From an uncultured Dokdonella sp. (GTDB taxonomy: Bacteria > Pseudomonadota > Gammaproteobacteria > Xanthomonadales > Rhodanobacteraceae): a stretch of DNA of 64,000 nt. The position numbers were made by a program, and so were the translations under genes. Positions 1-64,000 of the stretch are shown one piece after another. Under the pieces are notes generated by a model. That model saw only the letters and a list, made by a program, of their open reading frames with translations, was not told the DNA's origin and searched no databases. The stretch is from contig CAKSZY010000012.1 of the NCBI GenBank assembly GCA_934526015.1, positions 5,730 to 69,729 on the forward strand. Reading direction: 5' to 3'. Each line of letters opens with the position of its first letter. The first letter of the stretch is position 1.

Positions 1-327
1 GCTTTCGTGCACCTGGCGATCAATGCCGGCGAGGCGATCGACGGCACCGGTCGCCTGCTCGTGCAGGCGCGTCCGGGCGGTTCGCGCAGCGTCGAGATCA
101 GCTTCATCGACGACGGCCGCGGCATCGACGAGGACGCGCTGCCGAACATCTTCGAGCCGTTCTTCACCACCCGCCCGGCGGCGACCGGCCTCGGCCTCGC
201 CAGCGTGCGCAACCTGGTCAAGGCGCAGGGCGGCTCCATCAACGTGCGTTCGACGCCGGGCAAGGGTTCCACCTTCATCGTCACCTTGCCGGTCGAAGCC
301 GCGCCCGCGGTGACCGCAGCGTCCTGA
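1..327 (+). CDS. Sensor histidine kinase, C-terminal ATPase domain (5' end outside window)
   Basis: The reading frame is open from the first base, so only the C-terminal part of the gene is present. The fragment carries the hallmarks of the GHKL/HATPase_c fold: an N-box-like segment (HLAINAGEAI), a G1 box (DDGRGI), an F box (IFEPFFTTRP) and a G2 box (GLGLASV), followed by the usual beta-strand end (STFIVTLP). It would bind ATP and phosphorylate a histidine in the missing dimerisation domain. No receiver domain follows, so it is probably a classical or PAS-type kinase, but the sensory input cannot be seen. The next gene starts 12 bp downstream on the same strand, so they may be co-transcribed. 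Confidence 0.9.
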   Translation, partial: AFVHLAINAGEAIDGTGRLLVQARPGGSRSVEISFIDDGRGIDEDALPNIFEPFFTTRPAATGLGLASVRNLVKAQGGSINVRSTPGKGSTFIVTLPVEAAPAVTAAS

Positions 328-339
328 TCGCCGCAGCCG

Positions 340-1215
340 ATGGCGGTCTGCCTCGTCCTCGGCGCCAGCGGCCAGATCGGCCGTTTTCTCGTCCCGGCCG
401 TGCTCGACGGCGGACACGAAGTCGTGGCCCTCAGCCGCATCGCGCGCGCCGCGCGCCATCCGCGCGTGCGCTGGATGCAGGCCGATCTCGGCGCGGCGCC
501 CCCGGCATTGCCGGCATTCGACGCGGTGTTCAGCCTTGGCCCGCTCGCCGGCCTCGCCGAATGGCTCGCGGCCGCGCGCTTCGCCGGCCGGCCGCGGGTG
601 ATCGCCTTCGGTTCGATGAGTGCGCAGAGCAAGCGGGATTCCGCCGATGCCGGCGAACGCGCCCTTGCCGCGCGCCTCGTCGCTGCCGAACAGGCGCTGG
701 CGGAAACCTGTGACGCGCAGGGTTCCGCCTGGACCGTGTTGCGGCCGACCTTGATCTACGGTGCCGGGCTCGACCGCAGCCTCACGCCGCTCGCCCGCTT
801 CGGCCGGCGCTGGCGTGTGCTGCCGGCATTGCCCGGCGCGCACGGCCTGCGCCAGCCCGTGCATGCCGCCGATCTCGCCGACGCCTGCCTGGCCCTGTGG
901 ACGCGTGCCGCCGGCGCACGCACGACCTACGCCCTCGGAGGCGGCGAGCGGCTCGCCTTCGCGACGCTGCTGGCGCGCGTGCGCGCCTCGCTCGGCGCGC
1001 CATGCCTGCCGCTTCCGCTGCCGGCCGCGGTGCTGGCGGCGGCATGGCCCCTGCTGCGGCGGATGGCCCCGGGACGCCTGCCGGCGGCGGCGTTGACGCG
1101 CCTGCGCAGCGACCTCGTTGCCGACGACGCGCCGGCACGCGCCGACTTCGGCTGGCAGCCGCGCGGGTTCGCGCCGACGCCCGCCACCTGGTCGGCGGGC
1201 GAAATCGAGTACTGA
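340..1215 (+). CDS. NAD(P)-binding atypical SDR / epimerase-like protein
   Basis: The 291-residue protein opens with a Rossmann nucleotide-binding motif (GASGQIG, about residues 8-14), and its later segment VLRPTLIYGAG is typical of extended or atypical short-chain dehydrogenases such as NAD-dependent epimerases. I do not see a convincing YxxxK catalytic pair; the equivalent region is rich in Ala and Arg. It may therefore be an atypical SDR that binds nucleotide with altered or no dehydrogenase chemistry. The ATG at 340 directly precedes the glycine motif, which fixes the start. It sits 12 bp after the histidine kinase. The substrate is unknown. Confidence 0.8.
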   Translation: MAVCLVLGASGQIGRFLVPAVLDGGHEVVALSRIARAARHPRVRWMQADLGAAPPALPAFDAVFSLGPLAGLAEWLAAARFAGRPRVIAFGSMSAQSKRDSADAGERALAARLVAAEQALAETCDAQGSAWTVLRPTLIYGAGLDRSLTPLARFGRRWRVLPALPGAHGLRQPVHAADLADACLALWTRAAGARTTYALGGGERLAFATLLARVRASLGAPCLPLPLPAAVLAAAWPLLRRMAPGRLPAAALTRLRSDLVADDAPARADFGWQPRGFAPTPATWSAGEIEY

Positions 1216-1238
1216 CGAGTACACCATTCCAGCGCGTA

Positions 1239-1253
1239 TGTTGCGCCGCAACA
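1239..1253. promoter_or_regulatory. 15-bp palindrome, candidate operator upstream of the envelope operon
   Basis: TGTTGCG and CGCAACA form a perfect 7-1-7 inverted repeat about 36 bp upstream of the candidate -35 box of the lipase/DUF1302 operon. The symmetry and size fit a site for a dimeric helix-turn-helix regulator such as TetR, but no regulator gene is adjacent. The operator role is inferred from position. Confidence 0.4.
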
Positions 1254-1289
1254 TCCTGATATCGCAGGGATTTTCAGGTTAAGCGAGCG

Positions 1290-1319
1290 TTGCCAACGGG
1301 CGTTTGAACGGCCTAAGAT
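1290..1319 (+). promoter_or_regulatory. Candidate sigma-70 promoter of the lipase-DUF1302-DUF1329-RND operon
   Basis: TTGCCA (1290-1295) and TAAGAT (1314-1319) are separated by 18 bp and lie 45 bp upstream of the lipoprotein start codon. Both hexamers resemble the sigma-70 consensus. A strong ribosome site (GAAGGGG, 1351-1357) then precedes the ATG at 1364. Confidence 0.5.
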
Positions 1320-1363
1320 GCCAAGCCGGTTTCATCATGCGTACACAAATGAAGGGGATACCC

Positions 1364-3526
1364 ATGCAGGCCCGATCGATCGCGGCAGTGTTGCTGCCGA
1401 CACTGCTTCTTGCCGCATGCGGCGGCGGCAGCAACAGCCCGCGCGCCGTCGACGCGCCGCCCGCGACCAACAACGACGGCTCGCCGGTCACCGGGATCAT
1501 CACCGCGCGCTTCGACCCGACCAACAGCGTCATCCCGTTCCCGAACAACCTGCTGTTGTCGGGCTCGACCGACCTGACGCTCAACATCCCGGTGCCGAAT
1601 CCGAACGACTTCAGCAATCCGCGCGTCGCCCTCAACGCGCTCGACGGCTGGAGCACGGTGTCGCCGATGACGACGACCTTCTCGGCGCCGCCGCGCGCCT
1701 CGAGCATCGTTCCCGGTTCGAGCGTGCGCGTGTTCCAGGTCACCCTCAGCGGACCCGGCGGCGGCGTCACCGGCGTGACCGCCGAACTGCAGCCCGGCGT
1801 CGACTTCGTCACCGCCCTGGCGCCGTCGGACAGCACCGGGCGCACGCTCGCGATCGTGCCGACGCGACCGCTCAAGCAGGTCTCGTCCTACCTCGTGGTG
1901 CTGACCAACGGCATCACCGACAACGCCGGCAACGACGCCACCGCCGACCAGGCCTATTTCCTCTCCAAGCGGGCGACCCCGTTGTGCGTCAACGGCGTCT
2001 CCCAGGAACCGCTGCTGCCGAACGCGACGGCCTGTGCACTCGAGCCGCTGCGCCTGCTGACCAACTCGCACCTGCTCGCCGCCGGCGCCGCCGGAGTGGC
2101 GCGCGAACGCGTCGTGCTGAGCTGGGTGGCGACCACCCAGAGCATCACCCCGGTGATGGGTGCCGTGCAGAGCCGCACCGCGGCCACGCCGGCCGCCGCC
2201 ACCGCGCTGGTGTCGACCGGCCTCAACCTCTCGCAGATCAACCCGGCGCTGCCGGCGGTGGCCGACGTCTACATCGGCACGATCGACCTGCCGTACTACC
2301 TCTCGGCACCGAGCACGTCGGCGCCGACCGCACCGCTGACCGGCTTCTGGCGCGCCGCCGCCGGCGCCTACGTGCCGCCGTTCAACGGCTTCGGTCTCGA
2401 TCCGACCTCGACCTTCGTCACCGTCTACAACCCGCTGCCGGTGTCCACCTCGACGCAGAAGGTGCCGCTGCTGCTGACCGTGCCGAATGCCAACTCGGGC
2501 CGCACCAAGCCGGCCGCCGGCTGGCCGGTGGTGATCTACCAGCACGGCATCACGCGGGACCGCACCGACGCCTTTGCCGTTGCCGGCACGCTCGCCGGGC
2601 AGGGCTTCGCGGTGATCGCCATCGACGCACCGCTGCACGGCATCACCAGCGCCTCGAACCCGCTCAACATCGCCAACACGCCGTTCGCCGCGGCCGGCGC
2701 GCGCGAGCGCACGTTCAACGTCGACTACGTCAACAACACCACCGGCGCCGCCGGCCCCGACGGCGTGGTCGATGCCTCCGGCACCCACTTCATCAACCTG
2801 TCGAGCCTGCTGACCTCGCGCGACAACATCCGCCAGGCCGCCGCCGACCTGCTCGTGCTGGCGCGGGCGATCCCCGGCATGGGCGTGCAGGGCGTCAACT
2901 TCGACGGCACGCGCATCGGCTTCGTCGGCCAGTCGCTCGGCGGCATCATCGGCACCGTGTTCATGAGCGTGCAGCCGGACGTGCAGACCGCCCTGCTCAA
3001 CGTTCCAGGCGGCGGCATCGCACGCATGCTCGAAGCCTCGCCGACGTTCGGCCCGCGCATCCGCGCCGGCCTCGCCGCCAGCGCCGGCCTGCAGCCCAAC
3101 ACGCCGGACTACGACTCGTTCTTCGGCGCCGCGCAGACCGCCATCGACTCGGCCGACCCGGTCAACTTCGCCAATTCGGCCAACACCAGCCTGCTGCCGA
3201 CCAAGCGCCTGCTGCTGCAGGAAGTCGTCGGCGGCGGCAGCGTGCTGCCCGACCAGGTCATCCCGAACAGCGTCGCCGGTGCGCCGCTGTCGGGCACCGA
3301 GCCGCTGATCCGCACGCTCGGCCTCGCCTCGATCACGCAGACCACGCAATCGGCCAGCGGCATCCGCGGCGCCGTGCGCTTCATCGTCGGCGACCACGGT
3401 TCGCTGCTGAGCCCGGCTGCCTCGGCGGCGGCCACGGTCGAAATGCAGGGCGAGATGGCCAGCCTGCTGGTCAGCGGCGGCACCGCCGTGCAAATCGCCA
3501 ATCCGTCCGTCATCCGCACGCAATGA
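1364..3526 (+). CDS. Lipase-like alpha/beta-hydrolase lipoprotein
   Basis: The predicted 720-residue protein starts with a lipoprotein signal (LLPTLLLAAC), so it is probably anchored by Cys in the outer membrane or exposed at the surface. An alpha/beta-hydrolase core lies in the second half, with an oxyanion-type HG (YQHGITRD, near residue 394), the nucleophile elbow GQSLG (Ser524) and a late DHG near residue 677 that could supply the catalytic His. The layout of a long N-terminal beta-rich part followed by a lipase core resembles the bacterial virulence-factor lipase / VolA group, which cleaves lysophospholipids, but the substrate here is unknown. I chose the ATG at 1364 over upstream ATGs because it has the Shine-Dalgarno and begins the signal peptide. 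It is the first gene of the envelope operon, 20 bp before the DUF1302 gene. Confidence 0.85.
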   Translation: MQARSIAAVLLPTLLLAACGGGSNSPRAVDAPPATNNDGSPVTGIITARFDPTNSVIPFPNNLLLSGSTDLTLNIPVPNPNDFSNPRVALNALDGWSTVSPMTTTFSAPPRASSIVPGSSVRVFQVTLSGPGGGVTGVTAELQPGVDFVTALAPSDSTGRTLAIVPTRPLKQVSSYLVVLTNGITDNAGNDATADQAYFLSKRATPLCVNGVSQEPLLPNATACALEPLRLLTNSHLLAAGAAGVARERVVLSWVATTQSITPVMGAVQSRTAATPAAATALVSTGLNLSQINPALPAVADVYIGTIDLPYYLSAPSTSAPTAPLTGFWRAAAGAYVPPFNGFGLDPTSTFVTVYNPLPVSTSTQKVPLLLTVPNANSGRTKPAAGWPVVIYQHGITRDRTDAFAVAGTLAGQGFAVIAIDAPLHGITSASNPLNIANTPFAAAGARERTFNVDYVNNTTGAAGPDGVVDASGTHFINLSSLLTSRDNIRQAAADLLVLARAIPGMGVQGVNFDGTRIGFVGQSLGGIIGTVFMSVQPDVQTALLNVPGGGIARMLEASPTFGPRIRAGLAASAGLQPNTPDYDSFFGAAQTAIDSADPVNFANSANTSLLPTKRLLLQEVVGGGSVLPDQVIPNSVAGAPLSGTEPLIRTLGLASITQTTQSASGIRGAVRFIVGDHGSLLSPAASAAATVEMQGEMASLLVSGGTAVQIANPSVIRTQ

Positions 3527-3546
3527 GTCCGGCCAGGGGAACCCAC

Positions 3547-5448
3547 ATGACACGCACCATGCACAACCCGACCGGCCAGCGCACGCGCACGCCGGTGCGC
3601 AACGCCCTCGCCGCGGCGACCGTCCTCGTCCTCGCCGGCCTCGCCGGCCAGGCGCAGGCGATCCAGTTCGGCGACCAGGACGGCCTCCACGGCAGTCTCA
3701 ACACGACCCTCGGCTGGGGCATCGCCTGGCGTACCCAGGACGCCGACGCCGACCTCATCGGCAAGGCCCAGTTCGACCCGACCGTCAGCGCGCTCGGTCT
3801 CGGCAGCGAGGCCCAGCGTGCCGCGCGCGGCCGCTACTCGGTCAACGGCGACGACGGCAACCTCGCCTTCGACAAGTGGTCGCCGATCTCCAACGCGATC
3901 AACGCCACCGTCGAGCTGAGCCTCCGCTACGGCCCGGACTGGGGCGCGTTCGTGCGCGGCTACGGCTTCTACGACTTCGAGAACGAGGACCGCGACGATC
4001 TGTCGAGGGCGGCCAAGAACCGCGTCGGCACGCAGACCCGCATCCTCGATGCCTTCGTCTTCCACAACTTCAGCCTCGCCGAGCGCGAGGGCACGATCCG
4101 CCTCGGCCAGCAGGTGGTCAGCTGGGGCGAGAGCACCTTCATCCAGGGCGGCATCAACGCGATCAACCCGGTCGACGTGTCGAAGCTGCGCGTTGCCGGC
4201 GCCGAGCTGAAGAACGCCTTCCTGCCGGTGCACATGCTGTGGTCGTCGTACACGTTCACCGACAACTTCTCCGGCGAACTCGTCTACCTGTTCGACTTCC
4301 GCCGCACCGATCCCGATCCGGTCGGCAGCTACTTCTCGACCAACGACTTCGCCGTCATGGGCGGCCGCTACGTGATGCTGAACTTCGGCACGGTGCCGCA
4401 GCCGGTCATCAACCCGGATCTCTACGAAGAGGTCTGCCGTCTCGGCAACTTCGGCGCCAGCGACACCGGCCTGCCGGCCAGCCTGGTGGCCGCCGGCTGT
4501 TCGGCGGCGTTCCCGCGCTCGCCGACGCGCAACCCGAAGAAGAGCGGCCAGGGCGGTTTCGCCCTGCGCTATCTCGCCGAGGGCCTCAACAACACCGAGT
4601 TCGGCTTCTATGCCTTGAACTACCACAGCCGCGTGCCGCTGATCAGCGGCATCTCGGTCACCGGCCAGGCACCGAACACCGGTTCGTTCTTCACCGAGTA
4701 CCCGGAAAACATCCACCTGTTCGGCGTCAGCTTCAACACCCAGCTCGAGGCGACCGGCATCGCCCTGCAGGGCGAACTGAGCTACCGCCCGAACCAGCCG
4801 TTCCAGGTCGACGACGTCGAGCTGCTGTTCGCCGGCCTGTCGCCGCTCAACGTGCTGCTGCCGCAGCCGTACCTGCGCTTCTACAGCCAGCTCGGCCAGT
4901 ACGGCCCCGGCGAGGAGATCCGCGGCTACGAGCGCCACAAGATCGCCCAGCTGCAGTTCACCGCGACCAAGGTGCTCGGCCCCGGCAACTTCCTCGGTTC
5001 CGACCAGCTCGCCATGGTCGGCGAGGTCGGCTTCACCCATGTCGACCTGCCGGACAACCTGCGCTTCAACGGTGACGGCACCGACACCGGCGGCGGCCCC
5101 GACGTCAACAGCGGCAGCGGCCGCAATCCGATCACCCAGACCGGCGGCTTCCCGACGCGCTTCTCGTGGGGCTATCGCCTGGCCATGCGCGCCGACTACA
5201 ACAACATCTGGGGCAGCCCGGTGAACCTGTCGCCGCGCATCGCCTTCAACCACGACGTCAACGGCATCACTCCGGGACCGGGCGGCAGCTTCCTCGACGG
5301 ACGCAAGTCGGTCACCATCGGCGCCGAGGCCAACTACCTCAACCAGTGGGTGTTCGACATCGCCTACACGAACTTCTTCGGTGGCGGCAACTACAACCTG
5401 ATCCATGACCGCGATTTCGTGCAGATCGCCGCGCGCTATTCGTTCTGA
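3547..5448 (+). CDS. DUF1302 family outer-membrane protein
   Basis: The 633-residue product has a signal peptide (hydrophobic AAATVLVLAGLAG ending in AQA, around residues 22-38) and then a long aromatic and glycine-rich sequence of alternating beta-strand character ending in Phe (ARYSF). That ending is typical of outer-membrane beta-barrels recognised by BAM. Length and composition match the DUF1302 family, which is almost always found next to DUF1329 genes. The start at 3547 follows an AGGGGA ribosome site. It probably forms the outer-membrane channel or receptor of the system encoded here. Family assignment is confident; the transported molecule is not known. Confidence 0.85.
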   Translation: MTRTMHNPTGQRTRTPVRNALAAATVLVLAGLAGQAQAIQFGDQDGLHGSLNTTLGWGIAWRTQDADADLIGKAQFDPTVSALGLGSEAQRAARGRYSVNGDDGNLAFDKWSPISNAINATVELSLRYGPDWGAFVRGYGFYDFENEDRDDLSRAAKNRVGTQTRILDAFVFHNFSLAEREGTIRLGQQVVSWGESTFIQGGINAINPVDVSKLRVAGAELKNAFLPVHMLWSSYTFTDNFSGELVYLFDFRRTDPDPVGSYFSTNDFAVMGGRYVMLNFGTVPQPVINPDLYEEVCRLGNFGASDTGLPASLVAAGCSAAFPRSPTRNPKKSGQGGFALRYLAEGLNNTEFGFYALNYHSRVPLISGISVTGQAPNTGSFFTEYPENIHLFGVSFNTQLEATGIALQGELSYRPNQPFQVDDVELLFAGLSPLNVLLPQPYLRFYSQLGQYGPGEEIRGYERHKIAQLQFTATKVLGPGNFLGSDQLAMVGEVGFTHVDLPDNLRFNGDGTDTGGGPDVNSGSGRNPITQTGGFPTRFSWGYRLAMRADYNNIWGSPVNLSPRIAFNHDVNGITPGPGGSFLDGRKSVTIGAEANYLNQWVFDIAYTNFFGGGNYNLIHDRDFVQIAARYSF

Positions 5449-5462
5449 GGGGGACGAGACCC

Positions 5463-6848
5463 ATGAAGATGCTCAAGCAGGCAGGACTCGCCGCCGTCAT
5501 CGCCGCGGCCATGACCACCGGCATCGCGTATGCCAAGGCCAGCGCCGACGACGCCGCGAAACTCGGCGTCAGCGGCACGCCGCTGACCCCGCTCGGCGCC
5601 GAGCGTGCCGGCAATGCGGCCGGCACGATCCCGGCATGGACCGGCGGGGTGACCCAGCCGCCGGCCGGCTACAAGGTCGGCATGCACCATCCCGATCCGT
5701 TCGCCGGCGACAAGGCGACGCTGACGATCACCGCCGCCAACCACCAGCAGTACGCCGAACAGCTCACCACCGGCCAGATGGCGATGTTCGCCAAGTATCC
5801 GGACTGGAAGATGGTCGTCTATCCGACCCGGCGTTCCGCCTCGAATCCGCAGCGCACCTACGAGATGACGATCAAGAACGCCACCACCGGTGAACTGGTC
5901 GGGGCCGGCGACGGCGTCGCCAACGTCACCGAAGGCGTGCCGTTCCCGATCCTCGCCGCCGACCCGGCGATCGCCGGCGCGCAGGCGGTGTGGAACCACA
6001 AGCTCAAGTACAAGGGCGTCTCCCTGCAGCGTTGGGCCAACCAGGCGCCGGTGACCGCCAACGGCACGTTCTCGCTGGTGCGCATCAAGGAAGAACTGCT
6101 CGGCCTCTACTACAAGCCGAACGCGACCCTCGCCGACATCAACAACGTGCTCGTCTACTTCTACCAGGAAGTGGTCTCGCCGCCGCGCCTTGCCGGCCAG
6201 GTCCTGCTCGTCCACGAGACCCTCAACTCGCAGATCGGTCCGCGCCAGGCGTGGGTGTACAACCCCGGCCAGCGTCGCGTGCGCCGCGCACCGAACATCG
6301 CCTACGACAATCCCGGCACGGCCTCGGACAACCTGCGCACGACCGACATGACCGACATGTTCAACGGCGCGCTCGACCGCTACGAATGGAAGTACGTCGG
6401 CAAGAAGGAAATGTACGTCCCGTACAACTCGTACAAGGCGCACAGCAGCGACAGCAAGATCGCCGACCTCGTCAAGCCGGGCTACATCAACCCGGACTAC
6501 CTGCGCTACGAGTTGCACCGCGTGCACGTGGTCGAGGCGAACGTGAAGCCGGGCCAGCGCCACATCAATCCGAAGCGCATGTTCTACATCGACGAGGACA
6601 GCTGGCAGATCCTCGTGATCGACCACTTCGACGGCCAGGGCAAGCTGTGGCGCTACTCGGAGGCGCCGAGCGTGAACTACTACGAGGTGCCGGTGTTCTG
6701 GTCGACGCTGGAGACGCATCACGACCTCAAGTCGGGCCGCTATCTCGCGGTCGGCCTCGACAACGAGGACAAGATGTACGACTTCTCGTTCCAGACCACG
6801 CCGGACATGTTCTCGGTGCAGTCGCTGCGCCAGCGCGGCTTCCAGTAG
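5463..6848 (+). CDS. DUF1329 family periplasmic protein
   Basis: The 461-residue protein has a clear Sec signal peptide (cleavage after IAYA) and the family's typical mature start, with repeated LTPLGAERAGNAAGTIPAWTG-like text. DUF1329 proteins are periplasmic and, from established family knowledge, have a fold related to lipoprotein carriers such as LolB, which suggests a shuttle for a hydrophobic ligand between inner and outer membrane. It starts 14 bp after the DUF1302 gene with a GAGGGGGACG ribosome site. Its pairing with DUF1302 and an RND pump supports a role in moving a lipid-like compound across the envelope. The ligand is inferred only in class. Confidence 0.88.
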   Translation: MKMLKQAGLAAVIAAAMTTGIAYAKASADDAAKLGVSGTPLTPLGAERAGNAAGTIPAWTGGVTQPPAGYKVGMHHPDPFAGDKATLTITAANHQQYAEQLTTGQMAMFAKYPDWKMVVYPTRRSASNPQRTYEMTIKNATTGELVGAGDGVANVTEGVPFPILAADPAIAGAQAVWNHKLKYKGVSLQRWANQAPVTANGTFSLVRIKEELLGLYYKPNATLADINNVLVYFYQEVVSPPRLAGQVLLVHETLNSQIGPRQAWVYNPGQRRVRRAPNIAYDNPGTASDNLRTTDMTDMFNGALDRYEWKYVGKKEMYVPYNSYKAHSSDSKIADLVKPGYINPDYLRYELHRVHVVEANVKPGQRHINPKRMFYIDEDSWQILVIDHFDGQGKLWRYSEAPSVNYYEVPVFWSTLETHHDLKSGRYLAVGLDNEDKMYDFSFQTTPDMFSVQSLRQRGFQ

Positions 6849-6865
6849 TCCCATCCGTTCCGGCC

Positions 6866-6895
6866 GGCAGGCTCCGCACGCGCGCGGAGCCTGCC
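6866..6895 (+). terminator. 12-bp perfect stem-loop between DUF1329 and YCF48 genes
   Basis: GGCAGGCTCCGC (6866-6877) pairs perfectly with GCGGAGCCTGCC (6884-6895) across a 6-nt loop. No T-run follows, so it is more likely an attenuator or mRNA-stabilising hairpin than a full terminator. It would set the ratio of the upstream (lipase, DUF1302, DUF1329) to the downstream (YCF48, RND) genes. Confidence 0.55.
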
Positions 6896-6951
6896 GTCAC
6901 ACGATGACCCGCGCGACCGCTCCCGGGTCGCGCCCGCACCAGGGTGACCCC

Positions 6952-8073
6952 ATGCAGGCTTTCCGTTCACGATCGCGTGGCGTGGCGATCGGCCTGGCCC
7001 TCCTCGCCTTCAGCGCGATCGCCGACGAAGCGGTGGCTCCCGCCGCAAGCGACCCGATGGCAAAGCCGGCCGAACGCCAGCCGCATGCGAGCAGCGCCCT
7101 CGTGCTCGACCTCGCCTTCGCCGGTGCCGGGCGCATCGTTGCGGTCGGCGAGCGGGGCCACATCCTGTTGTCCGACGACGGCAGGGCCTGGCGCCAGGCC
7201 GAAGTGCCCCTGCGCAGCACGCTGACCGCGGTCAGCGCGGTCGGCAGCGACGTCTGGGCGGTCGGCCACGACGGTGTCGTCCTGCACAGCGGCGATGCCG
7301 GCGAGAGCTGGGAGATCCAGCGCCGCGATCCGTGGACCGAATCCACCGACGGCAGCGAACACGACCTGCGCCAGGGCGTGCCGCTGCTCGACGTGCTGTT
7401 CAGCGACGCGCGCAATGGCGTCGCCATCGGCGCCTACAGCCTCATGCTGACCACCGCCGACGGCGGCCGCAGCTGGAGTGCCGGACGCATCGAGGTGATC
7501 GGCGAGGCCCAGGCCGGCGCGGCGACGGCCGATGACGACGACCTCGCCGAGGACGCCGAAGACGGTCCCGGCAGCGACATTTTCACCGCCGAGGAACTGG
7601 CCATCGGCCAGGAAAGCGACCCCCACCTCAATGCCATCGCGCGCACCGGCAGCGGCGCCTTCGTCATCGTCGGCGAGCGCGGCGCGGTGTTCCGTTCGCG
7701 CGATGGCGCGCGTTGGGAGCGTTCGCAGCTGCCCTATGACGGCTCGATGTTCGGCGTGATCGGCTACGAAGGCGATCGCGTGCTGGCCTTCGGCCTGCGC
7801 GGCCACGTGTTCGAGTCCGACAACCTCGGCGTCGACTGGCGCGAAGTCGATACCGATACCGAACTCAGCCTGATGGGCGGCGCGGCGCTGGGCGACGGCG
7901 GCGCCGTCATCGTCGGCGCCAACGGCACCGTGCTGCGCCGTGCCGGCGCCGATGCCGCGCTGGCACTGACCACCCACACCGCAGCCGGCGTGATCGCCGC
8001 CGTGCTGCCGGCCGCCGATGGCGCCCTCGTCGTCGCCGGCGAGCACGGCGTCGACCGCTACCCGAACGAATGA
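6952..8073 (+). CDS. YCF48-like / BNR-repeat beta-propeller protein, exported
   Basis: The 373-residue product has a short signal peptide (GVAIGLALLAFSAIA) and repeats of the type VAVGERGHILLSDDGRAW, VWAVGHDGVVLHSGDAGESWE and VIVGERGAVFRSRDGARWE. These are typical of the YCF48/photosystem-II-assembly-factor-like propeller, named after the chloroplast Hcf136 protein. Outside phototrophs such proteins commonly sit next to MMPL/RND exporters with DUF1302 and DUF1329, as here, and presumably act as a periplasmic partner of the pump. An acidic insert (about residues 188-215) interrupts the propeller. ATG 6952 is preferred over 6904 because AGGGTG precedes it and the signal peptide starts there. 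Confidence 0.85.
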   Translation: MQAFRSRSRGVAIGLALLAFSAIADEAVAPAASDPMAKPAERQPHASSALVLDLAFAGAGRIVAVGERGHILLSDDGRAWRQAEVPLRSTLTAVSAVGSDVWAVGHDGVVLHSGDAGESWEIQRRDPWTESTDGSEHDLRQGVPLLDVLFSDARNGVAIGAYSLMLTTADGGRSWSAGRIEVIGEAQAGAATADDDDLAEDAEDGPGSDIFTAEELAIGQESDPHLNAIARTGSGAFVIVGERGAVFRSRDGARWERSQLPYDGSMFGVIGYEGDRVLAFGLRGHVFESDNLGVDWREVDTDTELSLMGGAALGDGGAVIVGANGTVLRRAGADAALALTTHTAAGVIAAVLPAADGALVVAGEHGVDRYPNE

Positions 8074-8083
8074 CGGAATCCCG

Positions 8084-10588
8084 ATGAGCGCAGGCAGCCC
8101 CGCCCACCGTCCACCGAGCGCGTTCCGGCGCGCCGCCGAGTCCCTCGTGTTCGGCAACCGGCCGATCGTGCTGGCGCTGTTCGCGCTGGCGACGATCGTG
8201 TTCGCCTTCTACGCCGCGCAGCTGCGCGTCGATGCGGGATTCAAGAAGCAGATCCCGCTCAAGCACGAGTACATGCAGACCTTCATCGACTACGAACAGG
8301 AGTTCGGTGGAGCCAACCGCGTGCTGATCGCGGTGATGGACAAGAACGGCGACATGTTCAACCTGCCGTTCTTCCGGACGATGGAGAACATCACCCAGGA
8401 CGCGAAGAACATCGACAGCGTGGACGAGGCGCGCGTGCGCTCGATCTTCACGCCGAACGTGCGCTTCGTCGAGGTGGTCGAGGACGGTTTCGCCGGCGGC
8501 AACGTCATCCCGCAGGAGTTCACCCCGAACAGCGAGGGCTTCGAGAGCTCGCCCGAGCAGTTCGCCACGATCAAGGCCAACATCGAGAAGGCCGGCATCG
8601 TCGGCCGCCTGGTCGCCAAGGATTTCTCCGGCGCGATGATCTGGGTCGACCTCGTCCCGGAGAATCCCGAGCAGGGCGTCAAGGTCGACTACAACCGCAT
8701 CGCCGAACAGCTCGACGACATCCGCGCCAAGTACGAGAACGAGCACACCACCGTCGCCATCATCGGCTTCGCCAAGATGGTCGGCGACATCACCGCCGGC
8801 GCGAAATCGGTGATCTGGTTCTTCGTCCTCACCATCGCCTTCACCTGGCTGCTGCTGTTCATCTATTCCTCCTCGGTCAAGCTCGCGACCCTGACCGTGT
8901 TCTGCGCGCTGGTCTCGGTGGTGTGGATGCTCGGCGCCCTGCGCCTGCTCGGCTTCGGCATCGATCCGATGAACATGCTGACGCCGTTCCTGATCTTCGC
9001 CATCGCGGTCAGCCACGGCGAGCAGATGATCAACCGCTTCCGCGGCGAGATCTTCTTCGGCGGGCTGGAGGAAGGCACGCCGGAAGAACTCGCCACGCGC
9101 AGCGGCGTCGATCCGCTGACCGCCGCGCGCAATGCCTTCCGCGCCATGCTCGTGCCCGGTGCGGTCGCCCTGATCGCCGGCTGCGTCGGCTTCGCCGCCA
9201 TCCTCGTCATCCCGATCCGCATCATCTTCGAGCTGGCGATCACCGCCACCGTCGGCGTCGCCCTGACCATCCTCACCGACCTCGTCCTGCTGCCGGTGCT
9301 GCTTTCGTACACGAAGCTGCGCAACCTGCCGCGCAAGCGCGCCTACCGCCTGCGCCAGCTGACCCAGTTCGACAAGCTGTGGACCGTGCTGGCCCGCTTC
9401 AGCAAGCCGGTGCCGGCGGCGATCATCCTCGTCATCGGCATCGCCGCATGGTTCTTCGCCGAGCGCCACGGCGAGAAGGTCATGATCGGCGACGCGCAGA
9501 TGGGGGTCGCCGAACTGCGCCCCGACGCGCGCTACAACCGCGACGCCATCCTCATCAGCGACAAGTTCGCCCTCGGCGTCGACATCCTCAACGTCATCGC
9601 CGAGGCGGCGCCGTCCGCCTGCACGATGAGCTACCCGACCATGGAACTGGTCGACCGCTTCGCCTGGCACCTCGGCAACGTCGAGGGCGTCGCCCAGGTG
9701 ATGACCCTGCCGATGGCGGCGAAGATCGTCAACGCCGGCTGGAACGAGGGCAACATCCGCTGGCGCGTGCTGCCGCGGGACGCCGACACCCTGCGCCTCG
9801 CCACCCAGGGCTTCGAGACCGACAGCGGCCTGCTCAACGCCGACTGCAGCGCCATGCCGATCATGGCCTTCCTGACCGACCACCGGGCGACCACGATCGA
9901 CCGCGTGGTCGGCGCGGTGAAGCAGTTCCGCGACGACAACAAGGCCTGGGCCGGCGGCACCGTCAACCTGCGCGAGGTGCTGGCCGAAAAGGAAGCCGCC
10001 GGGATCGCGCCGGAACCCGGCGAGCCGTTCGTCAACCTGCGCCTGGCCACCGGCAACGTCGGCGTCATGGCCGCGATCAACGACGAGGTCCGTGCGGTCA
10101 AGCGCCTGATCCTCTACATGCTGTACGCGGCCGTGTTCCTGATGTGCCTGCTGAGCTTCCGCAGCGCGCTGTCGGCACTGTGCATCGTGCTGCCGCTGGT
10201 GCTGGTGACCGAGCTCGGTCATGCATTGATGGTGTATCTCGACATCGGCATGAAGGTGAACACGCTGACCGTGGTCGCCCTCGGCGTCGGCATCGGCGTC
10301 GACTACGCCATCTACATCTTCGCCCGCATGCGCGAGTCGCTGCTCGCCGGCAAGCCGCTGACCGAAGCCTACTTCGCCTCGCTGAAGACCACCGGCATTG
10401 CCATCTTCTACACCGCCCTCACGCTCGCCGTCGGCGTGTTCACCTGGGTGTTCTCCGACCTCAAGTTCCAGGCCGACATGGGTGTCATGCTGACCTTCAT
10501 GTTCGTCGTCAACATGCTCGCCGCGATCATCTTCCTGCCGGCCCTGTGCCGCTGGCTGTTGCGGCCGCTGGAGAAGGTGACGACCTGA
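8084..10588 (+). CDS. RND superfamily (MMPL-type) exporter
   Basis: The 834-residue protein shows the RND plan: one N-terminal helix (VLALFALATIVFAFYAAQL), a large periplasmic loop, a block of five to six helices (from about residue 240), another helix plus loop (from about 440), and a final helix block. It is a single-chain MMPL/patched-type transporter that moves hydrophobic compounds using the proton-motive force. The acidic GIGVDYAIYIFARMRES segment in the second block matches the family's proton-relay helix region. It starts 10 bp after the YCF48 gene and ends the operon. With DUF1302, DUF1329 and the lipoprotein it makes a complete inner-to-outer-membrane route. The cargo is unknown. 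Confidence 0.9.
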   Translation: MSAGSPAHRPPSAFRRAAESLVFGNRPIVLALFALATIVFAFYAAQLRVDAGFKKQIPLKHEYMQTFIDYEQEFGGANRVLIAVMDKNGDMFNLPFFRTMENITQDAKNIDSVDEARVRSIFTPNVRFVEVVEDGFAGGNVIPQEFTPNSEGFESSPEQFATIKANIEKAGIVGRLVAKDFSGAMIWVDLVPENPEQGVKVDYNRIAEQLDDIRAKYENEHTTVAIIGFAKMVGDITAGAKSVIWFFVLTIAFTWLLLFIYSSSVKLATLTVFCALVSVVWMLGALRLLGFGIDPMNMLTPFLIFAIAVSHGEQMINRFRGEIFFGGLEEGTPEELATRSGVDPLTAARNAFRAMLVPGAVALIAGCVGFAAILVIPIRIIFELAITATVGVALTILTDLVLLPVLLSYTKLRNLPRKRAYRLRQLTQFDKLWTVLARFSKPVPAAIILVIGIAAWFFAERHGEKVMIGDAQMGVAELRPDARYNRDAILISDKFALGVDILNVIAEAAPSACTMSYPTMELVDRFAWHLGNVEGVAQVMTLPMAAKIVNAGWNEGNIRWRVLPRDADTLRLATQGFETDSGLLNADCSAMPIMAFLTDHRATTIDRVVGAVKQFRDDNKAWAGGTVNLREVLAEKEAAGIAPEPGEPFVNLRLATGNVGVMAAINDEVRAVKRLILYMLYAAVFLMCLLSFRSALSALCIVLPLVLVTELGHALMVYLDIGMKVNTLTVVALGVGIGVDYAIYIFARMRESLLAGKPLTEAYFASLKTTGIAIFYTALTLAVGVFTWVFSDLKFQADMGVMLTFMFVVNMLAAIIFLPALCRWLLRPLEKVTT

Positions 10589-10786
10589 CCTTGTCGGTTC
10601 CGGGTGCGAGCGTCGTCGAAGCCCCGCGGCGCCGCATCCGGTGGCGCTGTGCATGGCAAGGCCGTCTCGGGCGCGGGCTCCACCGTGCGCGAGCCCCCTG
10701 CATCACGCTCGAAGCCGAGCGTCCAATGCCGAACTTGCCGCCGAGTGAAGCCGGTGCCGGCATGAGGACTCCTTGCGTCCCGCGTC

Positions 10787-10816
10787 TTGCAATCCTGCCG
10801 GGGGGGGGGGTACGGT
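10787..10816 (+). promoter_or_regulatory. Promoter with 11-G homopolymer spacer (candidate phase-variable)
   Basis: TTGCAA (10787-10792) and TACGGT (10811-10816) are 18 bp apart. Eleven consecutive G residues (10800-10810) fill the end of the spacer. Slipped-strand changes in this tract would change the -35/-10 distance, as in known phase-variable promoters. The rest of the 266-bp gap after the RND gene shows no gene. The -10 hexamer is a weak consensus match. Confidence 0.5.
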
Positions 10817-10854
10817 GTCCGAACAGGGGCCAACGTTGAAATGGAGATTCGTGA

Positions 10855-11334
10855 ATGAAGATCGTGAATGCTTTGGCGGCGATGGGTTTTGCTTCAGCGC
10901 TTTCGATGGCCCTGCCCAGCCTGGCAGCCAGTGATGGCATCTTGTTCGAGGATGGAGACACCACGTTCTGGGGACATTCCGATGGAATCCGGTGCACGGG
11001 CTTGTGCATCAAGTCCGAGCGTCGCGGCAACAGCGTGATATCGCAGGTGTACGATCCGGCCGGCAGGTTGCGCCAGACAACCATGCACGATCTGGTGTCC
11101 GAACGAAGTGCAAAGGCGAGTGCCGGATTGATCGAGGTGCGCTTGCCGGCTCCTGGTGTGGTTGAAGTCAACGAACCCAACCCGCCACCGGGCGGCACCG
11201 GACCCGTCACGGTTACACAAGTCTTCAACACGACGACTGGATGGACCGTCATCGTGTTCACTTTCCACTTCTCGAACGGGCTGTTGGTGCGCGTCGATTA
11301 CTCCTCGACGATATTCAACAACATGCCCGAATGA
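10855..11334 (+). CDS. Small secreted protein of unknown function
   Basis: I do not recognise this 159-residue protein. It starts with a clear Sec signal peptide (NALAAMGFASALSMALPSLAA) and the mature part is polar and beta-rich. It has a Cys pair in RCTGLCIK, a proline/glycine linker (NEPNPPPGGTGP) and a C-terminal strand pattern. The ATG at 10855 has a GGAGA site 7 bp upstream. Codon use is noticeably less GC-biased than in the neighbouring genes, hinting at recent acquisition or relaxed selection. It is alone in its transcription unit, behind the poly-G promoter and before a GC-rich hairpin. Confidence 0.75.
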   Translation: MKIVNALAAMGFASALSMALPSLAASDGILFEDGDTTFWGHSDGIRCTGLCIKSERRGNSVISQVYDPAGRLRQTTMHDLVSERSAKASAGLIEVRLPAPGVVEVNEPNPPPGGTGPVTVTQVFNTTTGWTVIVFTFHFSNGLLVRVDYSSTIFNNMPE

Positions 11335-11458
11335 CGTCGTTTGGATGAGGCCATGGTGCGCCTCGTTCACACGAGTCATTTTTCCGGATGTCGGTCGCCG
11401 GCCATTTCCCGCAGGTGTGTGGCGCTCGGCGATTTCGACTTTCCTGACACGTGCCTGG

Positions 11459-11478
11459 GCGGCCCCGGACGGGGCCGC
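11459..11478 (+). terminator. GC-rich stem-loop downstream of the secreted-protein gene
   Basis: GCGGCCCC (11459-11466) pairs with GGGGCCGC (11471-11478) across a GGAC tetraloop. Only CTTG follows rather than a T-run, so termination strength is uncertain. It separates the plus-strand gene from the convergent minus-strand genes. Confidence 0.5.
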
Positions 11479-11520
11479 CTTGCGGCAAACCCGCGTCCTC
11501 CATGAGCCCCGGAGCGAGGA

Positions 11521-11856
11521 GCCTACGGCACCGGCATCGCCGGTGGCGAATACGCGAGCGTCGTGCCGAGGAACCACAGCAGGAACAGCACGATCGGCAG
11601 GTGTACGACGAGCTGCACGAACGAGTAGCCGACGATGTCGCGCGCGCGCAGGCCGATCACGCCGAGCAGGGGCAGCATCCAGAACGGGTTGATGAGGTTC
11701 GGCAGCGCCTCGGCGGCGTTGTAGATCTGCACGGCCCAGCCGAGGTGGTACTGCAGGTCGTTCGCGGCCTGCATGACGTAGGGCGCCTCGATGATCCACT
11801 TGCCGCCGCCGGACGGCACGAAGAAGCCGAGGATCGCCGAGTAGATGCCCATGATC
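11521..11856. repeat. 336-bp direct repeat, copy A (duplicated atoE 3' end)
   Basis: This segment repeats 12590-12925 at an offset of 1069 bp. I could find only two mismatches, both near the left end (in the last codons of the gene). Identity starts abruptly at GCCTACGG and ends abruptly after ATGATC. The two copies bracket the vapBC pair. Confidence 0.95.
11523..11856 (-). pseudogene. Truncated atoE-like C-terminal fragment
   Basis: On the minus strand this encodes the last 110 or so residues of the short-chain fatty acid transporter found intact at 12592-14013, from IMGIYSAILGFFVPSGGG to the stop codon. One residue differs (Ala for Val near the C-terminus). The frame stays open upstream to 11903, but that part (MDGDHLNLRG...) is unrelated and has no ribosome site. 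A fragment with only two or three of the roughly twelve membrane helices is not expected to transport. It is the remnant made when the 3' end of atoE was duplicated. Confidence 0.9.
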
Positions 11857-11884
11857 CGGAGCAGGCTCCGCGCGCCACGCAGAT

Positions 11885-12292
11885 TCAAGTGGTCGCCGTC
11901 CACAGCCGCAACGGCACATGCCGCGCCGCATGCGTGAAGTCGCTGTCGGTCGTGAGCAGCGTCAGGTCGTGGGCAATGGCCAGTTGCACGATCAGGGCGT
12001 CGGCGCCAGCGAGTTGTACGCCTCTTTCGCGCAGCGATCGTTGCAGCCGCGCTGCAGCGATATGGTCGTCGAGCGTGGCGGCGACGAAGTGCAGCGCGGC
12101 AAATACTTCGGCCACGGCGTCGGCGTCTCGCGACGACGCCAGGCCGTAGAACAGTTCCTGCGCGATGACGCCCGACACGGCAACCTGGTCGTCGCCGCCG
12201 AGGAAACGTTGCAAGGCTTCGACTTCAGGTTCGGATGCGGGGCCGTTCCTGCGGAACAGCAACGACCAAACGCTGGTATCGACCATCACCAT
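11885..12292 (-). CDS. vapC: VapC-family PIN-domain ribonuclease toxin
   Basis: The 135-residue protein is a canonical PIN-domain endoribonuclease. The four acidic metal-binding residues are visible: Asp5 (VDTSVW), Glu46 (AQELFYGL), Asp98 (GADALI) and Asp116/Asp118 (TTDSDF). Family members cut tRNA or rRNA and stop growth unless bound by VapB. It follows vapB with only a 3-bp gap, as is usual for translationally coupled TA pairs. The start could be ATG 12292 or ATG 12286. The gene lies between the two copies of the atoE 3' end, suggesting that it arrived together with that duplication. Confidence 0.93.
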   Translation of the reverse strand: MVMVDTSVWSLLFRRNGPASEPEVEALQRFLGGDDQVAVSGVIAQELFYGLASSRDADAVAEVFAALHFVAATLDDHIAAARLQRSLRERGVQLAGADALIVQLAIAHDLTLLTTDSDFTHAARHVPLRLWTATT

Positions 12293-12295
12293 GGT

Positions 12296-12517
12296 TCAGC
12301 GGCGTGCATGCTTGCGGTCGCGCGCGGTCCGGTCGGCCTTGTGCTCGTAGCCAGGATCCCATGTCAGCTTGCCGACATGTTCGAGGATCCTGGCCTGCTC
12401 GCGACGGGCGATGAACTCCTGCAAGGCACGGGTGACCGCCGCCTTCTTGGTTTTCTCTCCGCTCAGGGCAAAGGCGTGTTCCAGCAAGTCCGGGTCGAGG
12501 GCGAGATTGGTGGCCAT
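12296..12517 (-). CDS. vapB: VapB-family antitoxin
   Basis: The 73-residue protein starts MATNLALDPDLLEHAF and continues ALSGEKTKKAAVTRALQEF. This matches the type II VapB antitoxins whose N-terminal half is a ribbon-helix-helix-like DNA-binding unit; the charged C-terminal tail (HKADRTARDRKHARR) would wrap the toxin. ATG 12517 is chosen because a perfect AAGGAGG lies 7 bp upstream; an upstream in-frame start at 12544 has none and would run through that site. VapB is expected to neutralise the neighbouring VapC and repress its own operon. Confidence 0.9.
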   Translation of the reverse strand: MATNLALDPDLLEHAFALSGEKTKKAAVTRALQEFIARREQARILEHVGKLTWDPGYEHKADRTARDRKHARR

Positions 12518-12525
12518 CGGGGGCC

Positions 12526-12576
12526 TCCTTACACAAGGACTCACACAACACTACGCCGGTCCAGCATTGGCGGCAA
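12526..12576 (-). promoter_or_regulatory. vapBC promoter with overlapping inverted repeat
   Basis: On the minus strand TTGCCG (12576-12571) and TAGTGT (12553-12548) are 17 bp apart, giving the TA pair its own promoter inside the inserted segment. An inverted repeat TCCTT-ACAC-AAGGA (12526-12539) lies between the -10 box and the start codon and overlaps the ribosome site. It is a plausible site for VapB/VapBC autorepression, inferred from position. Confidence 0.45.
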
Positions 12577-12589
12577 GCCGGGCAAGCGC

Positions 12590-12925
12590 GCCTACGGCAC
12601 CGGCATCACCGGTGGTGAATACGCGAGCGTCGTGCCGAGGAACCACAGCAGGAACAGCACGATCGGCAGGTGTACGACGAGCTGCACGAACGAGTAGCCG
12701 ACGATGTCGCGCGCGCGCAGGCCGATCACGCCGAGCAGGGGCAGCATCCAGAACGGGTTGATGAGGTTCGGCAGCGCCTCGGCGGCGTTGTAGATCTGCA
12801 CGGCCCAGCCGAGGTGGTACTGCAGGTCGTTCGCGGCCTGCATGACGTAGGGCGCCTCGATGATCCACTTGCCGCCGCCGGACGGCACGAAGAAGCCGAG
12901 GATCGCCGAGTAGATGCCCATGATC
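12590..12925. repeat. 336-bp direct repeat, copy B (within intact atoE)
   Basis: This is the parental copy of the repeat at 11521-11856. It covers the last 334 bp of the intact transporter gene and two bases beyond. The sequence between the copies (11857-12589) contains vapBC, its promoter and no other gene. Confidence 0.95.
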
Positions 12926-14013
12926 ACGGCGAAGCTGTCGTGCGAGGCGATGCCGACGAAGAGTTCGGCGAGATGGTGGGCGACGGTTTCGCCGCCGACG
13001 CCCTTCGCCGTGGTCAGGATCGCCGCGATCGACCCGTACAGCGGGAACTGGATCAGCACGCCGGTCGTGCTCGGCACCGCGCGGGCGACCGCGTCGAGGA
13101 AATGGCGCGGACGCCAGTGCAGCAGTGCGCCGAGCATGAGGAACAGCAGGTTGTAGGTGTTGAGCCCGGAGATGGCGACGATCGCCGGCTTGGTGCTGAA
13201 CTCGTGCACGAGCCAGCCGGCCGCGAGCACGGCCAGCAGCACGGTCAGGATCGGGCTGTATTCGAGCCATTCGCCGGGACGCGAACGCACGGTCGGCGCG
13301 CGCTCCGGCTCGTCGAGATCGACCGCACAGGCGCGCGCGTCGCGGGCGTTGGCCGCGGTCGGTGCGGTCATGAAGGCGACCGCCAGCGAGACCAGGATCA
13401 GCACCGCGGTCAGGCCGATCGACTGCCAGAGGAAGATCGTTTCGGAAAACGGAATGACGCCGGTGATCGGCAGCAGGCCGGGCGGAATGCTGGCCGGGTT
13501 CGCCTGCAGTTGCGCGGCGGAGGAGGACAGTCCCATCGCCCAGACGGCACCGAGGCCGAGATAGGCCGCCGCGCCGGCGGCGCGGTAATCCATGCCGAGC
13601 GATTCGCGGCGACCGAGCGCGCGCACCAGGAGGCCGGCGAAGACGAGGCTAAAACCCCAGTTCAGCAGCGAGGCGAGCATGCTGACGAGGCCGACCCAGC
13701 AGACCGCGCCGCGGCCCGTTTTCGGCACGCGCGCGAGTCGCTCGATGATGCGTGCGGCCGGTGCCGAGCTCGCCACCACGTAGCCGCCGATGACGACGAA
13801 GGCCATCTGCATGGTGAACGGGATCAGGCTCCAGAAGCCGTCGCCGAAGGCCTTGGCGACCGCGCTGGCCGGCGCGCCGGCGATGAACGCTGCGACGGCG
13901 ACGACCACGACGGCGAGCGCGGCGAACACCCAGGCATCGGGGAACCAGCGCTCGGCCCAGGCCGAGCAGCGCAGGGCGAAGCGTGCGCTCCAGTGGTCGC
14001 GTGAAGGATCCAT
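12592..14013 (-). CDS. atoE: AtoE-type short-chain fatty acid transporter
   Basis: The 473-residue protein has around twelve hydrophobic helices and matches the AtoE/short-chain fatty acid transporter family, which imports acetoacetate, butyrate and similar acids. Recognisable segments are FWSLIPFTMQMAFVVIGGYVVA, the GLLPITGVIPFSETIF loop and the FVPSGGGKWIIEAPYV motif late in the protein. ATG 14013 is used because it starts the conserved sequence and follows GGAG; the frame stays open further upstream without family similarity. The 3' end was duplicated together with vapBC, leaving this copy full-length. Its start lies 11 bp downstream of the stop of the VIT-like gene, so the two may be co-transcribed. 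Confidence 0.9.
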   Translation of the reverse strand: MDPSRDHWSARFALRCSAWAERWFPDAWVFAALAVVVVAVAAFIAGAPASAVAKAFGDGFWSLIPFTMQMAFVVIGGYVVASSAPAARIIERLARVPKTGRGAVCWVGLVSMLASLLNWGFSLVFAGLLVRALGRRESLGMDYRAAGAAAYLGLGAVWAMGLSSSAAQLQANPASIPPGLLPITGVIPFSETIFLWQSIGLTAVLILVSLAVAFMTAPTAANARDARACAVDLDEPERAPTVRSRPGEWLEYSPILTVLLAVLAAGWLVHEFSTKPAIVAISGLNTYNLLFLMLGALLHWRPRHFLDAVARAVPSTTGVLIQFPLYGSIAAILTTAKGVGGETVAHHLAELFVGIASHDSFAVIMGIYSAILGFFVPSGGGKWIIEAPYVMQAANDLQYHLGWAVQIYNAAEALPNLINPFWMLPLLGVIGLRARDIVGYSFVQLVVHLPIVLFLLWFLGTTLAYSPPVMPVP

Positions 14014-14024
14014 CTCGACTCCGC

Positions 14025-14723
14025 TCAGTTGAACACGCGGCCAAAGGCGTGGCCGATCAGCGCGGTGGCGGTCATCGCCAGCGAACTCCACAGCAGCACG
14101 CGCACGGCGCCGCGGAGGGCGCGGGCGCCACCGGCGCGGGCCGCCAGCGCGCCGAGCACACCGAGGCAGACCAGCGACGCGGCCATCACCCCGGCGACCA
14201 CGGCATGCGCCGGCAGCAGCAGGAAGGTCAGCAACGGCACCAGCGCGCCGACGGAAAAGGCGAGCGCGGAGGCGGCCGCGGCCTGCAGCGGACGCGCGAC
14301 CAGTTGCGGGGTGATGCCGATGTCGTCGCGCGCATGCGCGGCGAGGTCGTCGTGGGCGGTGAGTTGCTCGGCCACCTGACGGGCCAGCGCCGGATCGAGT
14401 CCGCGTCCGATGTAGATGGCGGTCAGTTCGTCCAGCTCGCGTTCGGGGTGTTCGTCGAGGGCGCGACGTTCGATCGCGAGGTCGGCCTTCTCGGCGTCGG
14501 CCTGGGAACTGACCGAGACATACTCGCCGGCGCCCATCGACAGCGCGCCGGCGACCAGCGCCGCAGTGCCGGCCAGCAGCACGTCGTTGTGACCGGCCGC
14601 GGAGGCGGCGACGCCGACGATCAGGCTGGCGGTCGACACGATGCCGTCGTTGGCGCCGAGCACGGCCGCGCGCAACCAGCCGGAACGACCGGACTTGTGG
14701 GTTTCCGCATGACCTCCTCGCAC
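14025..14723 (-). CDS. VIT1/CCC1 family iron/manganese transporter
   Basis: The 232-residue protein matches the VIT family: the start region HAETHKSGRSGWLRAAVLGANDG is followed by IVSTASLIVGVAA, MGAGEYVSVSSQ and a cytoplasmic ferritin-like Glu-rich loop (ERRALDEHPERELDEL), then three more helices. These proteins move Fe2+ or Mn2+ across a membrane, detoxifying excess metal. The start is uncertain. GTG 14723 has AGGGGAG upstream and gives the family's usual N-terminus, while GTG 14777 is also in frame. A stronger ribosome site precedes an out-of-frame ATG at 14710, which is reported as a finding. Confidence 0.88.
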   Translation of the reverse strand: MRGGHAETHKSGRSGWLRAAVLGANDGIVSTASLIVGVAASAAGHNDVLLAGTAALVAGALSMGAGEYVSVSSQADAEKADLAIERRALDEHPERELDELTAIYIGRGLDPALARQVAEQLTAHDDLAAHARDDIGITPQLVARPLQAAAASALAFSVGALVPLLTFLLLPAHAVVAGVMAASLVCLGVLGALAARAGGARALRGAVRVLLWSSLAMTATALIGHAFGRVFN

Positions 14724-14837
14724 ATCGACTCCCCTGGCGGCCTCCCGCGCGCCGTTGCCGTTACCCCTGCGCTGCACAGTCGGCCATCGCGAGGATTCCC
14801 GACCGGCAGCCTTCCCCCTTCCCCCTCGCCGCTTCCA

Positions 14838-15302
14838 TCAATAGGCGATGTGGAGGCGGCGCATGATCTTGCCGGTCAGCCAGGCGGGGCCGATCAGCAG
14901 GTAGGCGAGGTCGGTGAAAAACGACGGCCGCGCACCTTCGATGATGTGGCCGATGAACTGGCCGATCCAGGCGACGACGAACACGCCGCCGGCGAGCCAC
15001 AGCAGGTCGACCGGGCCGAGCACGCGGTACAGGTATTCGGTCAGCAGGCCGAACACGGCGAACACGATCAGCATGGCGAAACCGATCGGCTTCGACATCT
15101 TCCAGTAGAACGCGAACGCGGCGACCATCGCCATGCCGGCCCAGAAGCCCGGCCGGCCGAGTGCCGCCGGCACCGGGATCACCCACAGCGCGGCGATCAC
15201 CGCCCACAGGATCAGCGGCACGCAGACCCAGTGGATCAGGCGGTTGGTCGGATGACGGTGGTCCCGGGCGTAGTTGCCGAACCAGTCGTGCACGCTGCGC
15301 AT
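14838..15302 (-). CDS. Mpo1-like (DUF962) membrane protein
   Basis: The 154-residue protein has the DUF962 signature: HDWFGNYARDHRHPTNRLIHW near the N-terminus, followed by four membrane helices and the second conserved block WIGQFIGHIIEGARPSFFTDL. The conserved histidines in these blocks bind iron in yeast Mpo1, a dioxygenase acting in alpha-oxidation of 2-hydroxy fatty acids. The bacterial members are presumed to act similarly on hydroxylated lipids, but this is inference. ATG 15302 follows a GGGAG ribosome site; the longer open frame upstream lacks family similarity. It stands alone between the VIT-like and J-domain genes. Confidence 0.87.
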   Translation of the reverse strand: MRSVHDWFGNYARDHRHPTNRLIHWVCVPLILWAVIAALWVIPVPAALGRPGFWAGMAMVAAFAFYWKMSKPIGFAMLIVFAVFGLLTEYLYRVLGPVDLLWLAGGVFVVAWIGQFIGHIIEGARPSFFTDLAYLLIGPAWLTGKIMRRLHIAY

Positions 15303-15389
15303 GGTGCTGCTCCCGCAATGGCTGCTGTCAGTGTAGTGAGCCGCACGAGGGCGGCGAAAGGAGCGGCGCAACAGTCGCCGCTCCGCGGA

Positions 15390-16088
15390 TCAGTCGCGCG
15401 GCGCCGGCTCCGGCTGCGGCGCGCGGGCGATGCGCAGGCTGCGCAGCGGCGAGCTGTACCACTCGGTGACCCGGCCCTGGTCGAAGCGGATCCACGACGG
15501 GCCGTACTCCCAGCGGTGGTCGTTGCGGCTTACCGGCTCGCCCTGGATCCGCAGCACGTCCTCGGCACGCATGCCGACATGGATGCCGCCGCTGCGCACC
15601 GCCGGCGGCCCGGCCGGCGCGCTCGTGCGGGTCGCCACCGGCACCGGTTCGGGTGCGAGTGCATCCTCGAGCGCGGCGAGGCGCGCCAGCAGCCAGGCGA
15701 ACAGGCCGATCACGGCGAAGGTGCCGAGCCACAGGCCGAAGCGCATGCCGCCGCGTCCGCTGCCACCGCCGGCATCATCCGCCGCCGGCATCGGCGCCGG
15801 CGCGCCCATCGACGGCGGAGAGGCGCCATTGCGGCCGGTCGAGAGCGGCGTGCTCGCCCCCGGCAGGCGGCCATGTTCGCGATGGAAACGGATCGCCGCA
15901 TCGTAGAGACGGGTCAGCCGGGCGAGCTGATCCTGGGCGAGGTGCTGCGAGATCGGATCGTCACCGTGGCGGTCCGGATGCAGGGTCGACACGAAGCGCC
16001 GGTAGGCGAGCTTGAGCTCGTCCACGCTCGCATTCGGTTCGAGACCGAATTCCTGGTAAAGCCGCATGAAATCGACGCCACGCGTCAT
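15390..16088 (-). CDS. Membrane-anchored J-domain protein
   Basis: The 232-residue protein begins with a J domain (about residues 8-75) containing the HPD triplet (STLHPDRHG) needed to stimulate Hsp70 ATPase. A Ser/Pro/Gly-rich linker follows, then one transmembrane helix (GLWLGTFAVIGLFAWLLARL, about 120-140). The outer part carries a short domain reading GGIHVGMRAEDVLRIQGEPV and WEYGPSWIRFDQGRVTEWY, like the SmpA/OmlA or DUF2845 fold. The arrangement suggests recruitment of DnaK to the membrane under control of a periplasmic domain. The start is ATG 16088, or ATG 16067 directly before the J domain; neither has an ideal ribosome site. Confidence 0.8.
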   Translation of the reverse strand: MTRGVDFMRLYQEFGLEPNASVDELKLAYRRFVSTLHPDRHGDDPISQHLAQDQLARLTRLYDAAIRFHREHGRLPGASTPLSTGRNGASPPSMGAPAPMPAADDAGGGSGRGGMRFGLWLGTFAVIGLFAWLLARLAALEDALAPEPVPVATRTSAPAGPPAVRSGGIHVGMRAEDVLRIQGEPVSRNDHRWEYGPSWIRFDQGRVTEWYSSPLRSLRIARAPQPEPAPRD

Positions 16089-16225
16089 GCTCCGCACCCC
16101 GCAGAGACCGCCCGCCCCAACCGCGGCGCGTGGCCGCCAGTATAGGGAAATCCACGGAATGACCGGGATCGACGTCTGCTCCGCTCCCTGGAAGGCGGTG
16201 AGGCCGCAGACACGGCCCCACGACG

Positions 16226-16736
16226 GCGTTGCGCGGGGCGAAGGGAAAGCTGGCGTCGTCGCAAGAATGCAGGGCCGCACGCTGGTGATAGCGCATGCCT
16301 GTCCCCGCTGCGCGGGGCGAAGGGAAAGCTGGCGCTGTCGCAAGAATGCAAGGCTGCACTCTGGAAAATGCGCATGCCTGTCCCTTCTCCCCGTGGCGAC
16401 GGGGAGAAGGTGCGGCGGCAGCCGCGGATGAGGGGCGCTTTCGTGCTTCTGCAGCAGCCGATGAAGTGGCGCGTGCGCGTTCCTGCAGCGTCGATTGCGG
16501 CCGACCTCCCACGGCCCCTCATCCGGTGCTGCCGCACCACCTTCTCCCCGCTGCGCGGGGCGAAGGAGGGCTGGCGCGTTCGCAAGAACGAAAGGCTGCA
16601 TTCTTATGAAAGCGCATGCCTGTCCCTTCTCCCCGCTGCGCGGGGCGAAGGAAGGCGGGCGCTGTCGCAAGAATGCCGGGCTGCACTCCGAGGCAAGCAC
16701 ATGCTGGTCGCCTCTTCCCGCTCCGCCCTGCGGGGC
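16226..16736. repeat. Cluster of hairpin-forming intergenic repeats
   Basis: The 648-bp gap between the J-domain gene and purC holds no convincing gene. It contains four direct copies (cores near 16230, 16309, 16552 and 16637) of a unit built on CCCCGCTGCGCGGGG, then GCGAAGG, a GTCGCAAGAATGC-like segment and GCGCATGCCTGTCCC. Each copy can fold into a short GC hairpin. Short open frames here are by-products of the repeats. Confidence 0.85.
16400..16551. repeat. MITE-like inverted repeat pair
   Basis: An arm at 16400-16435 (CGGGGAGAAGGTG to GGATGAGGGG) is mirrored with a few mismatches by 16516-16551 (CCCCTCATCC to CACCTTCTCCCCG), enclosing about 80 bp. The structure resembles a small non-autonomous element sitting in the repeat cluster. 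No transposase is present here. Confidence 0.7.
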
Positions 16737-17633
16737 TCAAACGAGGCGGATGCCGGCCAGGCGCTGCAGGGCCTCGGCGTATTTCGCCGCGGTGGCGGCG
16801 ATGATCTCGGCCGGCACGTGCGGTCCCGGCGCGGTCTTGTCCCAGTCGAGCGTCTCCAGGTAGTCGCGCACGAACTGCTTGTCGTAGCTCGGCGGGCTGA
16901 TGCCGACCGCGTAGTGCTCCATCGGCCAGAAGCGCGACGAGTCCGGGGTCAGCATCTCGTCCATCACGTACAGGCGGCCGTCGGCGTCGGTGCCGAATTC
17001 GAACTTGGTGTCGGCGATGAGGATGCCGCGTGCCGCGGCGAAATCGGCGGCGAACCGGTAGATCGCCAGGGTCGCCGCGCGCACGCGTTCGGCCAGTTCG
17101 CCACCGACCTTCGCCACCATCGCGTCGAAGGAGATGTTCTCGTCATGGTCACCGACCGCGGCCTTGGTCGAGGGCGTGAAGATCGGTTCCGGCAGGCGCT
17201 CGGCCTGCTGCAGGCCGGCCGGCAGGGCGATGCCGCAGAGTCGGCCGCTGGCCTGGTAGTCCTTCCATCCCGAACCGATCAGGTAGCCGCGCGCGATCGC
17301 CTCGACCGGCACCGGCTTGAGGCGTTTCGCGACCACGCTGCGGCGCGCGTAGAGGTCGACGTCGACGCCGGCGGGCAGCACGTCGGCGACGGCACGTCCG
17401 GTCAGGTGGTTCGGCTGCACGCCGGCGGTCTGCGCGAACCAGAAGTTGGAGATCTGCGTGAGCATCTCGCCCTTGCCGGGGATCGGATCGGGCAGCACGA
17501 CGTCGAACGCGCTGAGGCGGTCGGTGGCGACGATCAGCAGGGTGTCGGCATCGAGCGCGTAGACGTCGCGCACCTTGCCGCGATGGACGAGATCGAGACC
17601 GGGCAGGTCGGAGGCGGACAGCGTGGTCGGCAC
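16737..17633 (-). CDS. purC: Phosphoribosylaminoimidazole-succinocarboxamide synthase (SAICAR synthase)
   Basis: The 298-residue protein catalyses ATP-dependent condensation of CAIR with aspartate to give SAICAR in purine biosynthesis. It shows the family's opening ([28 protein letters not shown]), the [16 protein letters not shown] block and the late catalytic segments ADTKFEFG and [13 protein letters not shown]. Length agrees with the yeast-like long form (about 300 residues). The start is GTG 17633, which begins the conserved domain; the upstream open frame is not conserved. It is divergently arranged with djlA across a 161-bp gap, and the repeat cluster lies directly downstream. Confidence 0.95.
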
Positions 17634-17690
17634 GGCGTCGGTTCGCTCTGGCAGGGCGTGCAGTTTAGCGTGCCGCCGGCTGCGCGCCTG

Positions 17691-17696
17691 TAGAAT
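17691..17696 (+). promoter_or_regulatory. TAGAAT -10 box upstream of djlA
   Basis: TAGAAT lies 99 bp before the djlA start in the purC/djlA divergent gap. The same hexamer followed by C recurs before rpe (29296) and the tricorn-like gene (39880), suggesting the host's common -10 form. No clear -35 box is visible. Confidence 0.4.
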
Positions 17697-17794
17697 CGCC
17701 ATCCGAACGCCTGCCGGAACCCGTGGATGCCGCGCCACCCGTTGCTTCGCCCGTCTGTCGCCATCGCCCGGACCCGCCGGGCCGGGAGACCCGC

Positions 17795-18589
17795 ATGAGC
17801 TGGATCGGCAAGCTGACCGGCGCCTTCCTCGGCTATCTCCTGTTCCGCAACGTGTTCGGCCTCGTGCTCGGCGGCATGCTCGGGCATTTCCTCGATGTCG
17901 GCCTGCTGCGTCCGCGGCCGGCACTCGGCGCCTCGTTCATCGAGCCGCTGTTCGCTTTTGCCGGCGCGCTGTCGAAATCCGACGGCCGCGTTTCCGAACA
18001 GGAGATCCGCGCCGCCGAGGGGTTGATGGCGCGCCTGCGCCTCGACGACGAACAGCGCCGCGTGGCCATCGAGCGTTTCAGCGCCGGCAAGCAGCCCGGC
18101 TATGAAGTGCAGGATGCGGTGGCCGAACTGAAGCAATGGACGCGCGGTCGCCGCGACCTTGCCTTCCTCCTGCTCGACATGCTGCTCGACCTCGTCTATG
18201 CCGAAGGTCCGCTGGCCGTGGCCAAGCAGGCGATGGTGCGCAAGCTGTGCTGGTCGCTCGGGGTCAGCGACGCCGAACTCGCCGCGATCACCGCGATGAA
18301 GGGCTACGGCGCGCAGGGCCCGTGGCAGCAGCACGACCCGCGCGGCAGTGCCGGCGGCGGACCGCGCGCCGCGCCGTCACGCCCGCAAGCCGATCCCTAC
18401 ACCGTGCTCGGCATCGGCCGCGGCGCCGAACCGCGCGAGATCAAGCGCGCCTACCGCAAGCTGATGAGCCAGCATCACCCCGACAAGCTCGGCAACGTGC
18501 CGGAAGAACTCAAGCGCCGCGCCGAGGTGCAGGCGCGCGAGATCAATGCCGCCTACGAGCGCATCAAGAGCGAACGCGGCTTCACCTGA
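17795..18589 (+). CDS. djlA: DjlA-like co-chaperone (TerB domain plus J domain)
   Basis: The 264-residue protein has an N-terminal membrane segment ([22 protein letters not shown]), a central TerB-like helical domain (about residues 50-170) and a C-terminal J domain (about 198-264) with the HPD motif in [10 protein letters not shown]. This is the DjlA plan: a membrane-tethered partner that stimulates DnaK. In enterobacteria it supports envelope stress responses and capsule regulation. ATG 17795 follows GGGAG. It is the second membrane-anchored J protein within 2 kb, after the gene at 15390. It is divergent from purC and convergent with selD. Confidence 0.9.
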
Positions 18590-18610
18590 GCACGCCGTGT
18601 GCGTGCGGCC

Positions 18611-19678
18611 TCAGGCGCCGGCGACCCGCACGCGTGCCGATCCCGCATCGGCGTGCAGGGTGCCGATCACCGCGGCGTGGCCGAAGCCGCCGACGGCGAA
18701 CACCTCGAGCACCGCCGCGACCGCTTCCGCCGCGCAGGCCACCAGCAGGCCGCCGCTGGTCTGCGGGTCGGTCAGCAGGGTGCGCCATGCCGGATCGGCA
18801 GCGCCTTCGAACTGCACCTCGTCGCCGCAGGCCTGCCAGTTGCGTGCGGAGGCGCCGGTGGCGATGCCGGCATCGGCGAACGCGCGCGCCTGCGCGAGCA
18901 GCGGAACCGCTGCGGCATCGAGAGTTGCGTTCAGCGCGCTGGCGCGGCAGACCTCGAGCAGGTGGCCGAGCAGGCCGAAGCCGGTGACGTCGGTGAGCGC
19001 GTGCACGCCCGGCATTTGCGCAAGGGCGATGCCGGGCGTGTTGAGGCGGGTGGTGGTGTCGACCAGCTCGCCATAGCCGTTGCCGTCGAGCAGGCCCTTC
19101 TTGTAGGCGGCCGAATAGAGGCCGACGCCGAGCGGCTTGCCGAGCACGAGCACGTCGCCGGCGCGCGCGCCGCTGTTGCGGCGGACCCGGTCGGGATGGA
19201 CGACGCCGGTGACGGCGAGGCCGTAGATCGGTTCGACCGAATCGATGCTGTGGCCGCCGGCAATCGGGATGCCGGCCTGCGCGCAGACCGCCTCGCCGCC
19301 GCGCAGGATGTCGCGGATCGCCTCGCGCGGCAGCGTGTTGACCGGCATGCCGACGATCGCCAGGGCGAACAGCGGCCGCGCGCCCATCGCGTAGATGTCG
19401 GAGATCGCATTGGTGGCGGCGATGCGGCCGAAGTCGTACGCGTCGTCGACGATCGGCATGAAGAAATCGGTGGTGGCGACGATCGCCTGGTCGTCGTTGA
19501 TGCGGTACACGGCGGCATCGTCGGACGTCTCGCGCCCGACCAGCAGGTCGGCGAACGGCGCCGAGGCGGAGGAATCCTTCAGCAACTCGGCGAGCACGCC
19601 GGGCGCGATCTTGCAGCCGCAGCCACCGCCGTGTGAAAGCGAGGTCAGGCGCGGAGTCGGAGGGTCGGTCGGGTTCAT
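18611..19678 (-). CDS. selD: Selenide, water dikinase
   Basis: The 355-residue enzyme uses ATP to convert selenide to selenophosphate, the selenium donor for Sec-tRNA synthesis. The catalytic pair is visible in HGGGCGCK (Cys20 and Lys23), so this SelD uses cysteine rather than selenocysteine. Further ATP/metal motifs are TTDFFMPIVDD, TNAISDIYAMG and the late TDVTGFGLLGH. It lies on the same strand as selC, selB, selA and the formate dehydrogenase genes. A 67-residue membrane protein gene and the tRNA gene lie between it and selB. It provides the selenium donor for the selenoprotein at 26041-29109. Confidence 0.96.
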   Translation of the reverse strand: MNPTDPPTPRLTSLSHGGGCGCKIAPGVLAELLKDSSASAPFADLLVGRETSDDAAVYRINDDQAIVATTDFFMPIVDDAYDFGRIAATNAISDIYAMGARPLFALAIVGMPVNTLPREAIRDILRGGEAVCAQAGIPIAGGHSIDSVEPIYGLAVTGVVHPDRVRRNSGARAGDVLVLGKPLGVGLYSAAYKKGLLDGNGYGELVDTTTRLNTPGIALAQMPGVHALTDVTGFGLLGHLLEVCRASALNATLDAAAVPLLAQARAFADAGIATGASARNWQACGDEVQFEGAADPAWRTLLTDPQTSGGLLVACAAEAVAAVLEVFAVGGFGHAAVIGTLHADAGSARVRVAGA

Positions 19679-19738
19679 GCGCCAGGTCCCAATGCCCCGG
19701 TCGCGGTCTTTGCCGTGGTCGTCCAGGCCGGCACCTTC

Positions 19739-19942
19739 CTACGGGCCGCCTTTGCGACGTTCACGCTCGAGTCGCTCGGCAAGCTCGGCTTGCTCGGCGA
19801 CCCATTGTCGGTGCCGTTCACGAACCTCTTCCTCGTATCGCTTGAGTTTGAGCGCGTTGATCGCGCCAAGGATCATGGCCGGGATATTCACCACGATCAG
19901 GAAACCGATCACGAACAGGGCTGCCTTCAGATCCGTGGACAT
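19739..19942 (-). CDS. Small single-span membrane protein in the sel locus
   Basis: I do not recognise this 67-residue protein. Residues 6-30 form one hydrophobic helix (AALFVIGFLIVVNIPAMILG). The remainder is a highly charged, probably coiled-coil tail (KRYEEEVRERHRQWVAEQ onwards) ending in RKGGP. ATG 19942 has a GGAG site 6 bp upstream, and the stop lies 60 bp before selD. Its place between the tRNA-Sec gene and selD suggests co-transcription. A role in selenium metabolism is only a guess by location. Confidence 0.65.
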   Translation of the reverse strand: MSTDLKAALFVIGFLIVVNIPAMILGAINALKLKRYEEEVRERHRQWVAEQAELAERLERERRKGGP

Positions 19943-19973
19943 GTTCGCTCCGTGAGGCGATCGCACAAGCCGA

Positions 19974-20069
19974 TGGCGGAAGGCAGCAGGAGTCGAACCT
20001 GCCAGGGAACGATCGACGCCCCCTGCCGGGTTTGAAGCCCGGCCGCATCGCCGGATGCGGATGCCTTCC
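19974..20069 (-). tRNA. selC: tRNA-Sec (anticodon UCA), selenocysteine tRNA
   Basis: On the minus strand this 96-nt gene begins GGAAGGCATCCGCATCCGG and ends with CCTTCC followed by an encoded GCCA, so the CCA end is genomic. The anticodon loop CTTCAAA carries UCA, which reads UGA. The T-arm GCAGGTTCGACTCCTGC is canonical. The long acceptor/T stack and the extended variable arm fit bacterial tRNA-Sec and resemble E. coli selC closely. It lies 9 bp before selB on the map and is transcribed in the same direction, supplying the tRNA used by SelA and SelB. Confidence 0.97.
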
Positions 20070-20078
20070 GGATGGAGC

Positions 20079-21982
20079 TCATGCGGACCCGTACCCATCG
20101 CCGCGCAGGATGTGCGCATCGCGCACGCGGCGAGTGTAGCCAACGCGGTCGAAGTACTCCAACAGCTGGATCGTGCGCTTGCGACCGAGGCCGATGGCGT
20201 CGCGCAGGCGTGCGGCTTCGAGCGGTCCGTCGGCAGCGAGCACGCGCACGATCCTGGCGAGTTCGTCGATGCATTCGCGCGCGTAGAAGAGGTCGCGCAC
20301 GACCTGGTGCAGTTCGCCGAGCGCGGCGGCCTTGCGCACCACGCGACGCACGCGTTCCTCGTCGACGCCGATCTGCACGGCGAGGTCGCGCACCCACGGC
20401 GGATCGAAGCGGCCGGCGACGAGGATCGGCTGCAGGCGCTCGAGCAGGGCGCGTTCCTCGGCATCGGGTTCGACCCGATGCCCGGGCCGCAGCAGCCAGC
20501 TGCCTCGCCGCAGCAGCTGGCCCTCGTCGACGAGGGATTCGGCCACCGCGCGCCAGACCGCATCGTTCAGGGTTGGCGCCACCCGCCGGCGCAGGCGGCC
20601 GCTGTCGATGCCGGGTTCGTCGGCGAACGTCGCGTGGAAGTCGTCGAGCGCGGCCAGGATGCGCTCGCGCAGGACCTGCCAGCGGGTCGCCGCGAACAGC
20701 TGCACGCCGGCGCGGGTGTCGATGCGCAGGGCATCGCCGAGCGCGATGCGTTCCGGTGGCCGGCCGCAGAGGGCGACGAGGTCGTCGAGGGCGAGACCGT
20801 ACGGCGCTTCGGCGAGCAGCGGGGCGATGCCGTCGCCGGAGAGCAGGCGTTCGATCGCCGCCAGCCAGGCCAGCCGCGCGGCACTGCGGCGGCGGCGTTC
20901 GGGGGCCTGCGGATCGAGCACGCGGCCGCCGCCGAGGGTCTGCGCGGCGCGTGCGTCGCGCAGCACGAAGCGGTCGCCGGCCGCGGCGCAACCGGGACGG
21001 TCGAACACGAGCTGGACGAGGGCGTCGGCGCCGGCAGGCAACTGCTCGCCCTCGAGCAGGACCACGTGCGCCGGGTGATGCGCGCTGCCGAGGTGGACGT
21101 GCACCGGCGTCCACTGGCGCAACGGGGTGCCGCTGCCTGCGAGCAGGCGCAGGCGCACGTCGACATGCTTCGACGGCCGTGCGGCGCGCGGATCGGCGAT
21201 CCAGTCGCCGCGCGCGATCGCATCCTTGTCGATGCCGGCGAGGTTGAGCGCGCAGCGCTGGCCGGCGCGACCGACGCCGGCCTCGCGGTTCTGCGCGTGC
21301 AGGCCGCGCACGCGCACCTCGATCCCGGCTGGCAGCAGCTGCGGGGTGTCGCCGGGCCTGACCTCGCCGCCGTGGACGATGCCGGTGACCACCGTGCCGT
21401 GGCCGGCGAGGGTGAACACGCGATCGACCGCGAGGCGGAACAGGCCTTGCGCATCGCGTCGCGCCGATTGCGCGGCACGTGCATGCAGGTGCCCGCGCAG
21501 GGCGGCGACGCCGGCGTCGTCCGCGCGTGTCGCCACCAGCGCGAACAGCGGCGCCTCGCGCAGCGGCGAGCCGGCCAGCAGGACGCGCACGTCGGCGGCA
21601 ACCGCGGCCACGCGGGCCGCATCGACCCGGTCGGTCTTGGCGATGGCGACCGCGCCGTCGGTGACGCCGAGCAGGTCGAGGATGGCCAGGTGTTCGCGCG
21701 TCTGCGGCATCACGCCGTCGTCGGCGGCGACCACGAGCAGGGCGAAATCGATGCCGCCGGCGCCGGCCACCATGGTGTGCACGAAGCGTTCGTGACCCGG
21801 CACGTCGACGAAGCCGAGCACCGGATCGCCTTCGCCGGCCGACTCCACCGCCACGTAGGCATAGCCGAGTTCGATCGAGATGCCGCGCGCCTTTTCCTCG
21901 GCGAGGCGGTCGGTGTCGATGCCGGTCAGTGCGCGGACCAGGGTGGTCTTGCCGTGGTCGACGTGGCCGGCGGTGCCGACGA

Positions 21983-21986
<4 letters not shown>
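20079..21986 (-). CDS. selB: Selenocysteine-specific elongation factor
   Basis: The 635-residue GTPase carries Sec-tRNA to the ribosome at UGA codons marked by a SECIS hairpin. The N-terminal half is EF-Tu-like: P-loop GHVDHGKTT (residues 7-15), switch/G3 DVPGHE and G4 AKTD (a variant of NKxD). The C-terminal part, from about residue 380, has repeated helix-rich units typical of the winged-helix domains that bind SECIS RNA. It starts at ATG 21986, overlapping the selA stop by 4 bp (ATGA), so translation is coupled. The target message is the formate dehydrogenase alpha gene in this window. Confidence 0.96.
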
Positions 21987-23407
<1,421 letters not shown>

Positions 23408-23408
23408 C

Positions 23409-24392
23409 TCAGCGCTCCGCGTCCGGCCACAGCAAGGGATTGCCGCTCATGCGCTCGAAGCCCTGTTCGGCGAGCAGCACGTCGAGCGCATGGCTGGCGA
23501 GGTCGTCGGCCACCGCTTCGACGCCCATGTCCTTCTCGGCGTAGAGGATCTTGCGATACCCCTTGCAGCGGCTGCAGGTTTCCGCGCGCACGGCGGCCTC
23601 CTTCACGGCGCTGTCGTCGACCGCATCGATGCCGGTCAGGGCGTGGTAGGCGAGGTCCTTGCCATCGGCGCCGCAGCGGCTGCACTGCACGCGCACGCGA
23701 TGCCACTGGCAGGCGCACAACGGGCAGGCGAGGAAGCGGTAGCCGGCCTCCGCGCCCTTCGCATGCACGATGCTGGCGACCGGCGGCGTGCCGCAGCACG
23801 GGCACAGACCCGGTGCGTCGGCGAGCGGCGCCAGCGAAGCGGTGTCGAAGCCGGAACGCAGGGCCGTCCACAGCACCTGCAGGGCGGCCATCACGAACGG
23901 TGCGGCGGCGACATCGGGTTCGGCGGCAGCGGCCACTTCCAGCACGGCATCCGCCTGCGCTTCCAGCCAGTCCGGCGCTGCGCCCGCCAGCCGCTCCAGC
24001 AAGGCCGCGGCCGCCGGCGGGAAGGCCGGGTGGCCACGGCCATCGGCGAGGATCCGTTGCAGCACGGCGTGCCAGCACGGATCGCGCGACAGGCGGTTGG
24101 CCGGCAGCGGCGGCATGCCGGCCTGGCGCGCCGCATCGGCACGCGCGTCGCCGCCGCATGCGCGCAGGCGCTCGTGTTCGGCGGGGGTGAGCGCGGCGTA
24201 CGCGGCCTGCTGCGCGTCGGCGACGACGGCGAGCAGCTGCAGGTAACTGCCGAGCGCGCTCGCCGGGGCAAGCGCGCGCAAGCGCGCGGCACGCTCGCGG
24301 AACAGCGCGTCGGGCGCCGGCAGCAGGATGCGCGGGATGTCGCGCCGGGCCAGGGTCTCGATCTGGCCGCGCTCGAGGATGCGTTGCACCAT
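23409..24392 (-). CDS. fdhE: Formate dehydrogenase accessory protein FdhE
   Basis: The 327-residue protein has the four CxxC pairs that define FdhE: CPCC, CPLC, CSRC and CSRC in the C-terminal half (about residues 195-285). It is a rubredoxin-like iron protein needed for assembly or activation of respiratory formate dehydrogenases before or during Tat export. It starts 79 bp downstream of the end of the gamma-subunit gene and is tightly followed by selA. It forms the link between the structural genes and the selenocysteine genes, and probably acts on the alpha subunit encoded here. Confidence 0.95.
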
Positions 24393-24471
24393 GCGTCGCC
24401 GGCGTCCGGTGGGAACGGCCTGCTATCGTCGTCGTTGCACGCCGCCGCGTCCAGCGCGACGCACGACCCGC

Positions 24472-25116
24472 TCAATCGGGGCGGCGACGGCCGCCGATGA
24501 CGTCGCGGAACCAGCCGCGATGGTGCTTCCATGCCCAGCCATGGCTGACCTTGCCCTCGCTCATCGCGCGGAACGAGCCCTTGACCCAGATGGCCGCATA
24601 GATGTGCACGACGATCGAGCAGACCAGGACGAGGCCGAACAGGGCGTGGGCGAGCGAGGACAGGCGGATCACGCCGATCGGGAAGTAGTGGCTGAACCAC
24701 GCGCGCCAGATCACCACCCCGGACAGCAGCAGCACCAGCAGGCAGGTCACCAGCACCCAGAACAGCAGCTTCTGGCCGGCGTTGAAACGGCCGACCTCGG
24801 GCAGGTTTTCCTCGCGGTTGCGGATGACGTCGCCGACCTTGCCGAGCCAGGCGCGGTCGTTCGCATCGAGGCGGTTGTCGCGCCCCATGCGCGCGGCGAG
24901 CAGGGCAAAGGCGATGACCATGACCACGCCGATGAACGGGTGCAGGATGCGCGTCCACGGGCCGCCGCCGAACAGGCCGGCGAGCGGGAACAGCGCCGGG
25001 TGGAACAGGGCGAGGCCCGACAGTGCGGCCAGCACGAAGCTGAGCGCGACGATCCAGTGGTTGATCCGCGTCGGTGCGCGGTAGCGGACGATGTCGTTGT
25101 CGCGTTGCCGGCTCAT
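24472..25116 (-). CDS. fdnI: Formate dehydrogenase gamma subunit, cytochrome b556
   Basis: The 214-residue protein has four membrane helices with histidines positioned to ligate two b-type hemes ([24 protein letters not shown] and SIVVHIYAA). It matches FdnI/FdoI, which anchors the enzyme and passes electrons to the quinone pool. The C-terminus [13 protein letters not shown] is cytoplasmic. ATG 25116 overlaps the beta-subunit stop as ATGA and follows GGAGGAG, which decides the start. Length agrees with E. coli FdnI (about 217 residues). Confidence 0.95.
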
Positions 25117-26030
25117 GTGCGCTCCTCCGCGCGCAGCTTGCGCGCCTCGTCCGCGGCCGCGTGCTCGTCTTCCTCTTCGGTGCGGTTCGCGCCGATGCCG
25201 ACGTAGTGGAGGAAGCCGGCCAGCGCGGTGGCGGCGATGGCGAACACGCCGAGCGGCTTGGCCGCGCCCTTCCACAGCTTCACCAGCGGACTGATGCGCG
25301 GGTCCTTCGGCAGGTCGCTGTAGCGTTCGGGCTGATCGGCGTGATGCAGCACGTACATGACGTGGGTGCCGCCGACTCCGGCCGGATCGTACAGGCCGGC
25401 ATTCGCGTAGCCGCGCGACTTGAGGTCCTCGATGCGCTCGGCGGCATGCTCGTGCATGTCCTCCTTGCTGCCGAACACGATCGCGCCGGTCGGGCAGGTC
25501 TTCACGCAGGCCGGCTCCTGGCCGACCGCGACGCGGTCCGAGCACAGCGTGCACTTGTAGGCCTTCTTGTCCTTCTTCGAGATGCGCGGCACGTCGAACG
25601 GGCAGCCGGTGATGCAGTAGCCGCAGCCGATGCAGTGTTCCTCGTGGAAGTCGACGATGCCGTTGGCGTATTGAACGATCGCGCCGGGCGACGGGCAGGC
25701 CTTGAGGCAGCCGGGGTCGGCGCAGTGCATGCAGCCGTCCTTGCGGATCAGCCACTCGAGATTGCCCTGCTCGTCCTCGTACTCGGCGAACTTCATCACC
25801 GTCCACGATTGCCCGCTGAGGTCGGACGGGTTGTTGTAGCTGCCGACGCAGTCGCCGACCTCGTCGCGCAGGTCGTTCCATTCCATGCAGGCGACTTGGC
25901 AGGCCTTGCAGCCGATGCACTTGGTGACGTCGATCAGCTTGGCGACCTGGCCGGAATGCGCGCCGCGCGCCTGCGGCGGGGGCGTGGTGGTGGCCGAGCG
26001 GCGGACGATGTCGAGTGATTGCAGTGTCAT
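25113..26030 (-). CDS. fdnH: Formate dehydrogenase beta subunit, iron-sulfur protein
   Basis: The 305-residue ferredoxin-like subunit carries four cysteine clusters for [4Fe-4S] centres: [35 protein letters not shown] and CTLCSDR...CVKTC. A single membrane helix near the C-terminus ([20 protein letters not shown]) ties it to the gamma subunit, and a charged tail follows. It passes electrons from the alpha-subunit active site to the cytochrome. The start at ATG 26030 has GAGGGGAT upstream and lies 10 bp after the alpha stop codon. Confidence 0.96.
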
Positions 26031-26040
26031 GCCGATCCCC

Positions 26041-29000
26041 TCATGCCCGCTCGACCTTGACCAGGAACGACTTGAACTCCGGCGTGTTGGTGTTGCCGTC
26101 GCCGACGAACGGCGTCAGCGTGTTGGCGAGGTAGCCGGGTTTCGCCGCGCCGAGGAAGCCCCAGTGGATCGGCACGCCGATCTGGTGCACGGTGCGGCCG
26201 TCGATCGTCAACGCCTTGATGCGCTTCGTCACCATCGCCACCGCCTCGATGTGGCCGCGCTTGGAGCTGACGCGCACGCGGCTGCCGTTGTCGATGCCGA
26301 GTTCGTCGGCCAGCGCCGCGCCGATCTCGACGAACTGCTCGGGCTGGGTGATCGCGTTGAGGCGGACGTGCTTGGTCCAGTAGTGGAAGTGCTCGGTGAG
26401 GCGATAGGTGGTCGCCACGTGCGGGAACTCGTCGGCCTTGCCGAACTGGGCAAGGTCGCTGGCGAACACGCGTGCGGCCGGATTGTTGAGCGCGTGCGCA
26501 TTGCCGGGGCTGAGCGGGTTGTCCGCCAGCGGCGTCTCGAACGGTTCGTAATGCTCGGGGAACGGCCCCTCGGCCATGCCGGCGCGGGCGAAGAAGCGGG
26601 CCACGCCTTCCGGATTCATGATGAAAGGGCCGGTGCCTTCGGCCGGATCGATGGCCGCGCCGTAGTCCGGCACGTCGGCGCCGCCCCAGGCCTTGCCGTC
26701 CCAGGCGATCAGCGAGCGCTTCGCATCGAACGGCTTGCCGGCCGGGTCGCAGGAGGCGCGGTTGTAGAGCACGCGGCGGTTCGCCGGCCACGCCCAGGCC
26801 CAGTTGACGGTGTTGCCGATGCCGGTCGGATCGGAGTTGTCGCGCCGCGCCATCAGGTTGCCGGTCGGTCCCCAGGCGCCGCAGTACACCCAGCAACCGC
26901 TGGCCGTGCTGCCGTCGTCGCGCAGCTCGCCGAAACCGGCCAGCTGTTCGCCGGCGCGGCGCAGGATGCGGCTCGGGTCGTTCGGATCGCGCAGCTCGAC
27001 GAGGGCCTTGCCGGAGTACTCCTTCGCCAGTTCCTCGGCGCTCGGTTCGGCGGCGTGGGTGTAGTCCCAGGCCAGCCGGGTGATCGGCTCCGGGAAGGCG
27101 CCGCCTTCCTTTTCGTAGAGCGCCTTCAGGCGCAGGTACAAGGCCGACATGATGCCGATGTCGCTGCGCGCCTCGCCGGGTGGATTGGCACCCTTCCAGT
27201 GCCACTGCAGCCAGCGCGAGGAGTTGACCACCGCGCCTTCGTCCTCGGCGAAGCAGATCGTCGGCAGGCGGAACACCTCGGTCTGGATGGCGGCCGGGTC
27301 GACGTCGTGGAACGGACCGTGGTTCTGCCAGAACTCGCTCGTCTCGGTGGCCAGCGGGTCCATCGTGACGAGGAATTTCAGCCTGGAGAACGACGACACC
27401 AGCTTGCCCTTGTTCGGCGCGGCGGCCAGCGGATTGAAGCCCTGGCAGATGTAGCCGTTGACGCGGCCCTGGTCCATCAGCTCGTAGGCCTGCAGCATGT
27501 CGTAGTGGCGGTCGAGCTTGGGCAGGTAGTCGTAGCCCCAGTCGTTGTCGGCGCGGGCGGCATCACCCCACCACGACTTCATCAGGCTGACGAAGAACTT
27601 CGGATAGTTCTGCCAGTAGCTCATCTGCTTCGGCCGCAGCGGCTTCTGCGTGCGCGCGGCGAGGTAGGCGTCGAGGCTCTGCTCGGACTCGTTCGGCAGG
27701 GTCAGGTAGCCCGGCAGCAGGTTCGACATCAGGCCGAGGTCGGTCAGGCCCTGGATGTTGGAATGCCCGCGCAGCGCGTTCATGCCGCCGCCGGCGATGC
27801 CGATGTTGCCGAGCAGCAGCTGCACCATCGCCCCGGTGCGGATGATCTGCGAGCCGATCGAGTGCTGGGTCCAGCCGAGCGCGTACATGATCGTCATCGC
27901 GCGGTCGGGCGTGGCCGTCGAGGCGATCAGGTCCCAGATCTGCAGCACCTTGTCGCGCGGCGTGCCGCAGACGCGCTCGACCATCTCCACCGTGTAGCGC
28001 GCGTAATGCTGCTTGAGCAGGTTGTAGACGCAGCGCGGATCGCTCAGGGTCGGGTCGCTGCGCACGTAGCCGTCGTCGCCGCGCGCGTAGTCCCAGCTCG
28101 ACTTGTCGTAGCTGCGCGTGCCGGCGTCATAGCCGGAGAACAGCCCGTTGCTGAAGGCGAACTCGTCCTTCACGATGAACGACAGGTCGGTGTAGTTCAG
28201 CACGTACTCGCGCTGGATGCGGTCGGTCGCCAGCAGGTGGTGGACGAGGCCGCCGAGGAAGACGATGTCGGTGCCGGTGCGGATCGGCGCGTAGACGTCG
28301 GCCACCGAAGCCGAGCGGTTGAAGCGCGGATCGACGACGATCAGCTTGGCCTGGTTGTGCGCCTTGGCCTCGGTCACCCACTTGAAGCCGCAGGGATGCG
28401 CCTCGGCCGCATTGCCGCCCATGATGAGCACGACGTCCGCATTGCGGATGTCGACCCAGTGATTCGTCATCGCACCTCGGCCGAACGTCGGGGCAAGACC
28501 TGCCACCGTCGGTCCGTGTCAGACGCGCGCCTGGTTGTCGAAGACCAGCATGCCGAGCGAGCGCACGACCTTGTGCGTGATGAACGCCGTCTCGTTGCTG
28601 GTCGCCGAGGCGGCCAGCATGCCGGTGGTCAGCCAGCGGTTGACGGTCTGCCCGGCCTCGTTCTTCGCGGTGAAGTGGGCATCGCGGTCGTCCTTCATCA
28701 GGCGCGCGATGCGGTCGAGGGCATCGTCCCAGGACATGCGCTGCCAGTGGTCGGAACCCGGCGCGCGGTACTCGGGGTACTTCAACCGCGACTCGCTGTG
28801 GATCATGTCGACCAGCGCGGCGCCCTTCGGGCACAGGGTGCCGCGGTTGACCGGATGGTCGGGGTCGCCCTCGATGTGGAAGATGTTCGGCTCGGCGTTC
28901 ATGGCGCCGTCGCCGAGCGAGTACATGAGGATGCCGCAGGCCACCGAGCAGTAGGTGCAGGTCTGCCGTGTCTCGGTGGCGCGCGCCAGCTTGTACTGGC

Positions 29001-29109
29001 GGACCGCGGCCAGCGCCTCGCCGGGCGCGAAGCCCATCAATGCCAGACTGGAGCCCACCAGGGTGGTCCCGGTGACCTTCAGGAACTGGCGCCGACTCAT
29101 CGTCGTCAT
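26041..29109 (-). CDS. fdnG: Formate dehydrogenase alpha subunit, selenocysteine-containing (FdnG/FdoG type)
   Basis: The frame runs through an in-frame UGA (28519-28521) read as selenocysteine, giving a 1022-residue protein with Sec at residue 197. Its context is NQARV-Sec-HGPTV, as in E. coli FdnG. The N-terminus has a Tat signal ([11 protein letters not shown]), followed by the [4Fe-4S] binding segment CTYCSVACG...CPKG and the molybdopterin domains of the DMSO-reductase family ([29 protein letters not shown]). It oxidises formate to CO2 in the periplasm. ATG 29109 follows GAGGAGG, which decides the start. Complete sel genes downstream on the same strand support read-through. Confidence 0.97.
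28481..28521 (-). promoter_or_regulatory. Bacterial SECIS element after the Sec UGA of fdnG
   Basis: Directly after the UGA the message reads CACGGACCGACGG, a bulged U, then GGCAGGUCUUGCC. GGCA pairs with UGCC and exposes the loop GGUCU, the feature recognised by SelB in E. coli fdhF and fdnG. The flanking CCGACG and CGUUCGG segments give a partly paired lower stem. Confidence 0.9.
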
Positions 29110-29295
29110 GCCAACCTCCTCGCACGCCACGTAGGCCGGAGCGGCGGGGCCGCGATCCGGTGTCGTTTGCGCAGGCGTCGCGCGCGCGGCGCGAGGTTTT
29201 CCTGGGGCGTGCGTGCACGACGGCCTGGGTCCCGGCCTTATAGCACAGCGGTGGCGGCGCGCGCCGCGGCGGCGGGCCGGGCGGCCGGCTCCGGT

Positions 29296-29301
29296 TAGAA
29301 T
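29296..29301 (+). promoter_or_regulatory. TAGAAT -10 box of rpe
   Basis: TAGAAT lies 32 bp before the rpe GTG start within the 224-bp divergent gap between fdnG and rpe. A GC-rich stretch precedes it and I see no clear -35 box. The fdnG promoter must lie in the same gap, but I could not place it. Confidence 0.45.
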
Positions 29302-29333
29302 CCGGGGTCTTCGATCCGTGTGCGGAGAGCCCC

Positions 29334-30008
29334 GTGGCCAAGCAGTCCTGCGTCATCGCCCCGTCGATCCTGTCGGCCGACTTCGCCCGCCTCGGCGCGG
29401 AAGTCGATGCGGTCATTGCCGCCGGCGCCGACTGGGTGCATTTCGACGTCATGGACAACCACTACGTGCCGAACCTGACCATCGGTCCGCTGGTCTGCGA
29501 GGCGCTGCGCAAACACGGGGTCACGGCGCCGATCGACGTGCACCTGATGGTCAAGCCGGTCGACCGCATCGTGCCGGACTTCGCGAAAGCCGGGGCGACC
29601 ACGATCAGCTTCCACCCGGAAGCCAGCGAGCACGTCGACCGCACCATCCAGCTGATCAAGGCCAGCGGCTGCCAGGCCGGCCTCGTGTTCAACCCGGCCA
29701 CGCCGCTGCACCATCTCGACCACGTGCTCGACCAGCTCGACCTCGTGCTGATCATGTCGGTCAACCCGGGCTTCGGCGGGCAGAGTTTCATCCCGTCCGC
29801 GCTCGACAAGCTGCGCCGCGTGCGCGCGCGGATCGACGCCAGCGGCCGCGACATCCGCCTCGAGGTCGACGGCGGCGTCAAGACCGACAACATCGCCGAG
29901 ATCGCCCGCGCCGGGGCCGACACCTTCGTCGCCGGCTCGGCGATCTTCGGCCAGAAGGATTACGCCGCGGTCATCGCGGCGATGAAGGCGGCGGTGGCAC
30001 AGGCCTGA
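29334..30008 (+). CDS. rpe: Ribulose-phosphate 3-epimerase
   Basis: The 224-residue TIM-barrel enzyme interconverts ribulose 5-phosphate and xylulose 5-phosphate in the pentose phosphate pathway. Its motifs are complete: [13 protein letters not shown], the metal site [28 protein letters not shown] and VDGGV near the C-terminus. The start is GTG 29334, preceded by GGAGAG and giving the family's usual N-terminus. It is a single gene followed by a hairpin. Confidence 0.97.
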
Positions 30009-30028
30009 AGGCGCCGGCGGAAATGCGG

Positions 30029-30045
30029 GCCTCTCGTTGAGAGGC
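30029..30045 (+). terminator. Stem-loop downstream of rpe
   Basis: GCCTCTC (30029-30035) pairs with GAGAGGC (30039-30045) over a GTT loop, and the flanking GCGGG and CCCGC add an outer stem. No T-run follows. Confidence 0.45.
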
Positions 30046-30145
30046 GTCCCGCCGATGCCGGAGAATCGCGGCACGGCCGGCGATGCCGCGCCGAGCGGTC
30101 CCGGCGATCCGCGGGGGAAGTCCCTGTCCTCGAACGAGTAGCGGA

Positions 30146-31048
30146 ATGGAATTCAGCAACGATGCCTCCTGGTTGCTCGACCTCGGCGACGGCATGCTCG
30201 CGAGGGCGACCGAGCGGCCGGACTCCCCGCTGCTCGCGCGCTTTTTCGCCGGGTACGATCGTGCCTTCGTGCTGCCGGACGAGCGCGAGGAACTGGAAGG
30301 ATTCAAGGCCTGCCTCGCGATCAATCCGCAGAGCCGGCATCGCTTCGGCCGCACCCATCGCGAACTCGTCCTCGTGGTCGAGGACGCTGCCGGTGGCCGG
30401 CTTCTCGGTGGCGCGAATTTCCTCGCCACGGCCATGTCGGGCCCCGCCGACCATCCGCCGGTCGCGGTGGCGCTCAACTACGTCTATGTCGAGCCGGAGG
30501 CACGCGGCCGCGGCCTTTCGCGCTGCCTGCTGGCGGCCGTCGCGCGACTCGCGAACCGCGCGGTCGGCCATGCCGACGAGGCGGCATGGCCCGGCATCTT
30601 CATCGAACAGAACGACCCGCTGCGCATGAGCGCGGCCGAGTACGCCGCCGACACGGAACGTGCGGGCATCGACCAGATCGACCGGCTGCGGATCTGGGCG
30701 CGCCTCGGCGCGCGCCTGGTCGACTTCGCCTATGTCCAGCCGGCTCTCTCGCGGCAGCAGCACAGCGACGACGGCCTCGCCTACGCCGCGGTCGGATTCC
30801 CGCTCGACAGCATCGATCCGGGCTACCTGCACGATCATCTCGAAAGCTTCTTCGGCATTTCCGTGCTGAAGGGCGGCGACCCGGCCCTGGATGCCGCGGC
30901 GGCGCCGCAACTCGCGGCCTTGCGCGCCATGGGGCGCGACGGTGCGCGCGTGCCCCTGCTCGAGTTCGCGTCGAGCCTCGAGCGCCTGCGCGCGTTGCGG
31001 CCCCGTTTGCCGGCAGGTTCGCTGCGAAGGTTTGCGCGGGACGGCTGA
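30146..31048 (+). CDS. GNAT-like acetyltransferase domain protein
   Basis: The 300-residue protein shows one recognisable patch: a beta-strand, then the acetyl-CoA pyrophosphate loop and helix (YVYVEPEARGRGLSRCLLAAVARL, about residues 112-135), which is motif A of GNAT N-acyltransferases. The rest of the sequence is not familiar and is longer than a minimal GNAT domain (about 150 residues). Its substrate is unknown. The stop codon overlaps the ATG of the next gene by one base (TGATG), so the two products are translationally coupled and probably work together. The start at ATG 30146 lacks a good ribosome site. Confidence 0.65.
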   Translation: MEFSNDASWLLDLGDGMLARATERPDSPLLARFFAGYDRAFVLPDEREELEGFKACLAINPQSRHRFGRTHRELVLVVEDAAGGRLLGGANFLATAMSGPADHPPVAVALNYVYVEPEARGRGLSRCLLAAVARLANRAVGHADEAAWPGIFIEQNDPLRMSAAEYAADTERAGIDQIDRLRIWARLGARLVDFAYVQPALSRQQHSDDGLAYAAVGFPLDSIDPGYLHDHLESFFGISVLKGGDPALDAAAAPQLAALRAMGRDGARVPLLEFASSLERLRALRPRLPAGSLRRFARDG

Positions 31049-32865
31049 TGCCGGATAGTGGCGCCTTCGGCAACGAGCACACAGGGGCGGACGTGTCAGA
31101 TGCGGGCAACCATGCGGATTCCGGCGCGGCCCTGGAAGAAGCGCTCGACCGGACCCTGTACTGGACCTTGTCGTTCTACATTCCGGTGGAGCGGCTCGCG
31201 CGCCGGCCGGGGCCGGCCAGGGTCATTCCGGTCGACGATCGAAGCGCGAAGCTGCGCGACGCGATCGAGCCGCTGTTCAACGACATCGCCGATCGTTCGC
31301 GCCTCGGGCGCATCGAAGACAGCCTGTTCGCCGGCGGCGAACCCGAGCGGCGGGTGTTCCGCATGCCGGCCGCGGTGTGCTGGACGACCGAGGGCACGAC
31401 GTTCCGGGTCGACATCCCCGAATCCCACCGATCGCGCGAAGTCGGCCTGCGCCGGTTCTGGTATCTGCACGGCAACGGTTCGCTGTCCTGGCACCTCGGG
31501 TTCTCGGTCTACTACGGCAGCGATCTCGACCGCGATCTTGCGCAGAACAGTCCGTCGACCTACTACTTCCTGTCGCTCCTGCAGAAACTCGCCTGGCCGA
31601 AGGAATTCCGCTGTTCCGCGCAGGGGACGACGACCGACGAGCTGGTCGGCATCGATGTTCTGGGCGACGACGGTGCGGGCATGCCGTTCTGGGAGTTCGT
31701 GCTCGGCTGCTACGAGCGTGACCGCGGCCTGCTGCGCTGGCTGCATCCCGATCTTGTCGCCGATGCCTTCGATGCCGTGGTGCCGCACTTCGACTCGATC
31801 GAGGTGCCGGGCTTGCGCTGCAGGGACAGCCGCTCGCTGTTCTTCGTCCGCGACAGCGGCTTCTTCTCCCTGATCCAGCCGAAGGACGCCGACGGCAACC
31901 TGACCAGCCGGCGCTCGCACGTGGCCGATGCCGACTTCCGGCAGTACCCCGAGCTGATCGCGCGGCAGATCCGCGCGCAACCCGGCCCGCAGGTCGTGCT
32001 CGGCGCGGACTACTGGCAATCCGTGCTCGGGGGCGGGGTCGCGGAGGAAGCGCATCGCCGGCTCGCCTGCCTGTTTCTCGCCGGGTTCAACCAGAACATC
32101 ATCGACTTCACCAACCAGGAGGCGTCGGAAGTCCTCGACAGCCTCGATCCGATCTACCCGAATTCCGACGAACAGATGGAGGAGGGATTCTTCATCCGCT
32201 ACGCCAATCCGCGCGCGATGATCACCTACGTGCCGCGATCGCGCACGCTGGAGGTCGGCAACGACCACATCGGCACGTGTCCGTACGCTTTCCTCATCCA
32301 TGTCCTGTCGATGCACAACGAGGCGCTCACGCGTGCGCAGGAGCGGGCGACCTTCGAGGCCATCCACGAGATCGGCCGCCTGACCGCGGTGGGGGAAAGC
32401 GACGGGAAGAACGGTCGCAAGTACTTCGAGGCGGCCGAGAAGGTCATCAACAAGGTGCGGCTGGACGCCTTCCACGTCTATGAACGCCATCGCTACATCA
32501 ATCCGTTCCGCTACGACACCGAGCGCGACGTGTTCGAGGAACTCGAAAGGCTGCGCGGGACGTCGCGCCTGAAGCTCGCCTACGAGGGCGCGCTGGCCTC
32601 GCTCGAGGAGCACAATCGCGATCTGGCGAGGATGCTCCAGGAAAAGGATGCCGATCGGACCGAGCGGCAGGATCGCCTGCTGTCCGTGCTGTTCGGCATC
32701 TTCGGCATCTCCGGCGTGATCCAGGTGGCCTACCAGGCCGACCAGTTCTTCATGCGCAGCGGCGAACTGGATGCCATGGACCGCTTGCTGGGCCTGCTCT
32801 ACTGCGGCGTGCCGCTGCTCGTCGGCGTGCTGATCTACGTGCACCATCGCTGGCGGGACCGCTGA
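31048..32865 (+). CDS. Large protein with coiled coil and two C-terminal membrane helices, unknown function
   Basis: I do not recognise this 605-residue protein. The first 480 residues look soluble and contain acidic and aromatic stretches without a known motif. Next comes a charged helical region likely to be a coiled coil (ERDVFEELERLRG to LEEHNRDLARMLQEKDADR, about 495-545). Two hydrophobic helices end the protein (LLSVLFGIFGISGVIQVAY and LLGLLYCGVPLLVGVLIYV), with a short basic tail. This topology recalls CorA-like or other two-helix C-terminally anchored proteins, but there is no GMN motif. It starts at ATG 31048, overlapping the GNAT-like stop. The function is unknown; the pair may form a membrane-associated modification or sensing unit. 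Confidence 0.7.
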   Translation: MPDSGAFGNEHTGADVSDAGNHADSGAALEEALDRTLYWTLSFYIPVERLARRPGPARVIPVDDRSAKLRDAIEPLFNDIADRSRLGRIEDSLFAGGEPERRVFRMPAAVCWTTEGTTFRVDIPESHRSREVGLRRFWYLHGNGSLSWHLGFSVYYGSDLDRDLAQNSPSTYYFLSLLQKLAWPKEFRCSAQGTTTDELVGIDVLGDDGAGMPFWEFVLGCYERDRGLLRWLHPDLVADAFDAVVPHFDSIEVPGLRCRDSRSLFFVRDSGFFSLIQPKDADGNLTSRRSHVADADFRQYPELIARQIRAQPGPQVVLGADYWQSVLGGGVAEEAHRRLACLFLAGFNQNIIDFTNQEASEVLDSLDPIYPNSDEQMEEGFFIRYANPRAMITYVPRSRTLEVGNDHIGTCPYAFLIHVLSMHNEALTRAQERATFEAIHEIGRLTAVGESDGKNGRKYFEAAEKVINKVRLDAFHVYERHRYINPFRYDTERDVFEELERLRGTSRLKLAYEGALASLEEHNRDLARMLQEKDADRTERQDRLLSVLFGIFGISGVIQVAYQADQFFMRSGELDAMDRLLGLLYCGVPLLVGVLIYVHHRWRDR

Positions 32866-32889
32866 TCCCGCCGGCGTCGCGCCGCCTGC

Positions 32890-34224
32890 TCAACCCTCGA
32901 AGCCGTCGGCGAAGACGAGGTCGAGGCGCGCCCGGACCATGGTCACGTAGTCGTCCAGGGTGGAGGCGCCCTCGAAGAACGTGCGGCCGAGGATGACGAC
33001 ACTGGCGTCGTCGCGGTCGTGGGCGATCGCGTGCATCTGGTTGTAGTCGCCGGTCTGCCCGGCCGGCGTCGGATCGGCGATCGTGTAGGTGTTCCAGCCA
33101 TTGAGGCCGAAGCTGGTGTCGAGCTCGCCGTTGGCGAGCACGCGGATCAGCGTGTAGCGCGTGCGGTGGCTGAACGGCGCGCCGATCGGGAACGAGATCG
33201 CACCGGCGAGGATGCGCTGGTCCGGCAGCAGCACGAGCGCGTCGCGCTGCTCGAAGAACGGAAACAGGCTGGGCTGGCCGTCGAGACGGAACAGGCGCAG
33301 GCCGAACGCGGGCACGAGCGCGCCCTGCGTGTCGAAGCGCGCCAGCATGCGGCAGCAGCTCACGCCGCCGTCGCTGCCCATGCCCGAGACGACGAGGCTG
33401 GCGTCCGCGTCGAGCGCAATCGCGGTGGCGTAGAGGCGGTCGTAGCCGGGCGGTGGCGGCATGTCGACGATGCCTTGCGTGCCCCATTGCGGATCCGGCG
33501 CGCCGGCTTCGGTCAGTTGCGCGATCGCGAGGTTCGGTCCGTGCGTGTTGCCGCGGCTGCCGGCGACGAGGATGCGGCCGTCGGCGCGCACGGCGAGGGC
33601 GTCGATCGAGGTGATGCCGTTGGTCGACGGCAGCACGACCTCGACGCGTCCGCCGTTGCCGAAGCCGGCGTCGGCCTGGCCATCGACGAGGAAGCGGTAG
33701 ACGACGCGCTGCGAGCCCTCGTCGCCGGCCAGCACGTAACGACCGGCCGCGTCGCGGACGAGCCCTGCCGCGCGGAATCCCGCCGCCGGCATGCTGCCGC
33801 GCGCGAACGCGGCATCGATGCTGCCGTCGGCGAGCACGCGCCGGAAACAGGAAGCCGCCCAGACCACGGCGCCACCGTCGGCCCCGGCGATCAGCCGGGC
33901 CGCGCGGGCCGGCCCGCAGGCGGGCAGGGTGATGCGTCCGTTGCCGTCGTCACCGAAGGTGTCGATCGAGCCGTCGCGCAGGTGGCGGCCCATCCAGACG
34001 CTGCCGTCGTCGAGCGGCTGCACCCAAAGGAACCGCCCGTCGGCGAGCACGGCGAGGTCGCCGGTCGGCTTGGTCATGTTGCCGAATTCGACGCGCGGAC
34101 GCGTGATCGCGAGTTGTCCGTTGTCGCCGAAGGCGGGATCGACCGCCCCGTCGAACGCGCTGGCCGAAGCGGCGACCAGCAGGAAGGCGACGAGCGGAAA
34201 CGGATGGCGGATGCGGCACGACAT
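32890..34224 (-). CDS. Secreted delta-60-repeat beta-propeller protein
   Basis: The 444-residue protein has a Sec signal peptide (PLVAFLLVAASASA) and a series of repeats of about 60 residues containing D-x-x-FG-x-xG (DPAFGDNG, DTFGDDGNG, DAGFGNGG, DTSFGLNG) and ADGRILVAG-like strands. These are the delta-60 repeats of extracellular propeller-like proteins of unknown role. It ends LVFADGFEG, a short hydrophobic-then-GFE end also seen in variant form in the beta-helix protein at 35171. ATG 34224 is placed by the signal peptide. A perfect hairpin ends at the start codon and may control translation. It converges with the 605-residue protein gene. Confidence 0.82.
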   Translation of the reverse strand: MSCRIRHPFPLVAFLLVAASASAFDGAVDPAFGDNGQLAITRPRVEFGNMTKPTGDLAVLADGRFLWVQPLDDGSVWMGRHLRDGSIDTFGDDGNGRITLPACGPARAARLIAGADGGAVVWAASCFRRVLADGSIDAAFARGSMPAAGFRAAGLVRDAAGRYVLAGDEGSQRVVYRFLVDGQADAGFGNGGRVEVVLPSTNGITSIDALAVRADGRILVAGSRGNTHGPNLAIAQLTEAGAPDPQWGTQGIVDMPPPPGYDRLYATAIALDADASLVVSGMGSDGGVSCCRMLARFDTQGALVPAFGLRLFRLDGQPSLFPFFEQRDALVLLPDQRILAGAISFPIGAPFSHRTRYTLIRVLANGELDTSFGLNGWNTYTIADPTPAGQTGDYNQMHAIAHDRDDASVVILGRTFFEGASTLDDYVTMVRARLDLVFADGFEG

Positions 34225-34250
34225 GCGGGATTCCCTTTTGCGAATCCCGC
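34225..34250 (-). promoter_or_regulatory. Translation-start hairpin of the beta-propeller gene
   Basis: In the minus-strand message GCGGGAUUC (34250-34242) pairs perfectly with GAAUCCCGC (34233-34225), and the AUG follows immediately. The loop GCAAAAGG contains the only purine-rich ribosome-binding candidate. It could be an RNA switch, or a DNA palindrome bound by a regulator. Confidence 0.5.
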
Positions 34251-34384
34251 CTGTGTGCGCGTACCGCGTGCCGGGGTTGCGTGGCGCGGGCGACCCTCGG
34301 CACGACGGCGTTCGATGGCGGCGCTGCATGCGCGCGGACCAGTCCGCGGCACGCCCGCATCGCGTCATCGAACGCCGGTGGATG

Positions 34385-34996
34385 TCAGGCGAGCCCTTCT
34401 GCCTTCAGTGCGGCCTGCACGCCGGCATCGGCTTCCATGCGGCCCTTGAACGCGGCGATGTTCGGCATGCCGGAGAGGTCGACGCCGAGCGCGCCGGCCC
34501 AGCGCAGGGTCACGTAGAAATAGGCGTCGGCATAGCTGCGGAAACCGGCCAGCCAGTCGCGGCCTTCGAGCTGCTTCTCGGCGGTTTCGTACAGGCCGCG
34601 CAGGCGCTTGAGGGCCGGCTCCCTGAGCGCGGCCTGGGCTTCGGCGCCGGCGGCGAAACGCGCCGGTCCGAACAGGGGATGGAAGGCAGGGTGCAGGTCG
34701 GAGTTGACGAAGGCGAGCCAGCGGTTCGCCTGCGCGCGCTGGCGCGGCGAGCCGTCGCCGGCGAGCCCCGCCTGCGGATGCGTATCGGCGATGTAGCCCA
34801 TGATCGCCGCGTTCTGGGTCAGCACGAAATCGCCGTCGACGAGCGCCGGCACGGCGCCGGTCGGATTGATCGCGAGGTACTCGGGCGACTTCATCTCCGC
34901 CGCGGTCAGCACCTGCAGCTCGAACGGCGCCCCCGTCCACTGCAGGGCGATGTCGTCGGCGGTCGAGCAGGCGCCGGGCTTGGTGTAGAGCTTCAT
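34385..34996 (-). CDS. Glutathione S-transferase, beta class
   Basis: The 203-residue protein has the thioredoxin-like N-terminal domain beginning MKLYTKPGACS, with Cys10 in the position used by bacterial beta-class GSTs to bond glutathione. The conserved NPTGAVPALVDGDF with its cis-proline and the QNAAIMGYIAD glutathione site follow. The C-terminal helical domain starts near residue 85. It probably conjugates or protects with glutathione. The ATG at 34996 is followed directly by conserved sequence. It is divergent from the beta-helix gene. Confidence 0.92.
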   Translation of the reverse strand: MKLYTKPGACSTADDIALQWTGAPFELQVLTAAEMKSPEYLAINPTGAVPALVDGDFVLTQNAAIMGYIADTHPQAGLAGDGSPRQRAQANRWLAFVNSDLHPAFHPLFGPARFAAGAEAQAALREPALKRLRGLYETAEKQLEGRDWLAGFRSYADAYFYVTLRWAGALGVDLSGMPNIAAFKGRMEADAGVQAALKAEGLA

Positions 34997-35170
34997 GGGA
35001 TGTCCTCGTCGTGGAAGGGGCGGCGCGGCCGGTGTCCGCCGACGTTGGCGCGCCCACGCGCGGATTCAAGCCCGCGTCGGGATGTCCTCCGGCATCGCAC
35101 TTTCGCGCTTGCATCCATCGGCGACCCGCGCTGTCGCGCCGCCGTGGATTCCCGACGACTGGAGGTGCCG

Positions 35171-37009
35171 ATGCGCATGTCCCCCATGTGCCTGTTGTCC
35201 GCCGTGCTCTGCACGCCCGCCGCGCACGCGGCGATCTATTCGGTCGGCGGCACCGGCTGCACGCATCCGAGCGTGCAGGCGGCGGTCGCCGCGGCTGCGG
35301 CCAATGCCGGCGGCCCGCATGTGATCCGCCTGCCCGAATCGACGTTTTCGGCCTTCGCCGGAGTGGTCGTCTCCAATCCGCAGGCCGACATCACGATCGA
35401 GGGCGGCTACGCCAACTGCGCGGCGTCGGCGCCGCAGGCCGGCGCACGCACGACGCTCGATGCCAACGACGCCGCGCGCCACATCCGCATCACCAACACC
35501 GCGGCGACGCCGCGCCGGCTGACCCTGCGCCAGCTGGTCCTCGACCGCGGCAGCGCGGACATCGGCGGCGCGATCCGCGCCGACGGGCGCGTCGTCGTCG
35601 TGCTCGACGCCGACACTTCGGTGCGCCGCAGTTCGGCGCAGCGGGGCGGCGGCATCGCGATCGGCATCGCCAGCAGCGGCGAAGCCGAATTGCACGTGCA
35701 GGGTGGATCGAGCGTGCGCGCGAACAGCGCGAGTGATGCGGGCACGGGCGGCGGCGGCATCTTTGCGGGGGAATACGCGCGCGTCGTCCTCGGCCCGTCG
35801 ACGATCGAACAGAACACCACCGCCGGCCACGGCGGTGGCATCCATCTCGCCGGGCCCGCCAGCGGCGGGCTCGTGGTGACGCCGGGCGAGGGCACGGTGT
35901 CGGTCTCGAACAACCGCGCGCACGTCGGGCGTCCGGTCGTGGCCGGTGGCGGCGGTGAAGGCGGGGGCATCTATGCCTTCCGTCGCGACATCGTCGTCGA
36001 TGCGCCGCAAGAGGCGACCAACCGCCATGGCTTCCTCATCGTCGGCAACCGCGCGTACTCGGGAGGTGGCGTTGCCGCGCGCAACACCGACCAGGCCGGT
36101 GGCGAACCGAACCTGTCGTTTACCAATACGGCTTTCGCGCTCAACGAGGCCTACGACGTCGGTGGCGCGTTGTTCGCCAACGGCCGGGTCTGGGTCGCCG
36201 TCGGCCATGCCTCGACCGCACCGTGCCCGGCATTCTGGCTGCTCGGCTACACCTGGAGTTGCTCGACCTTCCTCGGCAATGAGGCCGGCGCGATCGGCAC
36301 CGCAGCCGCGGCCGCCGCAATCCATTTCAACATGGGGTCGGCACCCTCCTCGTTGCTGACCGTGACACGCACCGAGTTCCGCGGCAACACGAGCGCCGGT
36401 TCGGTCGCGACCATCCTCGCCTACACCGACACCCTCGGCGGCACGACCCTGGTCGAGCGCTCGACCTTCTCCGGCAATGCCGCGCAGGCCACCGATTCGA
36501 CCGGCTCGCGTGCGCTGGCCTCGATCACCGGCAGCCTCGTCACGCGATTCCGCTACAACACCGTGCTCGACAACGACGTGCAGAACCTGCTGCGCGCGCA
36601 GAACATCGACCTGCAGGGCAGCATCCTGTGGGCGCCGGCCGCCACCGCGAACTTCGCGGGCGCGACGCCGGCGGTCGTCCACAATGACTGCCTCGTCACC
36701 CGACTGGGCGACCAGATCCCCGGCTTCGGCAATCCCGCGCGCGTGTTCGCGCTCGATCCGCGCATCGACCCGGCCTTCTACCGGCCGGCCCCGGCCTCGC
36801 CGGCCATCGACGCCTGCGACGAGCTCGGCTTTGCCCCCGGCGAAGACCTTTACCGGACGGCACCGTTTGCCGACACGCCGGGCGTACCCGACCGCTTCGG
36901 CGACGCTGCCGGCCGCCACGACCTCGGTGCGGTCGAACGTGACGACGTGCTGTTCTTCGGCGGCTTCGGCCAGCGCGTGCCGGCATCGGCGGGGCCTTAT
37001 GACTCCTGA
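35171..37009 (+). CDS. Secreted right-handed beta-helix (polymorphic-outer-membrane-like) protein
   Basis: The 612-residue protein has a signal peptide (SPMCLLSAVLCTPAAHA), then YSVGGTGCTHPSVQAAVAAA, a start typical of parallel beta-helix proteins with choice-of-anchor ends. Many GGGI, GNT and NNRA-type turns follow (RGGGIAIG, GHGGGIHLAG, FRGNTSAG, FSGNAAQ). The end SPAIDACDELG and RHDLGAVERDDVLFFGGFG is common to bacterial choice-of-anchor proteins. It is probably secreted or surface-displayed; no enzyme motif is visible. The start may be ATG 35171 or 35177, both after GGAGGT. It is divergent from the GST gene. Confidence 0.83.
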   Translation: MRMSPMCLLSAVLCTPAAHAAIYSVGGTGCTHPSVQAAVAAAAANAGGPHVIRLPESTFSAFAGVVVSNPQADITIEGGYANCAASAPQAGARTTLDANDAARHIRITNTAATPRRLTLRQLVLDRGSADIGGAIRADGRVVVVLDADTSVRRSSAQRGGGIAIGIASSGEAELHVQGGSSVRANSASDAGTGGGGIFAGEYARVVLGPSTIEQNTTAGHGGGIHLAGPASGGLVVTPGEGTVSVSNNRAHVGRPVVAGGGGEGGGIYAFRRDIVVDAPQEATNRHGFLIVGNRAYSGGGVAARNTDQAGGEPNLSFTNTAFALNEAYDVGGALFANGRVWVAVGHASTAPCPAFWLLGYTWSCSTFLGNEAGAIGTAAAAAAIHFNMGSAPSSLLTVTRTEFRGNTSAGSVATILAYTDTLGGTTLVERSTFSGNAAQATDSTGSRALASITGSLVTRFRYNTVLDNDVQNLLRAQNIDLQGSILWAPAATANFAGATPAVVHNDCLVTRLGDQIPGFGNPARVFALDPRIDPAFYRPAPASPAIDACDELGFAPGEDLYRTAPFADTPGVPDRFGDAAGRHDLGAVERDDVLFFGGFGQRVPASAGPYDS

Positions 37010-37289
37010 CAACGACCTGGGCGCCATGCCGAACCGGTGGGGTCGCCGGGCAGGCATGCAGCGGCTTGTCCGTCGAATGTCAGTAAATCCCGCCGGCCTT
37101 CGTATGGGCTGGTGCAACGGCGCGAACCGTCCGCCGGACGGGTCAGGGGGATGCGCCAGGACGCAGGGACGCGACGTTGCGGGGGAGGCGTTGCGCGCCG
37201 CCGGCCGCGGAGCCGGGCTTGCGGTCTGCCGCCCGGCCTGCGCGCGCGGCAACGATGCGGCGCGCGAGCCGGAACCTAGGGAGTACACC

Positions 37290-38533
37290 ATGCGTCGGAT
37301 GCGGTGGAGCTGGATCGGCTGGTTGTTGCTGGCGGCCTGCATGGGCGCGGCGGCGCCGTCATGGGCGCTGGACGAGGTGGGGGGAACCCCCGTCGTCGTC
37401 GGCGGCGACGACAGCAGCGACGATCCTCCCGAGGATCCCGATCCGGGCGATGGCGTGCCGCGCGCTGCCGGCGACACGCAGGTGTACCAGGAATACGCCG
37501 AGCGCCTGCGCAGCGCGGAGAGGGTCACGCCGCTGGGCTCGGAGTTGTTCGGCGAGAGCGTGAACCTGCTCGACGGGGCGACGACGTTCCACGCCACCGA
37601 CATCGACATTCCCGGCAACAGCGCGCTGCCGGTGCGCCTGCAGCGGCGCTTCGAGGTCAAGCGCGTACCGCAGTCCGTGGGCACGGAGTTCGGCGGCCTC
37701 GGCAACTGGGACATCGACGTGCCCCATGTCTCGGGCGTGTTCCCGGGCGGTGACCAATGGGGTCATTTCCCGGCCTCGGGCACCACGACGCCGCGATGCA
37801 CGACCAACTACGCGCCTTCGGTCGGCGCGCCGTTCGAACTGCGCGACGTGTGGGCCGGCAACTCGGTGCATCTGCCGGGCCAAGGGGACAAGGAAGTCCT
37901 GTTCGTCGGCGCCCGCGCCGGCAGTGGTCCGGGATTCATGGTGCCGACATCGGGTGGGCCGTACCGCTGGGCGACGCGTGACCGCGACTATCTGGATTGC
38001 AAGCCGACCACGTCGAATGGGTTTCCGGGCGAAGGCTTCATCCTGCACACCGTGGAAGGATGGACGTACACCTTCGACCATGGCATCGCGCGCAACGCGG
38101 GGTCCCTCGGCCAGGGGCTGAACACGGTCAACCGCGCCCGCATCTTGCTGCTGGCGACGAAGGTCGAGGATCCGTTCGGCAACTACGTTGCGTACGCGTA
38201 CAACGCAAACGGACATCCGCTCCTGATCCAGGGTTACGTGAAGACGGGCGGCGGCTTCTCGCTGGAGCGCGAGATCACCCTCAACTACACGACCGGCACG
38301 CGGGCTGCACCGGCACGCGCGTCTGCTCGGCCACCGCGCACGGCCGCACGTGGAACTTCGACTACGACGGCTCCGGCCGCCTGAGCCGGGTGTACCCGCC
38401 GCAGTCGGCCGACATCGCGCGGCCGTACTGGGAATACCAGTACACGGGTGACCTCAATGTCCCCTACCAGGACTGGGACGGCAACGCGGGCGCGATCTGC
38501 CAGTCGACGCCGGAGGACGGTCCGCACCAAGGG
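37290..38533 (+). pseudogene. Rhs/YD-repeat-type protein gene, frameshifted and truncated
   Basis: The gene starts at ATG 37290 after AGGGAG with a signal peptide (WSWIGWLLLAACMGAAAPSWA). It continues into the N-terminal domain of Rhs-like proteins (LGSELFGESVNLLDGATTFHATD, LPVRLQRRFEV, WTYTFDHG, VEDPFGNYVAYAYNANG). At about 38300-38303 the frame breaks. Continuing homology (GCTGTRVCSATAHGRTWNFDYDGSGRL) is read one frame over, consistent with loss of one G. The second part then runs into a repeat at 38534, where a RAYT unit lies. Most of the repeat core and the whole C-terminal toxin part of a normal Rhs protein are missing, so this is a decayed gene. The 280 bp upstream contain no other gene. 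Confidence 0.8.
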
Positions 38534-38560
38534 GAGAACCGGGACACCCACCATTTCCGT
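38534..38560 (+). repeat. RAYT-associated repeat, left copy
   Basis: The motif GAGAACCGGGACACCCACC followed by ATTTCCGT borders the transposase gene on its left and marks the point where the Rhs-like gene stops. Related copies lie at 39608-39632 and 39641-39662. Confidence 0.75.
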
Positions 38561-38619
38561 GATTTCGCACGCTGCGCCGCGACGATTTCCTACAGACCGG
38601 CCTTGCCCGATGGTCGACG

Positions 38620-39636
38620 ATGGTGGCCATGACCACCGCCCGCCATCGCCTCGTCGTTCCCGGCCAGTCCGGCTTCTACCATTGCATCTCGCGCTGCGTG
38701 AGGCGCGCCTGGTTGTGCGGGGCGGACGCGCTGAGCGGGCAGTCGTTCGAGCATCGACGGGAGTGGGTTGAACGGCGCCTGCTCGAACTGGCCGACATCT
38801 TCGCGGTCGGCCTGTATGCGTATGCGGTAATGAGCAACCACACCCATGTCGTGCTGCGGGTCGATCCGGCGGTGGCGCAGGCGTGGCCGGACGAGGAGGT
38901 GGCGGCGCGCTGGGTGCGCCTGTTTCCGGCGTGTACCGATGGCGGGGTGGATCCTGCGCGCTGCCGCGACAAGGCATTGGCCCTGCTCGGCAATCGCGAA
39001 CGGATCGAGGTCTGCCGCAGCCGTCTGGGAGACCTGTCGTGGTTCATGCGCAGCCTGAACGAGCCGATTGCACGACGGGCGAACCGCGAAGACGGCTGCA
39101 CGGGGCGGTTCTGGGAGGGACGCTACACCTGCCAGGCCCTGCTCGACGAGGCGGCCGTGCTGGCCTGCATGAACTATGTCGATCTCAATCCGATCCGCGC
39201 CGGAATGGCGGTGGATGTGGAATCCTCTGCCCACACCGGCATCCGCCCCCGGATCGAATCCGTTTCCAGCCTCGATGCCGACGCGCCGCTGCCGCCGTTG
39301 GCCGGTCTCGCTCCCGGGTTCGCCGTGCTGGCCATCAGCACCGCCGGCTATCTCGAACTGGTTGACTGGACGGGTCGTCAGCTGCGCCCCGACAAGCGCG
39401 GTCACGTCGCCGCGTCCACCCCGCCGATCCTCGCCAAACTCGGCCTTCGCGAGCCTGCCTGGCAAAGCCAGGTGCTCGGCATCGAACGTCGATACGGGCG
39501 CGCGATCGGCTCTGCACAAAGCCTGCTCGACAAGGCCGCCGACATGGGCCAGCAATGGCTCAAGGGCATCGGCATGGCCCGGCGATGGATGCACGCACCG
39601 CGACAACGAGAACCGGGATACCCATCATCCGTATGA
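38620..39636 (+). CDS. REP-associated tyrosine transposase (RAYT, Y1/TnpA-REP family)
   Basis: The 338-residue protein has the Y1 transposase layout of RAYTs: an N-terminal strand with FYHCISRCVRRAWLCG, the metal-binding segment YAYAVMSNHTHVVLRV, and the helix with the presumed catalytic tyrosine region ACMNYVDLNPIRAGM. RFWEGRYTCQALLDE, between them, is also typical. RAYTs are single-copy domesticated relatives of IS200/IS605 transposases that process REP sequences. Repeats border the gene, and its last codons and stop lie inside one copy, so the C-terminus GYPSSV is repeat-encoded. Start at ATG 38620 or ATG 38629. Confidence 0.92.
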   Translation: MVAMTTARHRLVVPGQSGFYHCISRCVRRAWLCGADALSGQSFEHRREWVERRLLELADIFAVGLYAYAVMSNHTHVVLRVDPAVAQAWPDEEVAARWVRLFPACTDGGVDPARCRDKALALLGNRERIEVCRSRLGDLSWFMRSLNEPIARRANREDGCTGRFWEGRYTCQALLDEAAVLACMNYVDLNPIRAGMAVDVESSAHTGIRPRIESVSSLDADAPLPPLAGLAPGFAVLAISTAGYLELVDWTGRQLRPDKRGHVAASTPPILAKLGLREPAWQSQVLGIERRYGRAIGSAQSLLDKAADMGQQWLKGIGMARRWMHAPRQREPGYPSSV

Positions 39637-39662
39637 CCAAGAGCCGGTACACCCACCATTCC
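39608..39662 (+). repeat. RAYT-associated repeats, two right copies
   Basis: GAGAACCGGGATACCCATC (39608-39626, continuing to 39632) and GAGCCGGTACACCCACC (39641-39657, continuing to 39662) repeat the left-border motif with substitutions. The first overlaps the transposase stop codon. Confidence 0.7.
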
Positions 39663-39879
39663 ATTCGTGGGCCCGGCAGCCGCGACACGGTCGCCTGGAT
39701 GATGCCGAGGGCAGCACCAATCCGGGCAGCGGAGAGGAGGGCCGTCCCGGCGCAGCAGACCTTGGAGTTCGTCGATCCGGAGTAATCCCTGTTCCCGCGC
39801 CCCGGCCGCGACGAAACGCCGTGGACGGCGATGTCCGCAGCCATGCCTTCCGGCCCACGGTGGATCGGGCCGGAACGCC

Positions 39880-39885
39880 TAGAAT
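39880..39885 (+). promoter_or_regulatory. TAGAAT -10 box of the tricorn-like protease gene
   Basis: TAGAATCGCCGG lies 37 bp upstream of the start codon, in the same form as at djlA. GAGGAG (39905-39910) is the ribosome site. Confidence 0.45.
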
Positions 39886-39916
39886 CGCCGGCCTGTCCGC
39901 TTTCGAGGAGTCCACG

Positions 39917-42900
39917 ATGCGTCGCTGCGTCCTGCCTGTCCTGCTCGCATTGGCCGCGACTTCCACCGTCGAGGCGATGCCGGCCGGCGATTCTCGTCTG
40001 CTGCGCTTCCCCGACATCTGCGGCGACGCGATCACCTTCGTGCACGGCGGCGATCTCTACTGGGTCGGTGCGGCGGGCGGCACGGCGCTGCGCCTGACCT
40101 CGCACGCCGGCCAGGAGCTGTATCCGAAGTTCTCCCCGGACTGCCGTTCGATCGCCTTCTCGGCCGAATACGACGGCACCCGCCAGGTCTACGTGATCCC
40201 CGCCGCCGGCGGCGTGCCGAAGCAGCTCACCTGGTACAACGACGTCGGCGCACAACCGCCGCGCGGCGGCACCGATTACCGCGTGCTCGACTGGACGCCG
40301 GACGGGAAGAACGTGCTCGTGCGCGCCAACCGCACGCCGACCGACGACCGCGGTGGACGGCCGTACCTGGTGCCGGTCGACGGCGGCATGGAAACTCCGC
40401 TCGCCGTGCCGGAAACCGGCGGCGGCATGCTCTCGCCGGACGGCAGGCATTACGTCTACACGCCGATCGACCGCGAGTTCCGCAGCTGGAAGCGCTATCG
40501 CGGCGGCCGCGCGCAGGACGTGTGGACCTACGACCTCGTCGCCAACACCTCGAAGCGCCTGACCGACAACGTCGCCACCGACCACCAGCCGATGTGGGTC
40601 GGCGACACCATCTACTTCGTCTCCGACCGCAACCACACGCTGAACCTGTTCGCGATGTCGCCGGACGGCGGCGAGGCGCGCCAGATCACGCAGTTCACTG
40701 ATTTCGACGTGCTCTGGCCGAGCGCCGGCCGCGACGCCATCGTGTTCGAGAACGGCGGCGCGATCTGGCGCTTCGATCCGCAGACCGCACAGGCGACGCA
40801 GGTGCCGATCCGCGTGACCGGCGATTTCCCGCAGACCGTGCCGACCTGGAAGAACGTCGCCGCCCAGGTCGAGTCGGTCGACCTTTCCGCCGACGCGAAG
40901 ACGATCGTGTTCGGCGCGCGCGGCGAGGTGTTCCGCCTCGCCGGCAAGGACAAGGACATCACCAACCTCTCGCACACGCCCGATGCGCGCGAGATCGGCG
41001 TCACCCTGTCGCCGGACGGCAGCACCCTCGCCTACCTGTCCGATGCCAGCGGCGAGTACGAGGTTTACACGCGGCCACTGGCCGGCGGCGCGGAAAAGCG
41101 CATCACGCGCGACGGCGGCATCTGGCGCTTCCCGCCGGCGTGGTCGCCCGACGGCCGCCACATCGCCTACGCCGACAAGCAGCAGCGCCTGCGCATCGTC
41201 GATGTCGCCAGCGGCAACACGCGCGACGTCGACGCGAGCCGCAACGACGACATCACCGAGTACGCCTGGTCGCCGGATGGCCAATGGCTGGCCTACACGC
41301 TGACCAGCGACGCCATGCTGACGCGCGTGTGGCTGTACTCGCTGCGCGACGGCACGCGCACGCCGGTCACCGAGGACACCTCCAGCGCCTCGAACCCGGT
41401 GTTCGCGCCCGACGGCAAGCGCCTGTATTTCCTGTCCAACCGCGACTACCAGCTGACTTTCAGCGCCTACGAGTCGAACTACCTCTACACCAATGCCACG
41501 CGCATCTATGCGCTGCCGCTGGCCTCCAGCGGCTCCTTCCTGTTCGGCGACGAGGCGGCGAAGCCGGATACGGCAAAGGACGACAAGGGCAAGGACAAGA
41601 GCAAGGCCGACACGCGGCGCGCTCCGGTTGTGCGCATCGACGTCGACGGGATCATCGGCCGCGAACAGGCGCTGAAGGCGCCGAACGGAAACTACGTGTC
41701 GCTGCAGGCGAGCGCCGATGCGGTGTTCTACGGGGTCGGCGGCGAGGGTCGCGGCGGCGGTCGCGTCGAACTGCGCATGCTGGTGATCGAAGGCGACAAG
41801 CCGGTGACGATCGCGCGCGGCCTCGGCGCGTTCCGCGTCAGTGCCGACGGCACCAGCGTGCTGGCCCGCCAGGGCGACAAGTTCGCCGTGCTGGAAGCGA
41901 AGGCCGATCAGGATTTCGCCAAGGCGACGCTCGACCTCGGGCGTCTGAAGATGCTGGTCGACCCGCCGCGCGAGTGGAAGCAGCAGTTCACCGACGGCTG
42001 GCGCATCCTGCGTGACTGGTTCTACGACCCCGGCATGCATGGCGGCAGCGAACGCTGGAACGCGATCCGCGCGCGCTACGAGCCGCTGGTCGCCTACGCC
42101 GCCACGCGCCAGGACCTCGACTACGTGTTCCAGGAACTCGTCGGCGAACTCAATGCAGGCCATGTCTACGTGCAGCAGGGCGACGAGCCGAAGATCGAGC
42201 GCACGCCGGGCGGCCTGCTCGGCGCCGACATCGTCGCCGATGCGTCCGGGTACTTCCGCATCGCGCGCATCTTCCCCGGTGCGAACTGGGACGCGCGCAC
42301 GCGCTCGCCGCTGACCGAGGCCGGCGCCAACGTGCGCGAGGGCGAGTTCATCCTCGCCGTCGATGGCGTCGACGCGCGCACGGTGAAGAACTTCTACCAG
42401 CTCATGCAGGACAAGGGCGAGCGCCATGTCGTCCTGCGCGTGTCCGCGCGCGCCGACGGCAGCGCGGCGCGCGAGGTGCGGGTGAAGGCGCTCGATTCGG
42501 AGCTCAACCTGCGCTACAGCGACTGGGTGGCGCAGAAGCGCGCCCTCGTCGACCGCCTGTCGAACGGCCGCATCGGCTACATCCACGTGCCGAACACCTC
42601 GCAGGACGGCAACCGCGAGCTGTTCCGCGGCATGCTGGCCTATGCGCACAAGGACGCGCTGATCATCGACGACCGCTACAACGGCGGCGGTTTCATTCCC
42701 GACCGCATGATCGAGCTGGTTGCGCGCAAGCCGCTCAACTACTGGAAGCGTCGCGGCCTCGACCCGCAGGCGACGCCGCTGCTCTCGCACGACGGACCGA
42801 AGGCGATGCTGATCAACGGCCTGTCGAGCTCGGGTGGCGACGCTTTCCCCTACTACTTCCGCAAGCTCGGCCTCGGCAAGCTGATCGGCACGCGCACCTG

Positions 42901-43183
42901 GGGCGGACTGATCGGCATCTCCGGCAATCCGGGCCTCGCCGACGGCGGCACCCTGCTGGCGGCGACGTTCCGCTTCATGGACAGCGACGGCCGCTGGGCG
43001 ATCGAGAACGAAGGCGTGGCGCCCGACATCGAGGTCATCGATCGGCCCGAGCGGATCGCCGCCGGGGGCGATCCGAGCATCGAGAAGGCGGTCGAACAGC
43101 TGCTCGGCGAACTGGCGACGAAGTCGCCGCGCAAGCCGGTGGCGCCGCCGGCGCCTTCCGATTTCGGCCAGCCGCAAGGCTGA
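39917..43183 (+). CDS. Tricorn-like S41-family protease, exported
   Basis: The 1088-residue protein has a signal peptide (LPVLLALAATSTVEA) and the tricorn plan. Two beta-propellers with WSPDGRHIAY-like WD40/TolB repeats cover residues 30-640. A helical C1 domain (QFTDGWRILRDWFYDPGMHG) with NAGHVYV (His749), a PDZ domain (about 775-850) and the C2 protease domain follow. The nucleophile lies in LSSSGGDAFP, most likely Ser972, with DDRYNGGGF and the end IENEGVAPDIEV around it. Such enzymes cut oligopeptides; the signal peptide puts this one in the periplasm. The basic Lys/Asp-rich insert near residue 550 is of low complexity. ATG 39917 has GAGGAG upstream. Confidence 0.93.
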   Translation: MRRCVLPVLLALAATSTVEAMPAGDSRLLRFPDICGDAITFVHGGDLYWVGAAGGTALRLTSHAGQELYPKFSPDCRSIAFSAEYDGTRQVYVIPAAGGVPKQLTWYNDVGAQPPRGGTDYRVLDWTPDGKNVLVRANRTPTDDRGGRPYLVPVDGGMETPLAVPETGGGMLSPDGRHYVYTPIDREFRSWKRYRGGRAQDVWTYDLVANTSKRLTDNVATDHQPMWVGDTIYFVSDRNHTLNLFAMSPDGGEARQITQFTDFDVLWPSAGRDAIVFENGGAIWRFDPQTAQATQVPIRVTGDFPQTVPTWKNVAAQVESVDLSADAKTIVFGARGEVFRLAGKDKDITNLSHTPDAREIGVTLSPDGSTLAYLSDASGEYEVYTRPLAGGAEKRITRDGGIWRFPPAWSPDGRHIAYADKQQRLRIVDVASGNTRDVDASRNDDITEYAWSPDGQWLAYTLTSDAMLTRVWLYSLRDGTRTPVTEDTSSASNPVFAPDGKRLYFLSNRDYQLTFSAYESNYLYTNATRIYALPLASSGSFLFGDEAAKPDTAKDDKGKDKSKADTRRAPVVRIDVDGIIGREQALKAPNGNYVSLQASADAVFYGVGGEGRGGGRVELRMLVIEGDKPVTIARGLGAFRVSADGTSVLARQGDKFAVLEAKADQDFAKATLDLGRLKMLVDPPREWKQQFTDGWRILRDWFYDPGMHGGSERWNAIRARYEPLVAYAATRQDLDYVFQELVGELNAGHVYVQQGDEPKIERTPGGLLGADIVADASGYFRIARIFPGANWDARTRSPLTEAGANVREGEFILAVDGVDARTVKNFYQLMQDKGERHVVLRVSARADGSAAREVRVKALDSELNLRYSDWVAQKRALVDRLSNGRIGYIHVPNTSQDGNRELFRGMLAYAHKDALIIDDRYNGGGFIPDRMIELVARKPLNYWKRRGLDPQATPLLSHDGPKAMLINGLSSSGGDAFPYYFRKLGLGKLIGTRTWGGLIGISGNPGLADGGTLLAATFRFMDSDGRWAIENEGVAPDIEVIDRPERIAAGGDPSIEKAVEQLLGELATKSPRKPVAPPAPSDFGQPQG

Positions 43184-43251
43184 AGGATCCGGCGCGGAGG
43201 CTGTGGCAGCGCTCCGCGCCGCGCTATCCTCGGGACCGGTCCCGCAGCGGC

Positions 43252-43503
43252 ATGCGCACGATGCAGTGTTTCGTCTACAAGAGTCGCCGCAAGGCGGACA
43301 CCTACCTTTTCCTGCGCGAGGACGGCGGCTTCGCGGTATTGCCGGCCGACCTCGCCGAACGTCTCGGCGAGCTCGTCTTCGTCATCGAGATCGAGCTCTC
43401 GCCGCAGCGCCAGCTCGCCCGCGAGGATGTCGTTACGGTGATGGCCAACCTCGCCGGCCGTGGCTGGCACCTGCAACTGCCGCCACCACCGGAACCGGTC
43501 TGA
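43252..43503 (+). CDS. ycgL: YcgL domain-containing protein
   Basis: The 83-residue protein matches the YcgL family found in gammaproteobacteria, with the N-terminal CFVYKSRRKADTYLFL strand-turn-strand and the middle AERLGELVFVIEIEL. The family has a small alpha/beta fold and no established biochemical role. Start at ATG 43252 or ATG 43261. A TATCCT -10-like box lies at 43225-43230. It lies between the tricorn-like and ankyrin genes on the same strand. Confidence 0.93.
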   Translation: MRTMQCFVYKSRRKADTYLFLREDGGFAVLPADLAERLGELVFVIEIELSPQRQLAREDVVTVMANLAGRGWHLQLPPPPEPV

Positions 43504-43573
43504 GCGGAACCCGCCGCTGCGGCGGCGGACGTTGCCGATGGCGCCGCCGGCGCGCATGCCGCGCGTGCGCCGA

Positions 43574-43579
43574 TATACT
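43574..43579 (+). promoter_or_regulatory. TATACT -10 box of the ankyrin-protein gene
   Basis: TATACT lies 28 bp upstream of ATG 43607 in the 103-bp gap after ycgL. This short spacing implies a brief leader. No clear -35 box was found. Confidence 0.4.
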
Positions 43580-43606
43580 CGGGGCGATGCGCCGTCAGGC
43601 CGAGAC

Positions 43607-46600
43607 ATGTCGAAACCCGCTGCCGCCCGCCCCCGTTCCCTGCTCGTCGCACTGGCACGCTTCCTCCCGGCCCTGGGCGTGTTCGCCCTTGCCTTGCCGT
43701 TCGCCCATCCGCTGATCCTCGTCGCCCTGCTGGCCGGCAACGCGCTGATGCTGACCGCGATCTGCGCCGGCATCGGCTTCGACATGGACGCGCGCTTCGC
43801 CCGCAGCGTCGCCCGGCGCGGCCTCGCCGGACTGGTCCTGCTGACCCTCTACACCCTGTTCGTCGCCGCCCTGCTCGCGGCGCCGGCCTGGTGGCTCCTG
43901 CACGAGCCCTCGCTGACCGCCGCTCTCGTGCTGTCGGCGGCCGGACTGCTGGCCGTGCTCGCGCTGTGGCGGCTGTGGCCGGCGTTCGCGCTGCCGTTCG
44001 TCTGGGACGACGCTTATCCGGAGGATGCCGGCGGTTCCTGGCTGCTGGCCGCGCTGCGCCGCTCGCTGGCCTTCGCCCGCCACCTGACCGGCGAACACGA
44101 ACTGTTCTTTTCGCATGGCCTGCCGGCCGCACTGGCGGCGTTCGCCGCCTGCGCCGGTGCGCTGGCCCTGGCCGCGCTCGCGCCGACCCTGGCCGAGGAA
44201 ACGCGCGTGGCCCTGCTTGCCGGCTATGCGCTGACCGTGGTGCCGCTGGCCCAGCTGGTGATCGCCACGCGCTGCTCGCATGCGCTGCTCGCCGACGCCC
44301 GCCGGCATCGCGTGCGCGCGCGCCGCGAGGGCGCCGCCGCCGAAGCCGCCGCCGACGGCCCTCCGGCGTCGCTGCCGGCCGGCATCGGTCCGCTCGAGCT
44401 CGGCGCCACCCTGCTCGCCGCCGCGCGTTCGGGCCAGGTCGAACTGGCGCTGGCCGCCCTGCATCGCGGCGCCGATCCCGGCACCCTGCCGCTGGCCGGC
44501 GAACGCGACCAGCGCAGCGTGCTGATCCACGCGGTGCTGTTGCCGGACCTGCGCCTGCTGCGCGGCCTCATCGCCAAGGGCGTCGACGTCAACCGCGTGC
44601 ATGGCGGCATGTCGGCGCTGGTCGCGGCCACGCGCGGCAGCTACCAGGGCCGGCCCGATGCGGTCATGACCCTGCTCGCCAACGGCGCCGATGCGCGCGT
44701 CGCCGATGCCGAAGGCAACACCGCCCTGCATCACGCCGCGCTGTGTGCCGATCCGGTCGTCGCCGCCCTCCTGCTCGACGCCGGCGCCCTCGTCGATGCG
44801 GTCAACCGCGAAGGCCAGACCCCGCTCGGCGTCGCCTGCGCGAACGCCAACTGGGTGCTGGCCGAGTTCCTCCTCGATCGCGGCGCACGCAGCGAGGTCG
44901 AACATGCGCAACCGGCCTTGTTGCTGGCCGCGGCGGCCAGCGACGACGACGACCGCGGCGTGCGCCTGCTGCTCAAGCGCAAGGCGCGGCCCGACACGCG
45001 CGGCCCGCTCGACCGCACCGCGCTGATGGCGGCCGCGCTGGCCGGCCACGTGCACGTCGCCGAAGCCCTGCTCGCCGGCGGTGCCGGGGTCGATCTCGCC
45101 GACCGCCACGGCACCACCGCCTTGATGGAAGCGGCGCGCGCCGGCGCGATGCCGGTGGTCAATGCACTGGCCAAGCGCAAGGCCGATCCGGATCGCGTCG
45201 ACGTCACCGGCCGCAGCGCGCTGATCATCGCCTGCACCTCGCGCCTGGCCAGCGAGGACACCGTGCGCGCCCTGCTCGCGCTCGGCGCCGACCGCGGCAT
45301 CGTCGGCGGCGACGGCAAGCGCGCGCTCGACCATGCGGTGGCGAGCGGGCGCTGGCACATCGTCGCCCTGCTTGATCCGGCCTATCCGCTGCCGAGCAGC
45401 CTCGATGCGGCGGCGCCGGTCGAAGCGGCCAACGCCGCGCACCTGGTCGATGCCCTGCGTTTCGGCCACTGGAACATCGCCGAGACCTTCCGCAGCGGCA
45501 TCGTCCACTGGCCGCCGACCGAACTCGCCGGCATCCATCTCGCCCTTGCCGAGGAAGGCCTGCAGCCGGCCCGCGACTGGCTCTGCAACGCCGGCCTGGC
45601 GCTCGATGCGCAACTGGCCGATGGCCGCAGCCTGTTCGAGGCCCTGCTCGGCCTGCTGCCGTCGAGCGCGCAGGCGCTGGCCGGGCTGGTCGCCCGTGGC
45701 ACCCCGGTCGGCGGCGTCGCCGTGGTCGCCCGCGTGCTGGCGGCGGTGCCGGCGAACGGCGGTGACGAACTGCGCCGGCTTGCCGCCGATCTGGTCGAAC
45801 GCGGCGCCGACGTCGGCGGACGCATGGCCGGCGATACCCACGCGATCCATCTCGCCGCCGCGCTCGGCGAAACCGGCCTCGTCGCCACCCTGCTTGCGCG
45901 CGGCACCGACGCCAACCTGCGTGACGCGCGCGGTCGCATGCCGCTGCATTTCGCCATGAAGGCGCGCGGCATGGCGGCGGTCGATGTCACCCGCGCGCTG
46001 ATCCGTCACGGCGCCGATCCCGATCGCGCCGCCGCCAACGGCGAGACCCCGCTCGGCCTCGCCCTTGCCCGCGGTGAGCGCGAACTGGTCAACTGGCTCG
46101 ACTGGCCGCGCTGGCGCCTGCCGCAGCGCGCCCTGCTCGGCGCCGACCTGCCAGCGGCGGCGGCCAGCGGTGATGTCGAGGCGGTCGACAAGCTGCTGGC
46201 GCTCGGCCTGCACGTCGATGCGGTCGACGCGCAGGGGGCAACCGCCCTGATCCGTGCCGCCGGTTCCGGCTATGCCGCGCTGGTCGCGCGCCTGCTCGAT
46301 GCCGGTGCCGATCCGGCCCTTGCCGCCCATTCCGGTGCGACCTGCCTGTCGGCGGCGATCGCCGCGCGCCGCGAGGCGGTCGTGCGCACCCTGCTCGAAC
46401 GCGGGGTGGCACCCGACCAGCGCCTGCCGGGTGGCGGCACCGCCCTGATGATGGCCGCCGCGTTCGGCCTGCCGCACGTCATCGAGGCCCTGCTGGCCCA
46501 CGGCGCCGACGTCAATGCGCACGATGAACGCGGCAACACGCCGCTGCTGGCGGCCGCGCAGGCCGCCTTCGACAGCCGCGACAGCAACACCTGGATGCGC

Positions 46601-47008
46601 GTGTTCGATGTCCTGCTGCGCGCCGGCGCCGACCACGCCCGCGCCAATCCGGCCGGGCAGACCGCCGTGCTGCTGCTGCTCGGCGCGCGCGCCGAGCCGG
46701 GTGCGCCGTGCGATGCCCAGCACCTCGGCCAGCTCGTCCGCGTGCTGATTGCCGCCGGTGCCGGCCTCGGGGTCAGCGACCAGCGCGGTGTCAGCGCCCT
46801 GCACGCCTGCGCGATGCACGGCCTGCTCGGCGTCGCCCGCCTGCTGAAGGCGCACGCCGCCCCGCTCGACCTCGTCGACGGCTTCGGTCGCAGCCCCGGC
46901 GAAGTCGCCGCCCTGCTCGGCTACGTCGACGTCGCCGCCGAACTCGGCGTGGTCCGCCAACCGGTGCCGAGTGCACGCCAGACTTTGCGCAGGCGGGTTA
47001 CGGATTAG
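43607..47008 (+). CDS. Large membrane protein with ankyrin repeats
   Basis: The 1133-residue protein has an N-terminal membrane domain with five or six helices (residues 10-230). From about residue 265 to the end it is a long run of ankyrin repeats of about 33 residues, recognisable by GxTxLxxAAxxGxxxxVxxLLxxGAD-type text such as GNTALHHAALCADPVVAALL, DRTALMAAALAGHVHVAEAL and GGTALMMAAAFGLPHVIEAL. The repeats would lie in the cytoplasm as a protein-binding scaffold; no enzyme motif is seen. ATG 43607 is chosen since it starts the first helix segment. The last codon and stop (GAT TAG) run into the heptamer repeat array. Confidence 0.88.
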   Translation: MSKPAAARPRSLLVALARFLPALGVFALALPFAHPLILVALLAGNALMLTAICAGIGFDMDARFARSVARRGLAGLVLLTLYTLFVAALLAAPAWWLLHEPSLTAALVLSAAGLLAVLALWRLWPAFALPFVWDDAYPEDAGGSWLLAALRRSLAFARHLTGEHELFFSHGLPAALAAFAACAGALALAALAPTLAEETRVALLAGYALTVVPLAQLVIATRCSHALLADARRHRVRARREGAAAEAAADGPPASLPAGIGPLELGATLLAAARSGQVELALAALHRGADPGTLPLAGERDQRSVLIHAVLLPDLRLLRGLIAKGVDVNRVHGGMSALVAATRGSYQGRPDAVMTLLANGADARVADAEGNTALHHAALCADPVVAALLLDAGALVDAVNREGQTPLGVACANANWVLAEFLLDRGARSEVEHAQPALLLAAAASDDDDRGVRLLLKRKARPDTRGPLDRTALMAAALAGHVHVAEALLAGGAGVDLADRHGTTALMEAARAGAMPVVNALAKRKADPDRVDVTGRSALIIACTSRLASEDTVRALLALGADRGIVGGDGKRALDHAVASGRWHIVALLDPAYPLPSSLDAAAPVEAANAAHLVDALRFGHWNIAETFRSGIVHWPPTELAGIHLALAEEGLQPARDWLCNAGLALDAQLADGRSLFEALLGLLPSSAQALAGLVARGTPVGGVAVVARVLAAVPANGGDELRRLAADLVERGADVGGRMAGDTHAIHLAAALGETGLVATLLARGTDANLRDARGRMPLHFAMKARGMAAVDVTRALIRHGADPDRAAANGETPLGLALARGERELVNWLDWPRWRLPQRALLGADLPAAAASGDVEAVDKLLALGLHVDAVDAQGATALIRAAGSGYAALVARLLDAGADPALAAHSGATCLSAAIAARREAVVRTLLERGVAPDQRLPGGGTALMMAAAFGLPHVIEALLAHGADVNAHDERGNTPLLAAAQAAFDSRDSNTWMRVFDVLLRAGADHARANPAGQTAVLLLLGARAEPGAPCDAQHLGQLVRVLIAAGAGLGVSDQRGVSALHACAMHGLLGVARLLKAHAAPLDLVDGFGRSPGEVAALLGYVDVAAELGVVRQPVPSARQTLRRRVTD

Positions 47009-47180
47009 GGGCTGGGGACCAGGGGCTAGGGGCTAGGGACTAGGGACTAGGGACTAGGGACTAGGGGCTAGGGACTAGGGGCTAGAGGCTAGAGGCTAGA
47101 GGCTAGCGGCTGGGGGCTGGGGGCTGGGGGCTGGGGGCTAGAGGCTAGGGGCTGGGGGCTGGGGGCCAGGGGCTGGCTCA
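47006..47180 (+). repeat. Heptanucleotide repeat array, left arm
   Basis: About 175 bp consist of variants of a 7-bp unit (CTAGGGG, CTAGGGA, CTAGAGG, CTGGGGG). The first unit contains the stop codon of the ankyrin gene. The G-rich strand has many runs of three to five G. Confidence 0.95.
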
Positions 47181-47205
47181 CACGTTTGCGGCTCGTTCTT
47201 TGCTT

Positions 47206-47260
47206 GTCCCTAGTCCCTAGTCCCTAGTCCCTAGCCCCTAGCCCCTAGCCCCTAGCCCCT
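47206..47260 (-). repeat. Heptanucleotide repeat array, right arm (inverted)
   Basis: This is the same heptamer in reverse complement (CCCTAGT and CCCCTAG units), about eight copies. It can pair with the left arm across a 25-bp spacer. The stop codon and last six codons of the convergent glycosyltransferase lie in or at the edge of it. Confidence 0.95.
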
Positions 47261-48393
47261 GCTACCGAGCGATACACCGCCACCGTCTCGTCGACGCAGC
47301 GTGACCACGGGAACTGTTGCGCGTGGACGGGGCCGCGGGTGCGGGCGTCGTTGCGCCAGGCGTCGTCGTCGAGGATGCGTTCGAGGCCGGCGCGCAGGGC
47401 GTCCTCGTCGAACGGGTCGACGCCGAGGGCGATGTCGGCGCCGACTTCCGGCAGCGAGGAGACGTTCGAGGTCAGCGCCGGCACGCCGCTGGCCATCGCC
47501 TCGAGCACCGGCAGGCCGAACCCTTCGTAGAGCGAAGGAAAGGCGAACGCGCGTGCGCCGGCATAGATCAACGGCAGGGTGTCCTCGTCGATGTAGCCGA
47601 GGCGGCGCGCCGAGCCGCTCGCTTCGAGCGGGCCGAGGGCGCGCTCGAGTTCGCGGTTGAGCCAGCCGCGTGCGCCGACGATGACCAGGGGCGTGCGCGC
47701 GCGCAGGTCGCTGCGCAACGCGGCGTAGGCACGCGCCAGGCGCACGAGGTTCTTGCGCGGCTCCTGGGTCGCGACCACCAGCAGGTAGGCGCCGGCTTCG
47801 AGGCCGTGGGCGGCGAGCGGCGCGGCCAGTTCGGCAGGCGTGCGCGGCCGGTAGGCCGGGTCGACGCCGAGCGCGATCGTGTGCAGCCGGGCCCGTGGCA
47901 CGCCGAGGCGCTGGTGGATCTCGTCGGCGACGAACACCGAGTCGGTCAGCACGGCGTCGGCGCGTTCGAGCGTGCGCGGCAGGTGGCGGTCGAGGAAGCG
48001 CACGCGCTCGACCGGATGCGTTTCCGGATGGTTGAACGCGGACAGGTCGTGCACGGTGGTCACCGCCGGACCGTCGAACGGCATCAGCACGTAGTTCGGC
48101 GTGTGCAGCAGGTACCCGCGCAGGCGGCGCGTGTGGGCGCGGAACAGCGCCGAGCGCAGTTGCGTGTAGAGCTCCAGCGCCTGGGTCTTGAACGGGATGC
48201 TGCGGCGAAGCTGCGCGATCGTGCGGTTGGCGGCGAGTGCGTGGGCGGGATCGTCGACCCAGCGGAACGCGGAGTAGAGACGCAGTTCCTCCACGGCTGC
48301 ATGGCGGGCGAGGCCGAGGGCGAGTTCCAGCGCATAGCGGCCGATGCCGGTCAGCGGTGCGGTGATCGCATCGACGTTGAGGATGACCCGCAC
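47245..48393 (-). CDS. Glycosyltransferase family 4
   Basis: The 382-residue enzyme has the GT-B fold of family 4. The N-terminal domain has TGIGRYALELALGLA and the C-terminal domain has the donor-binding signature PSLYEGFGLPVLEAMASGVPALTSN (about residues 285-309). It resembles mannosyl- or rhamnosyltransferases of O-antigen and exopolysaccharide clusters. It starts at GTG 48393, overlapping the gmd stop by one base (TAGTG). Its C-terminus AGARG and stop codon are encoded within or at the heptamer array, so the natural end has been altered. It is the last gene of the minus-strand polysaccharide operon. Confidence 0.9.
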   Translation of the reverse strand: MRVILNVDAITAPLTGIGRYALELALGLARHAAVEELRLYSAFRWVDDPAHALAANRTIAQLRRSIPFKTQALELYTQLRSALFRAHTRRLRGYLLHTPNYVLMPFDGPAVTTVHDLSAFNHPETHPVERVRFLDRHLPRTLERADAVLTDSVFVADEIHQRLGVPRARLHTIALGVDPAYRPRTPAELAAPLAAHGLEAGAYLLVVATQEPRKNLVRLARAYAALRSDLRARTPLVIVGARGWLNRELERALGPLEASGSARRLGYIDEDTLPLIYAGARAFAFPSLYEGFGLPVLEAMASGVPALTSNVSSLPEVGADIALGVDPFDEDALRAGLERILDDDAWRNDARTRGPVHAQQFPWSRCVDETVAVYRSVAGARG

Positions 48394-49427
48394 TAGCCGG
48401 CGGTCCCGCGGCGTTCGCGCGCGAGGTCGGCCTCGACCATGCGCCGGGTCAGCGCGGCGAGCCCGGTGCGCGGGGCGAAGCCGAGCTCGCTGCGCGCCTT
48501 GGCGGCATTGCCGACCAGCAGCGGCGCATCGACCGGGCGCATCAGCAGCGGATCGACGCGCACGCGCGCGGTGCCGTCGCGACGGTCGCGGCCGACCTCA
48601 TCGACGCCCTGGCCCGACCAGTCGAGCTCGATGCCGGCGGCGGCGAACGCGGCGGTGGCGAAATCGCGCACGCTGGCGGCTTCGCCGGTGGCCAGCACGA
48701 AGTCGTCGCCTTGCGCGCGCGCGGCCATCACGGCAAGGGCGACCATGTAGTCGGGCGCGTAACCGAAGTCGCGGCGCGCGTCGAGGTTGCCGAGCGCGAC
48801 CTCGCGCTCGCGGCCGAGCGCGATGCGCGCCGCGGCGCGGGTGATCTTGCGGGTGACGAAGGCCTCGTCGCGCAGCTCCGACTCGTGGTTGAACAGGATC
48901 GCGCTGCTGGCGGCGAGGCCGAAGCTGGCCCGCCATGCACCGATCGCGGCGTGGGCGACGAGCTTGGACAGGCCGTACGGCGAGGCCGGCCGGGTCGGGG
49001 TCGATTCGTCCTGCGGTGCCTGCTGCGGCGTGCCGAAGATCTCCGCGCTGGCGGCCAGCACGAAGTGTGCGTCGGGCGCGTGCCGGCGCATCGCTTCGAG
49101 CAGGTTCAGCGCGCCGAGGCCGTTGGCGGCCACGCTGCCGAGCGGGTCGCGGAACGAGTCGGCCACGCGCGACTGGCCGGCCAGGTGGAAGATGCGCGCG
49201 GGCGCGACCTCGGCGACCAGGCTGCGGCAGGCCGCGGCATCGGTGGCATCGAGCGCGCGCAGGCGCAAGCGCGGATGCGCTTGGATGCCGAGTTCCTCCA
49301 GACGCCAGTTGCCGGCGGTGCTGGCCGGTCGGTGCGTGCCGACCACCTCGAAGCCCTCGCCGAGCAGGTGCGCGGCGAGCCAGGCACCGTCCTGTCCGCC
49401 GATGCCGGTGACGAGCGCGAGGGTCAT
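48393..49427 (-). CDS. gmd: GDP-mannose 4,6-dehydratase
   Basis: The 344-residue extended SDR has the NAD(P)-binding motif TGIGGQDG (residues 7-14) and the active-site SPYGLSKL (YxxxK). The family blocks ILFNHESELR, FVTRKITRAAARI and the C-terminal LLVGNAAKARSELGF are also present. It makes GDP-4-keto-6-deoxymannose, the precursor of GDP-rhamnose, GDP-fucose or GDP-perosamine. The finishing enzyme is not in this window. ATG 49427 overlaps the upstream stop as ATGA. Confidence 0.92.
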   Translation of the reverse strand: MTLALVTGIGGQDGAWLAAHLLGEGFEVVGTHRPASTAGNWRLEELGIQAHPRLRLRALDATDAAACRSLVAEVAPARIFHLAGQSRVADSFRDPLGSVAANGLGALNLLEAMRRHAPDAHFVLAASAEIFGTPQQAPQDESTPTRPASPYGLSKLVAHAAIGAWRASFGLAASSAILFNHESELRDEAFVTRKITRAAARIALGREREVALGNLDARRDFGYAPDYMVALAVMAARAQGDDFVLATGEAASVRDFATAAFAAAGIELDWSGQGVDEVGRDRRDGTARVRVDPLLMRPVDAPLLVGNAAKARSELGFAPRTGLAALTRRMVEADLARERRGTAG

Positions 49428-50920
49428 GCGATGGCGTCCCTGAAGCTGCGCGATGCGCAAAGGGCGACGGTGTAGCCGGAGTCGCCGGTCGACGCAAGCG
49501 CATCGTCATCGACCACGGCAATGCCGAGGCGCCCGGCCTGCACGCGCAGCTGCGCCGCGGCCGGGCCGTGGTCGCTGCCGAGGTCGATCAGCTCGATCGC
49601 CGCCTGCTCGAGCCAGTCGGCGAGGCCGGCGGCATCCGCCGGCACGGGTTCCTCGAAGCGGCCGTCGGCATGCGTGCGTTCGATCACCAGCCGGTCCCCG
49701 CGTTCGCTTGCCGGCCACGCCTCGAACGCCGCCGGCAGCGCTCGCGCCGGTGCCAGTGCGAGCAGGCGCGGGCGTGGCCGCCAGCCGCGCGCCGCCAGCG
49801 CGTGGCAGCGCCGCACGCGCCAGTCGAGCACGCGCCGGGCGTACGAGAACAGGGTGGCGCCGACGTCGCGTTCGTAGTCCGGCCAGCGTGCGCGCAGCAC
49901 CGCCATGCCGGCGCGGCCGAGCGCCTCGCGACGGGCGTCGCCGAAACTCTGGCTGCGCGCGTGATGGACGAAGACGTTGCCGGCGATGACATGGCGCCAG
50001 CCGCGCGCGCTGGCGCGCTGGCAGAAATCGTTCTCCTCGCCGTAGCCCTGCGGGAAGGCCTCGGCGTCGAGGACGCCGACCGCGTCGATCACCGCGCGGC
50101 GGATGTACAGGCAGAAGCCGTTGCCGGTCGGCAGTTCCGGATAGGCCTGGCCGGCCTGCTGCCAGAGCGCGCGCGCGGTGTCCTCGACCGACCAGTCTGC
50201 GGGCGGCGGATTGGCCTGCTCGAGCTCGGGCACCGAGAACGCGCCGGCATTGTCGGAAACCGCAGTCGCAGTGGCGATGTCGGCGGCGCAATGCACGGCC
50301 CGGCGCAGGCCGGTCAGCCAGTTCGGGCCGACCACGGTGTCGGCATTCAGCAGCACCACGTCGGCGTCGGCGGCCTCGGCGATGCCGCGGTTGGCGGTCG
50401 CGGTGAAGCCGAGGTTGCGCGGGTTGGTCAGCACGCGGATGCCGGCGCGGCCTTCGAGGCGGGCCAGCAGCGGGGCGATCGCCGGGTCGGTGCTGGCGTC
50501 GTCGATGACGAGCAGGCGCGTGCGCCCGGTGGTGTGGGCGAGCACGCTGTCGAGACAGGCGCGCACGGCCGCGGCAGCATTGAATACCGGGATGACGACG
50601 ACGACCTCGGCCTGCATCGGTTCGGCCTCGGCGAGGACGGTGCGGGCGGGGAATCCCGTGCCGGCGAACCGCCACTCCGCGGCCTGCCCGGGCGCCGGCC
50701 ACAGCACCTCGCCGTCGCGCATCGCGCGGATGCACGGCGACACCACCCGGCAGCCGCTCGGCGTGAACGGCAGTTCGAGGCGCAGGCGGCCGTCGCCGTC
50801 GGCTTGGATGTCGCAGAACCAGTGGCCGTCGAGGTCGAGGGCGACACGCGGGCCCCAGTCGCGCGGCAACTCGAGCCAGCGGCCGTCCCAGTGCGGCGCA
50901 GCCGACGGCTCAGGCGTCAT
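49424..50920 (-). CDS. Glycosyltransferase family 2 with N-terminal accessory region
   Basis: The 498-residue protein contains a GT-A domain of family 2 (about residues 105-350): VVVIPVFNAAAAVRACLDS, VIDDASTD, NLGFTATANRG and the metal-binding LLNADT. The late GYGEENDFCQRA acidic motif matches rhamnosyltransferase-like members. The first 100 residues are a beta-rich region of unknown role, and the C-terminal 140 residues are also unassigned. ATG 50920 starts 11 bp inside the preceding gene, so the two are translationally coupled. It transfers a sugar during assembly of a surface polysaccharide. Confidence 0.87.
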   Translation of the reverse strand: MTPEPSAAPHWDGRWLELPRDWGPRVALDLDGHWFCDIQADGDGRLRLELPFTPSGCRVVSPCIRAMRDGEVLWPAPGQAAEWRFAGTGFPARTVLAEAEPMQAEVVVVIPVFNAAAAVRACLDSVLAHTTGRTRLLVIDDASTDPAIAPLLARLEGRAGIRVLTNPRNLGFTATANRGIAEAADADVVLLNADTVVGPNWLTGLRRAVHCAADIATATAVSDNAGAFSVPELEQANPPPADWSVEDTARALWQQAGQAYPELPTGNGFCLYIRRAVIDAVGVLDAEAFPQGYGEENDFCQRASARGWRHVIAGNVFVHHARSQSFGDARREALGRAGMAVLRARWPDYERDVGATLFSYARRVLDWRVRRCHALAARGWRPRPRLLALAPARALPAAFEAWPASERGDRLVIERTHADGRFEEPVPADAAGLADWLEQAAIELIDLGSDHGPAAAQLRVQAGRLGIAVVDDDALASTGDSGYTVALCASRSFRDAIA

Positions 50921-53525
50921 GGTGGTGGCGGGCGAGGATGGAACGATCGCTGATGGCCGCCTGCAGGGCGGCCTGGGCGGCATCGAGGCTCGCGCCGGGA
51001 GTCGCAGCCGGTGTGCGTGCGGGTGCTTCGATCCAGTCGCGGATGGCGGCCGCAGCGGGGCGCTGCAGGCCTTGCACGCCGGCTTCGACGAGGTCGTCGA
51101 ACAGGGTGCCGGCGACAGTCACCGGATCGGCGAGCAGGGCATCGTAGTCGACCAGCACGCGCTTCCAGCCGGCGCTGGTGGCGAAGGCCTCGCGCGTGTA
51201 GTGCTCCCACAGGGCGAGGGCCTCGTCGCGATCCATGTCGTCGCGCCGCGCCAGCGAATCGGCGACGGCGAGCGGTTCGCGCACGACATGCACGAACACC
51301 GGCGCGGTCAGCAACGGCAGCAGCTCGCGCGCGAGCAGGCACAGGCGCGGCTCCTTGATGAACCACGGCCGGCGACCGTCGAGGGTGTCGAGCACGGCGG
51401 CGGCCTCGCGGCGGAAGGCATCGATCGCGGCCGGTGGCGCTTCCCGCGGCGGCCGTTTCCAGTCGCCGCCGGCGGCGGCGAGGCGGCGCAGGCAGGCCAT
51501 GTGCAGTTCGCCGTGCTCGAAGTGGCCCTTCGGATTGTCGTCGCCGCGCAGCAGGTGTTCGGCCGGACCCGGCCAGGCGCCGAACAGGGCGAGCAGGCCG
51601 CCGATGCTGGAGGTGCCGGAGCGGTGCATGCCGAGGACGACGATCTGCTCCGGGTGCGCCCCGGCCGCGCCGGGGCGGTGCGGCGGCGCCGCCTCCGGCG
51701 CCGGTTTCAGCACGCCGGCGCGATCGAGGAGGTCGACGAGGCGGTCGGCGCCGAGGTCGAGATGATGCTGCGCGGCGAACTCCGCGGCGTTCGCGCGCGC
51801 CCGCGCGGCGACTTCCTCGCGATGCTCGAACAGTTCGCGCAGGGTGGCGTGCAGCGACGCCGCATCGACCTCGCGCCAGTGCGCACCCGGTGTGTCCGGG
51901 TCGGCCCGCGATTCGCTGGCAAGCAGCGGCCAGCCCCAGCGCCGGATGAAGTCCTGCTGGCTGCCCCAGGCCGGGGCGGCCACGGCCAGTCCGCAGGCGG
52001 CCGCCTCGCGCACGAACGGATCCCAGCCGGCACCGCGTCGCGTGCTGACATAGACGTCGGCGGCCGCATGCAGCTGGCCGCGTTCCGCCACCGGAAAGTT
52101 CCAGCCATGCAGCAGGCGCACGCGGCCGCCGCCGGGCGCGGCCATCGCCGCGAGCCGCGCGTGGATCGCCTCGGCATCGTCGCCGGGAATGATGTGCACG
52201 ACCAGTTCGACCGCATCGCCGGCGCTGAACGCCGCCTGGAATGCCTGCACGAGGCGTTCCGGCGCATCGCGCTGCAGGTGTTCGACGATGGCGAGGAAGA
52301 CCTGGTGGCCGTGCGGATGGCGCGGCGCGGGCACCTGCGGATGCAGGTACTCGCGATCGATGCCGGGGTCGAGCACGTCGATCGGCGTGCGCACGCCGGA
52401 GTCGCGCAGGATCGCCGCCTGCACTTCGTCGGGAACCAGCAGACGGTCGAAGGCATGGCAGGCGTCGACCCAATCGGCCGGCAGGCGCTCCCATTCCGAC
52501 CACAGCAGGGCAAGGCGCGCAGCGGCGGTGGCCGGCAGCTGCGGCGGTCCGGCACCCACCGCCAGGGCAGCGTCGATGCGCGACGGGCACGCCCGTTGCG
52601 TCGCCGCGACGACGCGGTAGTCCTCGTCGAGGACGACCTCATGGGCGGGCGCACGCACGCAGACGCCGAGATCGCGCGCGCCGAGGCGGCCGACCAGGCC
52701 GTGCGTCAGCAGGGCCTGTGCCGTCGGCAGGCGCGTGGGGCCGTGCCAGAGCAGTTCGCCGCGCGTGCGCGCCAGCAGGCGTTGCTGCCAGCGTGCGGCG
52801 AAGGTGGCGCGGCTTTGCGCGTACAGGCGGGCGCGGAAGCCGCCATCGTCACGCGTCGAGCCGTGCTGGTGGTGGCGCAGGGTGACGTTGCCGGCGACCA
52901 CCGTGGCGATGCCGGCGTCGCGTGCGCGCAGGCAGTAGTCGGTGTCCTCGAAATAGCTGTGGAAGGCCTCGTCGAGGGCGCCGATGCGCTCGATGCAGTC
53001 GCGCCGCAGGTAGGCGACGGCGAAGGCGATGCCGGACACGCGGCGCAGGCGCGGGTACTGGTTGAGCTCGCGTTCCTGGCGGCCCGATTCGGTCTGCTGG
53101 CCGGACAGCGCATGCGCGTCGAAGAAGCCGCCGGCATGGAACAGCAAGGATCGCGGCGGCGGACCGAGCAGGCGGCAGCCGACGATGCCGTGGTCGGCTG
53201 CGGCGTAGGCGGCATCGCGCAGGCGACCGAGCCAGTCGGCCTGGCTGAACTCGAGGTCGTTGTTGAGCAGGACCACGTCGTTGCCGGGCCGTGCGGCGGC
53301 GATGCCGGCGTTCATGCCGCGCACGAAGCCGAGGTTGGCGTCGAGGCAGATCGTGCGCAGGCGTCCGGCATAGGCGGCCAGTCCGCTCGGCGTGTCGTCG
53401 CTCGAGCCGTTGTCGACGACGATGATCTCGGCGTGGTCGAGGTCGGTGGCGAGCAGCGAATCGAGGCAGCGTCGCGTCAGCGGCCACTGGTTCCAGGCGA
53501 GGACGATGAGGCTCGCGCCACGCAT
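50910..53525 (-). CDS. Three-domain fusion: GT2 glycosyltransferase, GT4 glycosyltransferase, sulfotransferase
   Basis: The 871-residue protein reads as three enzymes in line. Residues 1-260 are a GT2 domain (LIVLAWNQWPLTRRCLDSLL, VVDNGSSDDTP, LLNNDLEF, YFEDTDYCLRA). Residues about 290-610 resemble a GT-B/GT4 enzyme, with the donor-site region YVSTRRGAGWDPFVREAAACGL. Residues about 620-830 form a sulfotransferase: a 5'-PAPS loop in VLGMHRSGTSSIGG and a 3'-phosphate site in VHVVREPLAVADSLARR. It could add two sugars and sulfate one of them on a single chain. It lies just after the 90-residue gene in the transporter operon. Confidence 0.87.
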   Translation of the reverse strand: MRGASLIVLAWNQWPLTRRCLDSLLATDLDHAEIIVVDNGSSDDTPSGLAAYAGRLRTICLDANLGFVRGMNAGIAAARPGNDVVLLNNDLEFSQADWLGRLRDAAYAAADHGIVGCRLLGPPPRSLLFHAGGFFDAHALSGQQTESGRQERELNQYPRLRRVSGIAFAVAYLRRDCIERIGALDEAFHSYFEDTDYCLRARDAGIATVVAGNVTLRHHQHGSTRDDGGFRARLYAQSRATFAARWQQRLLARTRGELLWHGPTRLPTAQALLTHGLVGRLGARDLGVCVRAPAHEVVLDEDYRVVAATQRACPSRIDAALAVGAGPPQLPATAAARLALLWSEWERLPADWVDACHAFDRLLVPDEVQAAILRDSGVRTPIDVLDPGIDREYLHPQVPAPRHPHGHQVFLAIVEHLQRDAPERLVQAFQAAFSAGDAVELVVHIIPGDDAEAIHARLAAMAAPGGGRVRLLHGWNFPVAERGQLHAAADVYVSTRRGAGWDPFVREAAACGLAVAAPAWGSQQDFIRRWGWPLLASESRADPDTPGAHWREVDAASLHATLRELFEHREEVAARARANAAEFAAQHHLDLGADRLVDLLDRAGVLKPAPEAAPPHRPGAAGAHPEQIVVLGMHRSGTSSIGGLLALFGAWPGPAEHLLRGDDNPKGHFEHGELHMACLRRLAAAGGDWKRPPREAPPAAIDAFRREAAAVLDTLDGRRPWFIKEPRLCLLARELLPLLTAPVFVHVVREPLAVADSLARRDDMDRDEALALWEHYTREAFATSAGWKRVLVDYDALLADPVTVAGTLFDDLVEAGVQGLQRPAAAAIRDWIEAPARTPAATPGASLDAAQAALQAAISDRSILARHHHDA

Positions 53526-53526
53526 G

Positions 53527-53799
53527 CTAGGGCGTTTTCACCGCCGCCGGCCCCCACAGCGTCGCCAGGGCGTCTTGGACGTGGCCGAGCGCGTAGGCGG
53601 CCGGCGGCGTGCGCAGCAGGGCCAGGCTGGCGGCGGTCGCGTCGCTGCGCAGCGCGCCCGCGCGCAGGCCGGCGAGGGCCGCGGCCGGATCCGCCTGCGC
53701 CTTGCCGGCCATCGAGGCGGCGGCGAGCAGCACGGCCTGCGGCGGGACGCCGAGGCGGTGCGCCAGTGCCGCCAGCCGTCGCGGATCCGTGGCGGTCAC
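53527..53799 (-). CDS. Small protein coupled to the Wzt gene, unknown function
   Basis: I do not recognise this 90-residue alanine-rich protein (MTATDPRRLAALAHRLGVPP onwards), which looks mainly helical and soluble. GTG 53799 overlaps the Wzt stop codon as GTGA, and its own stop lies one base before the next start codon. This tight packing supports a real, coupled gene. The open frame extends further upstream inside the Wzt gene, but that part is unlikely to be translated. It may be a small partner of the transporter or glycosyltransferase. Confidence 0.55.
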   Translation of the reverse strand: MTATDPRRLAALAHRLGVPPQAVLLAAASMAGKAQADPAAALAGLRAGALRSDATAASLALLRTPPAAYALGHVQDALATLWGPAAVKTP

Positions 53800-54503
53800 G
53801 ATGTCGGGGTTTCCACGTGCATGGCCCGATGATAGGCCTCGAACACGCTGTCGCGGTCGCCCTCGAGCACGCTGCGGCCGTGCTCGATCCAGAGCAGGCG
53901 GTCGCACAGCTCGGCGACCTGTTTCTCGGCGTGACTGACCAGCACCACGGTCTGGCCCTGCTGCATGCGTTCCTTCAGCGCGTTGCCGGACTTCTCCTGG
54001 AAGGCGGCGTCGCCGACCGCGAGCACCTCGTCGATCAGCAGCACGTCGGGTTCGGCCTGGATCGCCACCGCGAAGCCGAGGCGCATGACCATGCCCGAGG
54101 AATAGGCGGCAATCGGTTCGTCGAAGAAGTCGCCGAGTTCGGAAAACTCGCGGATCGCCGGCAGCCGCGCGATGATGTCGCGCTGGCGCAGGCCGATCAT
54201 CAGGCCGGACAGGATCGCGTTGTCGCGTCCGGACAGGTACGGCACGAAACCGAGGGCCAGGGCGAGCAACTGGCAGGAAACCACGCCGCGCTTCACCGTG
54301 CCGCGGTCCGGCTCGAGGATGCCGGCGAGCACGCGCAGCAGGGTGCTCTTGCCGGCGCCGTTGCGGCCGATCACGCCGAGGCGTTCGCCGCGACGCAGCT
54401 TCATGCTGACGTCCTCGAGGGCCCAGAACGCGCCGCTGCCGAGGCGGCGCTGGGCACTGAAGGCGACGCCGACGTGGTCGAGTTCGATGAGGACGTCGGA
54501 CAT
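53796..54503 (-). CDS. wzt: ABC transporter ATP-binding protein, Wzt type
   Basis: The 235-residue ATPase has Walker A GRNGAGKS (about residues 47-54), the signature YSSGMVMRL, Walker B VLLIDEV and the His switch SHA. It matches the polysaccharide exporters of the Wzt/KpsT/TagH group. It ends shortly after the nucleotide-binding domain and lacks the C-terminal carbohydrate-binding domain found in some Wzt proteins, so export does not appear to depend on recognition of a capped chain end. It starts one base after the permease stop codon. Confidence 0.93.
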   Translation of the reverse strand: MSDVLIELDHVGVAFSAQRRLGSGAFWALEDVSMKLRRGERLGVIGRNGAGKSTLLRVLAGILEPDRGTVKRGVVSCQLLALALGFVPYLSGRDNAILSGLMIGLRQRDIIARLPAIREFSELGDFFDEPIAAYSSGMVMRLGFAVAIQAEPDVLLIDEVLAVGDAAFQEKSGNALKERMQQGQTVVLVSHAEKQVAELCDRLLWIEHGRSVLEGDRDSVFEAYHRAMHVETPTS

Positions 54504-54504
54504 G

Positions 54505-55287
54505 TCAGACCGCCAGCTTCGGGTAGCGCGGCTCGAGCCGGCGCACCACCAGGATGCCGATCACGCAGACCACCGCCGAGATCGTGCCGACCTTGGCCAG
54601 TGCCAGCCAGTCGGGCCATTCGCCATGCATGAGGATGCCGCGGGTGGCGTCGAGCAGTTCCGCGACCGGATTCAGCGCGATCACCTCGCGCAGCGGCGAG
54701 GGCACCTGGGCCAGCGAGAACACCACCCCGGAAAGGAACATCACCACGGTCAGCACCTGCTCGATGACGAAGCGCAGGTCCGGCACCAGCGGCACCACCG
54801 CGGCGACGAGGAAGCCGGCGCCGGCGGCGAACAGGAACACCGCCACGAACAGCACCGGCAGGGCGAAGTACGCCAGGTTCGGCGGATAGCCGGCGATCCA
54901 CAGGATCACCAGCAGCAGGGCGAAGATGTAGAAGAACTTGATGGTGTCGGCGAACATCTGCACGAGCGGGAACACCAGCACCGGCAGGCGCGCCTGGCGG
55001 ATCAGGCCGAGGTTGGTCCAGATCGCGTAGCCGCCGTGGGTGATGCACGATTTCATCCACTGCCAGACGGTCAGGCCGATCAGCAGGAACGGCAGGTAGT
55101 CCGGGCCGCCGGTCTTCAGGATGACGTCGAAGACGAGCCAGAACGCCGCCATCATCATCGCCGGCTCGGCAATCCACCAGATCAGGCCGAGGTAGCTGCG
55201 CGCGCGCTCGGCACGCAGTTCCGCGTAGGTGCTGAAGCGGATCAGTTCCCAGGCATTGCGGAACGTCGACTGCGCCGGCTGCTTCAT
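54505..55287 (-). CDS. wzm: ABC transporter permease, Wzm type
   Basis: The 260-residue permease has six membrane helices and the ABC-2 family text ELRAERARSYLGLIWWIAEP at the N-terminus and PVAELLDATRGILMHG near the end. It forms the inner-membrane channel for a lipid-linked O-antigen or capsule chain with the adjacent ATPase. ATG 55287 gives the usual family start; an in-frame ATG at 55350 would add 21 residues. It opens the polysaccharide operon, 120 bp after the GT39-like gene on the same strand. Confidence 0.92.
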   Translation of the reverse strand: MKQPAQSTFRNAWELIRFSTYAELRAERARSYLGLIWWIAEPAMMMAAFWLVFDVILKTGGPDYLPFLLIGLTVWQWMKSCITHGGYAIWTNLGLIRQARLPVLVFPLVQMFADTIKFFYIFALLLVILWIAGYPPNLAYFALPVLFVAVFLFAAGAGFLVAAVVPLVPDLRFVIEQVLTVVMFLSGVVFSLAQVPSPLREVIALNPVAELLDATRGILMHGEWPDWLALAKVGTISAVVCVIGILVVRRLEPRYPKLAV

Positions 55288-55407
55288 GGAAACGGCCGCG
55301 GTTCGGGCAGGCGGGCACGCCGGCAGGGGAAGAAGCGATTCATCAAGCATCCGGACAGGGGTCGGTCGAAAACCGGCGCAGGATACCGGAAGGTCATGCC
55401 GGCCCGC

Positions 55408-56805
55408 TCATCGGCAGTTGCCGTCGAGCCACGGGCCGAGCAGGGCGAGCGCGAGCAGGATGATCGCGAGCAGGCTGCCGAGGGAAAGCCGCAACGGCGT
55501 CACCGCGAGCACCGAAGCGGTTTCGCGATTGCGCAGCGCCAGTGCCGCACCGCCGAACGCGCAGAGGAACGGCAGCATCTGGAACAGGTAGCGCTGCATG
55601 ACGTGCAGGCCGAGGTAGAGCGCGAGCTGGTAGAGCAGGAAGACGGCAACGACGACCACGAGCGGCTCGCGCCAGCGTCGCCACAGGGCGATGCCGAACG
55701 CGCAGGCGACCAGGGTCACCGCGTGCCAGAGCATCGCCGTCGCCGCGAGCCATGGCGTCAGCGCACTTGCGCGGTAGGCGCCGAGCCGCCCCGCGCAGGC
55801 CTCGCCGGGAAGCTGCGAGACGAGCAGGGTCTTGGCGTTGAACAGGCGGAAGTACTGGGTGCCGAACTGGTCGGCGAGAACCTCGGCGAGGCCGCGCCGG
55901 GCCAGCGTCTCCCGGATGCGTTCGCGGTAGACCGCGTTGCGTTCGTGCGGGGTCGGCGCGCTGGCGAGGAAGGCGGCGAGTGCCGGCGCACCGGCCTCGT
56001 CGATGTAGTCGCTGCGGCTGCGGTCGGCGAGGCCGACATCGAGGTTGTAGATCGAACTGTCGGCGATCAGCGGCCGGCCGGTTTCGAGATACCCCTTCCA
56101 CAGCGCCGGCGCGGTGGCGACGAGGAGGCCGCCGATGAACAGGGCGGCGGCGCCGGTGCGCATGCGCAGGCGCCCCTCGCGTCGGCCGACGAAGGCGAGC
56201 AGCAGCAGCGGCCAGAACGCGCCGAGCAGGCTCTTGAACAGCAGGGCCAGGCCGACCAGCAGGCCGGCCGCGGCAGCCTGCCAGGCCCGTCCGGCGGCGG
56301 GTCCGAACAGCAGCAGCAGGGCGCCGAGCAGGCAGGCCAGGTGGGTCACCTCGGGCCACAGCCAGTGCGCCTGGGCGATCGTGGTCGGATTGAGCAGGAA
56401 CAGCAGTGCCGCCGCGGTGGCCGCACGCGCGCCGGCAACGGGTTGCCAGAGGCGCGCGAGCATCCACGCGCACGCGGCGAGCAGGGCGATCTGCACGAAC
56501 TGCACGACGAGGACCTGCGGCCCGAACAGGCGGTAGAGCGCGGCAAGAAAGCCGGTCTGGCCGGGCGGCCAGATGTAGGTTTCCGGCACCGCTTCGCCGG
56601 CGAGCAGGGCGAGCGCGCGGCGGTGGTAGTCGAACTCGTCGCCGATCAGCGGCTTCACCGGTTCGCCGTGGTACAGCCAGAGCAGCACGGCATTCAGCAC
56701 GAGCCACGCCGTCGCCGCGACGGCCACGACCACGCCGCTTCGCCGCCCTGCCAGCGCCGGATCGATGGCTGCCGGTACCGTGTCCGCGGGATGCCTGGAA
56801 CTCAT
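55408..56805 (-). CDS. GT39/ArnT-like membrane glycosyltransferase
   Basis: The 465-residue protein has about eleven membrane helices and the GT-C hallmark of an acidic residue early in the first outer loop (PLIGDEFDYHRRALAL). It uses a polyprenyl-phosphate sugar donor and resembles the PMT/ArnT group, which modifies lipid A, glycans or proteins. ATG 56805 is used; the frame upstream is open only because it passes into the 17-bp repeat tract. It is close to the Wzm/Wzt operon on the same strand and may add a side sugar to the polysaccharide. The start lacks a clear ribosome site. Confidence 0.83.
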   Translation of the reverse strand: MSSRHPADTVPAAIDPALAGRRSGVVVAVAATAWLVLNAVLLWLYHGEPVKPLIGDEFDYHRRALALLAGEAVPETYIWPPGQTGFLAALYRLFGPQVLVVQFVQIALLAACAWMLARLWQPVAGARAATAAALLFLLNPTTIAQAHWLWPEVTHLACLLGALLLLFGPAAGRAWQAAAAGLLVGLALLFKSLLGAFWPLLLLAFVGRREGRLRMRTGAAALFIGGLLVATAPALWKGYLETGRPLIADSSIYNLDVGLADRSRSDYIDEAGAPALAAFLASAPTPHERNAVYRERIRETLARRGLAEVLADQFGTQYFRLFNAKTLLVSQLPGEACAGRLGAYRASALTPWLAATAMLWHAVTLVACAFGIALWRRWREPLVVVVAVFLLYQLALYLGLHVMQRYLFQMLPFLCAFGGAALALRNRETASVLAVTPLRLSLGSLLAIILLALALLGPWLDGNCR

Positions 56806-56830
56806 GTCACGTCCGCTGTCCGATGGGATC

Positions 56831-56932
56831 GAAGCAAAGCCTGAAACGAAGCAAAGCCTGAAACGAAGCAAAGCCTGAAACGAGGCAAAGCCTGAAACGA
56901 GGCAAAGCCTGAAACGAGGCAAAGCCTGAAAC
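56831..56932. repeat. Six tandem 17-bp repeats
   Basis: GAAGCAAAGCCTGAAAC occurs three times, followed by three copies with GAGG in place of GAAG, all head to tail. Three 9-bp units (ACGGAGCAC, ACGGAGCAC, ACGGAGGAG) then follow at 56933-56959. The tract lies just upstream of the GT39-like start codon. Confidence 0.95.
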
Positions 56933-57733
56933 ACGGAGCACACGGAGCACACGGAGGAGAAGCGGATGAATGATTCGCGTTGCCTTCCGTGCTTCGTGCC
57001 CTTGGTGTTTCAGGCTTTCGCTCCGACATCGCTCGAAGGCGAAAGATTGAAGCACGGAAGGCACGAAAGACGAAGAAAAGTCCTTCACCGACGGGCTTGT
57101 CCTCGGTGTGCTCCGTGTGCTCCGTGTTCCAGGCTTTTGCTCCGCCAGCGGTCGAAGGCGAAAGATTGAAGCACGAAGGGCACGAAAGACGCGAAGAAAA
57201 GTCCTTCACCGACAGGCTTCTCCTCGGTGTGCTCCGTGTGCTCCGTGTTCCAGGCTTTCGCTCCGCCACCGGTCGAAGGCGAAAGATTGAAGCACGAAGG
57301 GCACGAACGACACGAAGAAAAGTCCTTCACCGACGGGCTTCTCCTCGGTGTGCTCCGTGTGCTCCGTGTTTCAGGCTTTCGCTCCGCCAGCGGTCGAAGG
57401 CGAAAGATTGAAGCACGAAGGGCACGAAAGACGCGAAGAAAAGTCCTTCACCGACAGGCTTCTCCTCGGTGTGCTCCGTGTGCTCCGTGTTCCAGGCTTT
57501 CGCTCCGCCACCGGTCGAAGGCGAAAGATTGAAGCACGAAGGGCACGAACGACACGAAGAAAAGTCCTTCACCGACGGGCTTCTCCTCGGTGTGCTCCGT
57601 GTGCTCCGTGTTTCAGGCTTTCGCTCCGCCAGCGGTCGAAGGCGAAAGATTGAAGCACGAAGGGCACGAACGACGCGAAGAAAAGCCCTTCAACGACGGG
57701 CTTGTCCTCCGTGTGCTCCGTGTTTCAGGCTTT
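56921..57733. repeat. Satellite-like array of 121-bp units bracketed by a 27-bp inverted repeat
   Basis: Units begin at 57106, 57227, 57348, 57469 and 57590, each 121 bp, with a diverged unit before them (about 56985-57105) and a partial one after. Units alternate between two variants, so 57106-57347 and 57348-57589 are nearly identical 242-bp dimers. The whole is enclosed by a perfect 27-bp inverted repeat (56921-56947 and 57707-57733). No real gene lies in 56806-57762; open frames here repeat with the array. Confidence 0.93.
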
Positions 57734-57762
57734 GGCGCTTCTTGTCCTGGCCACGGCCCGGC

Positions 57763-58476
57763 TCACGCCGCGGGCGCGCGGAACACGACCATGCGCTGGC
57801 CGCGCGGATGGCCGAAGTCGCCGATCCGCGATGCCTCGAGGCCGGCGCGCGTCGCCAGCGTGGCCAGTTCCTCGAACGACTGGTGGAACGGATCGTTGGC
57901 GTAATGCGTGGTGATCTCGCCGGGCGGCTGCACGAGCGGATGCAGGTGTGCGCTGTGCGGCGCCTCGAAGAAGGTCACGAAGAAGCGCCCGCCCGGAACC
58001 AGCGCTTCGGCCACGCGCGCCAGGCAGATCTGCACGTGGTTGGTGTACAGGTGGGTGATCAGCGACACCGCGATCGCCATGTCGAAGCGTTCGCCGAAGC
58101 GGCCGACGTTGAAATCGCCATCGGCGAGCAGGCGCGCGCCGCGGTCGGCAAGTCCGCCGAGGGCGAGTTCGTGGTGGCCGGCCTCGATCAGCGAGGCATT
58201 GGCATCGAGCCCGCAGTAATGGCCGGGCTCGAGGTAGCGCACGAAATGCACGCCCCCGCGCAGCGCGCCGCAGCCGACATCGAGCAGGCGATGGTGCGGC
58301 TCCAGTCCCTGCGCGCGCAGGAACTCGAACTGCAGGCGGCCGATGTCGTCCCACATCGCGCCGACCATGGTGCGATGTTCGCCGCGGCGGATGTCCTCGG
58401 CATCGAGCGCGCGCCAGTAGCCGTTGACGCCGCGCATCGACGCGGCCACGGCGTCGACCGTTTCCTTGCCGCTCAT
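57763..58476 (-). CDS. Class I SAM-dependent methyltransferase
   Basis: The 237-residue protein has the Rossmann-like methyltransferase core. Motif I is LLDVGCGALRGG (about residues 64-75), the acidic residue at the end of strand 2 is in YCGLDANASL, and motif II/III regions are in MAIAVSLITHLY and ALVPGGRFFVTFFE. It transfers a methyl group from SAM to an unknown acceptor, possibly a sugar or lipid given the surrounding polysaccharide genes. The start is ATG 58476. It lies between the repeat array and a lipoprotein gene on the same strand. Confidence 0.88.
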   Translation of the reverse strand: MSGKETVDAVAASMRGVNGYWRALDAEDIRRGEHRTMVGAMWDDIGRLQFEFLRAQGLEPHHRLLDVGCGALRGGVHFVRYLEPGHYCGLDANASLIEAGHHELALGGLADRGARLLADGDFNVGRFGERFDMAIAVSLITHLYTNHVQICLARVAEALVPGGRFFVTFFEAPHSAHLHPLVQPPGEITTHYANDPFHQSFEELATLATRAGLEASRIGDFGHPRGQRMVVFRAPAA

Positions 58477-58543
58477 GGCCGGCGCGGGCGGATCATGCCG
58501 GACGGCGGCGCCGCCGCCGGCCGCTTGCCGGCGCAGCCGACGC

Positions 58544-59020
58544 TCATTCGGCCTTCGGCGAACGCTTGGCCGGCGCCTTGAAGGTCGGGGTGAACTTCTC
58601 GCGCACGCCGGAGGTGCTGATCGACTCGATGTAGTACCAGTAGTCCTTGCACGGATCGATGGTGTCGTCGCGGAACTGGTATTTCTGCGTCTCGTCGGTG
58701 GTGCCGGCGCCGAGGATCGGCTCCGGGTTGAGCTTGCGGAACTCGCCTTCCTCGCTGTCGCCGCGATAGACCTCGAAACCGAAGTTGTCCTGCTCGCTGG
58801 CGAGGGTCCATTTCGGCGTGTTGGCGACGCGCTCCTCGGCCGGCAGCGCCGACTGGTCGCCGCAGGTGCCTTCCGGCGGTTTGGCCGGGGCGGCGGTTTC
58901 CACCGGCGCCGGCGCGGTCACCGCAGGCGGCGGGGCGGCGGCGGGTTTCTCGTCGGGGGGCGGCGCATCGCAGCCGGCAAGGGCGAGGGCGATGACGCTG
59001 CAAAGGGCGATCAGGCGCAT
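58544..59020 (-). CDS. Lipoprotein with fibronectin-III-like domain
   Basis: The 158-residue protein has a lipoprotein signal (LCSVIALALAGC; lipid on Cys17), then a Pro/Ala-rich linker (residues 18-50). A single domain follows whose strands (WTLASEQDNFGFEVYRG, KYQFRDDTIDPCKDYWYYIES) resemble a fibronectin type III fold. Two cysteines (GTCGD and DPCKD) may form a disulfide. It is probably held in the outer membrane. The start at ATG 59020 begins the signal; GGAG lies 8 bp upstream. It is divergent from the transglutaminase-like gene across 79 bp. Confidence 0.8.
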   Translation of the reverse strand: MRLIALCSVIALALAGCDAPPPDEKPAAAPPPAVTAPAPVETAAPAKPPEGTCGDQSALPAEERVANTPKWTLASEQDNFGFEVYRGDSEEGEFRKLNPEPILGAGTTDETQKYQFRDDTIDPCKDYWYYIESISTSGVREKFTPTFKAPAKRSPKAE

Positions 59021-59099
59021 GGGGAAACTCCGCGGAAAGGGAAAAGGCGCGCGAGCGCCGCACTGGACAAGGCCGGGCCCGGCCAACGATAGTCCGCGC

Positions 59100-60296
59100 A
59101 TGCTGCCGCTGGCAACCCGACACGCCGCGCGCGTCCCGCGTGCGCGGACGCCGTCGGCATTCCTGCTGATCCTCTGCGTCTTCGTGCTGGCGACGACGGC
59201 GGCCGCCGCGCGTGCCTTCGAGGCGGCCATCGAGGTGACCCCGGCCGGCGAGCTGTTCCCCGCGCTCGAGCTGTCCCAGTCCGGCGTCGACAGCGGCAGC
59301 GGCCTGCTGCGCGTGCGCCTGACCGGGCTTGCCCCGCCGCAGCGCGTGCGCGTGCGGGTGGACACCCCGGGCCTGCTCGCGCCGACCGAGATCGAGGTCG
59401 ACGTCGATGGCGAACTCGTCCTGCGGCCGCGCCTCGACTGGGACGTGCAGGCCTTGCGCGCGCTCGCCGGCCCGCGCACGCAGACCCTCGAGGTTCGCGT
59501 CGAACCCGCCGGAATGCCGCCGCTGCTGCGCCGGGTCGAGGTGCGCGTGCACCCGCTCGACGAGGCGCTCTATTTCGTCCGCGACGGCGATGCGCGCATC
59601 GACCTGGGTTTCATGTTCGCCGCCTGGGTCGATCCGCAATCACCGGTCGTCGACGACCTGCTCGCGTTCGCGCGCGCGGCCGACCCCGGATTCCCGCTGC
59701 AGGCGGACGATGCGGCCGGCCGCCTGCGCCAGGCGCGTGCCGTGTGGCAGGCGCTCGAACGCCGCGGCCTGCGCTATGCCGACGAGGGTGCCGGCATCAG
59801 CCAGGGGCCGGTGATCTACAGCCAGCGCGTGCGCCTGCTCGCCGATACCTGGGGCGAGCGCGTCGCCAACTGTCTCGACGGCAGCGTGCTGATCGCCTCG
59901 GCGCTGGAGCGGCTCGGCATCCGCACGATGCTCGTGCTGGTTCCCGGCCATGCCTTCGTCGGCTTCTACACCGACGACGACGCCGGCCGCGCCGAGTTCC
60001 TCGAGACGACCCTGCTCGGACAACGGCGCCTGCTGCCAAACCGGAACGGGCACGACGACGGACGGAACGCGGCCGGCTTCGAGGCCGCGCGCACCGCCGG
60101 GCGCCTGCGTTACCGGCGCGCCTCGACGCGCCTCGATGGCCGTCATCGTCCCGACTATGCGGTCATCGACATCTCGATCGCGCGCAGCTATGGCATCATG
60201 CCGATCGCCGTGGACGGCGTTGCCGGCATCGACGCGGCGCCCGCGCCATCGGCACCCGCCCCGCTCCGCATGCAGACCAGCCAGTCCCCGCCTTGA
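59100..60296 (+). CDS. Exported transglutaminase-like cysteine protein
   Basis: The 398-residue protein has an N-terminal signal or anchor (FLLILCVFVLATTAAAARA), a beta-rich domain (residues 40-155), then a transglutaminase-like core. In this core Cys258 (ANCLDGSVLIASALERLG) and His284 (VPGHAFVGFYTDD) are placed like the catalytic pair, with an Asp in YAVIDISIA as a possible third member. Bacterial members cleave or transfer amide bonds, often on cell-wall or surface substrates. It starts the plus-strand set that continues with a DUF4214 protein and two glycosyltransferases, so a role in processing or anchoring the polysaccharide is possible. The stop overlaps a possible TTG start of the next gene. 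Confidence 0.75.
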   Translation: MLPLATRHAARVPRARTPSAFLLILCVFVLATTAAAARAFEAAIEVTPAGELFPALELSQSGVDSGSGLLRVRLTGLAPPQRVRVRVDTPGLLAPTEIEVDVDGELVLRPRLDWDVQALRALAGPRTQTLEVRVEPAGMPPLLRRVEVRVHPLDEALYFVRDGDARIDLGFMFAAWVDPQSPVVDDLLAFARAADPGFPLQADDAAGRLRQARAVWQALERRGLRYADEGAGISQGPVIYSQRVRLLADTWGERVANCLDGSVLIASALERLGIRTMLVLVPGHAFVGFYTDDDAGRAEFLETTLLGQRRLLPNRNGHDDGRNAAGFEAARTAGRLRYRRASTRLDGRHRPDYAVIDISIARSYGIMPIAVDGVAGIDAAPAPSAPAPLRMQTSQSPP

Positions 60297-60313
60297 AACC
60301 ACTCGACGCCAAC

Positions 60314-61588
60314 ATGCTGGGTGGCATCAAGGAGGAGATCCGCGCGGCCGCCGAAGTGCTGCGGGTGCGCGCCACCGCGCGGCCGCGCCGCGCGCGCGCG
60401 CCGCGCAAGGCCGGCGAGGCCTACGACACCTCGCGGCGCCGTTACACCATCGCTGAACTCTGCCGCTTCAACTTCACCACCTTCGTCGACCATGCCTATC
60501 GCGTGCTGCTGCGCCGCCCGCCGGATGCGGCCGGTTTCGACGGGCACCTGCGGCGGCTGGTGGCCGGTGAGCGCAAGATCGACATCCTCGGCGACCTGCG
60601 ATATTCGCCCGAGGGACGCGCGCTCGGCATCGAGGTTCCCGGGCTGCTGCCGCGCTACCTGCTCGGCAAGCTGTTGCGCCTCCCGGTCCTCGGCCACCTG
60701 GTCGAAATCCCGCTCGCCATCCTCACCCTGCCTTCGCAGGCGCGCTACCAGCGCGCTGCCGACACCCGGCTGATCGCGCGCACCTACGAGATCGATGGCA
60801 AGCGCCTCGAACTGGAAAAGAAACTCGAAGCGGGTCTCGCCGGCATCGACGCCCTGCACGCCGACCTGGCCTCCCTGCTCGAGCGCGTGCAGGCCCTGCA
60901 GGCGCGCGATGCCGAGCTCGGCCGCATCGGCGCCGAACTGCAGGCGGCCACGGGCGGCCTGGCCGAGACCCGCCAATGGGTGCTCGGCATGAACCACTGG
61001 CTGACCTCGTTGCGCCAGGGTGTCGATGCGATCGAACAGGCCGAGGCGGCGCAGCGCGCCGAACTCGCGCGGATCGCCGCCGCCACCCGCGCCGGCGGCG
61101 CCGTGGTCGCGCCCGCTCCCGACTACGTCGCCCTCGCCGGGCATTGCGCCGGTGAACTGGCGGCGGCCGCGCGGGTCGTCGACCTCTCCGGCGACCCGCG
61201 CTGGAGCGCGGCGCTGGCCGCGCATGACCTCGCCGTCGTCGACGCCGCGCAGGTGTCGGCCACCGGCGCCGGGAGCGCGCACGCCGTCGACGCCATCACC
61301 GCGGCCGCCCTGCGTCCGCTGCTCGCCGATCGCCCGATGGTCGAGGTGGCTCGCCTGGCCGGCCAGCTGCTGCGTCCCGGCGGCCTGCTGCTGGTCGGTC
61401 TCGACGGCGATCCGCGCGCGCTCGAGGATCGCCTGTCCGGTCGCGTGCGCGCCGAAGCCGACCCCGAGCTGTTCGCGGCGATGCTCGCGGCCACCGGCTT
61501 CAGTGCCGTCGAACGCGTCGGCGAAGCGCCCGCGCGCTACCTGCGCGCGCGCTGGCAAGGCCCGCGCACGCCGGTGACCGGCGCATGA
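60314..61588 (+). CDS. DUF4214 domain protein with coiled coil and degenerate methyltransferase-like end
   Basis: The 424-residue protein contains a DUF4214 domain (about residues 43-110: FNFTTFVDHAYRVLLRRPPDAAGFDGHLRRL, given here only as its opening and closing motif HAYRVLLRRPPD), common in polysaccharide and glycosyltransferase clusters. A coiled coil follows (about 165-260, heptads such as KRLELEKKLEAGL). The last 150 residues include LLRPGGLLLVGLDGD, which recalls the end of SAM methyltransferases, but no SAM-binding motif I is visible. ATG 60314 is used; TTG 60293 overlapping the previous stop is an alternative. It is coupled to the next gene by an ATGA overlap. Confidence 0.72.
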   Translation: MLGGIKEEIRAAAEVLRVRATARPRRARAPRKAGEAYDTSRRRYTIAELCRFNFTTFVDHAYRVLLRRPPDAAGFDGHLRRLVAGERKIDILGDLRYSPEGRALGIEVPGLLPRYLLGKLLRLPVLGHLVEIPLAILTLPSQARYQRAADTRLIARTYEIDGKRLELEKKLEAGLAGIDALHADLASLLERVQALQARDAELGRIGAELQAATGGLAETRQWVLGMNHWLTSLRQGVDAIEQAEAAQRAELARIAAATRAGGAVVAPAPDYVALAGHCAGELAAAARVVDLSGDPRWSAALAAHDLAVVDAAQVSATGAGSAHAVDAITAAALRPLLADRPMVEVARLAGQLLRPGGLLLVGLDGDPRALEDRLSGRVRAEADPELFAAMLAATGFSAVERVGEAPARYLRARWQGPRTPVTGA

Positions 61589-62673
61589 GGGCGGCCGTGC
61601 TGTTGCCGGTGCTGGCGGGCAAGGACGCGGTCGGCACCGACACCCTCGCGATGACCGCGATCCTCGAGGACTGCGGGATCGAGACGCGCGTCTTCTGCAT
61701 GTCGGCCGCCGGCATGGACCGCCGCGTGTGGGCGCCGGAGAAGCTGGTCGACTTCGCCGGCGGGCCCGACGACCTCGTCATCTACCACTATTCGACCGGC
61801 TGGCCGCTGGCGGTCGACTTGCTCAAGCGCTGCCGCGGCTATCGCGTGGTGCGCTACCACAACATCACTCCGCCGGAATTCTTCAAGGACATCTCCGTCG
61901 ACTACGAACGTGCCTGCCGCAGCGGACGCGAGGAGATCGCGCGCATCGCCCGGCTCGGCTGCGAGAAGTACATCGGCGCCTCGGCCTACAACCTCGAGGA
62001 GCTGGTGGCGGCCGGTGCGCCGCGCGAACGCGGCGAGGTGCTTGCGCCGTTCCACCGGGTCGCGCAGATGCTCGAGGCCGAGGCCGATGTCGAACTGCTC
62101 GGCGAGCTTTGCGACGGCGCGAAGAACTTCCTCATGGTCGGGCGTGTCGCGCCGAACAAGGGCCATCTCGATCTGGTCGAGGCGTTCTCGGCCTACGCGC
62201 GCAGCCACGACGAGGCGGTGCGCCTGATCGTGGTCGGCAAGAGCGATCCGCGCCTGTCCGTCTACACCGACGCCATCCGCGCGCGCATCGAGGAGCTCGA
62301 TCTCGTCGACAGCGTGCGCTGGATCGAGGGCGCCAGCGAGGCGCAGTTGAAGGCGGCCTACCTGGCCAGCCATGTCTTCATGCTGATGAGCGAACACGAA
62401 GGCTTCTGCGTGCCGCTGATCGAGGCCATGGCACTCGGCACGCCGATCGTCGCCCGCGCCAGCAGCGCGATCCCGGAAACCCTCGGCCCTGCGGGGATTT
62501 CCTGGGACGAAGCCGATCCCTGGCTGCACGCGGCCAGCGCCGCGCGCGTGTTCTCCGACGAGGCCCTGCGCAGCGCGATGCGCGAAGCCGGTTTTGCCCG
62601 CTACGCGGACCGCTTCGACAACCAGGTCCTGCGCCGGCGTTTCCTCGGCATGCTCGAGGGCGTGCTGCGATGA
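61585..62673 (+). CDS. Glycosyltransferase family 4
   Basis: The 362-residue GT-B enzyme shows YHNITPPEFF in the N-terminal domain, MVGRVAPNKGHLDLVEAF at the start of the donor domain and the signature SEHEGFCVPLIEAMALGTPIVA. Members with the YHNITP text are often mannosyltransferases of surface glycans. The start overlaps the previous stop as ATGA, and its own stop overlaps the next ATG the same way, so the three genes form one translational unit. Confidence 0.92.
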   Translation: MRAAVLLPVLAGKDAVGTDTLAMTAILEDCGIETRVFCMSAAGMDRRVWAPEKLVDFAGGPDDLVIYHYSTGWPLAVDLLKRCRGYRVVRYHNITPPEFFKDISVDYERACRSGREEIARIARLGCEKYIGASAYNLEELVAAGAPRERGEVLAPFHRVAQMLEAEADVELLGELCDGAKNFLMVGRVAPNKGHLDLVEAFSAYARSHDEAVRLIVVGKSDPRLSVYTDAIRARIEELDLVDSVRWIEGASEAQLKAAYLASHVFMLMSEHEGFCVPLIEAMALGTPIVARASSAIPETLGPAGISWDEADPWLHAASAARVFSDEALRSAMREAGFARYADRFDNQVLRRRFLGMLEGVLR

Positions 62674-63887
62674 AACCGCGCGTCGCCCTCGTCGTGCAGC
62701 GCTGTCACGAGCGCCTCGTCGGCGGCGCCGAGGCGCTGGCGTGGCAGTACGCGCAACTGCTCGCCGCGCATGCCGAGGTCGAGGTGCTGGCCTCGACCGC
62801 GTCGGACTACATGAAGTGGGACAACGACCTTGCCGAGGGCGAGGAACGACGCGACGGCGTGTGCATCCGCCGCTTCCGCGTCGAACGCGGCCGCGGCGAC
62901 TACTTCCACGCCCTGCACCGGCTCGTGCTCGCGACCTTCGATGCCTCGCGCGGACAGCCGCCCGGCGAGCGCTACGGCTGGCCGGAATCGCTGGAGGAGG
63001 AGTTCCTGCATGCACAGGGACCGATCTGCCCCGGCCTCGTCGATCATCTGGCCGCGCACGGCGACGACTATGCGGCGATCTTCTTCCTGACCTACCTGTA
63101 TCCGCCGACCCTCGACGGCGTGCGCGCGATCCGCCATCGGCGCTGGGCGCTGGTGCCGTGCGTGCACGACGAGCCGCCGGCCTACCTGCGGCGGGTCGCC
63201 CGCATCGCCCGCGACGCCCCGCGCATCCTCTGGAACACCGAAGCCGAACAACGCCTCGGCGCGCGCCTGTGGAACGTCGAGCATGGCAACGTCGTCTCGA
63301 TGAGCGTGGAAACGACCGCGGTCGAGCCCGCGCGCGAGGCGAATCCCTACCTGCTCTATTGCGGGCGCATCGACGTCAACAAGGGCTGCGCCCTGCTCCT
63401 CGACGGCTTCGCCGACTGGAAGCGGGCGCATCCGCAGTCGAAGCTGGAACTCGTGCTGACCGGGCATGACGTGCTCGGAGTCGGCACGCGCCCCGGCGTG
63501 CGCTACCTCGGCTTCGTCGACGAACGACGCAAGTTCGAACTGATGGCCGGCGCGCTCGCCTTCGTGCAGCCCTCGCCGTACGAGAGCCTCAGCATCGTCC
63601 TCCTCGAGGCGATGGCCCAACGCGTGCCGGTGATCGTCAACGGCGCCTGCGAGGCACTGGTCGAACACGTGGAAGGCAGCCGCAGCGGTGCCGCCTTCCT
63701 CGGCGCGGACGAACTGCTTGCGGCGATCGATCGCGTGGTCGCGCTGGATGCGGCCGCGCGTGCGGAGGAAGGCGCGCGCGCGCGCAGCTACGTGGTCGAA
63801 CGCTATGGCCGCGAGCAGGTCACCGCGCGCCTGCTCGCCGAGGTCGAGGCGCTGGCGAGCAACGGATCGCCTGAAGCAGGAGCCTGA
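62670..63887 (+). CDS. Glycosyltransferase family 4
   Basis: The 405-residue GT-B enzyme opens with QRCHERLVGGAEALAWQYAQ, an acceptor-side motif of GT4, and has LLYCGRIDVNKGCALLLDGF and the donor-site signature PSPYESLSIVLLEAMAQRVPVIVN. The sugar is unknown. ATG 62670 overlaps the preceding stop (ATGA). The stop codon lies inside a GCCTGAAACACGGAGCA motif that is shared with the array at 56921, so the end of this gene may also have been set by a repeat. Confidence 0.92.
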   Translation: MKPRVALVVQRCHERLVGGAEALAWQYAQLLAAHAEVEVLASTASDYMKWDNDLAEGEERRDGVCIRRFRVERGRGDYFHALHRLVLATFDASRGQPPGERYGWPESLEEEFLHAQGPICPGLVDHLAAHGDDYAAIFFLTYLYPPTLDGVRAIRHRRWALVPCVHDEPPAYLRRVARIARDAPRILWNTEAEQRLGARLWNVEHGNVVSMSVETTAVEPAREANPYLLYCGRIDVNKGCALLLDGFADWKRAHPQSKLELVLTGHDVLGVGTRPGVRYLGFVDERRKFELMAGALAFVQPSPYESLSIVLLEAMAQRVPVIVNGACEALVEHVEGSRSGAAFLGADELLAAIDRVVALDAAARAEEGARARSYVVERYGREQVTARLLAEVEALASNGSPEAGA

Positions 63888-63904
63888 AACACGGAGCAGG
63901 TGGA

Positions 63905-63933
63905 GAAAAGCGCTGCGGGAATTTGCGCTTTTC
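63905..63933 (+). terminator. Stem-loop after the last glycosyltransferase gene
   Basis: GAAAAGCGC (63905-63913) pairs with GCGCTTTTC (63925-63933), with TTTT in the 3' arm. It is a plausible terminator for the plus-strand glycosyltransferase set. The remaining bases to 64000 show no gene. Confidence 0.5.
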
Positions 63934-64000
63934 CGTCGTGTTCCGGTCGTTCCGCCTCAAAGCCCGCCATCCCCTGCAGGCGAGACAAAAGACGGAAACA

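What the first reader, a model, noticed from the sequence alone, without database searches (positions are those of the whole stretch)
11521..12925. A vapBC toxin-antitoxin pair sits between two nearly identical copies of the atoE 3' end
The 336-bp repeats (11521-11856, 12590-12925) differ at only two positions, and the 733 bp between them carry vapB, vapC and their promoter. The intact transporter gene is preserved, while a dead 3' fragment remains beyond the cassette. This is what results when a circular or donor DNA carrying vapBC plus a piece of atoE recombines into the gene, or when an insertion brings its own copy of the gene end. The mechanism would place an addictive cassette without host cost and could be reversed by recombination between the repeats.
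Basis: partly seen in the sequence, partly recalled or inferred. Interest (0 to 1): 0.75.

Follow-up and report, generated by a model that had tools for sequence, protein, structure and literature searches.

The report
Toxin-antitoxin insert with duplicated target gene end
A bare vapBC toxin-antitoxin pair sits between two copies of the end of a neighbouring gene, and a screen suggests that such pairs often insert this way, which bears on the open question of how toxin-antitoxin genes move between genomes.

Summary
Two 336-bp copies of the atoE 3' end (11521-11856, 12590-12925) differ at 2 positions and enclose 733 bp holding only vapB and vapC. atoE stays intact; the far copy is a fragment.

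Nine of ten genomes of the nearest genus could be read here: none has atoE beside this site, and in five the flanking genes MMPL and VIT1 are neighbours. No single-copy empty site was found.

The arrangement recurs. Of 117 PIN-confirmed vapBC loci, 16 have direct repeats joining left and right flanks and 3 inverted ones; of 600 random positions, 3 have direct ones. By my unblinded reading 8 of the 16 (7 site clusters, one ambiguous) are duplicated gene ends. PhdYeFM loci: 1 clear case of 69; E. coli ccd: none.

Best explanation: insertion of a bare TA module with a long target duplication, known for restriction-modification systems (passages), while a 2020 review calls TA movement unelucidated. 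The donor-piece model is less favoured, not excluded. New variant of a known kind.

The parts
12592..14013 (-). atoE, short-chain fatty acid transporter, intact (473 aa from ATG 14013, my start choice)
   Evidence: PF02667 1.4e-87; P0001 is the window's own protein, 473 aa
12590..12925 (-). repeat copy B: last 334 bp of intact atoE (stop included) plus 2 bp
11521..11856 (-). repeat copy B': detached atoE 3' fragment, 2 differences
11857..12589 (-). inserted segment V, 733 bp, vapBC
   Evidence: no Rfam family at gathering threshold in 10500-14200
12296..12517 (-). vapB antitoxin (mechanical ORF 12296-12544; ATG start at 12517 is my reading)
   Evidence: PF09957 7.6e-15
11885..12292 (-). vapC PIN toxin; D5, E46, D98, D118 invariant in 19 aligned sequences, its own included
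   Evidence: PF01850 5.7e-16, NF047959 5.9e-26, alignment A1
10855..11334 (+). ORF of 159 aa beyond B', no Pfam match; a 65% homologue sits beside MMPL in relative G414
14025..14777 (-). VIT1 family gene, right border of the block absent from relatives
   Evidence: PF01988; next to MMPL in G215, G262, G413, G416, G266
8018..10588 (+). MMPL transporter, left border of the block
   Evidence: PF03176; 93% aa in G215, 87% in G262

Best explanation
A bare ~0.7-kb vapBC module was inserted at the 3' end of atoE by an event that duplicated 336 bp of the target, giving A-B-V-B'-C: intact gene, TA module, truncated extra copy, original downstream DNA. It works like the 'insertion with long target duplication' described for restriction-modification systems, here with a type II TA module. 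No recombinase was seen in the segment, so the insertion step was probably illegitimate (for example end joining at a long staggered break, or a replication template switch that re-enters upstream). Because the target is duplicated, the gene survives. Recombination between the repeats would delete the module; if the toxin is active that loss is punished, so the structure persists and the extra copy decays. Shown: the arrangement, its open frames, its recurrence at other vapBC loci above controls. Inferred: the joining chemistry, toxin activity and retention by addiction.
For: Anatomy. Recurrence: 16 of 117 PIN-confirmed vapBC loci have direct left/right flank repeats (>=35 bits), 3 of 117 inverted, 6 of 13,572 cross-locus pairs; 3 of 600 random 600-bp cores in 20 stretches from genomes with TA hits; Fisher 16/117 against 3/600 p=6e-11, and 8/117 against 3/600 p=4e-5. 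Gene-end duplications by my reading: L135 hsdM 5' end 106 bp 88%; L331 cmr2 5' end 133 bp 86%; L363 ABC-F 3' end 69 bp 97%; L348 3' end of an unnamed ORF cut by the contig end, 60 bp 97%; L233 clc channel 3' end 60 bp 83%; L210 glycosyltransferase 3' end 131 bp 69%. Repeat lengths vary, and I saw no shared end sequence among the inserts. Differences look nearer neutral; the window's fragment carries the off-consensus residue. None of loci L001-L129, nearly all atoE loci, encodes a VapB or VapC relative at tblastn E<=1e-8, so no ready-made atoE-vapBC donor was seen.
Against: No single-copy empty site for the window and none resolved for L363. Both mismatches lie within 27 bp of the module-side end (about 0.013 by chance, computed after seeing them), as expected if that end came from a donor. 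PhdYeFM loci: 2 of 69 direct hits, one clear (or 1 of 67, a 19-bp match, with a wider core), and none at E. coli ccd, so it is not shown to be general to TA systems. The controls are random positions, not other acquired genes, so TA specificity is not shown. The codon test is dominated by two loci (31 of 46 differences). L210 at 69% could be a fragment of a different homologue.
Confidence: 0.6

Rival explanations
1. Homologous integration: a circular or linear donor carrying vapBC plus a piece of atoE recombined into atoE (single crossover, or homology on one side and an illegitimate join on the other).
For: Gives the same A-B-V-B'-C order; both mismatches cluster at the module-side end of the repeat.
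Against: Needs a donor in which vapBC already adjoined atoE. No listed place in the order (398 genomes) or family (233 genomes, overlapping) searches spans both, though those lists are cut; none of L001-L129 has VapB or VapC by tblastn. The fragment carries the off-consensus residue. Differences over seven loci are not mainly synonymous.
Confidence: 0.18
2. The whole block (atoE, vapBC, fragment) was imported together from another lineage, and the insertion happened there.
For: atoE is absent beside this site in nine genus relatives; nearest AtoE proteins are 90% identical and of unknown context.
Against: Concerns where the event took place, not how; 99.4% identity of the repeats suggests it was recent.
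Confidence: 0.12
3. Assembly artefact: the 336-bp repeat was created or misplaced by the assembler.
For: No reads or assembly data were available, and no genome is held for the window.
Against: The copies differ at two sites and have unique flanks; similar structures occur in other genomes, some of them fragmented assemblies too.
Confidence: 0.05
4. Integron cassette or integrase-driven element that restores the gene end it enters.
For: Two screened loci (L345, L346) have attC-like flanks (my reading).
Against: The window's repeats are atoE coding sequence, and the 733 bp hold vapB and vapC with no room for an integrase.
Confidence: 0.02

Closest known systems
Insertion with long target duplication of restriction-modification systems (Nobusato 2000, Furuta 2010; both known here only through passages in PMC3874152 and PMC3031569)
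   Same: Bare gene unit, long and variable (order of 100 bp) target duplication; cargo is addictive
   Different: Cargo is a type II vapBC pair, not restriction-modification genes; no sister-strain empty site in hand
VapBC type II toxin-antitoxin systems (PF09957 antitoxin, PIN toxin)
   Same: Gene order, both domains, conserved acidic residues
   Different: Flanked by a duplicated target gene end; activity not tested
E. coli ccd islet between folA and apaH
   Same: Bare TA islet between core genes, present in only part of the species
   Different: Replaces intergenic DNA and has no flanking duplication in the isolate tested
Elements that integrate into a gene end and restore it, such as e14 at icd (recalled)
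   Same: Intact gene plus displaced fragment of its end
   Different: Those encode an integrase; this segment does not

Membership tests
VapBC type II TA | VapB antitoxin domain | tested here: met
   PF09957 7.6e-15, above cut-off; no NCBIfam match
VapBC type II TA | PIN toxin with conserved acidic residues | tested here: met
   PF01850 and NF047959 above cut-off; D5, E46, D98, D118 invariant in 19 sequences; their catalytic role is recalled
VapBC type II TA | Toxin is toxic and neutralised by the antitoxin | not testable with these tools
   needs expression
Insertion with long target duplication | Insert flanked by long direct repeats of the target | tested here: met
   336 bp, 99.4%, end of the adjoining gene
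Insertion with long target duplication | Single-copy empty site in a close relative | tested here: inconclusive
   genus relatives lack atoE at the locus
Insertion with long target duplication | Restriction-modification cargo, as described | tested here: not met
   cargo is vapBC, so it works like that class and is not a member as described
Integron cassette | attC site at the insert ends | tested here: not met
   repeats are atoE coding sequence; read by eye, no attC search was run
Integrase-borne gene-end element | Encodes a site-specific recombinase | tested here: not met
   733 bp hold vapB and vapC

The most novel reading that the evidence does not exclude
PF09957-type vapBC pairs are bare mobile units that commonly enter genomes with long, variable target duplications at gene ends, and their addiction protects the flanking repeats from collapse for so long that the spare copy diverges by 12-30% (L135, L331, L233, L210) without the module being lost.
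Probability: 0.4. Interest if true: 0.72.

Novelty: new variant of a known kind. Interest (0 to 1): 0.55.

Why it matters
A 2020 review states that how TA systems move and integrate is unelucidated (PMC7167474, passage). A recurring scar around vapBC gives a sequence signature that can be counted, dated and tested. Long-lived direct repeats around a deletable module would also be natural evidence that chromosomal vapBC is addictive where it sits, since recombination should otherwise remove it.

Tried and rejected
Scan of genome contigs with AtoE kept 80 loci at 69-77% identity, mostly Pseudomonas. Plasmid search gave 10 records at 60-80% identity; where a feature is named it is TIGR00366, that is atoE-like. 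Seven loci with vapB or vapBC like the window's were read first: one (L135) was flanked. A viral-contig scan with a VapC alignment matched 64 stretches and confirmed none. PF09957 in the order of G663 gave mainly places already listed. E. coli ccd as an outside test was negative.

Direct-repeat hits not counted as gene ends (8 of 16): L324 (tandem repeat), L193 (dispersed repeat), L340 and L261 (also strongly inverted), L345 and L346 (attC-like), L260 and L272 (intergenic repeats). Counted: L135, L331, L363, L348, L233, L210, and L216 with L208 (one cluster). The L216/L208 cluster is ambiguous: G500 (L208) carries two diverged full PGPGW genes around the module and G497 (L218) one. This sorting was mine and not blind. 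L226 was dropped (32 bp, no PIN hit).

Denominators: 167 VapB loci are those fetched from the listed places; several weak places were not fetched or entered. Of 167, 121 had a PIN hit beside them and 117 enough flank. Same-cluster pairs were left out of the cross-locus hits but not out of the 13,572. The window is not among the 117. In one search the TA pair was not masked in two of the 20 background stretches (L446, L450), which can only raise the background. The 3 background hits were not classified. Codon counts: p=0.098 against one third, 7e-6 against an assumed 75% third-position share.

Full report
Observation. Two copies of 336 bp, 11521-11856 and 12590-12925, differ at two positions and enclose 733 bp. 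On the minus strand the order is atoE (PF02667), vapB (PF09957), vapC (PIN, NF047959), then the atoE 3' fragment. The repeat runs from inside atoE to 2 bp past its stop codon.

Locus history. No genome is held for the window. Relatives were reached through other handles. In G215 and G262 the run ORF5463, ORF6904, MMPL, VIT1, Mpo1 is conserved (MMPL 93% and 87% aa), and the MMPL and VIT1 matches end about 110 and 190 bp apart. The genus search covered 10 genomes; nine could be read at MMPL (G415 could not be placed). None of the nine has an AtoE match in the stretch read; MMPL and VIT1 are direct neighbours in five (G215, G262, G413, G416, G266), and G414 has a 65% homologue of ORF159 next to MMPL, followed by AAA and VWA genes to the contig end. 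So the stretch 10589-14024 differs from its relatives as a whole, atoE included, and a clean empty site for the vapBC event alone was not found.

A second case. Seven loci with vapB or vapBC similar to the window's were read. In L135 (G472) the pair lies between an intact hsdM gene (PF02384, PF12161) and a 106-bp copy of its 5' end, 88% identical. The architecture is the same: intact gene, module, truncated spare copy.

Screen. PF09957 was sought in the family (35 of 233 genomes with hits), the phylum (51 of 398) and the order (61 of 398); these sets overlap. A first count found flanking direct repeats at 11 of 167 fetched VapB loci, 1 of 70 PhdYeFM loci and 23 of 3,680 random positions, the latter from 8 distinct repeats. 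A second test compared 500-bp left and right flanks of 117 PIN-confirmed loci in 109 clusters: 16 direct, 3 inverted, 6 of 13,572 cross-locus pairs. Random 600-bp cores in 20 stretches from genomes with TA hits gave 3 of 600 direct and 3 of 600 inverted. PhdYeFM gave 2 of 69 direct, one of them a 48-bp copy of an M61 peptidase gene end, or 1 of 67 with a wider core.

What the repeats are. By inspection 8 of the 16, in 7 clusters, are gene-end duplications: hsdM and cmr2 5' ends, ABC-F, clc, glycosyltransferase and one unnamed ORF 3' ends, and the ambiguous PGPGW cluster. Two more look like integron attC sites, and the other six are dispersed, tandem, palindromic or intergenic repeats. The inserts measured for L331, L135, L363, L348 and L233 are 676-804 bp long, with 57-163 bp before the VapB match and 2-86 bp after vapC, and I saw no shared ends.

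Duplicate or import. Live/dead differences over seven loci (window, L331, L135, L363, L394, L348, L233) fall 13, 13 and 20 on codon positions 1, 2 and 3. This is nearer to neutral decay than to divergence of two working genes, and L331 and L135 supply 31 of the 46. In the window the intact copy has V where 15 of 18 listed relatives have V, and the fragment has A. Against this, both window mismatches sit at the module side, as a donor end would predict.

Mechanism. The simplest account is insertion of a bare module with duplication of the target. The joining step is unknown. Persistence of direct repeats around a deletable module, in some loci with 12-30% divergence, suggests that loss is selected against. 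That is inference; toxin activity was not tested.

Known background. [quoted passage not shown] also PMC3031569, passages). The original papers (Nobusato 2000, Furuta 2010) were not read; PMC2853133 is not held. A 2009 TA review cites Nobusato, in the passages seen, for restriction-modification systems (PMC2654758). A 2020 review says TA integration mechanisms remain unelucidated (PMC7167474, passages). Searches for TA systems with target duplication, direct repeats or islet insertion listed no paper that I could see describing this for vapBC. Only titles and abstract openings were read for most, several lists were cut (for example 25 of 898), and Mine 2009 and Ramisetty 2016 were not held.

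Limits. Unnamed, partly fragmented genomes; no reads; no donor; controls are random positions and not other acquired genes; E. coli ccd is a negative case.

Noticed in passing
window 10589-14024: The stretch between MMPL and VIT1 is variable in the genus: absent in five relatives read, ORF159 homologue plus AAA and VWA genes in G414 (L174).
   Followed up: partly
window 57005-57723: Six copies of a 121-bp tandem repeat, 94% matching, beside a 17-bp repeat array at 56830-56932.
   Followed up: no
window 47006-47174: A heptamer array, TAGGGGC, about 24 copies.
   Followed up: no
window 16230-16726: Two groups of 79- and 85-bp repeats within a stretch that also matches its own reverse complement.
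   Followed up: no
L260 242-526 and 2160-3260: vapBC sits inside a copy of an intergenic sequence whose nearly uninterrupted copy lies at 242-526 of the same contig stretch: an apparent empty-site paralogue.
   Followed up: partly
L345 605-1451, L346 1359-2172: vapBC between attC-like sites, so some relatives may travel as integron cassettes.
   Followed up: partly
L467 3667-5005: In one E. coli isolate the folA-apaH site holds a short ccdA and two other genes in place of ccdAB.
   Followed up: no
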